From Planotetraspora phitsanulokensis (GTDB lineage: Bacteria > Actinomycetota > Actinomycetes > Streptosporangiales > Streptosporangiaceae), in assembly GCF_016863295.1 (NCBI RefSeq), contig NZ_BOOP01000037.1, positions 1 to 64,000 on the forward strand: 64,000 nucleotides of DNA, written 5' to 3'. Shown here one piece after another: positions 1 through 64,000 of this stretch. Position 1 is the first letter of the stretch. Every line of letters begins with the position of its first letter. The notes under the pieces were generated by a model. That model worked only from the letters and a program-made list of their open reading frames with translations, made no database searches and was not told the DNA's origin. A program made the position numbers and the translations under genes.

Positions 1-66
1 ATCAACGGTGACACCAGCACGGTGCGCAAGGGAGACGCCGGTGCCTTCTCACCCATCGCCGCCTGA
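1..66 (+). CDS. C-terminal end of an unidentified gene (partial)
   Basis: The first 66 bases read as an open frame in frame 1 and end in TGA at 64-66 (last residues FSPIAA). It would be the tail of a gene that starts outside the window and runs convergently toward metI. The 21 residues are too few to name a family. Codon use has GC-rich third positions as in the neighbours. It could be a chance frame. Confidence 0.3.
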   Translation: MNGDTSTVRKGDAGAFSPIAA

Positions 67-210
67 ACAGCGGATTATCCGTATCGAGTAGGTGAACGAA
101 ACCGGGTCGAGTGTCAGCGCCGCCCTCGAACTCGAGTCGGTGCAAACGATCAACTGCACGCCTATCGTATGCCTCCGCTGAGGCCGGAGGACAGCCCGGA
201 AGGCGGCCGC

Positions 211-870
211 TCATCGGCGCAGGGCGCGGCGGGCGAGCCAGTTGCCGAGGAACTGGCCGGCCTGGACGATGACGACGATGGTGGCGACGGTGATGTAGAC
301 GATCGGCCAGTTGTAGCGCTGCGAGCCGTACGTGATCGCGAAGTCGCCCAGACCGCCGCCCCCGAACAACCCGGCCTGGGCCGACATGTCGACTACGGCG
401 ACGAAGATGAAGGTGTATCCGAGAATGATCGGGCCGAGAGCCTCGGGAATCAGCACGGTCACGAGGATGCTGATCGGACGGGCGCCGGCCGCGCGGGCGG
501 CCTCGATCACGCCGGGATCGACGGTGAGAAGGTTCTGCTCGATGATCCGGCTCACCGCGAACGCCGCGGACAGTGACAGCGCGAAGGTGACCGCGTTCGT
601 CCCGATGGTGGTGCCGATGGTGTGCAGCATGATCGGCTGTATCGCGGTCAGGAAGATGACGAACGGGATGGGCCGCACCACATTGACCAACAGGTTCACG
701 AGCACGAACACGGGCCGGTTCGCCGACAGGCTGCCGGGGCGGGTCGCGTAGAGCATCAGGCCGAGGCCCAGTCCGAGCAGCCCGCCGACGGAGACGGAGA
801 TGAGGACGATATAGAAGGTCTGCCGGATCGCCTCGCGGTAGACGGCCAGGTTGGTGAGGAACTCGTGCAT
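211..870 (-). CDS. metI: Methionine ABC transporter permease MetI-like
   Basis: This encodes a 219-residue inner-membrane permease of the MetI family, the normal length for the family. Several hydrophobic segments are visible, and the EAA loop reads as EAARAAGARPISI in the middle of the protein. In the MetNIQ importer this subunit forms the channel for D/L-methionine and contacts the ATPase through that loop. The gene lies 51 bases downstream of the MetN gene on the same strand, so metQ-metN-metI form one minus-strand operon. The substrate is inferred from family and operon content. Related systems import other amino acids or methionine sulfoxide. Confidence 0.88.
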   Translation of the reverse strand: MHEFLTNLAVYREAIRQTFYIVLISVSVGGLLGLGLGLMLYATRPGSLSANRPVFVLVNLLVNVVRPIPFVIFLTAIQPIMLHTIGTTIGTNAVTFALSLSAAFAVSRIIEQNLLTVDPGVIEAARAAGARPISILVTVLIPEALGPIILGYTFIFVAVVDMSAQAGLFGGGGLGDFAITYGSQRYNWPIVYITVATIVVIVQAGQFLGNWLARRALRR

Positions 871-921
871 CTCACTCGCTCTTCTCGGTCACGACGCCGG
901 CGTCGACTTGGCAGTCGTTGA

Positions 922-2022
922 TCACTCCGGCTCCTCGATCAGGTCGACCCCGTCGGCGCGCAGCGCCGCGAGTGCGGTGTCCACGGCCCCGTCCGGGCCG
1001 GTCAGCTCGAAGGTCAGACCACCGACCGGACGTTCCTGCAGCTCGCTGATGCCTCCGAAGACGATCTCCGCGGCGACCTGATGGTCCAGGAACGTACGCG
1101 CCAGGCGGGTCTGGAACCCCGCCCGGTCGCGGACCCGGACGGTCACGAGACGGCCGGAGTGGGCGGCGCGCAGCCGTGCCAGGGTCGCCGGTGACGGGCG
1201 GTCGCGCAGAGTCGTTCCGGTGAAGCGGGCGGCCGCCTCGGTCCGCGGGCGCGCGAAGACGTCGTACACGCTGCCGGTCTCGACGACCCGTCCGGCGTCG
1301 AGCACCGCGACCCGGTCGGCGACCGCCCGGATGACGTCCAGCTCATGGGTGATGAGCACGATCGTCACGCCGAGGTCGCGGTTGACCCGGCGCAGCAGGG
1401 CGAGCACCTCGCCGGTCGTCTCCGGATCCAGCGCGCTGGTCGCCTCGTCGGCGAGCAGGAGGGACGGCTCGGTGGCCAGGGCGCGGGCGATGCCGACCCT
1501 CTGCTTCTGCCCGCCGGAGAGTTGCTCGGGATGGTCGTGGGCGCGGTCGAGCAGGCCGACGAAGTCCAGCAGTCGCGCGACCTGCCGCTCCCGCTCATCG
1601 CGTCCCATCCCCGCGACCTTCAAGGGGTAGGCGACATTGCCCGCCACCGTGCGTGATCGGAACAGGTTGAACTGCTGGAAGACCATGCCGATGTCACGCC
1701 GTACCTCGCGTCGGCCCCGCTCGCCCAGCGCCGTGAGCTCGTGACCGCCGACCAGCACCCGCCCCGAGCTGGGAACCTCCAAGCCGTTGATCAACCGCAG
1801 CAGTGTGCTCTTGCCGGCACCGGAGTAACCGATGATCCCGAAAACCTCGCCCCGCCGGATCTCCAGGTCGACGTCCTTGAGCGCCGTCTGCGGCACGCCA
1901 CGGCGCCCCCTGCCCGGAAAGGTCTTTTCAACATGCTCCAAGCGCACGTGCACGTCGCCGGGTACCCGCACGCCGTCAGGCATCTGCGCCGGCTCGATCA
2001 CCGGCCCGGTCTCGGTGGACAT
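922..2022 (-). CDS. metN: Methionine ABC transporter ATP-binding protein MetN-like
   Basis: This is the ATPase of the MetNIQ importer, about 366 residues. It has a Walker A motif GYSGAGKST, a Q-loop in the segment VFQQFNLF, the signature LSGGQKQR and Walker B LLLADEATSALD. After residue 280 there is a C-terminal NIL-type domain, which in characterised MetN proteins binds methionine and causes trans-inhibition. The start at 2022 is chosen because GGAGG lies just upstream of that ATG. An ATG 12 bases further upstream is also possible. Stop and order place it between metQ and metI. The family and the regulatory domain are clear, the exact substrate less so. Confidence 0.9.
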   Translation of the reverse strand: MSTETGPVIEPAQMPDGVRVPGDVHVRLEHVEKTFPGRGRRGVPQTALKDVDLEIRRGEVFGIIGYSGAGKSTLLRLINGLEVPSSGRVLVGGHELTALGERGRREVRRDIGMVFQQFNLFRSRTVAGNVAYPLKVAGMGRDERERQVARLLDFVGLLDRAHDHPEQLSGGQKQRVGIARALATEPSLLLADEATSALDPETTGEVLALLRRVNRDLGVTIVLITHELDVIRAVADRVAVLDAGRVVETGSVYDVFARPRTEAAARFTGTTLRDRPSPATLARLRAAHSGRLVTVRVRDRAGFQTRLARTFLDHQVAAEIVFGGISELQERPVGGLTFELTGPDGAVDTALAALRADGVDLIEEPE

Positions 2023-2065
2023 CGGCCTCCTCATCTTCCCTTGACCCCGGCAGGCGGTGAAGCAC

Positions 2066-3040
2066 CTACTGCTGTGCGGCCCTGGCCTGGCTTTCGACCG
2101 TCGCCAACTCGGACTGCAACTGCTCCGGCGGCACCGTGCGGAAGACCGCCGTACCGCTGTTGGCCTTCTGCACGCCCGCCTCCACCGCAGGGTCGTGGTA
2201 GAGCGCGGCCAGTTTCAGGTACGTGGAGTTGTCCTTGTCGGAGGCCCGCGCGACGAAGGCGTTCACGTACGGCGCGGCGCTCGAACTGGCCGGGTCGTCC
2301 TGGAAGATCGCGTTCGTCGTCGCCAGCTTCGCCGCGGTCGCGAAGTTGTTGTTCACGATCGCCGCGGCGACCGATCCGTTCTGCAACGCACCGGCGGTCT
2401 GGGACGCGTCCAGCGTGACCACGTCCACCTTGTGCGTCTGGATGTCGGTGGTGGCGGAGAACGCCGTGCCGCCGTCCTTCAAGGTCAGCAGACCCGCCGC
2501 CTGCAGGACCAGCAGGCCGCGGGCCTCGTTGATCGCATCGTTGGGGATCGCGACCTTGGCACCTTCGGGCAGTGCCGACGGCGCACTGTACTTCAGCGAG
2601 TACAACGGCAGCGGATACACCGCGGTCGAGCCGATCGGTTCCAGGTCGTCATGCGCGGTGACGTTGTAGTTCGCCAGATACTGGATGTGCTGGAACTGGT
2701 TGAGGTCCAGCTGCTTCTCCTTCAACGCCGGGTTCGGCTGGCTGTAGTCGCTGAAGTTCACGAGCTCGACCGTTACCCCGAGCCGCTTCTCGGCCAGATC
2801 GGAGAAGGTCTTCCAGTACGGCTGCGACGCGTCCGTCACGCCGATTCGCACCGTCTGCGGGCCGTCGTCGCCGCCCGCGAAGGACCGGATGAGCCCGACC
2901 ACCAACGCGGCGACCACGACCACCGCGACGGCGGCGATCCACACCAGACGCCGACGGCCACCGCCTCTCGACGGCAGCCGTGGTTCGGCCGGATGCGTTC
3001 CCTGCGCCGACGGTCCTGGCGCCTCAGCTGACTCGGACAC
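2066..3040 (-). CDS. metQ: MetQ/NlpA-family substrate-binding protein
   Basis: This encodes a solute-binding protein of the NlpA (lipoprotein 9) family, the capture subunit of the MetNIQ importer. I place the start at the GTG at 3038-3040, because a GGAGG sits five bases upstream of it. An upstream ATG at 3085 would add 15 residues. The N-terminus has no lipobox. Instead it has an Arg-rich stretch followed by one hydrophobic helix (LVWIAAVAVVVVAALVVGL), so it is probably membrane-anchored outside the cell by a transmembrane segment. Family hallmarks such as FSDY and the KYSAPSALPEG region are present. It is first in the operon, 43 bases ahead of metN. Confidence 0.87.
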   Translation of the reverse strand: MSESAEAPGPSAQGTHPAEPRLPSRGGGRRRLVWIAAVAVVVVAALVVGLIRSFAGGDDGPQTVRIGVTDASQPYWKTFSDLAEKRLGVTVELVNFSDYSQPNPALKEKQLDLNQFQHIQYLANYNVTAHDDLEPIGSTAVYPLPLYSLKYSAPSALPEGAKVAIPNDAINEARGLLVLQAAGLLTLKDGGTAFSATTDIQTHKVDVVTLDASQTAGALQNGSVAAAIVNNNFATAAKLATTNAIFQDDPASSSAAPYVNAFVARASDKDNSTYLKLAALYHDPAVEAGVQKANSGTAVFRTVPPEQLQSELATVESQARAAQQ

Positions 3041-3180
3041 GGCAACCTCCATGAAGATCGAGTGAAAGACGGAATGAGACCGCACAACAAGGCGCCGTGG
3101 GCCGCGGAAGGGGCATCTCGTCTCCTCCCTGAAGGCGAAGAGGAAGAGGCCTTCGGAGACTTAACGGCACCCTTCAGACA

Positions 3181-3207
3181 TACCCATAATAACGGTAGGT
3201 TTTACCG
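3181..3207. promoter_or_regulatory. Putative operator upstream of metQNI (TACC-N9-GGTA)
   Basis: A palindrome TACC-CATAATAAC-GGTA at 3181-3197 overlaps a second inverted repeat, CGGTA-GGTTT-TACCG, at 3193-3207. Both lie about 140-170 bases upstream of the metQ start, in the AT-richest part of the intergenic region. The same TACC-N9-GGTA layout recurs at 4680-4696 ahead of the sulfonate operon. It is likely the binding site of a repressor or activator of sulfur metabolism. The protein is unknown. Confidence 0.5.
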
Positions 3208-3399
3208 GAATCTCCGAGGAACGGTGATCGGGCTCCACGTTCGCGACGCTGTCCCACCCTGCGGCAGCCGGCCACATCGGTGTCGGCTTAGGCTCGCCGC
3301 CTCCAGTCCGGTCACCTCAACACGCACTTCAGCCGCAGATCCAAACGGAGTGACGGCAACTGTCCAGTGCGCACGTCGGCCTCGCGGGCCGGTGATACG

Positions 3400-4077
3400 C
3401 CCAGGTGGCCAGCCCGGATCCGGTGAAGAAGCGGTCCCACATGGGCCTCGCTCACCGGGCTGCATCTGGCTGAAGTGCGCGGGGCGCCGTCCGGCGCTAC
3501 CCGGCCGACATGTCTCCCTTCCTGGCCGTCGGAAGTGAGCCGTCGGTCGCCGAATGGGACGACATCGCCGCGTTCGCGGGCCCAGGTGCCATCGTGGCCG
3601 GTGCCACGACCTTGCCCCCGGCCCGGCTGGGAAGTAGTACAGGTCGTGCCAGGTGTCCAGATGCCGGGCGCCGCAGTATCCGGCGCGCCCGACGGGGAGG
3701 CGGTGCGGCTGACCGCGGTCGACGCGCCCGAGTTGCTCAACCTCGCCGAACGCACTCGGCCGGGCCCCTTTCTCCCGCGCACCGTCGAACTCGGTACCTA
3801 CCTCGGCATCCGCCGCCACGGCACACTGGTCGCCATGGCGGGGGAGCGGCTGCACCCGACCGGCTGGACCGAGATCAGTGCCGTCTGCACCGACGCCGCG
3901 TTCCGAGGCCAGGGCCTAGCCTCCCGCCTGATCCTGGCGGTCGCCGCGAGCATCCGGCCGAGGGGAGATTCCGTTCCTGCAGGCCGTGGCGAGTAAACCA
4001 ACGCGATCCGCCTATACGAATCGCTCGGTTTCTCCCCTGCGGCGCAAGACGTCGGTCAACGCCCTCCGCGTTCCTGA
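3400..4077 (+). pseudogene. GNAT (FR47-like) acetyltransferase, multiply frameshifted
   Basis: The pieces of one acetyltransferase can be read in alternating frames. An N-terminal part (RRYPADMSPFLAVGSEPS) is in frame 3510. The core (TVELGTYLGIRR, ISAVCTDAAFRGQGLASRL) is in the frame ending at 3996. The C-terminal motif TNAIRLYESLGF resumes in that same frame after the TAA at 3994-3996. Between about 3960 and 3996 the expected segment GEIPFLQAVAS is present only in the third frame, so two compensating indels flank it. A stop also occurs near 3470. The RGQGLA motif is the acetyl-CoA binding loop of GNAT enzymes. The gene is almost certainly inactive. Confidence 0.75.
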
Positions 4078-4917
4078 GAACGAGGTGATCAGCGCGGCTC
4101 GTCCGCGACTCTGACGGCGCGTCTGGCGTCCTGGCCGGTCCCTATGGCTTCAGGCCTGCCGGTCGGAGGGTTCCAGGGCGTCAGCGATCAGACAAGAACG
4201 GAGCATCGCGGACTGTCTCTCCCCAGGTGCGCCGCCCCTTCCATTGCAGCAAGAGGTCAGAGTGTGATCAGCTGCCACTGCCGGCCATCGTGGGACCGTC
4301 GGTTGCGCTCTCGACGTAATGCCGGATCGGCTCCCGCAATGAGCTCGACATCGTGACCGCCACCGACGCCCTCGCTGCCACGCTCTGGCAGGCAACCGCG
4401 GGTCCTGCGATGACTACGGCGAAGCCGCGTCGCTGGCGCCCACGTGGGTGGCTCGACTTCGTGCCCACGCTCACGTTGCTCCGCTACCTGAGCCGGCCAC
4501 AGGCCGAAGCCAGACTCCGTGATGCCGGGGACTGTGGCACGGGATCAGTCGCCGACCGCGCGGTGCACGCGTCCTCGAAATCGGCCTGGGCGTGCGCGGC
4601 CTGACGAAACTCCAGCGCCCGTGTCGACGGACTACTCGTGAATCTCACATTATGAGACGCTCCTTGACTCCATATTACCTACCTGAAATACAGGTAATAT
4701 GCCGAATGTTGCCCTAACGTCCCGGCGCGCGATCGACTTCATGTACGTGGACAGCAGCCTCTGTCGGTGAACGCGGACCGCCTCGCGCGCGGTTGCGCCG
4801 GAGGCGTTCTCCGATCCTTCGCCCTTGACCAAGGGGTTCCCTGTCCCGTCCCGGCGGCCGCATGTGGTCGGCCTCGTCTAGTCGCTTTCCTCCCACTGTT
4901 AGGGGCTCGTCATCGCC
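4078..4917. other. Gene-poor region ahead of the sulfonate operon
   Basis: I see no convincing gene here. Short open frames near 4350-4604 match no family I recognise. The last 250 bases, with locally higher AT content at 4645-4715, hold the palindrome described separately and presumably the promoter of the operon that starts at 4918. Confidence 0.5.
4671..4701. promoter_or_regulatory. Putative operator upstream of the sulfonate operon (nested palindrome)
   Basis: Two nested inverted repeats share the same right side. The outer arms CATATTACC and GGTAATATG are perfect. The inner arms TACCTG and CAGGTA flank AAATA, giving TACC-N9-GGTA at 4680-4696. A TTGACT hexamer lies just upstream at 4664-4669 and could be part of the promoter. 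The site is about 220 bases before the substrate-binding lipoprotein gene and has the same layout as the site before metQ. Confidence 0.55.
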
Positions 4918-6003
4918 ATGTGGAAATCTCGATTGCACCGGTCCGATCGCCGATCTCGCCGGAGCGCGCACGTCGCGGTCCTCGCCGCGGTTGTGTCGCT
5001 CGCGGTCCTCACCGCCGCCTGCGGTTCGTCGTCCTCGACCGCCGGCGGATCCTCGTCCTCAGGCGGGACCGGAGCGGTGCTCAAGCTGCAGGACCCCGGC
5101 AACGCCGGCCCGCTCGCCTACGCCAAACGCGAGGGCATCCTGGAAAAGCGGCTCAAGGCCGTCGGCGCCTCGGTGGAGTGGGGCGGTTCCTACGCCTCCT
5201 TCACCGCGACCATCGACGCGGTGCACTCGGGATCGGTGAACGTTCTCGCGGGTGCCATCTCGCCCGCAGTCGGCTATCTCGCGAACAGTCCCGACATCAA
5301 GATCTTCTCCGTTACCGACCCGGTCACGGACCCGGCCGCGCCGCAGACCGACGGGCTGGTCGTACGGCCCGACAGCCCGATCAAGTCGGTCACGGACTTG
5401 GTCGGCAAGCAGGTGGCGGTGAACAAGGGCGGCAAGGGGGAGTACCTGCTCCTGCTCGCCCTGGAGAAGGCCGGAGTCCCGGTCGACCAGGTCAAGCGCG
5501 TCTACCTCAACCCCGACCAGGGCGCCGCGGCCTTCGCGACCGGCAAAGTAGACGCCTGGTGGGCGATCGTCAAGGCCTATCCGGAGGCGGTGAACAAGGG
5601 TGCCCGGGTGATCGTGCATGGCCGGGATCTCGACGACAAGGACCTGACCATCCTCGCCGCGCGCAACGAACTGCTCGAACAGCACCCCGAGGCGGTCCGC
5701 GTCTATCTCGAGGTGCTGCAGGAGCTGACAGAGGAGGCCAAGAAGACACCGGAGAAGTTCGAGAACGTGTTTCTCACGCAGGGGCCGACGGCCGTGAGCG
5801 GCGCGCGGCTGGCGCTGGACATCGACACAGCCAAGCACGCCAACATCCCTCGCTACGTCACCCCGGACGACGGCGCCAACATCCAGCAGGTGGCCGATCT
5901 CTTCCGGAAGTACGGAGTGGTGTCCGGGCCCATCGATCCGGCGAACGTGCTCTTCGATCTGAAGGCGGCAGCCGGATCTCCGTCGCCCGCCTCGGCCGGG
6001 TGA
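4918..6003 (+). CDS. SsuA/TauA-like substrate-binding lipoprotein
   Basis: This 361-residue extracellular lipoprotein has a basic N-terminus, a hydrophobic segment and a lipobox LTAAC around residues 32-36. Ser/Gly-rich linker sequence follows. The mature part has the NMT1/SsuA fold: PGNAGPLAYAKREG near the start, then VHSGSVNVLAGAISPAVGYLA and KSVTDLVGKQVAVNKG. Family members bind aliphatic sulfonates, taurine or related organosulfur compounds and deliver them to an SsuC-SsuB importer. The permease and ATPase genes follow at once, so this is the capture subunit of one transporter. The actual ligand cannot be read from the sequence. Confidence 0.87.
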   Translation: MWKSRLHRSDRRSRRSAHVAVLAAVVSLAVLTAACGSSSSTAGGSSSSGGTGAVLKLQDPGNAGPLAYAKREGILEKRLKAVGASVEWGGSYASFTATIDAVHSGSVNVLAGAISPAVGYLANSPDIKIFSVTDPVTDPAAPQTDGLVVRPDSPIKSVTDLVGKQVAVNKGGKGEYLLLLALEKAGVPVDQVKRVYLNPDQGAAAFATGKVDAWWAIVKAYPEAVNKGARVIVHGRDLDDKDLTILAARNELLEQHPEAVRVYLEVLQELTEEAKKTPEKFENVFLTQGPTAVSGARLALDIDTAKHANIPRYVTPDDGANIQQVADLFRKYGVVSGPIDPANVLFDLKAAAGSPSPASAG

Positions 6004-6009
6004 CCTGCC

Positions 6010-6894
6010 ATGACCGTGGAGAGAGTGCACATATCAGGTGACGTGGGCGTGCGGTCGGGCCCTGGCGTCCTGCCTGCCGCCGAGGTCTCCGATCTGGAGG
6101 CTCCGCGGTATCTCGGTGTCAGACGTCGCCCACCGGCGTTGTCGGGCGGCTTGCGGATCGGCGTACCGCTGCTGCTGCTCGTCGGCTGGTGGTACGGGTC
6201 GAGCAGCGGACGCATCCCGCCGGACGTGCTGGCCGCGCCGTCTTCCGTCTTCGACGCCCTACGCGAGCTGATCGCGACCGGCCAACTCGTCGACTATCTG
6301 CTTGCCTCGGCGCAGCGGGCAGGGCTCGGCGTGCTCGTCGGCGGCGGGATCGGGCTGGTGCTCGGAGTCGCCGCCGGCATCTCGGCACTGGGTGAGGAAC
6401 TGGTCGACCCAACCATGCAGATGATGCGGGCGGTGCCTTTCCTTGCGCTGGTCCCGCTGTTCATCTCGTGGTTCGGTGTCGGCGAGACGTTCAAGATCGT
6501 GCTGATCGCGGTGTCGGCGGCAGTCCCGATGTACGCCTACACCTACCTCGGGGTCAGGAACGTCGACCGCAAGGTGGTCGAGGCGGCGCGCGGCTTCGGC
6601 CTGGGCGGTCACAGGCTGGCCATCGGAGTCATCATCCCGAGCGCGCTGCCCAACATCCTGATGGCGCTGCGCATCTGCCTGTCGGTCTCGCTCACCGGTC
6701 TGATCGCCGCCGAACAGATTGGTGCCATCGAGGGCATCGGTTATCTGGTCACTCTCGCCCAGCAGTACTTCCGTCCCGACTACATGGTGCTCTGCATCCT
6801 CATTTACGCCGTCCTCGGACTGGTCTTCGACGGCGTGATCCGGTTGCTCGAGCGCCTGGCCATGCCGTGGCGCCGGCACCTGGTCGCCCGATGA
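6010..6894 (+). CDS. SsuC-like sulfonate ABC transporter permease
   Basis: This 294-residue membrane permease belongs to the SsuC/TauC (BPD_transp_1) family. After about 45 cytosolic residues a first helix (LLLLVGWWYG) is followed by at least five hydrophobic segments. The ATPase-contact EAA loop reads VVEAARGFGLGGHRLAIGVIIPSALPNI. It is separated by only six bases from the lipoprotein gene and by 19 from the ATPase gene, so the three are one transcription unit. The role is import of sulfonates or similar organosulfur compounds across the membrane, inferred from family and neighbours. Confidence 0.88.
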   Translation: MTVERVHISGDVGVRSGPGVLPAAEVSDLEAPRYLGVRRRPPALSGGLRIGVPLLLLVGWWYGSSSGRIPPDVLAAPSSVFDALRELIATGQLVDYLLASAQRAGLGVLVGGGIGLVLGVAAGISALGEELVDPTMQMMRAVPFLALVPLFISWFGVGETFKIVLIAVSAAVPMYAYTYLGVRNVDRKVVEAARGFGLGGHRLAIGVIIPSALPNILMALRICLSVSLTGLIAAEQIGAIEGIGYLVTLAQQYFRPDYMVLCILIYAVLGLVFDGVIRLLERLAMPWRRHLVAR

Positions 6895-6913
6895 GCGCGC
6901 GCGGGAGGACTCG

Positions 6914-7654
6914 ATGACCGAGATGACGATCGACAAGGAAGACGCCGCCACCGACGGCCTGGCCGTACGGATCAGCGGGTTGCGCAAGGCCTTCGGAGCG
7001 AAGACCGTACTGTCCGGAATCGATCTGGAGATCCGCAGGGGTGAGTTCTTCGCCCTCCTCGGCCCGAGCGGCACCGGGAAGACCACGCTGCTGCGCATCC
7101 TGGCGGGTCTGGAGCTCCCCGACGCCGGCACCGTGCTGGCGGCGCGCCGCCGTACGACCGTCTATCAGGAGCCGCGGCTGATCCCGGCCAGGCGCGTGCT
7201 GGCCAATGTCATCCTCGGTCTCCCGGCCGCCGCGCGGGAGGCGGGGCGCCGAGCCCTGGCCGAGGTCGGGCTGGAGGGATACGGGCGGGCGTGGCCCGCG
7301 ACCCTCTCCGGAGGAGAGGCGCAGCGGGTGGCCCTCGCCAGGGCCCTTGTGCGCGATCCCGAAGTGCTGCTGCTCGATGAGCCGTTCGCCGCGCTGGACG
7401 CGCTGACCCGCCTCCAGATGCAGGAACTGGTCGCCGAACTCTGCGCGCGGCACCGTCCCGCGGTCGTCCTCGTCACGCACGACGTGGACGAGGCCGTACG
7501 GCTGGCGGACCGGGTCGTGGTGCTGCGAGAAGGGACGCTGGCCGTCGACCAGACGATCGACCTGCCCCATCCCCGGGACCGCAACAGCGCCCCGTTCGTC
7601 GACTACCGACGGCTCTTCCTGAGCCACCTGGGTGTGGTTCCGGCCTCGCATTAG
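6914..7654 (+). CDS. SsuB-like sulfonate ABC transporter ATPase
   Basis: This 246-residue ATPase has Walker A GPSGTGKTT, the signature LSGGEAQR, Walker B VLLLDEPFAALD and the H-loop VTHDVDEAV. The Q-loop region reads TVYQEPRLIPARRV. YQEPRLLPW is a hallmark of the nitrate/sulfonate/taurine (SsuB/TauB) branch. A suitable ribosome site (GGGAGGA) precedes the ATG. It is the third gene of the organosulfur operon and powers the SsuC-like permease. Confidence 0.9.
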   Translation: MTEMTIDKEDAATDGLAVRISGLRKAFGAKTVLSGIDLEIRRGEFFALLGPSGTGKTTLLRILAGLELPDAGTVLAARRRTTVYQEPRLIPARRVLANVILGLPAAAREAGRRALAEVGLEGYGRAWPATLSGGEAQRVALARALVRDPEVLLLDEPFAALDALTRLQMQELVAELCARHRPAVVLVTHDVDEAVRLADRVVVLREGTLAVDQTIDLPHPRDRNSAPFVDYRRLFLSHLGVVPASH

Positions 7655-7726
7655 CTCACCCGCCCACCACCCATCTGGGTGCGTCGGCCCCAACACGACG
7701 CAGACGCAGACACACGTAGGAGTCAC

Positions 7727-8797
7727 ATGTCTTCCCTTGACAAGATCTGGTACACCCGGTGCCCCGTTCCCACCGCCAGCGGCCTCGCCCACATCCAGGG
7801 CTGGTTGAAAGAGGAGTTCCAGGTGGCGGGCCTGGACGTCGGCATCCTTCAGGACGCGGGGCCGGAACTGGCCAAGCACCATTTCGATCACCAGCTTCTC
7901 GGGCTGTTCAGGGAGGGCGGCAACGTCCCCGCGCTGGCCGCCCGCTCGGCCAGCGCCCCGACCCGGCTGATCGGCCTGACCTGGATCGAGGAGTGGCAGT
8001 CCATCCTCGTCAGGGCCGACTCGGGCATCACCGGCGCCGCAGACCTGGCCGGTGCTCGGGTCGCACTGCCCGCGTGGGCTGAGACCCGCGCCAAGAGCTT
8101 CCCTCGGGCCATGGCTCTGCACGGAATCAAGGGCGCGCTGTCCCAGGGCGGACTGACCCTCGACGACGTCATCTTCGTCGAGGTGGCCGCCCAGTCCAGC
8201 CCGTCGGTCGGTCGGGACGCCGGCGGGCGGGCGTTCTCCTGGCCGGGCATCGCCGAGTTGGCGCGAGGCGAGGTGGACGCGGTGTACGCCAAGGGGGCGC
8301 GGGCCGCCGAGCAGGCCAAGGAGATCGGCGCGGTGGTCGCCGTCGACCTGGACGCGCATCCCGACCGCCGTACCAGGGTCAACAACGGCACCCCGAGGCC
8401 GATCACGGTGCACGAGCGGCTCCTGGACGAGCATCCCGATCTGGTCGTCGGATTCCTCGCCCAGACGCTGCGCGCCGCCGACTGGGCGCCGGGCAACCTG
8501 AGCCGGGTGCGCGAAATCCTGGCCGGCGAGACGCGGTCCGGGGCGGACGCCGTGACCACCGCCTACCGAGGCAACTTCCATCACTCGCTCCACCCGGACC
8601 TCTCGCCCGAGCGGCTGAAACTGCTGCGGATCCAGAAGGACTTCCTGCTGATCCACGGGTTCCTCGACGCCGACGTGGACATCGACGCATGGGCGGCGCC
8701 GGAGCCGCTCGAACTGGCCCGCAAGCGGCTCGACGCGCAGGCCGGGCGGAACGGCCTGCCGAGCGTGACGCAGACCGCCGGGGTGATGGCGCGATGA
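7727..8797 (+). CDS. DszB-like sulfinate desulfinase (cytoplasmic SsuA fold)
   Basis: This 356-residue protein has no signal peptide although its fold is that of periplasmic binding proteins. It resembles DszB, the 2'-hydroxybiphenyl-2-sulfinate desulfinase of the 4S pathway. The start has WYTRCPVP, aligning with the catalytic-cysteine segment YSNCPVPN of DszB. His52 and Arg62 sit in an H-x9-R-x-GG pattern (Gly64-Gly65), matching His60, Arg70 and Gly73 of DszB. The C-terminal part has IDAWAAPEPL, like DQWAAPEFL. DszB releases sulfite from an aryl sulfinate, and here the substrate is unknown. The start ATG is preceded by AGGAG. It overlaps the next monooxygenase gene by ATGA. Confidence 0.8.
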   Translation: MSSLDKIWYTRCPVPTASGLAHIQGWLKEEFQVAGLDVGILQDAGPELAKHHFDHQLLGLFREGGNVPALAARSASAPTRLIGLTWIEEWQSILVRADSGITGAADLAGARVALPAWAETRAKSFPRAMALHGIKGALSQGGLTLDDVIFVEVAAQSSPSVGRDAGGRAFSWPGIAELARGEVDAVYAKGARAAEQAKEIGAVVAVDLDAHPDRRTRVNNGTPRPITVHERLLDEHPDLVVGFLAQTLRAADWAPGNLSRVREILAGETRSGADAVTTAYRGNFHHSLHPDLSPERLKLLRIQKDFLLIHGFLDADVDIDAWAAPEPLELARKRLDAQAGRNGLPSVTQTAGVMAR

Positions 8798-9855
8798 CGG
8801 ACAGTCCGGACTTCCTGATCCCAGTGCCGACCCGGGGAGACGGACGTGACCCGCTGCGACGGGACCGGGGGGACTGGCAACCCGCCGCGCGGCGCCCTCT
8901 GCCCGCCCTCGTCACCGATCTACGGCCGGGTGCCTTCGGGCCGTTCGAGCACCTCGCTCAGATCGGCAGGGCAGCGGAGATAGCGGGCCTCGGCGGAGCA
9001 CTCGTGCCCTTCGACCCCGCCGGCGAGGAGTCCCTGGTCGTGGCCGCCGGCCTGCTGAGACAGAGCCGGCACCTTCGGGTCGTGGCCGGCTTCCATCCAG
9101 GGATCGCCACGCCCGTCTACGCGGCCAAGTTCTCCGCGTCCCTCCAGCGGTTCGTCGACAACCGGCTCGGCTGGCAGGTCGACATCGGTCTCGACCCGGC
9201 CATCGCCCGGTCGCAGGGGGACTTCCTGCAGGGGGCGGACCGGTACGCGCGGGCAGAGGAGTTCCTCACCGTGGCCAGAGGTGTGTGGAACGAGGAGGGC
9301 TACACCTACGAAGGCCGTTTCTACCAGGTGCTCGCGGGCGGATTCCAGCCGCCCAACTCGGGCCTGCCGTTTCCCCGCGTATACCTGACCGGCACCTCAT
9401 CAGACGCACTCGCAGTCTCGGCGCGGCATGCCGACGTGCACCTGTTCACCGGAGATCAGGACGTGGCGGCAGGCATCGCCGAGCTGGGTGCGCGGTCGGC
9501 GGAGGCAGGACGAAGGCTCGAGTACGGTCTGCGGCTCCCCGTCCTGGCACGAGACGACGACGACGAGGCGTGGGACGAGGCGCGGCGGCTGTGGAACATC
9601 ATCGGCGGCACGGGGGACGGCCTACCTGATCCCGACCCGCGGACCGGTCTGTGGCATGGATTCGGCCGCATCGCCGATTCCGCCAAGCCCGGCCTGGTCG
9701 GGTCATACGAGACCGTCGCCGCCGGCATCCGCGGCTACCTCGACCAGGGGGTCACCACGTTCGTCCTGGAGGCACGGCCCCACATCGAGGAGACCTACCG
9801 GCTGGGCGAGCGGTTGCTGCCGCTGTTCGCTAAGGAGATCGAGCATGCCCATTGA
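8794..9855 (+). CDS. Luciferase-like FMN-dependent monooxygenase, SsuD-type (first copy)
   Basis: This 353-residue enzyme belongs to the bacterial luciferase-like family, close to alkanesulfonate monooxygenase SsuD. Family features include VVAGFHPGIATPVYAAKFSASLQRF, then GADRYARAEEFLTVARGVW followed by YEGRFYQV. Such enzymes use reduced flavin and oxygen to cleave a C-S bond or oxidise an organosulfur substrate. No flavin reductase gene lies in the operon, so reduced FMN must come from elsewhere. The ATG overlaps the stop of the desulfinase gene and the end overlaps the next monooxygenase gene by 11 bases. Confidence 0.85.
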   Translation: MTDSPDFLIPVPTRGDGRDPLRRDRGDWQPAARRPLPALVTDLRPGAFGPFEHLAQIGRAAEIAGLGGALVPFDPAGEESLVVAAGLLRQSRHLRVVAGFHPGIATPVYAAKFSASLQRFVDNRLGWQVDIGLDPAIARSQGDFLQGADRYARAEEFLTVARGVWNEEGYTYEGRFYQVLAGGFQPPNSGLPFPRVYLTGTSSDALAVSARHADVHLFTGDQDVAAGIAELGARSAEAGRRLEYGLRLPVLARDDDDEAWDEARRLWNIIGGTGDGLPDPDPRTGLWHGFGRIADSAKPGLVGSYETVAAGIRGYLDQGVTTFVLEARPHIEETYRLGERLLPLFAKEIEHAH

Positions 9856-11026
9856 CATCTACTGGCGGATCGGGACTCACGGTGACCAGCAGTCGCTGCG
9901 GCGCCGGGTTTCCAGCCGGGGGGAGTGGGCGCCGGTGGTACCCGGCAGCCTGACCCCAGGGGTCCGGGACGGCCGCCGCGACGGCTACTCGTACGTCGAT
10001 CACATGGCCGACGTCGCCAGAGCCTCGGAGAGCTCCGGGTTCGTCGGCGGCCTGTTGCCGTCGTTCCCGTTCACCGACGACCCGTGGGCCGCAGCCGCGG
10101 CACTGGCCCGCGAGACCACGACGTACCGCTTCATGATCGCCTATCAGCCGGGCTTCCTCCACCCGGTGCAGGCGGCCCGGATGTCGGCGAGCCTGCAGCG
10201 GGTGACCGGCGGGCGAGTCGTCTACAACATCATCTCGGGAGGTGGCGGCCCTGCCCAGCTCTGGTGGGGTGACCGGGTCGACCACGACGACAGGTATGCG
10301 CGGACGTCGGAGTTCCTCGACGTGCTCAAGGGCGTGTGGAACGGTGGCCCGTTCGACTACGAGGGCCGGTTCTACCAGGTCGAGGGGGCGGGACTACCCG
10401 AGCCGCTCGCCCGGCAACCCTTCCCGGAGATCTACTTCTCCGGCTCGTCCAAGGCCGCCATCGAGGCGGCGGGGCGGCACGCCGACTACTACCTGTCGTG
10501 GCTGGAACCCTTTCCTGAGTTGGCGGCCAAGTTCGTCCAGGTCCGCGAGCACAGCGCCGCGCTCGGGCGAGCCCCCAAGTTCGCCGTCCGCATCGACGTG
10601 CTCGCCCGCGAGACAGAGGAGGCGGCATGGGACGAGATCAGGCGCGGCTGGACGCACGTCGACCAGGCGGCGCTGCGCAGCCCGGACGGTGACTCCGTCG
10701 GCTGGCTGCGCAGCCAGTCGTTCGTCTCCTGGCCGGTTCGCGATTATCGGGAGCTGGAGGTGTCGCCGAACGTCTGGAGCGGCTTCCACCTGCTCCGCGG
10801 CGGTCCCGCCTTCGGGCTCGTGGGGAGCTACGAGCAGGTCGCCGAACGGCTCGACGAACTGATCGGGATCGGAGTCGACGCCTTCATCCTCGCCGGCGTT
10901 CCTCACCTGGAGGAGGCCTACCGCGTTGGCGAAGAGGTGCTCCCGCTTCTCCGCGGCCACGACATCCGCCAGGCCTCCCCGCTGTCCCCGCACACATCCC
11001 TGTCTGTCGCGAAAGGAACCATCTGA
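9845..11026 (+). CDS. Luciferase-like FMN-dependent monooxygenase, SsuD-type (second copy)
   Basis: This 393-residue enzyme is a second SsuD-like luciferase-family monooxygenase. It shows MIAYQPGFLHPVQAARMSASLQRVTGGR, NIISGGG, DHDDRYARTSEFLDVLKGVW and YEGRFYQVEGAG, which are typical of alkanesulfonate monooxygenases. The YEGRFYQV box is shared with the preceding gene, so the two are related paralogues but clearly diverged, suggesting successive steps or different substrates. The start overlaps the end of gene one, and the stop overlaps the ATG of the following gene (TGATG at 11024-11028), which implies translational coupling. Confidence 0.87.
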   Translation: MPIDIYWRIGTHGDQQSLRRRVSSRGEWAPVVPGSLTPGVRDGRRDGYSYVDHMADVARASESSGFVGGLLPSFPFTDDPWAAAAALARETTTYRFMIAYQPGFLHPVQAARMSASLQRVTGGRVVYNIISGGGGPAQLWWGDRVDHDDRYARTSEFLDVLKGVWNGGPFDYEGRFYQVEGAGLPEPLARQPFPEIYFSGSSKAAIEAAGRHADYYLSWLEPFPELAAKFVQVREHSAALGRAPKFAVRIDVLARETEEAAWDEIRRGWTHVDQAALRSPDGDSVGWLRSQSFVSWPVRDYRELEVSPNVWSGFHLLRGGPAFGLVGSYEQVAERLDELIGIGVDAFILAGVPHLEEAYRVGEEVLPLLRGHDIRQASPLSPHTSLSVAKGTI

Positions 11027-11943
11027 TGAGCGTCCGTGTCGGTTACTTCCCCAACAACAACTCGCTTTGGGTCCTGCGCCACCGTGGCATCCTGGAGCGC
11101 TCCCTGCCCGATGTCGAATGGGTGGACCTGCGCAGCCTCCCGCAAGGCGAGCGCCCCGATGCCACCGAGGGACTACCCACCGTGCACGGCGACCACCTCT
11201 TCGACGGCGGGTACGACTTCATCGGCACCGGTTCCACGCCACCGGTCACCGCGCAGGGCAAGGGACACGACATCGTGTACGTGGCGATCTCCGGATCCCG
11301 TCACGAGAACGGCCGGCTGGTCGTGCACGAGGATTCGCCGATCAGTTCTCTGGAGGACCTGAAGGGCAAGCGGGTCGCGCTCGGCCATGGCTCGTGGCAG
11401 ACCACACTCCTGCTGTTCGCACTCGACCGGGCCGGGCTGACGTGGAAGGACATCGAGCCGGTCGACGCCTACACCGACGCCGCCCAGCTGTTCCTGGACC
11501 GTGAGGTCGACGCGTGGGTCGGCTCGTACCCTGCGCTCACCCGCGTCGAGCAGGAGGCCGCTACCCGGGAACTCGTCGCGACCGACGGATTGTTCAGCCA
11601 CCGATCGCTCTGGTTCACCCGGCGCGACTTCGCCGAAGGGCACCCCGAGGAGCTCGCCGCCATCGTCGGCGCGCTTCAGGAGTCCGACGCGTGGATCCAG
11701 CAGAACTATCGAGCCGCGGCCGAACTGTTCGCCGCCGACGACGGTGGGAACGTCGACGCCTGGGAGCACGCCCTGCGCAACCGCCCGTTCGGGCTGCAGC
11801 CCGTCACCGACGACTTCGTCGCGGAACAGCAGCGCGCGGCGGACCTCTTCCACGCCAGCGGCCTGATCGATCGGAAGATCACTGTGGCGGAGGCCGTACT
11901 GCCCGATACCGCACGGCTCGTGGAGGCGTCCCAGGCCCGGTGA
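11026..11943 (+). CDS. Cytoplasmic SsuA-fold protein, cysteine-free, last gene of the organosulfur operon
   Basis: This 305-residue protein has an NMT1/SsuA-like fold but begins directly at the first strand (MSVRVGYFPNNNSLWVLR), with no signal sequence or lipobox. It shows SPISSLEDLKGKRVALGHGSWQ and VDAWVGSYPALTR. I find no cysteine in the whole protein, so it lacks the catalytic residue that the DszB-like neighbour keeps. It might be a soluble desulfinase of a different mechanism, a substrate chaperone or a sensor. It is translationally coupled to the second monooxygenase and precedes a terminator. Confidence 0.75.
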   Translation: MSVRVGYFPNNNSLWVLRHRGILERSLPDVEWVDLRSLPQGERPDATEGLPTVHGDHLFDGGYDFIGTGSTPPVTAQGKGHDIVYVAISGSRHENGRLVVHEDSPISSLEDLKGKRVALGHGSWQTTLLLFALDRAGLTWKDIEPVDAYTDAAQLFLDREVDAWVGSYPALTRVEQEAATRELVATDGLFSHRSLWFTRRDFAEGHPEELAAIVGALQESDAWIQQNYRAAAELFAADDGGNVDAWEHALRNRPFGLQPVTDDFVAEQQRAADLFHASGLIDRKITVAEAVLPDTARLVEASQAR

Positions 11944-11958
11944 CGGGACCAGAAGTGC

Positions 11959-11995
11959 CACAGGTCCGGACCTGGCCTCCGGGTTCGGACCTGTG
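11959..11995 (+). terminator. Terminator hairpin after the organosulfur operon
   Basis: Perfect ten-base arms CACAGGTCCG (11959-11968) and CGGACCTGTG (11986-11995) enclose a 17-base loop, 16 bases after the stop of the last operon gene. No U-tract follows, which is common in actinomycetes. Confidence 0.7.
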
Positions 11996-12003
11996 CCGTG
12001 TGA

Positions 12004-12300
12004 TCAATCCTGGAGCGCCGGCGCACCTGGGCAGCGTGTCAGCACGTCAGTGAGGGACCAGTCCAGGTGGGGAGCCAGGGCGTCCTCGCAGGCCCAGATG
12101 TGGCGGGCGAACACCGCCGACGTGCTGAGCAGAGCCTCAGCCATGGCCGCCCACTGTGAGCCCTGCCCGGGAAAGACGAACACCGCACCGCCGCCCGGAC
12201 CGGCCGCCCCTCCCACCGGTGAGTTCTCGGCCCGCGAACCCATCATTCCCGTGCCATGTATCGGCTCTTCTCCACCACTGTCGACCGGGGTCTGATCCAC
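12004..12300 (-). pseudogene. Fragment of a polyketide synthase acyltransferase domain
   Basis: A 98-residue open frame contains VFVFPGQGSQWAAMAEALL, the signature start of the acyltransferase domain of modular polyketide synthases, followed by FARHIWACEDALAPHLDWSLTDVL. A complete AT domain needs about 300 residues and the active-site GHSxG motif, which is absent. No other synthase domain lies nearby. This is therefore a relic of a polyketide cluster or a recombination scar. The N-terminal 30 residues before the AT match resemble no linker I know. Confidence 0.7.
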
Positions 12301-12663
12301 GTATGTGATGGGGGATCGAGTGCCCGCCTATGCCTGCCGTTCGCGCGTACTCAGCGTAGCGATCACCTCACCTATCGCGCAGGGCGGGGGAATTCCCACA
12401 AAACCTATTGACTTTATGTCAAATGCTGCGGAGATTTATCGGCGTGATCATTGATGCGCGCGGCGCAAGTGCGTGGAGCGGCCTGCGTGACGGTGCGGCG
12501 GAGGCACGTGCGCCGCCGGCCGTGCGCCGATCCCAGTCCCTGTCCACGGAGCGCACACCCTCGTGGTGGGTGCGTGATCAAACGTGACCCGGCCCGTGGC
12601 GCGGCGATTTCGCCGGATCGGGAGGCCCTGAGGCCGGCTGGACAAGAACACAGAAGGAGCGAG
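12301..12663 (+). promoter_or_regulatory. Intergenic region with probable promoter of the carboxypeptidase gene
   Basis: No gene is seen. A TTGACT hexamer at 12408-12413 is part of a small inverted repeat TTGAC-TTTAT-GTCAA, and an AT-rich GATTTATC follows at 12433-12440. These are plausible promoter elements about 225 bases before the peptidase start, but spacing is not ideal. A good ribosome site (AGAAGGAG) lies just before the ATG at 12664. Confidence 0.35.
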
Positions 12664-15267
12664 ATGCTCGCATCTCTCCGGAAGCTCGCGATCTCCACCG
12701 TGGCGATGATCACTCTGGTCACGACCGCGGGCGTATCGAGCGCGGGGGTATCGGCCGCGGCCGGCATTCCCCGCCCAGACGACTACTTCGGGTTTCACAT
12801 CGGTTCCGATGGCCATCTTGCGACGTGGGACAAGATGGTGAGCTACTTCCAGCTTGTCGCCAAGGGCAGTGACCGCGTCGACTACAAGAAGGTCGGCGAC
12901 ACCACGTTGGGCTACCCCTACGTGATGCTCACCATCAGCTCCAAGAAGAACCTCGACAACCTCGACCGCCTCACCGCGATCAACGCTCGCCTCGCGGATC
13001 CGCGAGGGCTCTCCCAGGCCGAGGCGCAGCGGCTCGCGACGCAGGGCAAGCCCTTCTACTACGTCCAGGCCGGCATCCACGCGACCGAGGTCGGCAACTC
13101 CCAGGCCATGATCGAGATCGCGCACCGGCTCGCGACCGACAACTCACCCGCCATCAAGCACATCCTCGACAACGCGGTCATCCTGATGGTGCCGTCCCAG
13201 AACCCGGACGGACTTCACCTGGTCAACGACTATTTCAATGCCACTGCAGGGACGAGTTACAACCGGACCTATCCCGACCTCTACCAGAAGTACACCGGGC
13301 ACGACGACAACCGCGACTGGTTCATGTTCACACAGGTCGAGAGCCGCCTGATGGTCTCGATCCAGAACAAGTACCACCCGCAGGTCTTCCAGGACGCGCA
13401 CCAGGCGGGCACGGGTGCGCCCCGGATGTTCACCCCGCCGTACCTCTCGCCGTCCGACCCGAACATCGACCCGATCACGGTTCAGCAGACCAACGCCCTG
13501 GGCATGGCCATGCAGCGCGGAATGACGGCTGCAGGGCTCAAGGGCGGGCAATGGGGCACCACGTACGACTACTGGTCCCCCTCGCGGCAATACCAGGTCT
13601 ACCACGGCTCGGTTCGCATCCTGACCGAGGCGGCCAGTGCCTCGAACCTGGCCTACCCGTACACGAGGCCGACCCCGATCGGTGACCAGCAACCTGACAC
13701 GAACTTCATCGAGCCCTACGACCAGAACACCTGGACGCTGCGGCAGATCCTCGACTACACGTCGAACACCTTCTACACCGGCGTCGAGACCCTGGCCAAC
13801 GACCCCTACACCTGGCTGTACAACTTCTACCAGGTCGGCCAGAGGGCGGTCACCAAGGCCAACCCCTACGCCTACGTCATCCCGGCGAACCAGCGTGACC
13901 CGCAGGCCGTGCGCGACGCCCTCGACATCCTGCACACCGGGGCGGTCGAGATCCGCCAGGCGCGGACGGCGTTCACGGCGGGCGGCAAGGACTATCCCGC
14001 CGGCTCCTACGTGATCTACCTGGCGCAGCCGTACGGCGGCTTCGCCAAGACCCTGCTGGAGGTGCAGCACTACCCGCAGTTGGCGGAGTATCCGGGCGGA
14101 CCACCGCAGGAGCCGTACGACGTGACCGCGCAGACGCTGCCGATGCTGCTGGGCTTCACCGCAGACCTGGTCAAGGACCCGTTCACGGTCGACGCCACGC
14201 TGCTTCAGCAGGTCAAGCCCGCGCCGGTGACGATGCCGGCTCCTCCCGCGGCAGCCGGCGCCTACGTGCTCGGCCCCGAGTCGTACGGTGTCTTCCAGTT
14301 CGTATCCGACCTGCAGAAGCAGGGTGTGCCGACCTTCCGCGCGGCCCAGAAGTTCACCGACGGCGGCCGTGACTTCCCGGCAGGCACGTTCATCATCCCT
14401 CCCACCGACCAGGCGCGCCGGATCCTGCAGACCAGGTCGGCGAGCACCGGGATCCCCGTGTCGACGATCTCCAAGCTCCCCGGCGTCTCCGGCGTACAGC
14501 TCAAGCCGGGCACCCGGGTCGGGCTGTACAAGCCGCCGAACAACATGCCGTCGGGCTGGCTCATGTGGATGTTCGACCAGTACCACGTGAACTACCAGGT
14601 CATCACGGCACAGGACTACCAAGGCGACCTGAACGACAAGTACGACGCGATCGTGCTGCCCGACGGCGTCTCCAAGAGCAAGATCGTCAACGGGCTGAGT
14701 GCGACCTCCTATCCGCCCGAGTGGAGCTGGGCCTACGGTGTGGGCGACGTCGGCTGGACCAAGCTGCGCGACTTCGTCGACAACGGCGGCACACTCGTCG
14801 CGTACGGCAGCGCGACGAGCACGGCGCAGAGCCTGTTCGGTCTGCCTCTCGAGCCGGTCCTGCCGAACGACTCGTCGTCCTTCTACTCACCGGGCTCCCT
14901 GCTCAGCCAGCAGATCGACACCGACGACCCCGTGGCCTGGGGGATGACCCCCGACAACCCCGTCTGGTTCGAAGGAAACCAGGCGTACAGGGTCACCGAC
15001 CCGGCCAAGTACGACGCCAAGGTCGTCGGGAAGTACCCGGACAGCGGTGAGCAACTGCAGAGCGGCTGGCTCATCGGCGGCAAGTACCTCGACGGCGCGG
15101 CCAACAGCGTCGCGTTCCACGTCGGCAAGGGGTACGTCGTGACGTTCGGCAGCGAGGCCGGGTACCGCACCTGGAACCGCGCCGAGCAGAAGATGGTGTT
15201 CAACTCCCTGTATTACGGGCCGTCGCAGAAGCTCGACGCCGACCAGTTCGCCCGTCTCGGCGGCTGA
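12664..15267 (+). CDS. Secreted M14-family zinc carboxypeptidase
   Basis: This 867-residue protein has a Sec signal peptide (MLASLRKLAISTVAMITLV..., Ala-rich cleavage region near residues 30-37). The catalytic domain carries the M14 zinc motif HxxE as HATE (His139, Glu142) and a later histidine in FQDAHQAG (His246), with NPDG and NRDW elements between them. The last part, after about residue 520, has a GYVLGPES-like segment and a class-I glutamine-amidotransferase-like Rossmann region, as in other long actinomycete M14 proteins. It is predicted to trim C-terminal residues from peptides outside the cell. AGAAGGAG precedes the chosen ATG. It is monocistronic, ending in a hairpin terminator. Confidence 0.88.
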   Translation: MLASLRKLAISTVAMITLVTTAGVSSAGVSAAAGIPRPDDYFGFHIGSDGHLATWDKMVSYFQLVAKGSDRVDYKKVGDTTLGYPYVMLTISSKKNLDNLDRLTAINARLADPRGLSQAEAQRLATQGKPFYYVQAGIHATEVGNSQAMIEIAHRLATDNSPAIKHILDNAVILMVPSQNPDGLHLVNDYFNATAGTSYNRTYPDLYQKYTGHDDNRDWFMFTQVESRLMVSIQNKYHPQVFQDAHQAGTGAPRMFTPPYLSPSDPNIDPITVQQTNALGMAMQRGMTAAGLKGGQWGTTYDYWSPSRQYQVYHGSVRILTEAASASNLAYPYTRPTPIGDQQPDTNFIEPYDQNTWTLRQILDYTSNTFYTGVETLANDPYTWLYNFYQVGQRAVTKANPYAYVIPANQRDPQAVRDALDILHTGAVEIRQARTAFTAGGKDYPAGSYVIYLAQPYGGFAKTLLEVQHYPQLAEYPGGPPQEPYDVTAQTLPMLLGFTADLVKDPFTVDATLLQQVKPAPVTMPAPPAAAGAYVLGPESYGVFQFVSDLQKQGVPTFRAAQKFTDGGRDFPAGTFIIPPTDQARRILQTRSASTGIPVSTISKLPGVSGVQLKPGTRVGLYKPPNNMPSGWLMWMFDQYHVNYQVITAQDYQGDLNDKYDAIVLPDGVSKSKIVNGLSATSYPPEWSWAYGVGDVGWTKLRDFVDNGGTLVAYGSATSTAQSLFGLPLEPVLPNDSSSFYSPGSLLSQQIDTDDPVAWGMTPDNPVWFEGNQAYRVTDPAKYDAKVVGKYPDSGEQLQSGWLIGGKYLDGAANSVAFHVGKGYVVTFGSEAGYRTWNRAEQKMVFNSLYYGPSQKLDADQFARLGG

Positions 15268-15279
15268 TCGCCCGTTCAC

Positions 15280-15310
15280 GGATCTGCCCGGTGCTCTACC
15301 GGGCGGATCC
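15280..15310 (+). terminator. Terminator hairpin after the M14 peptidase gene
   Basis: Arms GGATCTGCCCGG (15280-15291) and CCGGGCGGATCC (15299-15310) pair with a single mismatch around a seven-base loop, 13 bases after the stop. Confidence 0.7.
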
Positions 15311-15354
15311 GCCCCTTCAAGGAATTCGGACAGCTCGCGCTCAGGGAGACACCC

Positions 15355-16113
15355 ATGACCGAATCACAGGCGACGGACCAGGACCCCGTGATCGAACTGC
15401 GCGGTGTTCGGAAGTCCTTCGGCGAGCTGGAGGTTCTCAAGGGAATCGACCTCGCGGTCACCCGCGGTGAGGTCGTCGTCATCATCGGCCCGTCCGGCGG
15501 GGGCAAGAGCACGCTGCTGAGATGCGTCAACCTGCTGGACCCCATCACCGCGGGACAGGTCTTCCTGGAAGGGGAGGACCTCACCCGGCCGCAGATGGAC
15601 CTCAACCGGATACGACGCCGCATCGGCATGGTTTTCCAGCAGTTCAACCTGTTCCCGCATCTGACGGTGCTGGGCAATCTCACACTCGCGCCGGTCAAGC
15701 TGCTCGGGCTCGACAGGCGGGAGGCAGAGCGGCTCGCGAGCGACCTCCTCTCGCGGGTCGGGCTGGCCGACAAGGTGAATGCCCACCCGAGGCAGCTGTC
15801 CGGTGGCCAGCAGCAGCGCGTCGCGATCGCGCGGGCGCTGATGATGAGCCCCCACGTCATGCTCTTCGACGAGGTCACCTCCGCGCTCGACCCGGAGCTG
15901 GTGAGCGAGGTGCTCGACGTCATGCGCGACCTCGCGCAGTCGGGCATGACCATGCTCTGCGTCACCCACGAAATGGGCTTCGCCCGGGAACTCGGCGACC
16001 GCCTGGTCTTCATCGACGGCGGAGTCGTCGCCGAACAGGGCCGCCCGGCCGACGTGCTGGACGACCCGCAGCACGCACGCACCCGACAGTTCCTCCACAA
16101 GGTTCTGCGATAA
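15355..16113 (+). CDS. Polar amino-acid ABC transporter ATPase (GlnQ/ArtP-like)
   Basis: This 252-residue ATPase has Walker [27 protein letters not shown] at the Q-loop, signature LSGGQQQR, Walker [17 protein letters not shown] and the switch region THEMGFARE. All are diagnostic of the polar amino-acid transporter (PAAT) branch. It is the first gene of a four-gene importer operon and energises uptake with the two permeases at 17092-18437. The substrate is unknown. Confidence 0.92.
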
Positions 16114-16163
16114 CCCGGCCCCGTGTCCGGGTGCCCGCCGCGCGCGGGCGAAAGGAGTACGTT

Positions 16164-17060
16164 GTGAAAGCGAAAGTCGCCGGGCTGCTGGCCGTCCTCG
16201 TGGTGGCCGCCGCCGGTTGCGGTTCCCCCGCGGGAGAAGCCGAGAGCGCCGGCTCGGGCAAGCCGGTCGACGTCGGCGCCCCGCTCCCGGCCGACGTCCA
16301 GGGCAAGGGGCAGCTCGCGGTCGGCGTGAAATGCGACTACCCGCCCTTCGGCTACATCGACGAGGGCGGCGAGCAAGCCGGGTTCGAGATCGAGATCGCA
16401 CGCCGGCTCGCCGAATACGCCTTCGGCACGACCAGCTCCGTGAAGTTCACCTGTGTGACGGGGGCCAACCGGGTGCCGTATCTGACGACCAACCGCATCG
16501 ACCTCATCATCGCGACGATGAACTACACGCCGGAGCGAGCCAAGACCGTCGATTTCTCCACCCCGTACTTCAACAGCGGCGTGAAGCTCCTGGTGCCGAA
16601 GGACTCGCCGATCACCTCGTTCGCCGACCTGGAGGGCAAGCCGGTGACCACCACCACCGGGTCCACGGCGAGCATCTGGCTGACCCAGTGCGTGAAGACC
16701 GCGAAACAGGTCGCCTTCGCGCAGACGAGCGAGGCGTTCTCTGCCATGCGGAGCAACCGCGGGGTGGCGTTCGCCCAGGACGACACGCTGCTGGCCGAAC
16801 TGGCCTCGAAGAACGCCGACACGAAGGTCGTGGGGGAGGAGAAGGCCGGCAGCCCCTGGGGCATGGGCGTCCGGAAGGGCGACGCGGCGATGCTGACCTG
16901 GGTGAACGCCGCCATCGAGAAGATGCGCGCGGAGGACTCCTTCTGGACGGCGTTCCAGAAGACGGTCACCGACAAGGGAGTCCAGCAGCAGTTCCAGCAG
17001 TTCGTGCCCCGGCCGGGCAACAGCCTCGAATACCCGACCGGAGACATCTTCCAGTGCTGA
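16164..17060 (+). CDS. Family 3 solute-binding lipoprotein
   Basis: This 298-residue extracellular lipoprotein begins at a GTG preceded by AAAGGAG. A lipobox VAAAGC lies at about residues 14-19, followed by a Ser/Gly-rich linker. The ligand domain starts GQLAVGVKCDYPPFGYID and contains NRIDLIIATMNYTPERAKTVDFSTPYF, the signature of family 3 binding proteins for polar amino acids. It is the capture subunit for the neighbouring permeases. The ligand (for example glutamate, glutamine, cystine or arginine) cannot be assigned. Confidence 0.9.
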   Translation: MKAKVAGLLAVLVVAAAGCGSPAGEAESAGSGKPVDVGAPLPADVQGKGQLAVGVKCDYPPFGYIDEGGEQAGFEIEIARRLAEYAFGTTSSVKFTCVTGANRVPYLTTNRIDLIIATMNYTPERAKTVDFSTPYFNSGVKLLVPKDSPITSFADLEGKPVTTTTGSTASIWLTQCVKTAKQVAFAQTSEAFSAMRSNRGVAFAQDDTLLAELASKNADTKVVGEEKAGSPWGMGVRKGDAAMLTWVNAAIEKMRAEDSFWTAFQKTVTDKGVQQQFQQFVPRPGNSLEYPTGDIFQC

Positions 17061-17091
17061 CGCTGTGCGACGCGGGCCGGGCGGGAGTCGT

Positions 17092-17772
17092 GTGCGGACG
17101 ATGACGGCCGTCGACTTCGAGCCCGGTTTCGTCTTCTCTCACCTCGGCCCGCTCGGACAGGGCCTCGCCCGCACGCTCGCCATCAGTGCCGTCGGCACCG
17201 CCGGGGCGCTCGCCGTCGGCGGGCTCCTCGGAGCGGCGAGCGCGTTACGGATCCCGGTCGTGCGCCAGGTGATCGGGGCGTACGTGGAGGTGTTCCGGAA
17301 TACGCCACTGCTGGTCCAGATCTTCTTCCTCTACTTCGCCCTGCCTGAGGCCGGGGTCAAGCTCAGCGCCTTCACCGTCGGGTGGCTCTCGCTCGTGTTG
17401 TGGGGAGGCGCCTACAACGCGGAGAACTTCCGGGCCGGTTTCGAGGCGGTCGACCCGAAGTACGTGGAGGCGTGCCGGGCCCTCGGCTTCTCGGAACTCG
17501 CCTCCTTCCGCCGGGTCGTCCTGCCGCTCGGCACGCGTACGGCCCTGCCCTCGGTGACCAACACCCTCATCTCCGTCTTCAAGAACTCGTCCTTCATGAT
17601 CGCCATCGGCTATCCGGAGCTGACCGACACCGCCGTCGACATCGTCTCCGTCACGTTCCGCGCGTTCGAGGTGTTCATCGCCATCGGCGTCGTCTACCTG
17701 GGGCTGGTCTGGATCTTCTCCCTGGGAGCGGGGCTGATCGAGCGTCGTTTCGCCATTCCCGGGGGGCACTGA
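17092..17772 (+). CDS. Amino-acid ABC transporter permease (HisM/GlnP family), first
   Basis: This polar amino-acid permease of about 226 residues has the family hallmarks YVEVFRNTPLLVQIFFLYF and an EAA loop (VEACRALGFSELASFRRVVLP). The start is uncertain. The GTG at 17092 has GGGAG four bases upstream, while an ATG at 17101 is the next choice. Its stop overlaps the start of the second permease (TGATG), so the two are coupled and likely form a heterodimer in the membrane. Confidence 0.88.
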   Translation: MRTMTAVDFEPGFVFSHLGPLGQGLARTLAISAVGTAGALAVGGLLGAASALRIPVVRQVIGAYVEVFRNTPLLVQIFFLYFALPEAGVKLSAFTVGWLSLVLWGGAYNAENFRAGFEAVDPKYVEACRALGFSELASFRRVVLPLGTRTALPSVTNTLISVFKNSSFMIAIGYPELTDTAVDIVSVTFRAFEVFIAIGVVYLGLVWIFSLGAGLIERRFAIPGGH

Positions 17773-18437
17773 TGATGCCGCTCTGGGTGGGTCCCGTGGC
17801 CCGCTACATGGCCACGGGCCTGGTGACGACGCTCGCGCTCGCGGTCGTGAGCATCGCCGTGAGCGTGGTGCTGGGCACCCTGCTGGGCGCGCTGCTCGTC
17901 CTGCCCAGCAGGGCCGTACGGCTGGCGGTGCGCTGTTACGTCGAGATCTGGCGTGGCCTGCCGATCATCGTCACCCTCTTCTTCATCTTCTTCGTGCTGC
18001 CGGTCATCGGCCTGAGGTTCGACACGTTCGTCGCGGCCGCGATCGGCCTGTGCCTGTGGGGGAGCGCCAACGTCGCGGAGGTGGTGCGGGGAGCAGTGCA
18101 GTCCGTGCCTCGCGGGCAGGCCGACGCGGCCGCGGCTCTGGGTTTCCCCTGGCGGCAGCGCATGCGCTACGTGGTCTTCCCCCAGGCGGTACGGCGGGCG
18201 GTGCCGCCGCTCGTCGGACTGGTCGTCAACCTCACCCAGCAGACCTCGCTGGCCACAGTCATCGGTGTTCTGGACCTTCTCCAGGCGTCCCAACGCTCGA
18301 TCGAACGGCTCACCCTCTCCAGCGGGGCCACCCACGCGGTACCGATCCTCGGGGCGGTTCTCGTCGTGTACTTCGTCATCTGCCTTCCGCTCACGTCCCT
18401 GTCCCGCCGGCTGGAGCGATCGCTGCAGCGGGCATGA
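17772..18437 (+). CDS. Amino-acid ABC transporter permease (HisM/GlnP family), second
   Basis: This 221-residue permease of the same family shows YVEIWRGLPIIVTLFFIFFVLP and a coupling loop that contains DAAAALGFPWRQRMRYVVFPQA. Two consecutive ATG codons (17772, 17775) could start it. It is the last gene of the amino-acid importer operon and pairs with the preceding permease. Confidence 0.9.
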   Translation: MMPLWVGPVARYMATGLVTTLALAVVSIAVSVVLGTLLGALLVLPSRAVRLAVRCYVEIWRGLPIIVTLFFIFFVLPVIGLRFDTFVAAAIGLCLWGSANVAEVVRGAVQSVPRGQADAAAALGFPWRQRMRYVVFPQAVRRAVPPLVGLVVNLTQQTSLATVIGVLDLLQASQRSIERLTLSSGATHAVPILGAVLVVYFVICLPLTSLSRRLERSLQRA

Positions 18438-18916
18438 AGGACCGGGGTCGCACGACCTGCTTGTGCTCAGGAGGTGTGCGGCTCCACATCGAAGACGGCG
18501 CCCACTTCCTGGGACCTGGTGGGCATAGACGCGGACGGCGGAGGTGGGACCGTCGTTAACGACAGGCCGTAGCACGGCGGCGCGCGGCCCGCATCACCGG
18601 CGCGACACCTGCCACCGGGTGTCGAGTCGACCGTGCCGCATTCGGCCTACAAGCGGTCGTGCATCGTCTCTGGCGTGTTATCGCCCACGTCCCTGCTGAT
18701 CGCCAGGCTGATGTGCCACGCCGACCACTCGTTGGCGTCCACCACCATGCCCGGCCGCGAGGACCAGTTCGGCGGCCGGCGTCCCAGCGAGCGGCAGCGT
18801 CTCTACAAAGGGACAGGCGTAGTTTCACTACGCAACGCGCCCTATCCGATACTTATCGTTACAATGAGCGACCCCGTGCAGGGGGATGGATGAGGAGCAA
18901 ACTCCCGGTAAGGGGG
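18438..18916. other. Region without an assignable gene
   Basis: No complete gene is visible. On the minus strand around 18659-18790 one frame reads VVDANEWSAWHISLAISRD, which looks like protein-coding sequence with natural composition. It is short, ends in a stop and has no clear start, so it may be a gene relic of unknown family. Confidence 0.35.
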
Positions 18917-18948
18917 TGGGCCGCTCATCAAGCAAGCTGAGCGGCCCA
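18917..18948 (-). terminator. Hairpin terminator downstream of hsp20
   Basis: Perfect 11-base arms TGGGCCGCTCA (18917-18927) and TGAGCGGCCCA (18938-18948) enclose a ten-base loop, about 80 bases beyond the hsp20 stop. Confidence 0.7.
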
Positions 18949-19025
18949 CGGCCTGGAACCCGGATCCAACCGTCGCCGCAACAACGCCGCTGACGCTTGC
19001 GAGGATTCTGCCTCGGTCGGGCTGG

Positions 19026-19562
19026 TCAGCGTCTTTCGTCGGACGAGTTCGAGGCGCCCGTTCCCTGACGAGAACGGCGTTGGCCCTTGGACCGCGCCTC
19101 TGTGACCTCGACGCGGCGGGTCCGGCCCTGCGCCGCTTTGGGGACCCGTACGGTTAGCACCCCCTCCTCCATGGACGCCTGCACGTTCTTCTCGTCCACG
19201 TCGGAGGGAAGCGAGGTGTGATAGTGGAACCGCCCCATCCGGACCCGCAGTGCGGTTGAGCCTTCTTCCTCTTCGCGGATCTCACCGTTGATGCACAGTT
19301 CGCGGTCCGTGATTCCGAGTTCGATCTCCTCGGGTGCGACGCCGGGGAGTTCAAGCTTGATCATGTACGCGTCATCGGACTCGTCGATTTCGGCGACCGG
19401 CACCCATGGGCGATCCATCTCGGTCTCGCCCGACGGCGGGATCAGCCACCCGATCCGGCTGAGGAGTTCGTGAACGTCCGCGAACGGATCTCGCCGCAGC
19501 ATCGCGGACGGCTCGACGCCGTGCATTTGGTGTGCCCGGCCACGTCTCATTGGCAGTGTCAT
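19026..19562 (-). CDS. hsp20: Hsp20/alpha-crystallin small heat-shock protein
   Basis: This 178-residue small heat-shock protein has a central alpha-crystallin domain, from WVPVAEIDESDDAYMIKLELPGV to VRVPKAAQ. It includes the ELPGVAPEEIE strand and the GVLTVRVPK motif (the family A-x-x-x-GVL-x-V box). The C-terminal tail is Lys/Arg/Ser rich and lacks a clear IXI motif. Such proteins form oligomers that hold unfolded proteins for the DnaK system, which is encoded 1.1 kb away. The start is set by GGGAG five bases before the ATG at 19562. An upstream in-frame ATG at 19643 has no such site. Confidence 0.9.
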   Translation of the reverse strand: MTLPMRRGRAHQMHGVEPSAMLRRDPFADVHELLSRIGWLIPPSGETEMDRPWVPVAEIDESDDAYMIKLELPGVAPEEIELGITDRELCINGEIREEEEGSTALRVRMGRFHYHTSLPSDVDEKNVQASMEEGVLTVRVPKAAQGRTRRVEVTEARSKGQRRSRQGTGASNSSDERR

Positions 19563-20041
19563 GACATCTCCCTGTCGTCCCCGAGCGACTGGCTGAAGGC
19601 GTCCTCCTCTCGCGAGGAGCCGCGCCCGCAGGCCGGCCGGCACGCCTGCATGCCGGCTGGCGCACTGGGCTACGCCTGCGGTGACAGATACCCCTGGAAC
19701 AATCCCGCCACTCCGTGACGAAATGCCCTAAATGTGCATTTGGAGAACGCTGCACCTGTGCGCTTTCCCGGCTGAGGCGCGCCCATGCCTACGGACTCGC
19801 GGACCGAAGCCGAAGGTCCATTTCGTGAACTGCCCGCGACCATGTGCGGGCGCCCGATCGCCGACCGTCTTTGTTGTTTGATCCAAAAATGGATATCCGG
19901 TGGTTTCGGGGGTCGCGTTCACACCCTTTGGCTGGACCTGTAGAGGTTCGAAAACCGGGGCGCCGGTCTTTGGTCTGGCTGGTGCAGCGGTGACCCAGGC
20001 TTCTCGGTGGTCGGAACAACCAACCCGAGGGAGGTTGATCC
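19563..20041. other. Divergent intergenic region between hsp20 and the membrane stress gene
   Basis: I see no gene in these 479 bases. They must contain the promoters of hsp20 (minus) and of the gene at 20042 (plus). I could not find the HspR-type motif CTTGAGT-N7-ACTCAAG or a CIRCE element. Confidence 0.4.
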
Positions 20042-20512
20042 ATGAGAACCCGAGACTTACGTCAGTCGCACAAGACGGTGCTGGGGACCTACAGCACCTA
20101 CGATGCGGCCCAGCATGCGGTGGACACGCTCGCTCGGCATCGCTTTCCCGTCGAACATGTCTCCATCGTGGGGACGTCCCTGCGGTGGGAGGAGAAGGTA
20201 CTGGGCCGCTGGACTCTCGGCCGCGCGCTGGTCACCGGAGCGGGCACCGGTGTCTGGATCGGTTTGCTGATCGGGCTGGTGTTCCTGATCGTCAGCCCCT
20301 GGCAGGGGTGGGCAATGGCCTCCGCGATCGTGCTCGGCCTGATCTTCGGCCTGATCGCGGGCGCGATCAGCTACGCACTGCAGCGCCGGGCGTTCGCCTC
20401 GCTGCCCACGGTCGTGGCCGACAGTTACGACATCCTGGTCGACCCCGAGTTCGCCGATGAGGCCCGGAGGGTGCTCAACACCGCCCATGTGGCCACGGGA
20501 ACCTTCAAATAG
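20042..20512 (+). CDS. General stress protein 17M-type membrane protein
   Basis: This 156-residue protein starts with a small alpha/beta domain (VLGTYSTYDAAQHAVDTLARHRFPVEHVSIVG), as in the general stress protein 17M (YflT) domain. Two hydrophobic helices follow (WIGLLIGLVFLIV and ASAIVLGLIFGLIAGAISYAL), and a short tail ends in YDILVDPEFADEARRVLN. It lies 121 bases ahead of dnaK on the same strand. GAGGGAGG precedes the ATG. A role in the stress regulon is inferred from context, and its molecular function is unknown. Confidence 0.75.
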   Translation: MRTRDLRQSHKTVLGTYSTYDAAQHAVDTLARHRFPVEHVSIVGTSLRWEEKVLGRWTLGRALVTGAGTGVWIGLLIGLVFLIVSPWQGWAMASAIVLGLIFGLIAGAISYALQRRAFASLPTVVADSYDILVDPEFADEARRVLNTAHVATGTFK

Positions 20513-20633
20513 GCCGACGCGGACGGATGCGGGTCCGGACTCGGAGCGTTCGGCGGCATTCCGGGCGATATCGCGGAATCAGACTGCGCTGTGGGTCCGG
20601 AAGGACGCTCGGGATACATGAAGGGATGGGCAG

Positions 20634-22508
<1,875 letters not shown>

Positions 22509-22509
22509 C

Positions 22510-27033
<4,524 letters not shown>

Positions 27034-27035
27034 CC

Positions 27036-27479
27036 ATGCGGTCACAGGCCAAGTACGCGAGCGTCGTCCGATGCTCGAAATGCGGCCGGAAGAACCGGCT
27101 GCCCAGGGCCGCCTCGGGGATCCCGCAGTGCGGCGACTGCCACCAGCCGCTTCCCTGGGTCACCGAGGCGGGGGACGACGACTTCAGCGAGGTCGTCGAG
27201 GCGGCGCGGATCCCGGTGGTCGTCGACTTCTGGGCACCCTGGTGCGGGCCGTGCCGCATGGTCAGCCCGGCGCTGGAGCAGGTCGCGGCCGATCTGGCCG
27301 GTCGCCTGAAGCTGGTGAAGGTGAACGTGGACGAAGCGCCCCGGCTCTCGGAACGCTTCACCGTACAGGCCATCCCGACGCTCGTCGTGATCGACCAGGG
27401 GAAGGTCGTCACCCGGCGTTCGGGAGCGGCGCCGGCTCCCGCCCTACGCGAATGGGTGGAACATGCGCTGGCCTCCTGA
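27036..27479 (+). CDS. trxC: Thioredoxin with N-terminal zinc finger (thioredoxin-2 type)
   Basis: This 147-residue protein has an N-terminal zinc ribbon with two CxxC pairs (Cys13/Cys16, Cys32/Cys35) and a thioredoxin domain with the active site WCGPC (Cys70, Cys73) and the cis-proline segment QAIPTLVV. This layout is that of thioredoxin 2 (TrxC), a stress-induced disulfide reductase. It starts two bases after the clpB stop and overlaps the following oxidoreductase gene by 17 bases. Confidence 0.92.
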   Translation: MRSQAKYASVVRCSKCGRKNRLPRAASGIPQCGDCHQPLPWVTEAGDDDFSEVVEAARIPVVVDFWAPWCGPCRMVSPALEQVAADLAGRLKLVKVNVDEAPRLSERFTVQAIPTLVVIDQGKVVTRRSGAAPAPALREWVEHALAS

Positions 27480-29133
27480 GCTCTCCGAGACGCCGGACCC
27501 GCAGGGGGCCTACCCGCGGCTGAGCGACGCGCAGCTCCAGACGCTGGCGCCGCACGGCGAGCGGCGCCGGGTCCGCCGGGACGAGGTCCTGTACGCGGAG
27601 GGCCTTCCGTGCACCGAATTCTTCGCGATCCTGGCCGGCAAGGTCGCGACAGTCGAGGGATTCGGAGCGGACGACCAGGTGATCGGCGTCCACGGGGCAG
27701 GCCGGTTCCTGGGAGAGCTCAACGTGCTCACCGGCCAGGTCGGCTTCGTCACCGGCGTGGTGGCCGAGGACGGCGAGGTCCTCGCCGTGCCGGCGGACGC
27801 GCTCCGCCGCCTGGTCGCCGGAGATCCGGCACTCGGCGACCTCATCCTGCGGGCCTATCTCATCCGCCGCACGATGCTCATCGGACTGGGGGCGGGCTTC
27901 CGCATCATCGGCTCCCGCTTCTCGGCCGACTCCCGGCGGCTGCGGGAATTCGCGGCACGCAACCGGCTGCCGCACCGGTGGATCGACCTGGAGCAGGACC
28001 AGGAGGCAGAGCGGTTCCTGCGGAGCATGGGCGTCACCCCGGAGGAGACCCCGGTCGTGATCTGGCGTGGCGAGACAGTGCTCCGCAACCCGAGCAACGC
28101 GGAGCTGGCCCGGGCGATCGGGCTCCCCGCACCACGGGTACAGGAGACCCGATGCGACCTGCTCGTCATCGGGGCCGGACCGGCGGGGCTGGCGGCGGCG
28201 GTCTACGGAGCGTCAGAGGGCCTCGCGACGATGGTCCTGGACAATGTCGCGACGGGCGGCCAGGCGGGCACCTCCTCGCGGATCGAGAACTACCTCGGCT
28301 TCCCGTCCGGGATCTCCGGCGGCGAACTGGCGGAACGGGCGGCCATCCAAGCCGGCAAGTTCGGCGCGCGTTTCTGCATCCCCGCGCAGGCATGCGGACT
28401 GCACCTGAAGGCGGGCGATCACATCGTCACCGTACGGGAGGGCGGCACGATCCACGCGCGCACCCTGATCATCGCGACCGGCGTCCGCTACCGGAGGCTC
28501 GACGTCCAGAACCTGGAACAGTTCGAGCCCACGAGCGTCTACTACGCGGCGACCATGCTCGAAGCCCAGATGTGCGAGCGGGACCCGATCGTCGTCGTTG
28601 GAGGAGGCAACTCGGCCGGTCAGGCCGCCCTATTCCTGGCCAGGCACGCCGCCTGCGTCCGGCTACTCGTGCGGGAGGACACGCTGTCCAGGAACATGTC
28701 CCGCTACCTGGCCGTCGAGATCGAACGGCACCCCCGGATCCAGACCATGCTGAACACCGAGGTCCGGGAACTGATGGGGGAAGAGATGCTCGCCGCGGTC
28801 ATCGCCGAGAACAACGTCACCGGCGAGCGTTCCACGATCGAGGCCCGCGCGATGTTCATCTTCATCGGCGCGGAGCCGTACACCGCCTGGCTGGCCGACG
28901 AGATCGCGCTCGACCCGCGGGGCTACATACTGACGGGCGCGGACGCCACCCGGTCCGGCAAGGAAGGCACGCCCGACTCCGTCGGCCGGCCATTCCCGCT
29001 GGAGACGAGCAGGGCGGGCGTGTTCGCGGCCGGGGACGTACGGAGCGGATCGGTCAAGCGGGTGGCCTCGGCGGTCGGTGAAGGCGCCATGGCCGTACGG
29101 CTGATCCACGACTACCTCCAGGCTGGAGAGTGA
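27463..29133 (+). CDS. cNMP-binding-domain thioredoxin-reductase-like FAD oxidoreductase
   Basis: This is a 556-residue fusion protein. Residues 15-140 form a cyclic-nucleotide-binding-like beta roll (YAEGLPCTEFFAILAGKV, GAGRFLGELNVLTG). A thioredoxin-like segment without CxxC follows to about 215. The C-terminal half is like thioredoxin reductase, with the FAD motif GAGPAGLAAA from Gly237 and the NADPH motif GGGNSAGQAA from Gly380. The usual CxxC redox pair of thioredoxin reductase is missing: the corresponding region reads SVYYAATMLEAQMC. It overlaps the thioredoxin gene, so an electron-transfer link is tempting, but the missing cysteines argue against direct reduction. Confidence 0.85.
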   Translation: MRWPPELSETPDPQGAYPRLSDAQLQTLAPHGERRRVRRDEVLYAEGLPCTEFFAILAGKVATVEGFGADDQVIGVHGAGRFLGELNVLTGQVGFVTGVVAEDGEVLAVPADALRRLVAGDPALGDLILRAYLIRRTMLIGLGAGFRIIGSRFSADSRRLREFAARNRLPHRWIDLEQDQEAERFLRSMGVTPEETPVVIWRGETVLRNPSNAELARAIGLPAPRVQETRCDLLVIGAGPAGLAAAVYGASEGLATMVLDNVATGGQAGTSSRIENYLGFPSGISGGELAERAAIQAGKFGARFCIPAQACGLHLKAGDHIVTVREGGTIHARTLIIATGVRYRRLDVQNLEQFEPTSVYYAATMLEAQMCERDPIVVVGGGNSAGQAALFLARHAACVRLLVREDTLSRNMSRYLAVEIERHPRIQTMLNTEVRELMGEEMLAAVIAENNVTGERSTIEARAMFIFIGAEPYTAWLADEIALDPRGYILTGADATRSGKEGTPDSVGRPFPLETSRAGVFAAGDVRSGSVKRVASAVGEGAMAVRLIHDYLQAGE

Positions 29134-29160
29134 CTCCGGGCCGGAAGGAAGGAGACCTCC

Positions 29161-29380
29161 ATGGTTCTCATGGCGGTGTCGAGATTCGAACGTTTCTTCC
29201 GCAGCGCCGCAGGTGTCGACGTCGACAAGGACAACCTCCGGCGCTACAGCAGTGGGAGCGCACGATACGTGTCTTCGACCTGCTGCTCTGAGGCGGTCGG
29301 GACGGCCTCGGCGATCAGCTCTGAACGGCCCGTCCCGGACGTCCGGTGAATTAGGCGCCGAGTCCTCCCAGGGGGCGCGG
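29161..29380 (+). pseudogene. DUF1931 (histone-fold) protein, frameshifted
   Basis: The frame opens with MVLMAVSRFERFFRSAAGVDVDKDNLRRYS, the typical start of the DUF1931 family of small histone-fold proteins. It then loses similarity. The expected continuation (RTIRVFDLLL) is present in another frame and soon meets stops. An indel near 29245 therefore breaks the gene. GGAAGGAAGGAG precedes the ATG. It lies between the chaperone operon and the alcohol dehydrogenase gene. Confidence 0.65.
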
Positions 29381-29497
29381 TCGCGGCGAGCAAGGAAGGG
29401 GGAATGAACCGTCGACCTGCTGTACGACGTACGACCTTTCGTCCCCGTCGTTGACGGGTAAGGCGATCCTTCGCAATCAACCACATGCGAGGAAGTC

Positions 29498-30649
29498 ATG
29501 AGAGCCGTAGTGTACGAAGGACCTCGACAGGTCGATGTCGAGAGAGTCCCGGACGCGCGTATAGACCGGCCTACCGATGTCCTGGTCCGCATCACCACGA
29601 CCAACATCTGCGGGTCGGACCTGCACATGTACGAAGGCCGGACCGACTTCGAGACGGGCCGCGTCCTCGGTCACGAGAACCTCGGCGAAGTGGTCGAGGT
29701 CGGACCGGCCGTCGACCACGTCCGAGTCGGCGACGTGGTCTGCATCCCGTTCAACATCTCGTGCGGTTTCTGCGCGAACTGCGAAAAGGGCCTGACGGCC
29801 TACTGCCTCACCACCAACCCCGAGCCGGGCATGGCCGGCGCGGCGTACGGCTTCGCCGACATGGGGCCCTACAACGGCGGCCAGGCCGAGTTCCTGCGCG
29901 TGCCGTACGGCGACTTCAACTGCCTCGTCCTCCCGGACGACGCGAAGGAGAAGCAGAACGACTACGTGATGCTCGCCGACATCTGGCCGACCGGCTGGCA
30001 CGCGACCCGACTCGCCCAGGTTGAGGCGGGCGACTCGGTCGTGATCTACGGGGCGGGGCCCGTCGGGCTGATGGCCGCCTACTCCGCCGTACTCCAGAGC
30101 GCGAGCAAGGTGATGGTCGTCGACCGCCACCCCGACCGGCTCGCCAAAGCCGAGGAGATCGGCGCGATCGCGATCGACGACTCCCAGTCGCCACCGGTCG
30201 ATCAGATTATGCAGCTCACGAAGGGCCTGGGCGCCGACCGGGGCTGCGAGTGCGTGGGCTACCAGGCACACGACCCACAGGGGCACGAGCACCCCAACAT
30301 GACGCTCAACGACCTCGTCAGATCGGTCAAGTTCACCGGGACCATCGGCGTCGTCGGCGTCTTCATCCCCACCGATCCCGGTAGCCCGGACGATCTCTAC
30401 AAGCAGGGCGAGATCGCCTTCGACTACGGGATGTTCTGGTTCAAGGGCCAGACGATGGGCAACGGCCAGTGCAACGTGAAGCGCTACAACCGGGCGCTCA
30501 TGACGCTCATCCACGAGGGGAAGGCCCGGCCGTCCTGGGTCGTCTCGCACGAACTGGACTTGGACGACGCACCGGACGGCTACGAGCATTTCGACCGGCG
30601 GGATCTCGGCTGGACCAAGGTCGTCATCCATCCCGGCGAGCTCAGCTGA
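29498..30649 (+). CDS. Zinc-dependent alcohol/formaldehyde dehydrogenase
   Basis: This 383-residue medium-chain dehydrogenase has catalytic zinc ligands in ICGSDLHMY (Cys38, His43 region) and GHENLG (His59, Glu60). A structural zinc lobe follows with four cysteines (SCGFCANCEKGLTAYC), then a Rossmann motif GAGPVGLMAAY. The long central insertion and overall length resemble glutathione-independent formaldehyde dehydrogenases. The substrate is not certain. GAGGAAG precedes the ATG. The gene stands alone, downstream of the stress cluster. Confidence 0.88.
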   Translation: MRAVVYEGPRQVDVERVPDARIDRPTDVLVRITTTNICGSDLHMYEGRTDFETGRVLGHENLGEVVEVGPAVDHVRVGDVVCIPFNISCGFCANCEKGLTAYCLTTNPEPGMAGAAYGFADMGPYNGGQAEFLRVPYGDFNCLVLPDDAKEKQNDYVMLADIWPTGWHATRLAQVEAGDSVVIYGAGPVGLMAAYSAVLQSASKVMVVDRHPDRLAKAEEIGAIAIDDSQSPPVDQIMQLTKGLGADRGCECVGYQAHDPQGHEHPNMTLNDLVRSVKFTGTIGVVGVFIPTDPGSPDDLYKQGEIAFDYGMFWFKGQTMGNGQCNVKRYNRALMTLIHEGKARPSWVVSHELDLDDAPDGYEHFDRRDLGWTKVVIHPGELS

Positions 30650-30772
30650 TAGGCGGCGCCCGGACCACCGCCGCGAGTGCGCACGCCATCGTGCCGGCCA
30701 GCCCCGGGCGACGGCCGGCCGCCGTGATGGCTCGTCCATCGCCGGAAGGGTCCCATCGAGGGGGTGATGACC

Positions 30773-31243
30773 ATGGGCGACGCTCGCGCGCTCAAGGACA
30801 AGCTGTTCGAGGCCTTCAATGCTCACGATCTGGATCGTGTTCTTCAGTGCCACAGCCGGGACGGGGTCCTGGTGACCCCGAGCGGCGTCGCGGAAGGACA
30901 CGACCAGATCGCCTCCTTCTACGAGGAGGCCTTCAAAGGCTTTCCGGACCTGCGCATGACGGCCTGGCACGCGGTGTTCTGCGCCGATCCCGCGGTGACC
31001 GAATGGATGCTCACCGGCACGCATAACGGACCTTTCATGCTGCCCGGCGGGGGTGTGCTGGATGGAACCGGCCGTCCCGTCGCCGTTCGCGGCACCAGCA
31101 CCTGCTCCGTCGGCAACGACAAGATCATCACTCATCGGATCTACTACGACCAGTTGGAGCTGTACAGCCAGCTTGGTGGCGAACTGGCCTTCGACGATCG
31201 CTCATCATCCGCGGGCGAGGCACGGCCTTCGCCCGGCGACTGA
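30773..31243 (+). CDS. SnoaL-like ester cyclase/NTF2-fold protein
   Basis: This protein of about 156 residues has an NTF2-like fold of the SnoaL type: LKDKLFEAFNAHDLDRVLQCHSRDGVLVTPSGVAEGHDQIASFYEEAFKGFPDLR near the start and NDKIITHRIYYDQLELYSQLG near the end. Family members include polyketide cyclases and many proteins of unknown function. Three starts are possible (GTG 30764, ATG 30767, ATG 30773). The last has the best distance from AGGGGG. No polyketide genes lie nearby. Confidence 0.75.
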   Translation: MGDARALKDKLFEAFNAHDLDRVLQCHSRDGVLVTPSGVAEGHDQIASFYEEAFKGFPDLRMTAWHAVFCADPAVTEWMLTGTHNGPFMLPGGGVLDGTGRPVAVRGTSTCSVGNDKIITHRIYYDQLELYSQLGGELAFDDRSSSAGEARPSPGD

Positions 31244-31301
31244 GGATTTCGATGTCGCCCAGTTTGGCGTGGCTGTCGGGCGGCTCCGCGGCATCCGCCT
31301 G

Positions 31302-31871
31302 TCACCCCGCTGATGGGGGTTCGCCGCCGGTTCCGGGCCGCCTGTCGGTACCGCGCCCTACGGACGGTTCCTGATCAGCCACACGCTGGGACCATCGCGC
31401 GACGGCCAGCGCGGCGACCAGCAGGAACGCCACGCCTGCGTAGACGGCCAACTCGATCCACTGCGCGCGACTCTCGGCCGCGGTCATGGACACGGCGAGC
31501 CGGACGACCACCGACAGGATGTGCCGGACCACCGCGATGACGCCCACGATGATGAAAGGTTCCAGCTGGAGCCGCCCGCCTTCGAGATGCGCCAGAACGG
31601 TGACGAAGATCTCCAGAATGATGAGGACGAGAAGCAGTTCTTCGATGACGATGATCGTCTTGGTCGTCCACGATGCGGAGCTCTGCGCTACTGCGATCCA
31701 CATGAAGACGATGACGGCCGCGGCGACGACGAGCAGCATGAGCGACACCAGATAGAGCACCACACGCTCGGTCCAGACGAGGAAGCGCAGCATCTTCTGC
31801 TCCGACCCGTTCCTCATGATCTCGGTCACCTGGGAACCCCGCCTGCCCCTGGGCAGTTGCCCGCCCTCCAT
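31302..31871 (-). CDS. PsiE-like four-helix membrane protein
   Basis: A protein of about 189 residues with four hydrophobic helices (FLVWTERVVLYLVSLMLLVVAAAVIVF, TIIVIEELLLVLIILEIFVTVL, LEPFIIVGVIAVVRHILSVVV, IELAVYAGVAFLLVAALAV). The arrangement and the segment HLEGGRLQLEPFIIVGVIAVVR fit the phosphate-starvation-inducible PsiE family. The start is uncertain. ATG at 31871 has AAGGAG upstream, and another ATG lies at 31817. The Pro/Gly/Arg tail is disordered. Function unknown. Confidence 0.7.
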   Translation of the reverse strand: MEGGQLPRGRRGSQVTEIMRNGSEQKMLRFLVWTERVVLYLVSLMLLVVAAAVIVFMWIAVAQSSASWTTKTIIVIEELLLVLIILEIFVTVLAHLEGGRLQLEPFIIVGVIAVVRHILSVVVRLAVSMTAAESRAQWIELAVYAGVAFLLVAALAVARWSQRVADQEPSVGRGTDRRPGTGGEPPSAG

Positions 31872-32186
31872 GGCCTCGCCGCTCTCCTTGGACGCTCGCG
31901 CGGCCGGAATGCCGTGGAGGATGGTCGCGCCTTCGATGCCGTGACCCGCCAATTGCCGTTCCCCAGCACGCCGGTATGCCCCGACAGAAGGGTTAGATAC
32001 CCGTCCCTCCATCGGGGCCGTATCCGTACCGCACCCTTTGCCGCGCTTTCGAGCAAGACGTGACAGCTTGTTAATGGTCGACGCACATCCGACGCGTCCG
32101 GCCACCACCGCACCCGGGCGGCCCGGGCCGCCGGCGTCACCCGCATCCACGTCCCGGTCGACGTCACCGGCCTGACCCCCAACCAA

Positions 32187-32538
32187 ATCAAGGGAAGCAG
32201 CTCGCGCCCAACGCCTTGCACGGCAGCAGCGAGGGCGCGTTGGATCATGAGCGTGTTGATCAAGCCGAGGCGTGCTCTTTTCAGCTCACGTGCCCACTCA
32301 AACGGGGGGTGGCGTACCGAGTTCGATGATGAAGTTGCCCGGGTAGGTTGCGCCATACTCACCGCACCACACCGATAAATCGTCCCGCAATGTCCCATTC
32401 ACTCGCCGCTCGCGAACCGTTGTGCGCTGAGCGACCGTGGGATACTGGGCATGAGCCTTCATGGAAGGGCTCGGCCGGGCAAGAGCCCACGTTGACCTGG
32501 GACGATCTGAGGCCAGATCATCCGAGGGGGGATGCCCA
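32187..32538. other. Intergenic region without an assignable gene
   Basis: No gene with family resemblance was found. A frame around 32090-32200 reads HHRTRAARAAGVTRIHVPVDVTGL, possibly a relic. A run of G (GAGGGGGG) at 32524-32531 serves as ribosome site for the nitroreductase-like gene. Confidence 0.4.
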
Positions 32539-33210
32539 GTGGACGTCCACGAAGCGCTCTACACGACGCGGATGATGCGGCGGATGCGGCCCGACCCCGT
32601 TCCGCTGGAGACGCAGTGCCGCATCCTCGACGCGGCGATCCGCGCGCCCAGCGGAGGGAACGCGCAGCGCTGGCACTTCCTCGTCGTCGAGGACCCGAAG
32701 ATCAAGGCGAGGCTGCACGAGATCTACCGGCGGTGCCGGCGGCTGGAGTACGAGGATCCCGCGTCGGCCGCCCTGGGAAAGGCTCTGCACGAGACCGGCG
32801 AGGACCACGCCGAGGCGATGCGGAAGATCAAGGCGTCCGGTGACTACTTCACCGACCACTTCGAAGAGATCCCGCTGCTGATCTTCGTCTTCGCCGTCGA
32901 CGACCTCGGCGGGGCGAACACCTATCCCGCGATCTGGAACGCGTTCCTGGCCGCCCGAGCCGAGGGCGTCGGCGGCGTCATGACCCTCGTCCTGCGGTAC
33001 GCCGAGGACGAGGTCACCAAGCTGCTAGGCGTCCCCGTCGAGCAGGGCTGGCGGATGACGACGATGCTGGCCTTCGGCTACCCGCTGGGCAGATGGGGAG
33101 TGGCGGCCAACCGCCGTCCCGTTCACGAGGTGGCCTCCCGGGACCACTGGGACCAGCCGTTCGGCGTGGAGATCCCGGACCCCCTGTGGAGCCCTCAGGC
33201 CGGGGCCTGA
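32539..33210 (+). CDS. Nitroreductase-family FMN oxidoreductase
   Basis: This 223-residue protein of the nitroreductase fold starts VDVHEALYTTRMMRRMRPDPVP and has the FMN-binding segment AAIRAPSGGNAQRWHFLVVEDP. GVPVEQGWRMTTMLAFGYPLG lies near the end. Members reduce nitro compounds, quinones or flavins. The start at GTG 32539 is supported by a G-rich ribosome site seven bases upstream. The stop lies inside a 22-base tandem duplication. Confidence 0.87.
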   Translation: MDVHEALYTTRMMRRMRPDPVPLETQCRILDAAIRAPSGGNAQRWHFLVVEDPKIKARLHEIYRRCRRLEYEDPASAALGKALHETGEDHAEAMRKIKASGDYFTDHFEEIPLLIFVFAVDDLGGANTYPAIWNAFLAARAEGVGGVMTLVLRYAEDEVTKLLGVPVEQGWRMTTMLAFGYPLGRWGVAANRRPVHEVASRDHWDQPFGVEIPDPLWSPQAGA

Positions 33211-33242
33211 GCGTCCAGCGGCCGGGGCCTGAGCGTCCAGCG
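33199..33242. repeat. Two-copy 22-base tandem duplication over the nitroreductase stop
   Basis: The unit beginning GGCCGGGGCCTGAGCG and ending TCCAGC occurs twice in a row. It covers the last codons and stop of the nitroreductase gene and repeats the same stop-containing stretch immediately after. A GC-rich hairpin (CCGGCC / GGCCGG) follows at about 33249-33268 and may terminate transcription. Confidence 0.6.
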
Positions 33243-33330
33243 GCCGGGACCGGCCGCGTTCCCGGCCGGCAAAGAGGACTGGGCCGCCGCCCGCGCCCTG
33301 CGGTAGGGCTTAAACCTGCCCCCAAAGCGG

Positions 33331-34179
33331 TCACATGGCCGTGCGCGCGCTCCACAGTTCGGGGAAGACCGTCTGGTCCAGGCTGTTGTGTAGCCAGCCG
33401 ACAGCTGGCGTGTGGTAGTAGCCCGGTTTGGCGCCGAAGGTGCGCATGGTCACCGTCAGATGTACTTGCTTCCACCGGTTGAAGCGATCGGCGACCTGGG
33501 TCAGCGCCTCGCCGAGTTCCCGCAGGTCGGTAAAGGATTCGTCGTGGTAGACCTGCGCCCAAGCAGCCTCCACCTCAGGCTGGGCGACATACGGCTCGGC
33601 GAAGTCGCGGTGGATGGTGGAGTCCGGCAACGGCAGCCCTCTCCGTTGCAGCAGGGCCAGAACCTCGTCATAGAGGCTGGGCGCGCTGAGAGCGTCCTGC
33701 AGCCCCTGGTGAATCAGAGGCGTGGACCGGTGCGGCTCCAGCATCTCCGGGGACTTCTGTCCCAGCAGGAACGCCAGGTGACGGTACATGTACGAGTGAA
33801 CCGAGGATGCTTCGCCCTTGCCGAGCTGGGCCTTGATGGGGTTCCAGTCCGAGGGCGTCATGTCCGCGTAGCTCTCCCAGGTGGCCTCGAGAGCACGCAG
33901 ATGAGCCACGATACGTCTCAGAGTACGCAGGGCCGCGGGCACATCATCAGCAAGGACTTCGCGTCGCGCCCTGGAGAGCTCATGGCAGAGCAACCCGAAG
34001 TAAAGCTCCATCACCTGGGAACTAATCAGGAAAGCCATCTCATAGGCAGTTTCCGTCACCGGCCGCTGCAAGGTGTGCAGCTGCCGAACCTGGAAGTAAT
34101 CGATGTAGCGGGTGGTCCCACTCATCTCGCCTGATACGGCGGTTTCCGGACGCAGATCGCGCCATGATTGGGTGACCAT
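33331..34179 (-). CDS. Tryptophan 2,3-dioxygenase family protein
   Basis: This 282-residue all-helical haem protein of the tryptophan 2,3-dioxygenase family has TRYIDYFQVRQLHTLQ at the start, then FLISSQVMELYFGLLCHEL and SSVHSYMYRHLAFLLGQKSPEML. The C-terminal part has RWKQVHLTVTMRTFGAKPGYYHTPAVGWL, where the histidine in VHLTV fits the proximal haem ligand. The canonical GTGGSSG loop is replaced by KPGYYHTPAV, so substrate specificity may differ from tryptophan. The start ATG at 34179 is preceded by GGAAGGGGGG. Confidence 0.8.
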   Translation of the reverse strand: MVTQSWRDLRPETAVSGEMSGTTRYIDYFQVRQLHTLQRPVTETAYEMAFLISSQVMELYFGLLCHELSRARREVLADDVPAALRTLRRIVAHLRALEATWESYADMTPSDWNPIKAQLGKGEASSVHSYMYRHLAFLLGQKSPEMLEPHRSTPLIHQGLQDALSAPSLYDEVLALLQRRGLPLPDSTIHRDFAEPYVAQPEVEAAWAQVYHDESFTDLRELGEALTQVADRFNRWKQVHLTVTMRTFGAKPGYYHTPAVGWLHNSLDQTVFPELWSARTAM

Positions 34180-34544
34180 GGGATCCCCCCCTTCCGACGA
34201 GAACGTGTCTACTCGCCTGCTGCCATGGAAGGGGCAGACCATTGCGGTCCGCCGACCCCCAAAAACTCTACGTCCGGAACCGAAGAGCACTGTTCCATTG
34301 ACACAGTCCACTGACTTGAGTTGACGCAATCGCGTGTACCTGGTGACGGCAGTCTTACCGACACCTTGTCTCGGGGCCGTATCCACGGCGAGCCTCGCCC
34401 AAGGGGCAGAGATGTTGCCAGAAGCAGGGCGCTGGCCCCGACGGAGATCCGCTCACGCCGCAGTGAGGTCGAGCCGGACTGAGTCGTGGTGCGCCGGACG
34501 ATGCGGACGTCGTCGGGCAGTTCGATGGCCAGGGCGGTAGCACT

Positions 34545-34690
34545 GCAGTGCACAATGTGGATCCTGCGGGCGTGGAGGCGTTTCAGGGCGACCTTCTGCA
34601 TCTGGCCGCGGGGCCGGGGCAAACCCGTGATCGCGCACCGGCTGCCGCTCGACCAGGCCGCCGAGGCCCACCGGCTGCTAGAGGCCGGAT
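34545..34690 (+). pseudogene. C-terminal relic of a quinone-oxidoreductase-type alcohol dehydrogenase
   Basis: One plus-strand frame reads GKPVIAHRLPLDQAAEAHRLLEAG, the typical end of zinc-independent quinone oxidoreductases (family PVI-x-x-x-x-PLxxAAEAH). In a neighbouring frame upstream FQGDLLHLAAG fits the preceding helix. The rest of the gene is absent. It sits among other broken genes. Confidence 0.55.
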
Positions 34691-34692
34691 GG

Positions 34693-35160
34693 TTACCTCG
34701 GCCAGATCCTGCTGGTCGTATAGCCGGCCTCGCGTTCGGCCTCCTGGAGCCGCCGCCACTTCGCCATCGACCGGTTGATCTCCTCGCGTATGAACGCGAA
34801 GAACCGGCGGGTCTCGTCCAGCCGCCGCCCGGCAGGGGAGTCGAGACCCAACAGCGCGCTGCCCTCGTCGGCGCCGACCCTTTGGCTCTTGGGCACGGCG
34901 ACCACGTAGTTAAGGCGGCGCAGCTCCAGGAAGTGCCGGAACTTGTAGTCCTGCCCGTAGGCCTCATCAGCGGTGACCCAGGACACGGGTATCCCTGCGT
35001 CCAGGGTGCGCGCCAGCATCGCTCGGGCCAGCACCGGCTTGGTGGCGAACTCCGTGTTCTGGGGGATACCGGCCTCGGCGCAACCGGGCTTGATCATCAG
35101 TCCAGGACTTCGGCAGATACAGTTCAGCGTCGATCAACGCCCGTCCCAGCGGGGGGGCTC
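34693..35160 (-). pseudogene. IS701-type transposase remnant
   Basis: The minus strand encodes IPQNTEFATKPVLARAMLARTLDAGIPVSWVTADEAYGQDYKFRHFLE, a very typical stretch of IS701-family DDE transposases (the acidic residues in VTADEAYG are part of the catalytic core). Just upstream RALIDAELYLPKSWTDD is found in another frame, so there is a frameshift near 35090. The N-terminal third and the true C-terminus are missing. No terminal inverted repeats could be defined. Confidence 0.75.
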
Positions 35161-35394
35161 ACCTCAGACTGTCTCCTGACCAGGGGCTACACCCGGCCAC
35201 GACCCCTTTCCGGCGTATTCGGCTCCCACCCCATAAACGGACCCTTTGTCCGAGCAAGATCAAATAGGGCCGCACGGAGATCACGGAGTACTGGATCGGT
35301 TCGCAGAACTCGTTCTCACCCAAAGGCGGGTTCGGGGCACTTCTGAGAATCGTTTGTGACGGCATCCGGTGCCCTGGCGGCCCCTCAAAGGCTT

Positions 35395-36215
35395 CCCCGA
35401 GCGACGCGGACGACGTCGAGCACTACCCCTGCCCGCGCTGCCGGGCCGAACACGGGTCGCCGTGCCGCTCGCGCTCCGGAGCGGTCGCCAGCACCTACCA
35501 CACCGGCCGCTTCACCAAGGCCCCGGCTCCCCAAGCTCCTGCACGTGCCCACCCCCGCCGACCGCGGGCCCGGCCAGCCCTGGCGCCCCGGCACTCCGGT
35601 CCCGCTCGCCCTCGCGCCGGACACCCCGACCGCCGACATCCGCATCGGGTACGCGCGGTGCTCGACGCTCACCCAGGAACTCCAGTCGCAGCTTGACGCG
35701 CTCGCCAAGCACGGTATCCCGCGCGACAAGGTGTTCTCCGAGAAGATCAGCACTCGTGTACGGGTCCGCCCGCAGTTCGAGGCCGCTCTCGCCCCGGCCC
35801 GCCAGATCGAGGCCCACGCCCCGCACTGCCGGGTCATCTTCACCGTGTACGAGATGAAGCGCCTCGGCCGCGACGCCGCCGAACTCACCGCCCACGGCCT
35901 GGTCCTGCAGATGCTCGCCGGGCCCCTGCCCGGGATGTACGGCCCCAGCGGGCCGGGCCGTCTGCCGTTCGCGTTCTTCGCGGCGATGGCAGAGACCGAG
36001 CGGGAGAACATCCGCGAGTCGACGCTGTAAGGGCTCGACGCGGCGGCCCGCAAGGGCAAGCACGGCGGCCGGCCACCCGTCATCACTGACGACATGCTCC
36101 ACACCGTGCTCCGTCGCCGCGCGAACGGCGAGTCGGTCGAGCAGATCCAGCCCGACCTGATCATCCCCACCGGCAGCGCTCGGGGAAGATCGTCATGGGG
36201 CGGTCGACGGAGCCG
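35395..36215 (+). pseudogene. Serine recombinase/resolvase, inactivated
   Basis: The gene starts with a zinc-finger-like stretch YPCPRCRAEHGSPCRSRSGAVASTYHTGRF in one frame. It moves by frameshift near 35525 to a second frame with the resolvase catalytic domain (IRIGYARCSTLTQELQSQLDAL, serine in CST). MKRLGRDAAEL and FAFFAAMAETERENIRESTL follow, then an in-frame TAA at 36028. GLDAAARKGKHGGRPPVITDDMLHTVL continues after the stop. A short deletion is also apparent after AELTA. The 3' end is cut. Family members catalyse site-specific recombination on mobile elements. Confidence 0.8.
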
Positions 36216-36232
36216 TAAGGCGTGGCCAGAAT

Positions 36233-36266
36233 CTATACGACGATGATAAAAATCGACGTCGTGTAG
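36233..36266. promoter_or_regulatory. Putative TetR operator upstream of the SDR-tetR operon
   Basis: Inverted arms CTATACGACG (36233-36242) and CGTCGTGTAG (36257-36266) match in nine of ten positions around a 14-base AT-rich centre. The site is 53 bases before the SDR gene, whose operon ends with a TetR-family regulator gene, so autoregulation is likely. Confidence 0.6.
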
Positions 36267-36318
36267 AGTTTGAGGCAAGGGGGCAGTCCAGCTCCTTCGA
36301 GTCCTCTCTGGAGGAGCA

Positions 36319-37167
36319 ATGCAGAAGCAGAAGTGGCTCATCACCGGCGTCAGTACGGGCCTTGGGCGTGCCTTCGCCCAAGCTGCCTTGGCCGCCGGGC
36401 ACACTGTCGTTGGAACGGTCCGCTCCGAGGAGGACCTGCGGGCCTTCGAAGGGCTCACACCCGGGTTCGCTCACGGCCGCATCCTGGACGTGACTGACGG
36501 CGACGCCGTCTCGAATGTGATCACAGAGGTAGAGCAGAGCGTCGGCCCTTTGGATGTCGTCGTCGCCAACGCCGGTTACGGCCTGGAGGGCACCTTCGAG
36601 GAAACCCCGCTGGCCGAGGTGCGGCGGCAGTTCGAGGTCAACGTATTCGGGACGGTGGCCACGTTGCAGGCAGCACTGCCCCACATGCGCCGGCGCCGCC
36701 GCGGACACCTGATGGCCGTCACCTCCATGGGCGGGCTCATGGCCGTGCCCGGCATGTCCGCCTACTGCGGCAGCAAGTTCGCCCTGGAAGGCATCCTCGA
36801 GGCACTGGGCAAGGAGGTCGCACAGTTCGGGATCCACGTGACGGCGATCGAGCCCGGCTCCTTCCGCACCGACTGGGCCGGACGGTCCATGACACGCGCC
36901 GCGCAGTCCATCGACGACTACGACCAGCTGTTCACCCCCATCCGTGAAACGCGGCAGAAGGCAAGCGGGAACCAGCTGGGCAATCCAGCCAAGGCCGGGG
37001 ACGCCGTCGTGCACATCACGTCGGTCGACCAGCCGCCGGCCCACCTCGTCCTGGGTTCGGACGCGCTGCGACTAGTCACCGCCGCGCGCACGGCCGTGGA
37101 CGAGGACATCCGCGCATGGGAGAGGCTCTCCCGTACGACCGACTTCGCCGAAGGTGCTCAGCTCTGA
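36319..37167 (+). CDS. Short-chain dehydrogenase/reductase
   Basis: This 282-residue SDR oxidoreductase has the NAD(P) motif TGVSTGLGRAFA near residue 8, NAG in VVVANAGYG, and the catalytic Ser-Tyr-Lys set: Ser in VTSMGGLMAV and YCGSK (Tyr, Lys). The start ATG follows GGAGGAGC. It is translationally coupled (TGATG) to the TetR gene, so it is probably the regulator's target enzyme. Its substrate is unknown. Confidence 0.9.
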   Translation: MQKQKWLITGVSTGLGRAFAQAALAAGHTVVGTVRSEEDLRAFEGLTPGFAHGRILDVTDGDAVSNVITEVEQSVGPLDVVVANAGYGLEGTFEETPLAEVRRQFEVNVFGTVATLQAALPHMRRRRRGHLMAVTSMGGLMAVPGMSAYCGSKFALEGILEALGKEVAQFGIHVTAIEPGSFRTDWAGRSMTRAAQSIDDYDQLFTPIRETRQKASGNQLGNPAKAGDAVVHITSVDQPPAHLVLGSDALRLVTAARTAVDEDIRAWERLSRTTDFAEGAQL

Positions 37168-37781
37168 TGCCCGGCCACCACCCCGCGCGGAGCCGACGGC
37201 CCACCGAACGCAAGGGCGACGTCCGGGAGCGGGCCATTCTGGACACCTGCGAAGCTCTGCTGGCGCAAAAGGGCCACGACGCCATAACCGTCGGCGACAT
37301 CGCCGAGGGCGCCGGCATCACACGCGGCGCCCTGTACTTCTACTTCGGCTCCAAGCAAGAAGTGGTCACGGCACTCGTGGCCCGGACCGTCGAGCACCTG
37401 TGGGAGCGGTCCCGGGCCACTGCAAAGACCGACGAGCCGCGCCAGGCCATCGCAGCAGCCATGCAGCGCACGGTCGAGCTGTGGAACGAGCACGGCCCGG
37501 TCATGCGCACGGCGATCGACCTGTCGTTGACCGTGCCGGAGATCGGCGAGCTGTGGAGCCATACGGCTGACTTGTTCACCGAGGCCATCACCGCTGTCCT
37601 GGAACGAGCCGGCGTTCAGGCCGGCACCGAACCAGACCAGGCGTCGGCGATGGCACGCGCCCTGTGCTGGATGATCGAGCGGACTTTCTACCACGCCTCG
37701 CAGGAGGCCCGCGAGAAGTTGCAAAAGGCATCTTCGACCTGCGAACACATTTGGCTGACCAGCGCCGGCCTGACCGCCTGA
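37167..37781 (+). CDS. TetR-family transcriptional regulator
   Basis: This 204-residue regulator has a TetR-type helix-turn-helix in AILDTCEALLAQKGHDAITVGDIAEGAGITRGALYFYFGSKQEVVTALVA (about residues 25-75), followed by a variable ligand-binding part. It overlaps the SDR stop by one base. A good palindrome upstream of the SDR gene is its likely operator, giving a ligand-induced autoregulated operon. Confidence 0.9.
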   Translation: MPGHHPARSRRPTERKGDVRERAILDTCEALLAQKGHDAITVGDIAEGAGITRGALYFYFGSKQEVVTALVARTVEHLWERSRATAKTDEPRQAIAAAMQRTVELWNEHGPVMRTAIDLSLTVPEIGELWSHTADLFTEAITAVLERAGVQAGTEPDQASAMARALCWMIERTFYHASQEAREKLQKASSTCEHIWLTSAGLTA

Positions 37782-37964
37782 TACATCTGGCATGGACTGC
37801 GTGACGACGCCGATGGATGACCGTGGACACTGACGAACAGCAGTGGACGGTCTCCGCAGGTGGAGACCCTGTAAGCCCAGTTCGAACAGCTGTTGCCGTT
37901 GCCTGATAAGGAAGCGGTCCACCAGGATTTGCGGCCGCGCACGGCGACGTGTGATTCTCGGCCC

Positions 37965-38312
37965 GTGAGCAGCTCAGACGATGAGGTTTGGCCGGCCTAT
38001 CTCGAGCACACCCGCGAGCTCGCGGGACAGCTCCTTCGCGCGGACGACCCTCACGACGTTGGGCTGCAATTCATGGGCGACACGATCGAGGTCATCACCA
38101 CCGGCGAGTACGAGTACGCGGTTAGCATGTACAACTTGTGGGGTGAGCTCACCGACTGGGTGGAGCTCAAGCCAGCCGAGGAAGACCTTGCTAAAGCCGA
38201 GATGGTTCGGGCCGCCCGCGAATGGCTGGCCCTGAATCCTCGGGACAGCGACGCTGTACGCAGGTACTTCGATCACTGGCTACACGAAGTCTTCCACCAC
38301 GATCAGTCGTAG
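37965..38312 (+). CDS. Hypothetical acidic protein
   Basis: An unrecognised protein of about 115 residues, starting at GTG 37965 (ATG at 37893 is an alternative). It is acidic and helical, with DEVWPAYLEHTRELAGQLLRADDPHDVG near the start and REWLALNPRDSDAVRRYFDHWLHEVFHHDQS at the end. Composition looks natural. The neighbours give no clue to its function. Confidence 0.6.
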   Translation: MSSSDDEVWPAYLEHTRELAGQLLRADDPHDVGLQFMGDTIEVITTGEYEYAVSMYNLWGELTDWVELKPAEEDLAKAEMVRAAREWLALNPRDSDAVRRYFDHWLHEVFHHDQS

Positions 38313-38566
38313 CGTGATGCATCCGGCGGGGGCACTTTGGGGGCACATGGCACCGGAAAGTGCTGGCAAGCGATGACAACGAACGGAAGCGTCATCGCAG
38401 GTCGCTTCGGAGGTGGAGCGAAAGCATGCAGGTGGGAGGGTGCGGAATTTGTACCCGGCCTACAGGCCGACTCGTTTGGGTACCTGGTGAGACGCTTCAT
38501 AAGCGCCCGGCTTCGGGGGTTGACCGGGCGCCCTCCATCTTGCCGAGAGCCGTCGGTGCGCGCAAT
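38313..38566. other. Intergenic region, nothing recognised
   Basis: No coding or structural signal was identified here apart from the terminator that begins at 38567. Confidence 0.4.
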
Positions 38567-38599
38567 GCCCCGCTCTCCTTTCGGCGAGGAGAGCGGGGC
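38567..38599 (-). terminator. Hairpin terminator of the basic-protein gene
   Basis: Perfect 12-base arms GCCCCGCTCTCC (38567-38578) and GGAGAGCGGGGC (38588-38599) enclose a nine-base loop, seven bases beyond the stop at 38606. Confidence 0.8.
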
Positions 38600-38605
38600 G
38601 CTGCT

Positions 38606-39037
38606 TCACACCCTGGACGGCGTCTTGGTTCGCTGGGTCCGCGATGCAGGCCGGCCAGGCTTCCTGGCCGGAGCTTCCTGCTTGTCGCGGGCGGTCGCGG
38701 GCTGGGCGGTTTCGGAGACCTTCTCGAGTTCCTGGGCGGCATCTCCGCTCACCTGCTTCACGACCTTCCGGCCTCGGACCGCCAGTTCGTCATAAACCTC
38801 GTTAAGCAGAGCAGCCACGGTGTCGGTGACCTCACGCGCCGGCTCCGGCAGGTTCTCGGCGACGGTCTTGCGGGCCTTGCTCGGCAGCTCTTTCGCGGTC
38901 TCGCCAACTTCTTGACGGCGCGTGCGCAGTTGCTTGGGCACCTTGCGCAGTTTCTCGACTGCGTAGCTGGCGGCGCCAGCGAAGGCATAGAACGGCTTGG
39001 ACTCGGTGAACTGTCTGACCCTCGTGGTGAGCGCCAT
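38606..39037 (-). CDS. Lys/Arg/Ala-rich basic protein (HBHA-like tail)
   Basis: This 143-residue protein begins MALTTRVRQFTESKPFYAFAGAASYAVEKLRKVPKQL and continues as a long amphipathic helix, ending in a basic Pro/Ala/Lys tail (ARKPGRPASRTQRTKTPSRV). The start and tail resemble actinomycete heparin-binding-haemagglutinin-like or nucleoid-associated proteins. It may bind DNA or the membrane, and function is inferred only from composition. AGAAGGGG precedes the ATG at 39037. A perfect terminator follows. Confidence 0.7.
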   Translation of the reverse strand: MALTTRVRQFTESKPFYAFAGAASYAVEKLRKVPKQLRTRRQEVGETAKELPSKARKTVAENLPEPAREVTDTVAALLNEVYDELAVRGRKVVKQVSGDAAQELEKVSETAQPATARDKQEAPARKPGRPASRTQRTKTPSRV

Positions 39038-39849
39038 GGTCACCCCTTCTCTGTAATCCAGTAGGTAGGGCCGTCCGTCGAACGGATAGCCCACCGATCG
39101 GTGGCCTAGCTGGTTGGCTGGCTGGCCTGCCAATCCCTGGCCGGGCTGTCTTGCGGAACGACTCAGAGATCGATCAACGGGGCGACCGCTGATCGTGACG
39201 TCGGCCCGAATCGTGGCCACCGCGTCATCGTCGCCCCCTACCCACAGCCTCAGCGCTGCTGCCTGCAACATGTCCACCAGCAAGCCAAAAATCGGTCACG
39301 CCGACCGGCCGTACATCGCTATGTAGTTAAAGACGCGTGCCAGCCCACTCCCTTGGAGGGTGGCGGTCCGGGGACGAAGGTCATCAGGCACAGGCCCTGT
39401 AAGACACTGGGGGCAACGCGGTCCTTGATCAGGCCTTGCCCAGGCCATCGGTATCGGTAGGTGCCAAAACGGGGATCTTCGTGGCGAGCGCACGCCATTC
39501 GGGGGGAGCGGCGGGCGCTCGAGAGGAATCTGCCAGCAGGGCCCCCGCCCTCATGGAGAGAGGAGGCGGGGGCCGTTCGCGCGACCGGAGCACGGCGCGC
39601 AGGTGCCGCGCTGTGCCGTCCGATCTGGCTCTAGGCCAGATGCAGGTGGTCGCGTCGGGAGCCCTGATGTTCCGGAGCGCCGCTTGGGATGGCGACCATG
39701 GCAAGCCCGAATGCGAACTCGCTCAGCCACCGAGACCGGGTGATCGGGCGGCCCTGGAGACGGGGTCATGCCCAGCCCAGGGTCTCTCTGCTCTGTACCG
39801 ATCTCCGGTTGGGGTACCAGGACGATTGTGGGCTCACTCCCTCCGTACA
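39038..39849. other. Gene-poor region with a GC-rich hairpin
   Basis: No gene is recognised over about 800 bases. A strong hairpin with arms GGCCCCCGCC (39540-39549) and GGCGGGGGCC (39565-39574) could be a terminator left from a lost gene. Confidence 0.45.
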
Positions 39850-40242
39850 CGCCGATGATGGCCCAGCTCGGGCCGCTGCCCGCTCCGCGAAGAGGACTTC
39901 GCCCGCGTTGCCAACAGCGCTTACATCGCCTCGGTCACCAGCTCCGACGAACTGGAGCTGGCCGCGCTCAACGCCCTGTACGGCGGGAACCAGGTTGAGG
40001 ACCACGTCACTCGGTACAGCCGTACCGGCCACTACTTCTACGTACTCGCCGACGGCAACGCCGTGAACTTCCTCCATGGCGCGTCCGTGGGCGCATTCAT
40101 CTACCTCGTCTAAGCCGACATCATCGCCGCCCTCGCCCTGCTCGCCTCACGCGAGCACGACACGGGCATGCACGAGGTTCCCGCCGATATCCGACAGCAG
40201 GTTGCCACCCAGTGGCTCAGCTACTTCGATGGAGGGTCATGA
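39850..40242 (+). pseudogene. C-terminal part of an adenosylhomocysteinase-like protein with in-frame stop
   Basis: One frame reads LREEDFARVANSAYIASVTSSDELELAALNALYGGNQVEDHV and then NFLHGASVGAFIYLV before TAA at 40111. The same frame continues past the stop with ADIIAALALLASREHDTGMHEVPADIRQQVATQWL up to TGA 40240-40242, which overlaps the ATG of the NUDIX gene. Relatives probably have Gln (CAA) at the TAA, so a single substitution may have created the stop. The layout resembles the NAD-binding/C-terminal part of S-adenosylhomocysteinase-like proteins. This family call is tentative. The N-terminal part is missing. Confidence 0.5.
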
Positions 40243-40784
40243 CCAGCCACGCTGAGATCCGCGACACCGTCGCCCGATACCTGGCCCGCTTCCCCGAGGA
40301 GGCCGAGCCGCTGGCCCGGCTCACCGAGGCGCTCGACGGCAGCGGCGACCTCGCGTCCCGCTCCACGATCCCGCCGCACGTCACGTGCGGAGCGGCCGTC
40401 GTCAACGACCGTGGCCAGGTCCTGATGCTGCACCGCCGGGCCCTGGACCCGTGGCTGCTCCCAGGCGGCCACATCGAGCAGCACGACGCCAGCCTGGTCG
40501 GCGCCGCACTGCGCGAGCTCGAGGAGGAGACCAGCATCCCGTGGCAGCAGGCCGTCTCCCCGCCGGCGCTCGACACAACGCCGCTCGACATCGACGTGCA
40601 CGAGATCCCCGCCAATCCTGCCAAGGGGGAGCCGGCGCACTGGCACGCCGATCTCCGCTACGCCTTCTGGAGCCGTGACACAGATGTGCGTCTCCAGTTG
40701 GAGGAGGTGACCGCATTCGCCTGGCGCGACCCGGGCGACCTCCACACGGTCCGGCTCACAGGGAAGGTCGCCGCCTACGCGTGA
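40239..40784 (+). CDS. NUDIX hydrolase
   Basis: This 181-residue protein has a NUDIX box beginning GGHIEQHDASLVGAALRELEEETSI (GX5EX7REUXEEXGU with His/Gln replacing some usual residues). The ATG overlaps the stop of the preceding broken gene (ATGA), so it was probably the second gene of a two-gene operon. It would hydrolyse a nucleoside diphosphate linked to another moiety, substrate unknown. A terminator follows at 40800. Confidence 0.85.
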   Translation: MTSHAEIRDTVARYLARFPEEAEPLARLTEALDGSGDLASRSTIPPHVTCGAAVVNDRGQVLMLHRRALDPWLLPGGHIEQHDASLVGAALRELEEETSIPWQQAVSPPALDTTPLDIDVHEIPANPAKGEPAHWHADLRYAFWSRDTDVRLQLEEVTAFAWRDPGDLHTVRLTGKVAAYA

Positions 40785-40799
40785 CCTTCCCCCGACGGC

Positions 40800-40833
40800 G
40801 CCCCGCATCCCCGTTGGTCAGGGGGTGCGGGGC
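40800..40833. terminator. Bidirectional terminator between convergent NUDIX and XRE genes
   Basis: Arms GCCCCGCATCCCC (40800-40812) and GGGGGTGCGGGGC (40821-40833) pair at 12 of 13 positions with one G-T wobble and an eight-base loop. Confidence 0.75.
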
Positions 40834-40906
40834 GTCCGTCGTGCGGCCCCGCCCGCCCTTCTTCGGCGGCAGGGCTTCCGCGTAAGATCCGCACATCGCT
40901 TTGAAA

Positions 40907-41725
40907 TCATCCAGTCGTAGCGGCGAGCCGACCCAGCTCGGCGAGGGCATGCGCGGATGGGCTGCCGGGTTCCGCCTGACCGATGATGAAAATGTGGCCG
41001 GGAGCGCTGGTAAGGCGGAGCGTCTCAAGGTAAAGGGTCATTTCGCCGACTTGACGGTGGCGGAAGCGCATGAACACTTGAGTCCTGGTCTGGACGTCGT
41101 GGCGAGCCCACATCCGGCGGAAGTCCTCGCTTTTGCGCGAGAGCTCCTCGACCAGCTCGAGCACGAACGGGTCGTCGCGGCCGGTCCCTGCCACGGCGCG
41201 CAGGTGGGCTACGAAGTGGGAGGCCTCCCGTTCCCAGTCCACGTAGAACTCGCGTGCCGCCGGGTTGAGGAAGATCCTCCGCAGCACGTTGTCGTTGTCG
41301 TCAAACCCTTCGTGGAGAACTTTTGTCAGCCGATTCTTGGCCACGAAGTCCAACCGGCGATTCACCACGAAAGCCAGCGCGTGGTCGCATCCCTCAATGA
41401 ATCGCAGCAGGTTCGGGGAAACACAGTTGCTCCGGCCACCCGCTCCAGACGTCCGGGGCCGCGCGAGTTCGTGGAGGTGCTCACTGGCCTCAGGGTCGAG
41501 GTGCAGGACTCTCGCCAGGGCGTCAAGCACTTGGTCTGACGGGCGGCGTTCGCGCCCCTGCTCGAGCCGGGTGTAGTAGTCCATGCTGACACCAGCGAGC
41601 GAGGCCACTTCATCGCGGCGCAATCCCGGCGTCCGGCGACGGTCGCCAACGCGCACAAGCCCCACCTGGTCAGGGGTCGTGAGCTGGCGCCGAGCGCGAA
41701 GGAACTCACCTAGAGGGCTTGGCAT
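40907..41725 (-). CDS. XRE-type regulator with MmyB-like ligand domain
   Basis: This 272-residue regulator has an N-terminal helix-turn-helix (GLRRDEVASLAGVSMDYYTRLEQGRERRPSDQVLDALARVL). A C-terminal PAS-like MmyB domain follows, with the hallmark LRFIEGCDHALAFVVNRRLDFVAKNRLTKVLH and REFYVDWEREASHFVAHLRAVAG. Family members regulate adjacent dehydrogenase genes and bind fatty acids in some cases. No obvious partner gene lies divergent to it. Confidence 0.9.
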   Translation of the reverse strand: MPSPLGEFLRARRQLTTPDQVGLVRVGDRRRTPGLRRDEVASLAGVSMDYYTRLEQGRERRPSDQVLDALARVLHLDPEASEHLHELARPRTSGAGGRSNCVSPNLLRFIEGCDHALAFVVNRRLDFVAKNRLTKVLHEGFDDNDNVLRRIFLNPAAREFYVDWEREASHFVAHLRAVAGTGRDDPFVLELVEELSRKSEDFRRMWARHDVQTRTQVFMRFRHRQVGEMTLYLETLRLTSAPGHIFIIGQAEPGSPSAHALAELGRLAATTG

Positions 41726-41831
41726 GTCGACAGGGTAGAAAATCGCAGGTCAAGACCGCAAAAGGGCGGGGTTCCGGTGCAGCTCCCGCTTTGCCTAGGG
41801 CTGACCTGGCGTTTCCTAGCCTGACCGGGTG

Positions 41832-42030
41832 GTGTTAGGGATGGTCGGCCCGAACGGGTATGAGGTCGAAGCGATCAACCTTGACGGTCGGCAGCGGCTG
41901 CGGGTCTCCGGATGGTGGGCGGCCGCCGCTACCTGATCGCGTACTGCCGCACGCCTGCGGAGGTGGTGGCCGATGTCGACCTGGCGGACCTGGTCGAGGT
42001 GACGGGCCGTTGCATGAAGACCACGCTGAA
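41832..42030 (+). pseudogene. Small conserved actinomycete protein, frameshifted
   Basis: The first half (MVGPNGYEVEAINLDGRQRLRV) is in one frame. The second half (GRRYLIAYCRTPAEVVADVDLADLVEV) continues in the next frame after a shift near 41908. Together they look like a protein of about 65 residues, found here directly before a CRISPR array. Its function is unknown. Confidence 0.5.
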
Positions 42031-42039
42031 GGAATTCAT

Positions 42040-42421
42040 GTCGCGGCGCTTGTTGGCGCCGACCTTCAGGCCTTCATCGAGGCGTGTTGACGTGGTTCGT
42101 GTAGATCCGGGTGGTCTTCGATCGCGGCGTCCGTTGGCGCCGCCCTTCATCGAGGCTCGGTGTGCAGCATGGACCAGGCTATGTCCGGAGACGTCACGGC
42201 GCTCCTGGGTGCCGCCCTTCATCGAGGCTCGGTCCGCGTGCCCTTGCCGGACTTGGACACCGCTTCAGGTCGCGGCGCTCTTGGGCGCCGCCCGCATCCG
42301 CGACCTCGGCTTCTCCGGTCGCGGCGTTTCTCGGGCGCCGCCTTCATCGAGGCGGGATGTAGCCGTCGGCCCAGTACGCAGGGACGGTGTCGCGGTGCGC
42401 ACCTTGCATCCTGTTCTTCGC
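42040..42421 (+). CRISPR. Short degenerate CRISPR array (array 1, about 6 repeats)
   Basis: Five recognisable repeats begin at 42040, 42121, 42193, 42269 and 42318, with a sixth half-repeat at 42389. They share the core of the two large arrays: GTCGCGGCGC, a six-base loop, GGCGCC, then GCCCTTCATCGAGGC. The first repeat has an eight-base insertion, the fourth has lost its CTTCATC end and the last lacks it altogether. Spacers are about 36 bases. The spacer at 42354-42388 shares its 3' end with a shortened unit of array 3. No leader could be defined. Confidence 0.8.
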
Positions 42422-42541
42422 GCCGGGCTGGCCGACCTCTTCACCGACAAGCCCGGCTTCTGAAACGCTCCCCGCGAGGGCTTGCAGTCCTCGTGACGCG
42501 CCTCCAGCCCAACCTTGTTTTGGTGAGGGCGGTCGGTCGGA

Positions 42542-44164
42542 TCAGGGCGCCATGAAAGGGTGCTTGGCGAGTAGGGCTTCGAAGAAGTTCTGGAGCATCG
42601 CGGTGACCGCGGCCTCGTTCCTGGTCAGCTCGTGGCCGCCGAACCGGTACACCTCATACCCCTTGAGCCGCAGCGCCCGGTCTTCGGCGGCCATCTTGGA
42701 GTACAGGTGGGGTGAGGCGGCCGCGCCTGCCTCCATGCCGTCGGCGTAGTGCTGCTGGCCGTCGACTTCCAGGACGACACGGGTACTGTGCGGCAGGAGC
42801 AGCAGGAAATCCATGCGCCCGCGTCCCAGCATGCTGTCCTTGCCGCCTCGCTGCCTTCGGGTCTGCGGGTCGTAGTGCAGGTACACCTGCGGGATAAGGG
42901 CGGGGCAGCGACTGGTGTCCTCGCGCAGGAGATAGGCCTGGGCGTAGGCGCGGAAGAGGACCTGCTCGGGTTTGCTCGCCAGGGACCTCCATAGCCGATT
43001 GCACAGATCTCGTCCGGCATCGAGATCGGACACCTCGGTGGAGAGGGATTGGCGGGCGCGCCACCAGGACAGCAGGTCGGCCCAGGTGAGCCCCTCGGGG
43101 TTCAGGGGCCTGTCGTAGACCAGGCAGTTATCGGCATTGCGCACGATCCGGATGTCATTGTTCACCGCGTCCCCGAGCACGATCTCGGGTTTGGGCCCGT
43201 CCGCGGCGAAGATTATGTTCTTCATCGTCCCGGAGACACCACCGCCGATCCTGCGGCTGGCGAAGATCGGCGCCCCGCTGATCTGGTCGACCTGGACGAG
43301 CTCGTACCCGTCATGGGCAAGGACGGAGTTGTAGAAGGCGTGCAGATGCCGGACCTCGACCTGCTCGGGACGCACCACGGGGTGAAGGGTCTCGACTAGG
43401 AACCGCAGGAGCCGCCCATCGTGCGCGCCGATGCCGAACCGCTCGTCCCGGTAGATCCAGTCGGCGGGGAAGTCGTCGTTGTTGATGCAGTGCTGGATGA
43501 GGTCCAAGCGGGCGGTGGCGTACCGGGGGTCGAGGCTCGGCATCCGGTCCAGGTCGTACAAGCGGTCGAGAAAGGCGACCTCGTCGAGCGTGCCCCACCA
43601 AAACAGATCCGGGAGCCCAACCGGGGCGCCCGCCTCCGCCAGCTCATCCATGATCTTCTTGCGGACTGCGTCGAGACCGTCGATGAGCCTACGGCGGGTG
43701 ACCTCCGTGATCTGGACGGCAGTGCCATCGCGGTCGGCTTGCTGCCCGGTCTGCAGGTCCTCGATGGTCTCCAACCGGGCGAGCACCGGCTCGAACAGGC
43801 CGGCGAGGTAGGCCCGCCGCTTCGCCCAACCTCCCGCATCCGACATTCCCCGGCTCTTCCAGTACTGATGGAAACCGACCTGGTCGCGAAATGGCGGGTC
43901 GAACACGATACGAAGACGCCCCAGGACAGCACGCAGAGCCCTCAACGCGACGGCGATCTCGGCGTTGTCCAGCCGGAGGTTCTTCTGCTCGGTGCCGTAT
44001 TCCAGCAGCTCGTCCCAGCTCAGACGGGCCAGCGCTGACGCGGCGTCGACGTCGGCGAGGTCCCCTAACGGTCCCTTGCGCAGCTGCTCCACCCGCGCGG
44101 AATCGAAGATCGTCCCGTTCGGCGTCTGGCTGAAACCCTTTAGGAAGGGATTACCGGGAAGCAT
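42542..44164 (-). CDS. AbiJ-like defence protein with C-terminal PD-(D/E)XK nuclease domain
   Basis: This large protein (about 540 residues from ATG 44164) starts with a helical N-terminal part, containing FLKGFSQTPNGTIFDSARVEQLRKGPLGDL and later PPFRDQVGFHQYWKSRGMSDAGGWAKRRAYLAGLFEPVL, which resembles AbiJ-type abortive-infection proteins. The last 90 residues form a restriction-endonuclease-like fold: MDFLLLLPHSTRVVLEVDGQQHY with Asp452, Glu466 and Asp468 in the D-E-x-D arrangement, followed by EDRALRLKGYEVYRFGGHEL. It lies between CRISPR array 1 and the cas operon, on the opposite strand. A nucleolytic antiphage role is inferred. Confidence 0.75.
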   Translation of the reverse strand: MLPGNPFLKGFSQTPNGTIFDSARVEQLRKGPLGDLADVDAASALARLSWDELLEYGTEQKNLRLDNAEIAVALRALRAVLGRLRIVFDPPFRDQVGFHQYWKSRGMSDAGGWAKRRAYLAGLFEPVLARLETIEDLQTGQQADRDGTAVQITEVTRRRLIDGLDAVRKKIMDELAEAGAPVGLPDLFWWGTLDEVAFLDRLYDLDRMPSLDPRYATARLDLIQHCINNDDFPADWIYRDERFGIGAHDGRLLRFLVETLHPVVRPEQVEVRHLHAFYNSVLAHDGYELVQVDQISGAPIFASRRIGGGVSGTMKNIIFAADGPKPEIVLGDAVNNDIRIVRNADNCLVYDRPLNPEGLTWADLLSWWRARQSLSTEVSDLDAGRDLCNRLWRSLASKPEQVLFRAYAQAYLLREDTSRCPALIPQVYLHYDPQTRRQRGGKDSMLGRGRMDFLLLLPHSTRVVLEVDGQQHYADGMEAGAAASPHLYSKMAAEDRALRLKGYEVYRFGGHELTRNEAAVTAMLQNFFEALLAKHPFMAP

Positions 44165-44267
44165 CGCCTCATTATCCCCTGGCCACTCTGATCTCGGACA
44201 AAGGTTTGCTGAGCCGCGCTTCCAAGCACTTGAGCCCCCGGACGGTCGCGCGGCCAATCTACTTGCC

Positions 44268-44447
44268 TTACGTGGGCTGAACGACCTTCAAGCGGCCGAC
44301 TTTGACCATCGGCATGCTGAGGCCGGGGTCTCTGGCCAGGCCATACGGAGAGCGGCTGCGGCACTCCGCGAGGCCGAAATAGGTAAGCAACGCAAGCAGA
44401 ACGTCCAGGTGTTCGCTGTACCGGGCGGACTTGCTGTCTTCAGCCAT
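44268..44447 (-). pseudogene. Possible remnant of a small winged-helix protein
   Basis: A 59-residue frame beginning MAEDSKSARYSEHLDVLLALLTYFGLAECRS has natural helical composition like the start of a winged-helix regulator but ends early, and no continuation is found in other frames. The call is weak. Confidence 0.25.
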
Positions 44448-44750
44448 GCAAGCCCTACTTTCGGCGTCGAAGGTCCTGACGCCGGTCACTACGCAGATCG
44501 TCCAATAGCCGCGCCGCGTTAGCGTCCTTCGGGACCGTTTTGGCCGTTCGGTGGCAAGTCATGACGAAAGCGGGATTCGGCGGCGATTGGTACAACTTCG
44601 TATATATCGGCCGGAGAATCTCAAGCGTCTGGGGGAGCCGGTATTACGCGGAACCAGGAAAACCTGTCTTCAAGGGATCGGCCGGTGCGTGGCCAACGCC
44701 GCACTTCCACACGCGGATTCGCCTGCATCGGTGAGAGATTTCCGGAATAC

Positions 44751-44870
44751 CTCTCATCGCCCCTTGGTCTCGGATACGGTCACCTCGATCCCGCTTTCAT
44801 CCAGGTCTCTCGTCGCCGCTTGGCTATCCGGGACAGTTCTTCGCCCGCTTCGCGGGTCCTTCATCTCGCA
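44751..44870 (+). ncRNA. Candidate Cas-regulating crRNA-like RNA: pseudo-repeat, spacer, pseudo-repeat upstream of csb1
   Basis: Two degenerate repeats lie ahead of the cas operon. The first (about 44778-44806) ends CCGCTTTCATCCAGGT, close to the repeat end CCGCCCTTCATCGAGGC. The second (about 44840-44870) has a perfect hairpin CCCGC-TTC-GCGGG, one base, then CCTTCATC, exactly the hairpin-N-CCTTCATC order of the true repeats. The intervening pseudo-spacer begins at 44807 with CTCTCGTCGCCGCTTGG. It matches 44751-44767 (CTCTCATCGCCCCTTGG) at 15 of 17 positions, with mismatches only at positions 6 and 12. The match lies about 160 bases before csb1. This fits a self-targeting, autoregulatory crRNA. 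A diverged tandem duplication is the alternative. Confidence 0.45.
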
Positions 44871-44923
44871 CCTCCGGTGATAGCAGCCGGGGGCGACATT
44901 CCGTCTCAGTCAAGGAGGAACCG

Positions 44924-46138
44924 ATGTCTCCGATCACGTTGGACACGCTGCTGGGCGCCACTGCCCCAGGAGGCGGTAGCTGTCTCACATCGACCACCGA
45001 ACTCGCTCCTGCGGGAGGGGGCCATCAGGCGGTGGCGCCCGCCAAGTTCGCGGCCCCACGGGGGAAGGAGAGCGTGTACGCCTACGAGCGGCGATACCTC
45101 GACGAAGATCTGCGAACCGCGGTGATCATCGATTCGAAGCAGAGCCAACTCAACCGGGCGGAGGCCGGGTTGGCGCTGGCCATCGAGGATGGGAACCCCG
45201 TCTTATCGCGGATGCCGCGAATCGTCGTCACGTACGTGGTCGATGGGCGGGTGGAGAAGTACTCGGATCTCACCCTTCCGCACAGGGCATACGACGGGCA
45301 CATCCGCGCCGCTACGAAGGATGGGGTCCCGGTCACTGACCTGCCGGAATACCGTGCGATCCGCGATGCCTCGCCGGCGAACGCGCGGGCGTTGCTGGAT
45401 GCCAGCCCGATCACGCTGGTGTACGGGGGTTGGGATTCGAGCAGAAGGGCGCGGCAGGGTCGCTGGCGTAGCGCTCTGGTGGGGGAGATCATCGGGTTCT
45501 GCCGCGAGCGGGAGCCGTCACTGCGTGGTGGCGCCCGTGTGGATGGCGTCGGCATGCAGATGCTGCTGTCCGGCAAGGATCTGCGGGAGATCGTGGAGCG
45601 CCAGTACGGCGAGTTGAGCGCGAAGAAGGCGAACGACCTGCTCAAGGCGGCAGACAAGGCGACCAAGGACAAGGCCCCGATCTCGGCGTCGCCCGTGGGC
45701 TTGGGTGGTATCCCGCCCGCGCTCAGCCAGTTGGCCGGCGTCGCATGCGAGCGGATCATCCGAAGCCATGTGCTGTCGTTCGCCACGCTGCGGCAGATGC
45801 GGTTCGGCGCCGGGGCGCAGGGCGACCAGGCGTGCAGGGCGCTGCTGGCGGCGTTGGCGCTCAACGGGCTGGCCCGCTCGGACGCGGAGCTGTATCTGCG
45901 GGCCAACTGCGACCTGGTCGAGGCGGATGGCACCAGGGTGACGCTGGATCAGCGCGGCGGCCAGACGATCAGTCTCGAGCCGCTCGGCATCAAGGAGGCG
46001 GACGCCCTGCTGGCGGAGGCGTTGGCGCACGCCGAGCAGGAGGCTGGCGTCCAGTGGAACGGTCCGGTGCTGGAGGTCGACGGAAACCCCGCGATCGTCG
46101 CGGGCGCCGTGGCCGGTGACGCGGCCGACGAGGAGTGA
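44924..46138 (+). CDS. csb1: Type I-U/I-G Cas7 protein Csb1 (GSU0053 family)
   Basis: This 404-residue backbone subunit of the type I-U (I-G) Cascade complex matches the GSU0053 family, with RYLDEDLRTAVIIDSKQSQLNRAE, ITLVYGGWDSSRRARQGRWRSALVGEIIGF and RSHVLSFATLRQMRFG. Several copies line the crRNA spacer. AAGGAGG ten bases before the ATG is a strong ribosome site. It is the first gene of the cas operon, preceded by the pseudo-CRISPR structure, and csb2 starts six bases after its stop. Confidence 0.92.
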   Translation: MSPITLDTLLGATAPGGGSCLTSTTELAPAGGGHQAVAPAKFAAPRGKESVYAYERRYLDEDLRTAVIIDSKQSQLNRAEAGLALAIEDGNPVLSRMPRIVVTYVVDGRVEKYSDLTLPHRAYDGHIRAATKDGVPVTDLPEYRAIRDASPANARALLDASPITLVYGGWDSSRRARQGRWRSALVGEIIGFCREREPSLRGGARVDGVGMQMLLSGKDLREIVERQYGELSAKKANDLLKAADKATKDKAPISASPVGLGGIPPALSQLAGVACERIIRSHVLSFATLRQMRFGAGAQGDQACRALLAALALNGLARSDAELYLRANCDLVEADGTRVTLDQRGGQTISLEPLGIKEADALLAEALAHAEQEAGVQWNGPVLEVDGNPAIVAGAVAGDAADEE

Positions 46139-46144
46139 TCGGCT

Positions 46145-47665
46145 GTGCCGTACGCCATCATCGCCGAGCTCCCGCTCGGCACCTACCACGGTCACACGGG
46201 TGACGGTGAGATCGATTCGGTTCCCTCGCCGGCTCGGCTGGCGGCGGCGCTGTTGTGCGCGGCGGCGAGCGGACCGCGGGCCGAGCACGACGGCGTGCTG
46301 CTGAGCCCGTGCGAGGCGGACATGGCCGCGCTTCGCTGGCTGGAGACTCATCCGCCGGACGGAATTCGTGTGCCCCCACTGTCGGTGAACCAGCCCGATG
46401 GGCTGGCCTACCGGATTCGGCTTCTGGAAAAGCGCCCGCATGGACGGGTCTTCTCCCGCACACCGCAACCATTGGGGTCGGTCGCGGTCAACGGGAGTTA
46501 CGCCTGGACATGGCAGGTCGGCCCCCCTGCCGCGCTTCGTGAGCCGATCGAGGCGCTGTGCGCGGACGTGTCGCACCTGGGCATGGCGGAGACTCCTGTG
46601 CGGATGCGTGTCGGGACGGCCGAGCCCACGCATGATCTGGTCCCGGACGCGGACTGGTGGGACACCGCCAAGGGTGATCTGGACCTGGACGTTCCGGAGC
46701 AAGGTAGGGCGCATGCCCTCCTGGCGGCCTACCGGACCGACAACGGCAAGGCCCCAGCTGTCACCAAGGACAGGCTGGTCAGCAACGAGACTCATGTGCG
46801 ACCGACGCGGGTCACAGCAGCCATCGCTTCGGCCAGGTACGCCTCCCGCCAGCCAGCACCTCCCAGTGGTCCATGGGGCCAGGTGCTGCTCGCGGACGTC
46901 GACACGCCCCTGACTCGCGAGGCCGATCGGGTGCGCTGGGCCGTCACCATGCACAAGGCCCTGATCAAAATGATCGGGTACGGTGCTCCACCTGTGCTGA
47001 CCGGCGTGTATGGCCCCGAGATCGTACGGCCGGCCAACCGGTGCGCCATCCAGATCCTCACCGAGCAGGAAGCGTCCGCCAGCGGAGCGTCCTCAAAATC
47101 CCTGTTCGCTCTGATGTTGCCGTCCGACATCGACGGGGCGGACTACAAGGTCATCAAGGACGCATGGGAAGCGCTCACCGAGATCCGCCCCGGCCGGCGT
47201 CTGTCCTTGACCACACGCCCAGAGCAGCGCGCGGACCAGTTCTGGAACGCGCCACCCGACGGGCATGTCCGGTTGTGGCGCACCGTTCCGGCCGCTGTGC
47301 CGGAGACGCGTGGACAGGGCAGGAACTGGACGCTGACCGACGCTATCCGGCTGTCGGTCGGCCTGGTCCTGCGGGACCAGCTGGGCATACCCGCGAGCAA
47401 GGGCAGTTCGTGGTACCGCGAGGTCGCCGAAGCCGCGCGACGAGCCGGGCTCACAGTGGCGAACGCCGAACCCGTCCGCGATGGAGACTTGAGTCGGTTC
47501 GTCCACAAGATCCCTGCCGGGCTGCCGCTGCGGCCCTACCGAGCGATCATCGACCTCGCCACCCTGACCCCCTCCCGGGGGATGCTCGCCATCGGCCAGG
47601 CGCGGCATCTGGGCAACGGGCTGCTGGTGCCCGAGGACGTCCCAGCTGATGAGGTAACCCGATGA
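46145..47665 (+). CDS. csb2: Type I-U/I-G Cas5-Cas6 fusion protein Csb2 (GSU0054 family)
   Basis: This 506-residue protein starts at GTG 46145 (VPYAIIAELPLGTYHGHTGDGEIDSVPSPARLAAALLCAAASG, a Cas5-like RAMP beginning). It ends with a Cas6-like part rich in Gly and basic residues (RLSVGLVLRDQLGIPASKGSSWYREVAEAARRAGL). In the I-U/I-G subtype Csb2 supplies both the Cas5 function (crRNA 5' handle) and Cas6-like repeat cleavage. It overlaps cas3 by ATGA. It appears full length, with no frameshift. Confidence 0.9.
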   Translation: MPYAIIAELPLGTYHGHTGDGEIDSVPSPARLAAALLCAAASGPRAEHDGVLLSPCEADMAALRWLETHPPDGIRVPPLSVNQPDGLAYRIRLLEKRPHGRVFSRTPQPLGSVAVNGSYAWTWQVGPPAALREPIEALCADVSHLGMAETPVRMRVGTAEPTHDLVPDADWWDTAKGDLDLDVPEQGRAHALLAAYRTDNGKAPAVTKDRLVSNETHVRPTRVTAAIASARYASRQPAPPSGPWGQVLLADVDTPLTREADRVRWAVTMHKALIKMIGYGAPPVLTGVYGPEIVRPANRCAIQILTEQEASASGASSKSLFALMLPSDIDGADYKVIKDAWEALTEIRPGRRLSLTTRPEQRADQFWNAPPDGHVRLWRTVPAAVPETRGQGRNWTLTDAIRLSVGLVLRDQLGIPASKGSSWYREVAEAARRAGLTVANAEPVRDGDLSRFVHKIPAGLPLRPYRAIIDLATLTPSRGMLAIGQARHLGNGLLVPEDVPADEVTR

Positions 47666-50451
47666 CACTGTCCCTCAGCGACTTCAATGACTTCTTCTCC
47701 GCCGTGAACAGCCGGGACGGAATCCCTCACGACGGCATCCGCCCGTTCGGTTGGCAGCGCAGGCTCCTGGAAGGTCTCGTCCGGGACGGCAGGTGGCCCG
47801 ATGTCATCGGTGCGCCGACCGGTGCCGGGAAGACCAGCGTGATCGATGTCCATGTGTTCGCCGTCGCGCTGATGGCGGCGGGTGCCGTCCCTCGGTTGCC
47901 GCGCCGCTTGTCGATGGTCGTGGACCGGCGAGTGCTCGTTGACGATCAGTATCAGCATGCGTGTGAGCTGCGTGACAAGCTTCATCCAGGGGCCGGCAGT
48001 CCGCCGGCCAGCGACATTCTGGCCGAGGTCGCCCGCCTCCTGCGGTCAATGCTCGTCACCGCCGATGTCGCATCCCCCCTCATGGTCAGCAGGCTGCGCG
48101 GGGGGATGCCGGCGCCGCGTGCCTGGCGCGACGACGCGACCGCCTGCCAGGTCATCTGTGCGACACCCGACATGTGGGGCAGCCGGCTCCTGTTCAGCGG
48201 GTACGGCACCAGCTCCTCGTCCCGGCCTCGCGAGGCAGGGCTGCTCGCCTTCGACTCGGTGGTGGTCGTAGACGAGGCGCACCTGTCCCGGCAACTCATC
48301 CGAACGACCCGCCGCGTCGCAGAATTGGCAGCCATCAGCGATCGTCGATTGCCCGTACCGGTGCTCCAGGTTGTGGAGGCAACCGCGACCCCAGATGAGC
48401 CCGGGTCAATGGTCGTGGCCGACGTGGACGAGGCCGACCTGTCCGAGAGCCCGGCCCTGGAGGAGCGGCTGCGCAGGCCCAAACCCATCGAGTTCCTGGA
48501 ACTGCCGACCTGGCCCATTCCCACCAAAGGCCCCGCCCGAGCCTCCGCACTGGCGTCAATGGCAGACTGCGCGACCAGGTTGCGCAACACCTACGGCCCG
48601 ACGATCGGCTGCTTCGTGAACAACGTGGCAACCGCGACGGATCTCGCCGCGCTGCTCGGCAAGCATGGCGAAACGCGCCTGGTGTGCGGCCGGCTGCGCC
48701 CGTACGACCTGGACCGGCTGCAGAACACCAATCCGGGCCTGCTGAGCGCAGACGGCGATCCGAAGGTCGATTTCCTGATCTCCACACAGAGCCTGGAAGT
48801 CGGCGTCGACCTCGACTGGGCCGCCGCCCTGGTCGAGCTGGCCCCCGGTTCTGCCATCACGCAACGCGCCGGCCGGGTCAACCGCCGCGGCAAGCGCGCC
48901 GACACCCGCATCGTCGTCGCGATCCCCGCCAAAGAAGTCGGTGAGAAAGCCAACACCGCGCCCTACGAACCCGAAGACCTGAACGCCGCGCTCGCGTGGC
49001 TGCGCGAACGTCAGGTCGACTCCAACGGGCTTGCCCCGTGGGTGCTGCGTGAGCATCCACCGCCCGGCCAGCGGCGGCGCCGCACCCTGTTGCAGCGCGC
49101 AGAACTGAGCGACGCGTGGATGTGGGCGCGAACCAGCGACCGGCTGTTCGCCACCAGCGATCTGGACCTGTGGCTGTCCGACAACCTTGTTGAAGACCTC
49201 GACGTGGGAATCGTCGTACGACAGGGCCTGCCCGCCGACCCCGTTGCGGCCATCGAACTGCTTCGAGCGCTCCCACCGTTCGACTACGAGGCGATCCCGG
49301 TAAAGATCAACACCTGCCGGACCAGGATCGAAGAGATCACCGCACCGGTCTTCCTCGTCCGCGACGACGACGTGTCGATCTATTCGGCCCAAGATGTGCG
49401 CCCGGGCGACATCGTCGTGGTAGACGCGAGTTCTCCGATCTTCACCGTGATCGACGGCATGGCGCTGGTGGACCAGACCGGCAGCAGTGCGGCGGCGGAT
49501 GTGCTGGAGGGCCCCGCCCATCCGAAGATCGGTCAGTTCGTCTTCCGGCTTGGCCACGGCCCGTTGCTTGATCCCGCCGCGTTCGATGATGACGAGACCA
49601 AGACGGCGATCGCCCACGTCCTGACCATTGCTGCAACCCTCAGGGACACCGACAGCCTCGACGGGCGCCGAGGACGGGCCGAACTGGCAGACGCTCTGGA
49701 CAAGCTCACCCCGTTGCTGGCCGAACCCGTGGCCGACAGGGTACGGGCCGCGGTCAAAGTCCTTCTGAGGGCGAACCTCAAGGATTTCGAGGTTCACGTG
49801 CTCGGCGAGCCGCCTGTCAGCCTCCTCATCACCGACAACCGCCGGATGCTCCACGACGAGGCCGCACGCCAGCAGTGGACACCCCGAGAGCGCGTCCCCT
49901 TGCACGCCCACGCCGCCGCCGTCGCCGAGCGGGCCCGGATCACCAGCGATCAACTCGGCCTGGAATCTCAGAGCGACCTGCTGGAACTCGCTGGACTCCA
50001 CCACGACGACGGAAAAGCCGACTCACGATTCCAGCTCAGCCTCGACCCCCAGCGGACAAGCGAACTTCCCCTGGCCAAAAGCGGTATGAGCACATCGCGG
50101 CAGATCAAACAGGCTCGAGCCGAATCAGGCCTGCCATCCAGGTGGCGCCACGAGCAGCTGTCCGTACTCGCCTGCTGGAACGCCCTCGCCGACCTTCCCG
50201 CAGACGACCGGGACCTGGTCGCACGTCTCGTCGGCACAAGCCACGGGGAGGGACGCTACGGATTCCCGCACACCGTCACCGAACTCACTGGAGACGACAC
50301 CCACCAGGAGCTGGGGCGGCTCCTCTACGGCGAGGGCGAATGGGACCACATCATCGAGCGAACACATTCGATCTTCGGCATATGGGGCTGCGCCTACCTG
50401 GAAGCACTGCTCCGAGCTGCCGACGGCCAAGTGTCCAGCGAGGGATCATGA
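47662..50451 (+). CDS. cas3: CRISPR helicase-nuclease Cas3 (type I-U, helicase-HD order)
   Basis: This 929-residue protein has an SF2 helicase first: Walker A GAPTGAGKT (residues 50-58), DEAH (204-207) and motif VI QRAGRVNRRG (from residue 401). The HD nuclease domain follows at the C-terminus, with HHDDGK from His780. In most type I systems the HD domain is N-terminal; the helicase-first order is characteristic of type I-U. Cas3 degrades DNA recognised by Cascade. All key motifs are present, so interference should work. The gene overlaps csb2 and csb3. Confidence 0.95.
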   Translation: MTLSLSDFNDFFSAVNSRDGIPHDGIRPFGWQRRLLEGLVRDGRWPDVIGAPTGAGKTSVIDVHVFAVALMAAGAVPRLPRRLSMVVDRRVLVDDQYQHACELRDKLHPGAGSPPASDILAEVARLLRSMLVTADVASPLMVSRLRGGMPAPRAWRDDATACQVICATPDMWGSRLLFSGYGTSSSSRPREAGLLAFDSVVVVDEAHLSRQLIRTTRRVAELAAISDRRLPVPVLQVVEATATPDEPGSMVVADVDEADLSESPALEERLRRPKPIEFLELPTWPIPTKGPARASALASMADCATRLRNTYGPTIGCFVNNVATATDLAALLGKHGETRLVCGRLRPYDLDRLQNTNPGLLSADGDPKVDFLISTQSLEVGVDLDWAAALVELAPGSAITQRAGRVNRRGKRADTRIVVAIPAKEVGEKANTAPYEPEDLNAALAWLRERQVDSNGLAPWVLREHPPPGQRRRRTLLQRAELSDAWMWARTSDRLFATSDLDLWLSDNLVEDLDVGIVVRQGLPADPVAAIELLRALPPFDYEAIPVKINTCRTRIEEITAPVFLVRDDDVSIYSAQDVRPGDIVVVDASSPIFTVIDGMALVDQTGSSAAADVLEGPAHPKIGQFVFRLGHGPLLDPAAFDDDETKTAIAHVLTIAATLRDTDSLDGRRGRAELADALDKLTPLLAEPVADRVRAAVKVLLRANLKDFEVHVLGEPPVSLLITDNRRMLHDEAARQQWTPRERVPLHAHAAAVAERARITSDQLGLESQSDLLELAGLHHDDGKADSRFQLSLDPQRTSELPLAKSGMSTSRQIKQARAESGLPSRWRHEQLSVLACWNALADLPADDRDLVARLVGTSHGEGRYGFPHTVTELTGDDTHQELGRLLYGEGEWDHIIERTHSIFGIWGCAYLEALLRAADGQVSSEGS

Positions 50452-51449
50452 ACGGGATCACCCTCGGCGGCGACCCCCGCCGCCTCATCACCCACCTGGC
50501 CCTCTACGGCCTGGCCGCAATCTGCGCCGACGCCGGCCACACTGACCTGCGCATCTCGTGGACCACAGGCATGCGCCCCCGCCCGCACCTGGACATGCAC
50601 CCAGACACTGCCGCGGATATCGTCCACGCCCATGCACGCGACTGCGACTGGGTGAAAGAGACGATCAACCTCGCCGGCACACCCCGCGGCCTCATGAGCC
50701 CCCGCCTGACCGCCATCAGCACCGACGACGGTTGGCAGGAACTCCAAGACCGGCGCCACAAGGTCCTCGACACTCTCACGGCGGCGCGTGCGGTCCTCGG
50801 CCTTCGCTTTCTCGGCGCTCTCGGCGAACCGGCCTACTGGCGCTTCGACAAGAGGACGGGAAAGCGGGTGCAGGACGATGCAGCCAACCGGCTGGAGATG
50901 CAGCCACGAAACACCGGAGCGGAATTCGTCGGCAGCCGCCTCAGCAAGATCGCTGAAAAGGTCGCCGCGCGGACGACCAGCCAGATTCTCGACGGACTCC
51001 TCGGGCGCCACGTGCGCGACGAAGTCTCCGGCGACGCGCCTGACAGCCGTTCGGCCACCGGATTGGACGCTCCCGGGCCCGCTGACAACGCCGTGGTGTG
51101 GTGTGCGCTGTGGGGCATATCCCAGATCCCCATCGCCCTGCGGACCGGCGGACCGGCATTGACCAGCGTCTCCGTACGCAACAGCCGCCCTGAGCACTTC
51201 GCCGTACCCATGTGGCGTATCCCATGGCATCCCGCGCGGCTTCGCAGCATCCTCGCCTCCGCACAATTCCAAGCCGTCGCAGCCGCGCTCGCCCGCCGAG
51301 AAGTACCCGACGAGAACCCTCGGCTGTGGCTGACCTCCCGCGGAGTGACCGCGATCATCACATTCCCCGTGACCATTTCCGGCAGCGACAAAGCCCCGGA
51401 ACGCCGAGCGGGCGCTGGCCAACTCCACCCAATCGGCAGGCGCCAATGA
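50448..51449 (+). CDS. csb3: Type I-U Csb3 (Cas8u-like large subunit)
   Basis: This 333-residue protein begins MNGITLGGDPRRLITHLALYGLAAICADAG, typical of Csb3, the Cas8u-type subunit of the I-U Cascade. It continues with a conserved stretch ALGEPAYWRFDKRTGKRVQDDAANRLEMQPRNTGAEFVGSRL. Cas8-type subunits read the PAM and recruit Cas3. The ATG overlaps the cas3 stop and the TGA overlaps the ATG of the broken cas4-cas1 gene. It is the last intact gene of the effector operon. Confidence 0.88.
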   Translation: MNGITLGGDPRRLITHLALYGLAAICADAGHTDLRISWTTGMRPRPHLDMHPDTAADIVHAHARDCDWVKETINLAGTPRGLMSPRLTAISTDDGWQELQDRRHKVLDTLTAARAVLGLRFLGALGEPAYWRFDKRTGKRVQDDAANRLEMQPRNTGAEFVGSRLSKIAEKVAARTTSQILDGLLGRHVRDEVSGDAPDSRSATGLDAPGPADNAVVWCALWGISQIPIALRTGGPALTSVSVRNSRPEHFAVPMWRIPWHPARLRSILASAQFQAVAAALARREVPDENPRLWLTSRGVTAIITFPVTISGSDKAPERRAGAGQLHPIGRRQ

Positions 51450-51725
51450 CCATCCCCTTCGGGGACCGTGACCCCATCCACATCAGCCTCGTCGCGCACC
51501 AAGCGTTCTTGCCCTCGCCGGGCCTGGCTCGAGGCGGCTGGAGAAAGCACCGACACCGGCCAGATGGCGGTGGGGACCCGCGACCACACATCCGTCGACG
51601 ACCAAGCCTCCTCTCGATCCACCCGTGTGCGCTCGCTCGACGCGATCAGCGACCGTCTCAACATCGTCGGGCGCTGCGACCTCGTCGAATTAGACGCCAC
51701 CGGAGAGTTGACGGTGGTCGAAACT
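51446..51725 (+). pseudogene. cas4: cas4-cas1 fusion gene, frameshifted and truncated by a CRISPR repeat
   Basis: The ATG overlaps the csb3 stop. Frame 1 reads MTIPFGDRDPIHISLVAHQAF. One extra T near 51510 shifts it, and CPRRAWLEAAGESTDTGQMAVGT then continues in the next frame up to DLVELDATGELTVVE. This is the N-terminal Cas4 domain, with the first Fe-S cysteine in FCPRRAW. At about 51723 the sequence turns directly into a CRISPR repeat. The rest of Cas4, the whole Cas1 part, cas2 and any leader are missing. The adaptation module is lost in this window. Confidence 0.85.
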
Positions 51726-53680
51726 ATCGCGGCGCTCGTTGGCTCCCCTTCATCGAGACCCGCGTGATCGACGGGTCGTGCTGTGGGTCGACGAGGGTCG
51801 CGGCGCTCGTTGGCGCCGCGCTTCATCGAGGCTTGACGGTTCCGGCGTCCTCGGTCTCGTCCTTCGAATCGCGGTGCTCGTGGGCGCCGCCCTTCATCAA
51901 GGCGCGGCATACGGGTGGATGGACAGCACTCCCCGGGGGCTCGCGGCGCTTGTGCGCGCCGCCCTTCATCGAGGCCCGATGCCGGGGCACGCGCTCGGCA
52001 TGTCGCCGATATCGCGGTGCTCGTTGGCGCCGCCCTTCATCGAGGCTGCGTGGTCTTCATGGCCGGGGGCATCTGCGCCAGCCGTGCGGCGCTCGGTCGC
52101 GCCGCCCTTCATCCAGGCATGATTTGTGCGATCGTGGCCAGCGCGTACGTGACCGTCGCGACGCACGTTGGCACCGCCCTTCATCGAGGCACCATGCTCC
52201 ATGTCTTGGGATCAAGCATCCCGCGACGTCGCGGCGCTCCTGGGCGCCGTCCTTCATGAGGCTCAGGAGGGGTGGTCATATGGGTCACGGCGCTCCTGAG
52301 CCGCCCTTCATCGAGGCTTGTCCGCGGCGGTCTTGCCGTCCCCGAACTTCCCGATCGCGGCGCTTGTTGGCTCCGCCCTTCATCGAGGCGTCCGCGAGTC
52401 GCATCCGATCCGCACCCTCGGCCCCGTCGGCCCCGTCGCGGCGCTTGTTGGCGCCGCTTTTCATCAAGCCGGTTGAATAGGACACGACCTAGCTAATCTA
52501 CGGTCGCGGCGCTCGTGGGCGCCGCCCTTCATCGAGGCACGACGTTCTGCGCCTGCCGGCGATACCTAGGAAGTCGCGGCGCTTGTTGGCGCCGCCCTTC
52601 ATCGAGGCCGCACGGGGCCGGCGGTCGCGGTGACAGCGGCCATGAGTCGCGGCGGTCCAGAGCGCCGCCCTTCATCGAGGCATGTATACGTAGCGGGACG
52701 CCCGCTCTCGCTATTGAAATCGCGCGCTCGTGGGCGCCAGCCCTTCATCGAGGCGACGCCATCCGCGACGCGGACGAGTCGGAGGCGGGGCGGTGCTCGT
52801 GGGAGCGGCCCTTCATCAAGGCCAGTAGGGATCAAAGGCTGTGAAGTTCATGCCGAGGTCGCGGCCCTGGTGGGCGCCGTCCTTCATCGAGGCAAGGCAG
52901 GCATCTCCGCAGTCGGCCTGGAAGCTAAGACATCGCGGCGCTCCTGGGTGCCGCCCTTCATCGAGGCCCGCGCCGGATGGTGGTCATGTCGGGCACGACC
53001 ACGTCGCGCGGCGCTCGTGGGCGCCACCCTTCATCAAGGTGCCTACTGGCGGACTGGCCGAGACGCGGTCAACCATGGTGCTCGTTGGCGCCGCCCTTCA
53101 TCAAGGCCTGATGCGGCGCCTCGCCGGTCTCGAGCGGCAGGTGGCGAGTCGGGGTGCTCGAGAGCGGCGCCCTTCATCGAGGTCCGACGATCGCCACGTC
53201 GCCTGGGTGGATGTCCAGCTCGCGGCGTTCGTGGGCGCCGCCCTTCATCAAGGTACAAACCAGCCGAAGGGAGGCTCATGACCAAGCGACAGGTCGCGGC
53301 ACTTGTGGGTGCCGCCCTTCATCGAGGCTCCATGACGACCCTGATGCCGAAGCCGTTGTAGGACTCAGTCGCGGCGCTCTTTGGACGCCGCCCTTCATGG
53401 AGGACTGTCCTGCATGTCAGTCTTGGCCAACACGGGCTGATCGCGGCGCTTGTTGGTGCCGCCCTTCATCGAGGTCAGAGATCCACACGATCAGCGGTCG
53501 GGTACCGAGGCGCTCATTGGCGCCGCCTTTCATCGAGGCTGGGCGACGATCCGGCTGTACGGCAGGACGCGCGGGTCGCGGCGCTTGTGCGCGCCGCCTT
53601 TCATCGAGGCTCCATAGCCATTGGAGACCGAAGCCCTTGTAGGAACGTCGCGGTGCGTAGTCCCTGCTTCATCGAGGGTG
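51726..53680 (+). CRISPR. CRISPR array 2, about 28 degenerate repeats
   Basis: Repeats of 36 bases recur about every 71-74 bases. Consensus: GTCGCGGCGC, variable loop TCGTTG, then GCGCCGCCCTTCATCGAGGC. Examples start at 51797, 51868, 51940, 52011, 52353, 52503, 52573, 52932 and 53293. Almost every repeat has one or more changes, mostly in the loop. One spacer (between 52262 and 52284) is very short. The last repeat (53647-53680) is strongly decayed, so the trailer end is on the right and transcription would run left to right. The array begins directly at the broken cas4 gene with no leader. Confidence 0.93.
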
Positions 53681-54150
53681 AACCCTGTGGGTGGTGATGA
53701 CACCTGGATCACGTCGCGGCCTCCACATGGCGACCTTGCCACGCTTAGGCTGCCCGCCCGCTGCAGCTGACGAGATGTCAGGCTCAGCGCGAAGATCATG
53801 AAGTTGACGGGCGAGGATCTGGCGCTGAAGTTCAGCGGCGCCGGCCTGTGCCTCGGGGCGTTCGGCACGGACACGGGCGTCCTGGGCACTTGCCCTCAGC
53901 GCCGCTAATTCAGCCTGATGGGCTGCGGTGACCAAGGCCAACTGACGATCTGCATCGGCGCGCAGATTGTGGATCTCTCCCCGGGCCTCTGCAGCGGCTT
54001 GCTCGGCTTGAGCTCGGGCGCGATCCCGCTCGGTCTCGGCTGTCTCGGCGCTCGCGCAGCACTGCCTTATCGGCGGCGGCCTCGGTAAGCGCCTGCTCAG
54101 CGAGAGGTGAGCCGATCCGCGTGCGCGTCGCAGACGCCTCACCAAGGGCA
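53669..54150 (-). pseudogene. Broken duplicate of the coiled-coil zinc-finger protein gene
   Basis: This stretch is a close copy of 58940-59420. It encodes the C-terminal third of the 383-residue coiled-coil protein: TERDRARAQAEQAAAEARGEIHNLRADADRQLAL, then the end LARQLHDLRAEPDISSAAAGGQ. Frameshifts occur near 54050, where ALTEAAADKAVLRE continues in another frame, and one base is missing at the stop, extending the frame. The N-terminal two thirds are absent. The copy includes the preceding array end, so array and gene were duplicated together. Confidence 0.8.
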
Positions 54151-54194
54151 TGTGGATTTGGGCGTCGACTTCGCCCCATGCCTTCCGCGATCCG

Positions 54195-55205
54195 CTACCC
54201 GTCGCTGTCGGGGCTATAAATGAGCGCCTGCTCAAGGTCTTGTTCCACCTCATGGAGTGACCTCGCCGCCAAGCTCACGGTTTCGGTGTATCCCGCATAT
54301 GGCATGTCTTCGGCGCGCACGCCATAGGGCAGCGCGAGTGACGACCACAGCTTCAAGACCTGCCCTTCGACGAACCGGGCCCGGGTACCTCGCATCGAGA
54401 CCGTGGTGACCAACGTCCACCCCGTACTCCGGTGGAGTTCGATTCGCCGGCTTCCGGCCTTGGCTATCCCGATCTTCGCGGCATCGAGTCGTTGGTGCAC
54501 CATGAGGTACACCAGGGCATCATCGTCGGCCTTGATGCCGTAACCGCCGCAATAGACGCAGGCCCCGGTTCCGGCGTGCTTGATGCTGTCGAACGTTGGC
54601 TCGATCTCTCTGCGGCAACCCGGATTCAGGCACCGCGACAACCATCGCTCCTTCACTCCAGGGAACGGGACGAGCGGTTCTCCGCCTGCCAACCGGAGCA
54701 TGTCTTCCGCCTGCTCGGGCCTGATGGGCCCGTTTCGCCGGCACAGGTCGCAGCACTTCGGCTGGCCCTGCTTGATCGCCTTCTTTACACTGGACAACGT
54801 GGGAGACGTCTTCCCCTTGCAGTTCCCGCATACCGACTCCCAGGGCGTCCGGTTGTCCACGTACGGGACTGTCGGCGTGAGGCCACGAAGCGCCATCACC
54901 GCACGCGCCTCCGCCTCCGTCTTCTTCTCCGAACCGCTGCAGGAACGGCATGGCCCCTGAGTTGAACTTGGCGAGCACACGTTGCTGTATCGCGGAGATC
55001 TCGGCTGCCGGCACGTTGCGCAGTAGCCCGGCCAGGGCTTGTCCGCGCCGGGAAAGGGAACGGTCGGAATCCACCCTTTGGCGCGCATCCGGGCCTCGGC
55101 GACGTGGGGGTCAAGCGGCGCTGGCACAGGTGCCTCCAGGAGCACGGAATTGCCGATGCCTGGCAGGTTCGCAGACGCCGCCGACAATTGATCCGCGGCC
55201 GCCAA
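54195..55205 (-). CDS. Triple zinc-ribbon protein with GIY-YIG-like C-terminal domain
   Basis: This 336-residue protein has three tandem modules of about 55 residues, each with a start like GWIPTVPFPGADKPW and a pair of Cys-x2-Cys motifs (CATC/CRSC, CGNC/CDLC, CLNPGC/CVYC). They look like DNA-binding zinc ribbons. The C-terminal part VYLMVHQRLDAAKIGIAKAGSRRIELHRSTGW, with a later FVEGQVL (Glu), fits a GIY-YIG-type nuclease domain. It may be a homing-type or defence nuclease. It is divergent from the DUF3800 gene across a region with three copies of one operator-like sequence. It sits between arrays 2 and 3. Confidence 0.7.
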   Translation of the reverse strand: MAAADQLSAASANLPGIGNSVLLEAPVPAPLDPHVAEARMRAKGWIPTVPFPGADKPWPGYCATCRQPRSPRYSNVCSPSSTQGPCRSCSGSEKKTEAEARAVMALRGLTPTVPYVDNRTPWESVCGNCKGKTSPTLSSVKKAIKQGQPKCCDLCRRNGPIRPEQAEDMLRLAGGEPLVPFPGVKERWLSRCLNPGCRREIEPTFDSIKHAGTGACVYCGGYGIKADDDALVYLMVHQRLDAAKIGIAKAGSRRIELHRSTGWTLVTTVSMRGTRARFVEGQVLKLWSSLALPYGVRAEDMPYAGYTETVSLAARSLHEVEQDLEQALIYSPDSDG

Positions 55206-55254
55206 GTCGTGGATGCCCCACGGGTCGCCGAGGGACGAAGGGCAGGCGTCTTGC

Positions 55255-55385
55255 CGCAGTAAATGCCGGATTTACTGCGCCAACTCCGATGCGATCATCA
55301 ACACGTACCTCATTCAGCCTGAAGCGTCCCCCGACACGTGACACTCTGTCCGCGGGTCGAGGTGTACGCATTTACTGCGGCAACT
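55255..55385. promoter_or_regulatory. Three copies of an ATTTACTGCG motif between divergent genes
   Basis: A perfect inverted repeat CGCAGTAAAT-GCCGG-ATTTACTGCG lies at 55255-55279. A third copy in direct orientation, ATTTACTGCGGCAACT, lies at 55370-55385. It matches 55270-55285 (ATTTACTGCGCCAACT) in 15 of 16 bases. The third copy overlaps the region just before the DUF3800 start at 55402. A shared repressor for both genes is likely. Confidence 0.6.
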
Positions 55386-55401
55386 ATCATGGGGTGCCAT
55401 C

Positions 55402-56271
55402 GTGTACATGATCTACATCGACGACAGTGGGCAGAAAGAGGTCCGCCGCCGACACATGGGTGAGCTCGTCTCGGTCGGCGGCGTGATCGTCCCCGAACCC
55501 GCAGTCGCCGGCTTCGCGACCGCGCTCGACGGCATCCGCGCGGAGTTCGAGATCCCCGAGGGCGAGGAACTCAAGTGGAAGCCACCCAAGAGCACCTTCC
55601 AGGCGAAAGCGACCGGCCCACTGATCACCGAACTGCGCCAGCGGATGCTTCAGGCCGCCATCGATAGCGGCATCAAGTCTGCCGTCGTGGTGTGGGACCG
55701 TGGTCATGTCCCGTGGGAGAAGACTCGCGTCGAACCCGAGATCCTCAAGTACCTTTATGAGCGGATCGCGTCGTACCTGCGCGAGCGAAACGACGTCGGC
55801 ATCATCATCGCCGACCAGCCGGGCGGCGGCCGCAAGGACGAAGTGAAGTGGCTAGCCGACACTCTCGGCCTGACCCGGGAAGGCACCCGCTTCGCCACGC
55901 CCGATCGTGTCGTCTCGCCGATCCTGACTGCACCGTCCCATCACGTCCCGCACCTGCAGCTGGCAGACCTCGTCACCGCAGCCACCACCGCGGCGGTCGC
56001 CGGGCAGCCGGCCGGGATGAAGCTGGCGAAGTGGCTGAAGGAACTCGCTCGCACCAACGCGCATGGGCTTGTCGGAGGCACGGGCGTGGCGCTGTGGCCA
56101 CCCGACCTGGTGGACTTGCACTACTGGATTTTTCAAGAAACCCACTACGCCAAGGGATCCACCGGACATCCGATCGGCCCATCCGACAACCCTTTCAGCG
56201 ACCCTGGGCGGACCTACCAGCGCGACGACGGGCTCCCTGGCCCTGACAGCCCCACCAGCAGGCCCCCCTAA
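55402..56271 (+). CDS. DUF3800 protein
   Basis: This 289-residue protein starts at GTG 55402 (ATG at 55408 also possible). It begins MIYIDDSGQKE, the hallmark of DUF3800, in which the early Asp pair belongs to an RNase H-like fold, followed by GELVSVGGVIVPEP and later IIIADQPGGGRKDEVKWL. LQLADLVTAATTAAV near the end is also typical. Such proteins are common in phage-defence and mobile regions. The C-terminal 30 residues run into the start of CRISPR array 3. The catalytic role is an inference from the fold. Confidence 0.82.
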   Translation: MYMIYIDDSGQKEVRRRHMGELVSVGGVIVPEPAVAGFATALDGIRAEFEIPEGEELKWKPPKSTFQAKATGPLITELRQRMLQAAIDSGIKSAVVVWDRGHVPWEKTRVEPEILKYLYERIASYLRERNDVGIIIADQPGGGRKDEVKWLADTLGLTREGTRFATPDRVVSPILTAPSHHVPHLQLADLVTAATTAAVAGQPAGMKLAKWLKELARTNAHGLVGGTGVALWPPDLVDLHYWIFQETHYAKGSTGHPIGPSDNPFSDPGRTYQRDDGLPGPDSPTSRPP

Positions 56272-58902
56272 CGACGGCGAGAAACGCCCTTCATCGAGGC
56301 CCGACCATTTGTGTGGATGATGAACACCCGCGGCGTGCCGATCGCGGCGCTCGTTAGTGCCGCCCTTCATCGAGGCAGGTTCGGACCCGCTTTGGTGACC
56401 AGGTTCAACGCCCGTCGCGGCGCTCCAGAGCGCAGAGGCAGGTCCGTCAGGTACTGCGGGACGACCAACTGGTGGCCCGGTGCGCGGGCGCCGCCCTTCA
56501 TCGAGGCATGCAGGCATCGCTGTACCGTCCGAGTCCGTCAGGCATCGCGGTGCCCGTTGGCGCCGCCCTTCATCGAGGCGTGAACTCGGTCGGCGGGGAG
56601 GATGCCAGGATCACGTCGCGGCGCTTGTAGGCGACGCCCTTCATCAGGCAGGATCTCCACACTGGCCTCAATAGCGAGTTTGAGCCGCGGCATCTTGGGT
56701 GCCGCCCTTCGTCAAGGCAGTCCGGGGCAAGGCCAACTACCTTTCGTGAAACATGCAATCGCGGCGCTCGTTCGCGCTGCTCTTCATCGAGGCGGTGACC
56801 AGATCCGCCGCCTGGAGGAGCGCGAGGATCGCGGCGCTTGTTCGCCGCCCTTCATCGAGGCGTCCGGCCGTGTGAAGATCGGATGGCACGCCCGGATCGC
56901 AGCGCTCGGTCGCGCCGGTTCTCCCTCGAGGCCAGACGCCGATTCCACTGGCGTTGTGACCGGTTGTTGGCGGTGCTCGTGGGTTCTGCCCTTCATCGAG
57001 GCTACTGAACAGCCATATGCAAGGCCGACTCAGGCGTGAGATCGCGCCGCTCAATCGCGCCGCCCTTCATCGAGGCGACGAATAGCCGTGGCTCGCCCAG
57101 ATACTGAACGACGACATCGCGGCGCTCGTTCGCGCCGCCTTCATTGAGACATTTAGCGCAGGACAGGCAGCCCAGGAGCGGGGATCGCGGTGCTCCTTGG
57201 CGCCGCCTTTCATCGAGGCAGGATGTTCGCGGTGGTGGTCTCGGACGGGAACAGGTGTCGCGGCGCTCATGCGCTCCGCCCTTCATCGAGGCGTCCAGAA
57301 GGCGAACTCCCCGCCGGGCCGGCGGATGCTGCGGTGCTCGTTGGCGTCGCCCTTCATCGAGGCCAGACGCCGATTCCGGCAGTGTTGTGTCCGGTGGCGT
57401 CGCGGCGCTTGGGAGCGCCGCCTTCATCGAGGCCCCCATTTGCGAGCGAGGCCGAGAGCCGTTCCGCCATCGCGGCGCTCCAGAGCGCCGCCCTACATCG
57501 AGGATTCGCAGGGGCAGCGGACTGCCAAACCTCAATAGGTATCGCGGCGCCCGTTGGCGTCGCCCTTCATCAAGGGTTGATTTCTTCATGATTCTGGACG
57601 CCTACCCTGAAGTCGTAGCGCTCCTGGGCGCCGCCCTTCATCGAGGCCCGAATAATCCCACGCCGATTCGTCGGTTACGGTCGTCGCGTCGCTCCCAGGG
57701 GCCGGCCTTCATCGAAGCCGGTCGGCGGCCTCGGCCGAACCCTCGCAGGACTTTTCGCGTCGCTCGCCGGGTGCCGCCCTTCATCGAGGGTTGTTGATCA
57801 AGAACAGGTTGTATCCGGTCACCGGTCGCGGCGTTCATCGGCGCCGCCCTTCATCGAGGCTCGATGCCGGTCATCTCGAAGTAGACGTTGCCTTCGTCGC
57901 GGCGCTCCTGGGCGCCGCCCTTCATCGGGGCGGTAACGCCATTCTTGCTACTCGTAAGCTCCAGCTATCGCGGCGCTCGTTGGCGCCGCTCTTCATCGAG
58001 GCTGGGCGACGACGCGCCCGTAGGGGATCACCCGGGGTCGCGGCGCTCCAGAGCGCTGCCCTTCACCGAGGAAGGTCGTCGCGTTTGACCAGGCCGGACT
58101 TCGGGTTGGAGGTATCGGCGCTCGTGGCACCGCCCTTCATCGAGGCCCGAGCAGCGCGCCGAGCGTTTGCGGCAGAAGTGCGGGGTCGCGGCGCTCGTTC
58201 GCGCTGCCCGTCATCTAGGCACCGGCCTATGGGGTCTCATGAGACGCCGTGGGATCGATCGCGGCGGTCGTCGCTGCCCTTCATCGAGGTATCGTCGACC
58301 GGATCAGCATGGCCGTCAAGTACGAATCGCTGTGCTCCTTGGCGCCGCCCGGTACGCAGGACGGTGTCGCGGTGCTTGTGGGTGCCACCCTTCATCGAGG
58401 CCCGAAGAACGCGAACTCGATGTTCGCAGGCCCCATATCGTGGCGCTCGCTGGTGCCCCCCTTCATCGAGGCTCCATAACCACCCGCAGACCGAAGCCCT
58501 TGTAGGAACGCCGCGGCACTCTTGGGTGCCGCCCTTCATCGAGGTGGCCCCGACTCCGAGCGCGTCTGCCGACAGTTCCAGATTGCGGCGCTCGTTGGCG
58601 CCGCCCTTCATCGAGGCGCGTCCGGGCGGAGGTACAGCATCTCCTCCTCCAGAGTGGCGCCGCTCGTGTGCGACGCCCTTCATCGAGGCACCGCCAGCCT
58701 GTACATCCGGACGGGCACATTCGACCATCGCGGCGCTCGTTGGCGCCGCCCTTCATCAAGGCATGCAGGGCATCGCCGTACCGGCCGAGAGCGTGCGGAT
58801 CGCGGTGCTCGTTGGCGCCGCCCTTCATCGAGGCTCCATAGCCACTGGAGACCGAAGCCCTTGTAGGAACGCCGCGGTGCGTAGTCCCTGCTTCATCGAG
58901 GG
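56271..58902 (+). CRISPR. CRISPR array 3, about 38 degenerate repeats
   Basis: The repeat family of arrays 1 and 2 continues here with a period of about 72 bases. Well-kept repeats start at 56341, 57184, 57825, 57896, 57967, 58583, 58727 and 58799. The first unit (56271-56299) has only the 3' half, adjacent to the DUF3800 stop. One repeat (56414-56439) has an internal deletion, and the interval 58326-58366 has a spacer cut to a few bases. The last repeat (58871-58902) is decayed in the same way as the last repeat of array 2. Spacers are about 35-38 bases. Confidence 0.93.
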
Positions 58903-58969
58903 TGAACCCTGTGGATAGTGATGACACCAGGGTCACGTCGCGATCTCCGCCTGGCGACCTTTCCCACGC

Positions 58970-60121
58970 TTAGGTCTGCCCGCCCGCTGCAGCTGACGAG
59001 ATGTCAGGCTCAGCGCGAAGATCATGAAGTTGACGGGCGAGGACCTGGCGCTGAAGCTCAGCGGCGTCGGCCTGCGCCTCGGCGCGTTCGGCACGGACAC
59101 GGGCGTCCTGGGCACTTGCCCTCAGCGCCGCCAATTCAGCCTGATGGGCTGCGGTGATCAAGGCCAACTGACGATCTGCATCGGCGCGCAGATTGTGGAT
59201 CTCTCCCCGGGCCTCTGCAGCGGCTTGCTCGGCTTGAGCTCGGGCGCGATCCCGCTCGGTCTCTGCAGTTTCTGCTCGCACCAGCGCGGCGCTCACCTGC
59301 TCGCGCAGCATTTCCTTGTCGGCAACAGTCTCTGTAAGAGCCTGCTCAACGAGGGTGAGCCGAGCTGTGTGCGTGTCGCACGCGGCGCGCGCCTCCGCTA
59401 GCGCGCGTCGCACAGCTTCGAGCTGTTTTGCCTGTACCAGCTGAGCAGCGCGCAACTCATCGACGGACCGCAAGGCCGTATCCCGCTGGTCAATCAGGTC
59501 AGCCCGGGCGGAAAGGGCGGCGTCACGGGCGGCCTCCGCGCGGCCGCGAGCCGCTTCGTGCTCGGCCACCTGCTGCCATGCTTCGGTTCTGGTCCGTTCG
59601 GCGTCGGTGCGCGTATCCTCCAGCCGCCGCTCTGACTCGAGTCGCTTTTGTTGGGCGGCGCGCTCGGCCGCTAGCGCCTGGCGGTGAGCTCGCTCGGCCT
59701 GTGTGGCTCGCTGTTCTGCTGCCTCGGCGAAGTTGCGGGCCTCGGCGGCTTCCTCTTCGGCGGCCTCGACTTCCGCCAGCGCGCCGTTTTGCGCCTGCTC
59801 GAGCTGACGGGTCAGCTCAGTGAGCACCGCGGTGAGTTCACTGAGACCCGGGCGGGCGGTGTCGCTCAACTGGGTGGCCGCGGCGAGATGGGCGGAGATC
59901 GTGGCGGCCTGTCGCTGACGACGAGCGCGGGACGCGGCGTCGGCACATGCCTTGCGGCAGTACCGCGCCGGCCGCCCGGCCTTGCGGTGTCCGTGCTCGT
60001 CGAGGGCCGCCGGTGGCATGGGGCCACCGCAGAATGCGCAGACCGGCCCGACCTCGGGGTCGGTCATGTCGGGAGCAGTTGATGGACCGTGCGGCTCGGC
60101 GTTTGGCGGATCATCGGGCAC
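58970..60121 (-). CDS. Zinc-finger coiled-coil protein (KfrA-like architecture)
   Basis: This 383-residue protein has an N-terminal CxxC...C zinc finger (CAFCGGPMPPAALDEHGHRKAGRPARYCRKAC), a basic helix (ASRARRQRQAATISAHL) and then a coiled coil of about 280 residues rich in Ala/Glu/Arg. The architecture, a DNA-binding head with a long coiled coil, resembles the plasmid regulator KfrA, but sequence homology is not certain. The start lies beside three perfect inverted repeats (60139-60232), a likely autoregulatory operator zone. Its stop lies about 70 bases beyond the end of array 3, tail to tail with the array. Confidence 0.75.
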   Translation of the reverse strand: MPDDPPNAEPHGPSTAPDMTDPEVGPVCAFCGGPMPPAALDEHGHRKAGRPARYCRKACADAASRARRQRQAATISAHLAAATQLSDTARPGLSELTAVLTELTRQLEQAQNGALAEVEAAEEEAAEARNFAEAAEQRATQAERAHRQALAAERAAQQKRLESERRLEDTRTDAERTRTEAWQQVAEHEAARGRAEAARDAALSARADLIDQRDTALRSVDELRAAQLVQAKQLEAVRRALAEARAACDTHTARLTLVEQALTETVADKEMLREQVSAALVRAETAETERDRARAQAEQAAAEARGEIHNLRADADRQLALITAAHQAELAALRASAQDARVRAERAEAQADAAELQRQVLARQLHDLRAEPDISSAAAGGQT

Positions 60122-60138
60122 GCTCAGACCGTAGCAGC

Positions 60139-60232
60139 TATTTCGCGGCTCCTGCGCGAAATATCTTTTCGCGATATCTTAACGCGAAATCACGCACCAA
60201 TTCTCGTACCCCATAATCACGGTTATGGGGTA
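60139..60232. promoter_or_regulatory. Cluster of three perfect inverted repeats upstream of the coiled-coil gene
   Basis: TATTTCGCG-N7-CGCGAAATA (60139-60163), TTTCGCG-N9-CGCGAAA (60167-60189) and TACCCCATAA-N6-TTATGGGGTA (60207-60232) follow each other. The first two share the same TTTCGCG half-site, giving four copies. This is a likely operator array. The AT-rich ATATCTT stretch between them may hold the promoter. Confidence 0.65.
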
Positions 60233-60620
60233 CGACGAAGACGACGTTCCCAATGGCCTTCTTGCGTCACCATTACTTGGGCGGGACAGGGGGCATCAGA
60301 GCGCTCAAGGAGTACGCCAGGAACGCTTCGGGCGGACCACTCCTGGCAGGGGGCCTGCCGGGCACCGGGCGGGACAACCGGTAGCACGAACCAGCAGATG
60401 GCCACCGACAGGCGAAGTCATGCCGACGGATGCGACAGGCCATGCCGCAGGAGACCACCGCTGTGATCATTCAGGTGTGATGGAACTGAAGATCGTGCGG
60501 TGGCCACGTTCTGAATTGCGCCTCCTCTACCGGCAAATGTCGGGGCGCATCTAACGGGGGCCGCGCCCACTGTCCGAGAAATCGGCCAAGCCTCATGAGG
60601 ATCCACCCCCTCATCGAATG
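60233..60620. other. Region without a supported gene
   Basis: A short frame (60253-60384) reads MAFLRHHYLGGTGGIRALKEYARNASGG and looks protein-like but has no ribosome site and only 43 residues. No other gene is seen. Confidence 0.35.
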
Positions 60621-60639
60621 GATTATGGATTCGATAATC
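60621..60639. promoter_or_regulatory. Inverted repeat before the small winged-helix gene
   Basis: GATTAT-GGATTCG-ATAATC is a perfect six-base inverted repeat, 15 bases before the start of the regulator gene at 60654. It is in an AT-rich stretch and may be its operator. Confidence 0.45.
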
Positions 60640-60653
60640 AGTAAACTGGGAGC

Positions 60654-61022
60654 GTGCGTGGCGTGGCTGTGGGCGATGTGCGTGCGGTATCGGCTCACCT
60701 GTTCGGCAACCGATACCGGCTGGAGCTGCTTGCCGCGTTCGCGGAGGCTCCAGAGGGCCGGGTGAACGTGGGTGCGTTGGCCGCCGCTCAGGGTGTGGAG
60801 GCTGCGGTCTACTACCCGGCGCTGCGAGATCTGCTGGCTCTGCAGATGGTGGACAGAGTGGCCGAGCTCACGCGGGACCGCCGGCGCTGGTATCAAAGGG
60901 CAGGCGGCGACAGGATATGGGAACCCATGCGGGAGTTGGTTGCAGGCCTGCGGGGGCATTTCGACGAGATCTTGGGGTCCGCTGTGAACCCTGACTCAGG
61001 ACACGAGAAGGTAGGGGCATGA
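60654..61022 (+). CDS. Small winged-helix regulator (ArsR-like)
   Basis: This 122-residue protein has a winged-helix pattern: VSAHLFGNRYRLELLAAFAEAPEGRVNVGALAAAQGVEAAVYYPALRDLLALQMVDRV, then a wing (AELTRDRRRWYQRAG) and a helical end. It starts with GTG at 60654. It is coupled to the next gene by an ATGA overlap. It probably regulates its own two-gene operon. Confidence 0.75.
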   Translation: MRGVAVGDVRAVSAHLFGNRYRLELLAAFAEAPEGRVNVGALAAAQGVEAAVYYPALRDLLALQMVDRVAELTRDRRRWYQRAGGDRIWEPMRELVAGLRGHFDEILGSAVNPDSGHEKVGA

Positions 61023-61633
61023 GCGGCGCCACAGAGGTCTCTCTGGAGACTCTCTACGATGAGCGCCTACGCCTCATGGACGGTGTGCTGTCGACATGGT
61101 CATGGGCCACGCTTCGAGGCATCGAGGTGATGCTGAATTACGAGGCACACCCTGGTGAGGTCGAGCGCCGGCGACAGGTGGGCTTGGGCGCGATCACTTC
61201 CGCCGACGCGCTACGGTTTCTGCTGGGACTACCTGTCGGCACGCCGGTTCCCCTGGCTGCCTTGGACCAGAACGAACGTCACCTGCTGCGCATGCTTCCC
61301 ACGGGCACGGTGTGCGTGGAGAACGGGTTTGTGACGCGGCTTGCGGTTCCACCTGTTGATGCCGGCTTGGTCGTGGTTCCGACTCGTTCGTGGCGTCTCG
61401 GCCTGGAGCGCGCCGGCAGGTTCGCGCCGTTTTGCGCACGCGCGATGATGCTGCCCAAACCACCGCCTAATCTGGACGTGCTGCGGATGGAAGCCGACTT
61501 CTACGGCATCGGCGTGATCACCTATGTCGATGCGGCACCGGTAACTGTGGTGCCACCGGAGCCGTTCCGTCGCCACCGGTTCACCGCGGCCGGCTGGTTG
61601 TTCCTAGAAGAGGCCCACCGGCAACTCCTCTAG
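61019..61633 (+). CDS. Conserved hypothetical protein
   Basis: A 204-residue soluble protein that I do not recognise. It contains LYDERLRLMDGVLSTWSWATLRGIEVMLNYEAHPGEVERRRQVGLG near the start. In the middle PTRSWRLGLERAGRFAPFCARAMML, and at the end RHRFTAAGWLFLEEAHRQLL. It is translationally coupled to the winged-helix regulator and convergent with the TGT-like gene, overlapping it by four bases at the 3' ends. Confidence 0.7.
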   Translation: MSGATEVSLETLYDERLRLMDGVLSTWSWATLRGIEVMLNYEAHPGEVERRRQVGLGAITSADALRFLLGLPVGTPVPLAALDQNERHLLRMLPTGTVCVENGFVTRLAVPPVDAGLVVVPTRSWRLGLERAGRFAPFCARAMMLPKPPPNLDVLRMEADFYGIGVITYVDAAPVTVVPPEPFRRHRFTAAGWLFLEEAHRQLL

Positions 61634-62826
61634 CTCTGTCGGGACGATTCGCGATCATCGGTGGCGTCTTTGTCGCCGCCGTCCGCGATGGGCAGTGTCG
61701 CCCACTTCTGCAGGGGCGGCTCCGGCTTGAATCGGCCCGGCTGTTTGATCCGGTTGTTCTCGAGGGCATGGGCGTCAACGGCGAGCTTGCAGCGCGAGCG
61801 CCACCACCGCTGCCGGTCGGGAAGCGCTGGTTGGTCCAACAGGTCGGGTAGCCAGGCGTTCCAGGTCGCGGTGTTGTGCGCGTGCGCGGCGGCCTTCACC
61901 GCGTCGGTGAGGCCGAAGAAGGAATCCAGATACCCGCCGCACTGTGGGCAGTGGCAGCGCGGAGGAGCAGCGTTGGCGTAGGAGGTGGCGAGGAACTCCG
62001 CGGTGCTGAACCGCAGCAGGTCGGGCACCAGAACGGCCGGGTAGTTCGGACCCGATCTGGAGGTCTGTGCCCGTTCTCCGGCAGGGACGAGATGCCGCAC
62101 AGAGCCTCCGGCGCCGATCGCGGCGAACCCGGCCCCGTGGGCCAGCGCATCGAACCCTGCCAGGTCGGTCCGCCACAGCCCCGTCCCAGGCACCTTGGCG
62201 AGCAGTTCGCGCAAGTGCTGCGGCGCAGCCGCGAACTGCTTCAGCGGGTCGTACTGGCCCCCGAGAATCAACGCGACCGGATGCTTGATGGCGCCGAGCA
62301 CGGCGATGAGAGCGGACTGGGTTTCCGGCCGCAGCCAACTGATCGAGACCGGCAACGTCACGATGACGTCGTCGCGGCCCAGGGTGTTGACCTTCTTCAT
62401 GATGGCCTTCAACGAGGCGATGTCGGCGGCCTTCACATACCGCGTGGGCGTGATCGCGAAGTTCGCGCCGCGGTCGATCTGCGCCTGCAGCACGCTGTCC
62501 AGGTCCCCGCCGAACAGGACGTTCTCCGGCAGCGAGAAGGGCGCGTCCGCCGTGGCGACCTCCTTTTCGTAGGCCGCGCAGTCTTCGGCGAGCACGCCCG
62601 TGAAAGACGGCCGCAACTGGCGCAGCCGCGCCGAGCTGCCATCACCGCACAGGACCAGGCCGCTTCGGGCCGGGTCGAGGTGGTCGGGCGCACGAGTGAC
62701 CAGCTTGGCTCGTTCCAACATCAGAATGCGCTGATGGACGGCATACACGGCCGCGCCCTGGTCGTTCGGCGAGGTGAGCAGGGAACTCGCCGCGGTGGGG
62801 GGCTGGGCGGTGGTGCGGTCATTCAT
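61630..62826 (-). CDS. TIM-barrel protein with tRNA-guanine-transglycosylase-like zinc motif
   Basis: This 398-residue protein seems to have a TIM-barrel core (FGGDLDSVLQAQIDRGANFAITPTRYV, then PVALILGGQYDPLKQFAAAP). A zinc motif near the C-terminus, CHCPQCGGYLDSFFG, is followed 18 residues after the last cysteine pair region by AAAHAHN. The C-x-C-x2-C...H order is that of tRNA-guanine transglycosylases and of DpdA-like enzymes that put deazaguanine into DNA. No queuosine or dpd genes lie nearby, so the substrate is open. It lies 18 bases downstream of the XRE-ImmA gene, in the same operon. Confidence 0.6.
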   Translation of the reverse strand: MNDRTTAQPPTAASSLLTSPNDQGAAVYAVHQRILMLERAKLVTRAPDHLDPARSGLVLCGDGSSARLRQLRPSFTGVLAEDCAAYEKEVATADAPFSLPENVLFGGDLDSVLQAQIDRGANFAITPTRYVKAADIASLKAIMKKVNTLGRDDVIVTLPVSISWLRPETQSALIAVLGAIKHPVALILGGQYDPLKQFAAAPQHLRELLAKVPGTGLWRTDLAGFDALAHGAGFAAIGAGGSVRHLVPAGERAQTSRSGPNYPAVLVPDLLRFSTAEFLATSYANAAPPRCHCPQCGGYLDSFFGLTDAVKAAAHAHNTATWNAWLPDLLDQPALPDRQRWWRSRCKLAVDAHALENNRIKQPGRFKPEPPLQKWATLPIADGGDKDATDDRESSRQS

Positions 62827-62844
62827 GTGCTCACCTCGTGAGAC

Positions 62845-63939
62845 TTAACCGACGTTGAGGAGGTGCCCGGCCGGACCGGGTTTGAGCAAGAACAGCAGGG
62901 TGAACTCTTCGGGGAGTAGCCCTGCCTGTTCGGCGGCATGGCCGAGGCCATGCTCATGGGCGAGCTGCTGCGCGGCGGCGGGGACCATGTGGGGCAGCTC
63001 TCGGTGGATCTCGCCTGGCTCGTGGGTGCGGTAGCCCAGGGTGGACATCTCAATGATCAAGTTTCGGTATTGCCACTCGCTGATCGTGGCGAGTGTCAGG
63101 GCCTTGCGGGCGAGTGCCGCCATGGACACTCCCCACCGGTGCTTCAAGGCCAGCAGCCGGGTCAGGTCGAGGCTGCCGCTCAGTTCGGCGCTGATGTCGG
63201 GCGCGGGCATCAGGAATTCGCTGGCGAACTCGTCTGCTTGCCGCTCCTGCACGGGGGTGGCGCCCGGCTCGGGATGCATGATGATGTGGCCGAGCTCGTG
63301 GGCAAGGCTGAATCGGAAACGGTCGGCTGGGGCATGCGCGGCCAGAAGAAACAACGGGTTCTCCACACCGTCCCACTGGCTCACCGCGTCCAGGTCTCGG
63401 CTATCGAGATCTCTGATCACAACAAGCCCGCCGGCACCTTCGATCAGCGCGACCAGATTGGGGATCGGACCGGCCGGAACGTCCCACACCTTGCGTAGCG
63501 ATTGGGCGGCCTCGGTGGGTGTGTCCAGGTCTGTGACCTCGAACCGTTCGAAGCGCGGCTGGTGCCGCTGCTGGAACGCGGGTGTGAGGAGGCCGCGCGT
63601 CTGCAGGCGGGCGAGTGCGAGCTGCGCGTGGATCCGGCGCAGCGCCTGAGCCCCCAAGGCGGCCTTCTTGCGGTGGTGAACCAGCCCGATCCCTACTCCG
63701 GAAAGCTCAGCATCCACGCACAACATCACAGGTGGATACCTCAGGGCAGCCGCGTACAGTGCCAGCCGATCACCTTCGACGGTCAGCCTGCCCGCTTCGG
63801 CTTTGCTGACATACCCCTGGGTGATCCGTTCGCCGGTTAGCTTCGACATGGCTGCCGCCAGCGCCGTCTGGGTCATGCCGCGCGACTCGCGGGCCAGGGT
63901 GAGCATGGTGGCCTGGGCTACCTTCGCAACCTGATCCAT
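62845..63939 (-). CDS. XRE-family regulator with ImmA/IrrE metallopeptidase domain
   Basis: This 364-residue protein has an N-terminal helix-turn-helix (LARESRGMTQTALAAAMSKLTGERITQGYVSKAEAGRLTVEGDRL). A C-terminal ImmA/IrrE zinc peptidase domain follows, with the motif HELGHIIMH and the downstream glutamate in QADEFASEFLMP. Such proteins control mobile elements or stress genes by cleaving or titrating a repressor. The start ATG at 63939 has GGAGG eight bases upstream. It heads a two-gene unit with the TGT-like protein. Confidence 0.9.
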   Translation of the reverse strand: MDQVAKVAQATMLTLARESRGMTQTALAAAMSKLTGERITQGYVSKAEAGRLTVEGDRLALYAAALRYPPVMLCVDAELSGVGIGLVHHRKKAALGAQALRRIHAQLALARLQTRGLLTPAFQQRHQPRFERFEVTDLDTPTEAAQSLRKVWDVPAGPIPNLVALIEGAGGLVVIRDLDSRDLDAVSQWDGVENPLFLLAAHAPADRFRFSLAHELGHIIMHPEPGATPVQERQADEFASEFLMPAPDISAELSGSLDLTRLLALKHRWGVSMAALARKALTLATISEWQYRNLIIEMSTLGYRTHEPGEIHRELPHMVPAAAQQLAHEHGLGHAAEQAGLLPEEFTLLFLLKPGPAGHLLNVG

Positions 63940-64000
63940 GTCACACCTCCAACCACGACAAACCGTCACTCGATATCCCACAGAATACACCATCAAAATA

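Follow-up and report, generated by a model that had tools for sequence, protein, structure and literature searches.

The stretch of DNA analysed here, hereafter the window, comprises 64,000 nucleotides of a contig of Planotetraspora phitsanulokensis (Streptosporangiaceae) and harbors a type I-G CRISPR-Cas locus with three stretches of CRISPR array (Table 1). Profile libraries identified the operon as csb1, csb2, cas3 and cas8g, correcting the preliminary description of this DNA, where it was given as csb1-csb2-csb3. The type I-G effector set (Csb1, Csb2, Cas8g, and Cas3g) is thus present in full; a search by sequence for solved structures of Csb1 and Csb2 returned none that was useful. The array repeats, 36 nt long with the consensus GTCGCGGCGCTCGTgGGCGCCGCCCTTCATCGAGGC, are degenerate in all three stretches. 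In front of csb1, a guide-like sequence (psi-S) lies between two degenerate repeats (psi-R1 and psi-R2), preceded by a partial copy of the guide, termed here the target.

Table 1. Features of the cas operon, its arrays and the putative regulatory unit (positions in the window)
Feature	Position	Strand	Basis or remark
Short degenerate CRISPR array	42040..42353	+	
PAM (TAC) of the target upstream of csb1	44748..44750	+	TAC/TAG at 6/7 protospacer loci; AATAC flank in 4/4 genomes
Target (protospacer, non-target strand) upstream of csb1	44751..44767	+	15/15 non-sixth match; co-varies with the guide in relatives
psi-R1, degenerate first repeat	44771..44806	+	highest array weight-matrix score within 44600-44930, though negative
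Putative crRNA 5' handle, last 8 nt of psi-R1 (ATCCAGGT)	44799-44806	+	6/8 handle match here
psi-S, guide of ~28 nt	44807..44834	+	start set by weight-matrix placement of psi-R1/psi-R2
psi-R2, degenerate second repeat	44835..44870	+	stem-loop CCCGCTTCGCGGG (44844-44856), then TCCTTC|ATC
Conserved hairpin CCTCCGGTGATAGCAGCCGGGGG between psi-R2 and csb1	44871..44893	+	kept in four genomes, both stem sides changed
csb1 (cas7g), I-G Cascade backbone, first gene of the operon	44924..46138	+	TIGR02570, PF09617, PDLC01630
csb2 (cas5-cas6 fusion), predicted processing enzyme	46145..47665	+	TIGR02165, PDLC01776
cas3g	47662..50451	+	TIGR02621, PDLC01769
cas8g (large subunit)	50448..51449	+	PDLC01374, E 1.8e-75
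Main degenerate CRISPR array, part 1	51724..53610	+	
Main degenerate CRISPR array, part 2	56265..58834	+	

A Cas4-Cas1 fusion serving adaptation is named as a mark of type I-G in the available part of PMC10333696. Since a search of the window's genome gave no Cas1 match (the same search was positive in 9 of 14 control genomes), the system is regarded as an I-G effector module devoid of an adaptation module. As for the arrays, stem pairing in 61 repeats of the three stretches amounts to 0.796, the mean and maximum of 1000 shuffles being 0.733 and 0.778, respectively; in the arrays of a Nonomuraea relative (G142, 49 repeats) it is 0.845 vs. 0.732 in shuffles. This retention of stem pairing suggests that the array crRNAs are still under selection despite the lack of a Cas1 match.

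In the window, repeat similarity alone makes a weak case for the unit. A weight matrix built from the array repeats ranked psi-R1 (44771) first and psi-R2 (44835) third among 330 positions, both with negative scores, and when the array repeat was aligned locally to the upstream region, the score did not exceed that of shuffles in the window's genome, G000 (p = 0.53), or in its relative G078 (p = 0.15). The same alignment beat shuffles in two other relatives, G142 and G165 (p = 0.01 each), where the left repeat ends in 14 nt identical to the array repeat. The putative handle matches that of the arrays at 6/8 positions in the window, 7/8 in G078, and 8/8 in both G142 and G165. The half-repeats become convincing because handle, PAM, and seed coincide and because the relatives keep the half-repeats: in a joint scan for these elements (TAC/TAG as the PAM, 350 nt), each of the four genomes scored 21/23, the null maximum being 17-18 (300 shuffles for each genome, none of which reached 21/23). 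The two degenerate repeats around a pseudo-spacer noted in the preliminary description are upheld on these grounds. The guide is ~28 nt long; among the array spacers, 30 of the 38 measured are 35-38 nt long and one has 28 nt. A search of Rfam with positions 44200-45000 (E up to 1) gave no match, and a scan of 44500-44960 for sigma70-like sites or terminators found none, so that a csb1 promoter at the target is putative. The hairpin at 44871-44893 has a conserved loop, TSATAGCAG, and its stem has changed on both sides across lineages; a role in shielding the end of the csb1 mRNA once the transcript has been cut is possible.

The central observation is the match between guide and target, for which the letters and coordinates reported earlier proved correct on re-reading. 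The guide at 44807-44823, CTCTCGTCGCCGCTTGG, and the 17-nt target at 44751-44767, CTCTCATCGCCCCTTGG, which lies 56 nt upstream of the guide and only 3 nt before psi-R1, share 15 of their 15 non-sixth letters and differ at positions 6, 12, and then 18. In the genome of 9,165,987 bases, the pattern CTCTCNTCGCCNCTTGG has exactly two occurrences, the guide and the target sites. According to the available text of PMC9638904, the Cas7 of type I-G flips out every sixth base, the repeat is 36 nt long, and Csb2 cuts it 4 nt beyond the hairpin base, leaving an 8-nt handle.

The distribution of the unit was followed in 341 genomes of the family; Csb1 was matched (E up to 0.001) in 36 of them. Three more distant genomes with Csb1 came from samples of the class (394 genomes) and the phylum (396 genomes), and three loci from a contig scan. 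G009, possessing Csb1 fragments only, was left out of the count. Csb1 is at least 84% identical in four genomes: G000 (the window), G078 (93%), G142 (85%), and G165 (84%). The latter two are Nonomuraea loci with the same guide; only three lineages are independent. The unit is found in all four, in the same order (target, handle, guide, second half-repeat), with a target-to-guide spacing of 56-57 nt and with 64, 65, 66, and 66 nt from the handle to the next cleavage site. In the order G000, G078, G142, G165, the guide matches its own target at 15, 14, 13, and 13 of 15 non-sixth positions, a result equalled by 0, 0, 4, and 3 of 4000 Markov shuffles (in the window, of both strands over 300 nt upstream of the guide). 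Beyond position 17, the match is at chance level (0, 1, 3, and 3 of 10 non-sixth positions, counted in the window over positions 18-30), and positions 6 and 12 are mismatched in all four genomes.

Guide and target have changed in concert between the lineages. When the window is compared with G078, the target differs at positions 9, 11, and 14 and the guide at 9, 11, 14, and 17, leaving three concerted changes (9, 11, 14; P 1.5e-4 under simulated independent change); in the comparison with Nonomuraea, there are five (1, 11, 13, 16, 17; P 3.3e-4, likewise simulated). Over the three lineage comparisons, the concerted positions number 3, 5, and 5. Each guide fits its own target better (15, 14, 13, and 13 of 15) than the target of another lineage (7-12), the two Nonomuraea loci matching each other's at 13. 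Changes outside this pattern affect the guide of G078 at position 17 and, in Nonomuraea, the guide at 3 and 12 and the target at 9; position 6 has changed there in both guide and target, but differently. The resulting seed mismatches (17 in G078, 3 and 9 in Nonomuraea) count against a regulatory pairing; the concerted change and the fact that positions 6 and 12 never match count for it. At the same time, crude dN/dS values against G078 of 0.10 (csb1), 0.16 (csb2), and 0.21 (cas3), at crude synonymous distances of 0.37, 0.30, and 0.41, respectively, indicate purifying selection on the operon. Taken together with the co-variation, these values imply that the operon is kept while the letters of the unit drift and the pairing is held. 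Such natural compensatory changes in three lineages are evidence of selection. The preliminary description had called for an alignment of related loci, with half-units drifting without complementarity as the adverse outcome; the opposite is seen.

Another point of the preliminary description concerned the TAC preceding the target, which was held against the pairing as not being a TTN-type PAM. This objection was overturned by the protospacers of the clade, collected by comparing spacers of the window with family genomes, phages, and viral contigs, and two spacers of G142 (L040) with phages. Among the hits examined, out of many more, TAC or TAG precedes the protospacer in 12 of 14 or, grouped by site, at six of seven loci. 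The exceptional locus, counted against the motif, comprises two 29/36 hits of spacer b with flanks ending in GCGC and CGAC. Poor hits were left out of the count, e.g., L127 (25/36, flank CCG) and L135 (23/36, flank GGC), as were five of the eight viral contigs, matched at fewer than 24/36 positions. Given the background frequency of TAC/TAG trinucleotides in the window (0.0097), six of seven loci correspond to P 5.7e-12, a post hoc value, the motif having been chosen from the same data on which it was scored. All four genomes have AATAC directly before the target upstream of csb1. As the PAM reported for type I-G is TTN (PMC9638904, available text), the clade differs in this respect, displaying a PAM other than the reported one. 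A literature search on a TAC PAM of the type I-U Cascade found no paper.

Cas-regulating RNAs of mini-CRISPRs, called CreR, were reportedly introduced by Liu et al. in Cell Host Microbe in 2023. In the accessible portions of later reports (PMC13131331, PMC12737573, PMC12948488), CreR is described as a crRNA-like RNA that guides Cas effectors to the promoter region of their own cas genes by partial complementarity, generally without a toxin, and is reported for types I-B, I-E, and V-A. The unit under study resembles CreR in sequence: a mini-CRISPR with degenerate repeats adjoins the cas operon, and its guide has limited complementarity to the DNA upstream of the cas genes. It would differ in serving type I-G, in the predicted processing by Csb2, in the TAC/TAG PAM, in the degenerate arrays, and in the lack of a detected I-G-linked Cas1. 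It also resembles CreA of the CreTA systems, which, in the excerpts of PMC8501985 and PMC9458426, consists of psi-R1, psi-S, and psi-R2 with divergent repeats, retains the PAM and pairing at positions 1-5 and 7-11, and keeps the 5' handle better in psi-R1 than in psi-R2. A further feature taken from CreA (PMC8501985, excerpt), the system's own PAM at the target, is present here as TAC. However, CreA represses a toxin RNA, whereas no toxin is apparent at this locus and the target sits immediately ahead of the unit and csb1.

Judging from the sequence, the unit is very probably a CreR-type gene for a Cas-regulating RNA of a type I-G system, which would repress its own operon; the self-targeting, Cas-regulating crRNA proposed earlier thus gains support from the concerted change of guide and target and from the clade's own PAM at the target. 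In the putative mechanism, Csb2 would process RNA from psi-R1, the guide, and psi-R2, psi-R1 supplying the handle and psi-R2 the stem-loop followed by CCTTC|ATC, into a predicted product of ~64 nt beginning with ATCCAGGU. Csb1, Csb2, and Cas8g would carry this RNA to the region in front of csb1, where, in the window, pairing is possible only at positions 1-5, 7-11, and 13-17. For haloarchaeal CreA, pairing at 1-5 and 7-11 along with a PAM suffices for creT suppression, requiring the Cascade genes and not cas3 (PMC8501985, excerpt); if this logic is carried over, csb1 would be repressed here. A short R-loop might then block transcription without cleavage by Cas3, so that the operon would limit itself, and repression could be lifted once Cascade is taken up by array crRNAs or anti-CRISPR proteins. 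The type I-G system of Thioalkalivibrio sulfidiphilus, with Csb2, Cas7, Cas8g, and Cas3, a 36-nt repeat, an 8-nt handle, and a flipped sixth base, is alike in these respects; it differs in the expected mature crRNA of 72 nt, the predicted regulatory RNA here being ~64 nt long, and the PAM reported for I-G is TTN, compared with TAC/TAG in the present clade (PMC9638904, available text).

A more specific version, possible if on balance doubtful, is that Csb2 excises the regulatory RNA from the cas mRNA leader. A single promoter at the target would then give one transcript spanning psi-R1, the guide, psi-R2, and csb1, and Cascade carrying a guide of 28-30 nt, shortened by about one Cas7 step, would shut the same promoter without calling Cas3. 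If so, an I-G system that no longer adapts, its spacer memory frozen, would possess a stoichiometric self-limiting loop.

Several other explanations of the two related sequences have to be weighed. Guide and target could belong to an addiction module of the CreTA/CrePA kind, in which the guide represses a toxin RNA or gene at the target's promoter and protects the adjoining cas operon. The architecture is indeed that of creA (PMC8501985, excerpt), one known creTA lies directly upstream of a cas operon, and in the window an AbiJ-like gene starts ~0.5 kb upstream on the other strand. This option is nevertheless improbable: only 3 nt separate the target from psi-R1, and inspection of the ORF lists of the window, G078, and the two Nonomuraea loci by eye revealed neither a common small ORF between the target and csb1 nor a common upstream neighbor, although a tiny toxic RNA could go unnoticed at the sequence level. 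With different upstream ORFs and no small ORF in common, the cas operon itself appears to be the object of control.

The presence of two 17-nt direct repeats 56 bp apart would also suit operators of a protein regulator of csb1, and a change of the regulator would alter both copies together as well; such operators predict neither an 8-nt handle before one copy and a PAM before the other nor the constant mismatches at positions 6 and 12, rendering this explanation very unlikely. There is slightly less chance still that the locus is a decaying array remnant, i.e., two diverged, functionless copies of one spacer-repeat unit, the alternative named in the preliminary description. Decay would accord with the degenerate arrays of the clade and the lack of a Cas1 match in the genome, yet at a synonymous divergence to G078 of 0.30-0.41 the paired positions were kept matched by concerted change. 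Moreover, the duplication is disfavored because TAC, and not a repeat end, precedes the target and because the agreement of the copies (in the window 1-5, 7-11, and 13-17) stops at position 17. Like operators, an array remnant would not lead one to expect the combination of handle, PAM, and sixth-base pattern.

If the CreR-type reading holds, RNA-guided self-repression of cas genes would extend to type I-G, called the least well understood type I subtype in the available text of PMC9638904. The accessible portions of two CreR reviews (PMC12737573, PMC13131331) contain neither the term I-G nor I-U, and literature searches on CreR, mini-CRISPR autorepression, and I-G autoregulation found no I-G case, an earlier computational prediction in the primary CreR report being possible. 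The findings also suggest that such regulation persists in systems seemingly without spacer acquisition.

The unit was not found in any of six relatives with Csb1 of 39-65% identity, four of which (G336, L004, L005, G562) were searched by the joint scan and two (G848, G994) by seed pairs only. A weak candidate in G336 (12/15, guide after CCGAGGC) was rejected: its target does not follow TAC/TAG, and the best joint-scan score was equalled by 106 of 300 shuffles. A wide seed-pair scan of distant I-G loci was swamped by array matches. In a masked scan of 28 I-G loci for seed pairs only (threshold 13/15 for pairs on the same strand and 14/15 for those on opposite strands), 11 loci had such pairs, which by eye were array units, low-complexity sequence, or lacked a handle. 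Upstream of other I-G operons in G228 and G069 (L059, L066), direct repeats of the seed type (14/15), spaced 126 and 71 nt apart, respectively, show no clear handle by eye.

Cas1 was sought in eight further genomes and matched in six. Of the bearers of the unit, G142 and G165 gave weak matches only, located far away on the chromosome or on another contig, and G078 gave no match; G336, G994, and G562, which lack the unit, have strong matches within ~8 kb of csb1. Of the other genomes without the unit, G848 has one weak match on another contig and G002, which has no csb1, has none. The association of adaptation loss with the unit is a correlation only, drawn from few lineages.

Several minor observations concern the surroundings of the unit. 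Upstream of it, on the other strand, a gene at 42542-44257 gives an AbiJ_NTD3 match and a weak DUF559 match; it was not recognized by eye among the upstream ORFs of the relatives. Related arrays occur in G002, of the same genus (L116, G002:C37:165928-168093), where genome searches gave no Csb1 or Csb2 match, and in G009 (L118, G009:C54) Csb1 fragments at ~1600-2060 are accompanied by array-like matches and may be what is left of a decayed locus copy. The segment between the two main arrays has stretches of 72-87% identity in other family genomes, and the array ends at 53656-53720 and 58880-58944 are alike (86% over 43 nt and an identical 21-nt stretch). Finally, the spacers at 53329, 53611, 58473, and 58835 are related (TCCAT...CCGAAGCC(C/G)TTGTAGGA) and seem to aim at one conserved site; the phage match of one of them falls in a major capsid gene.
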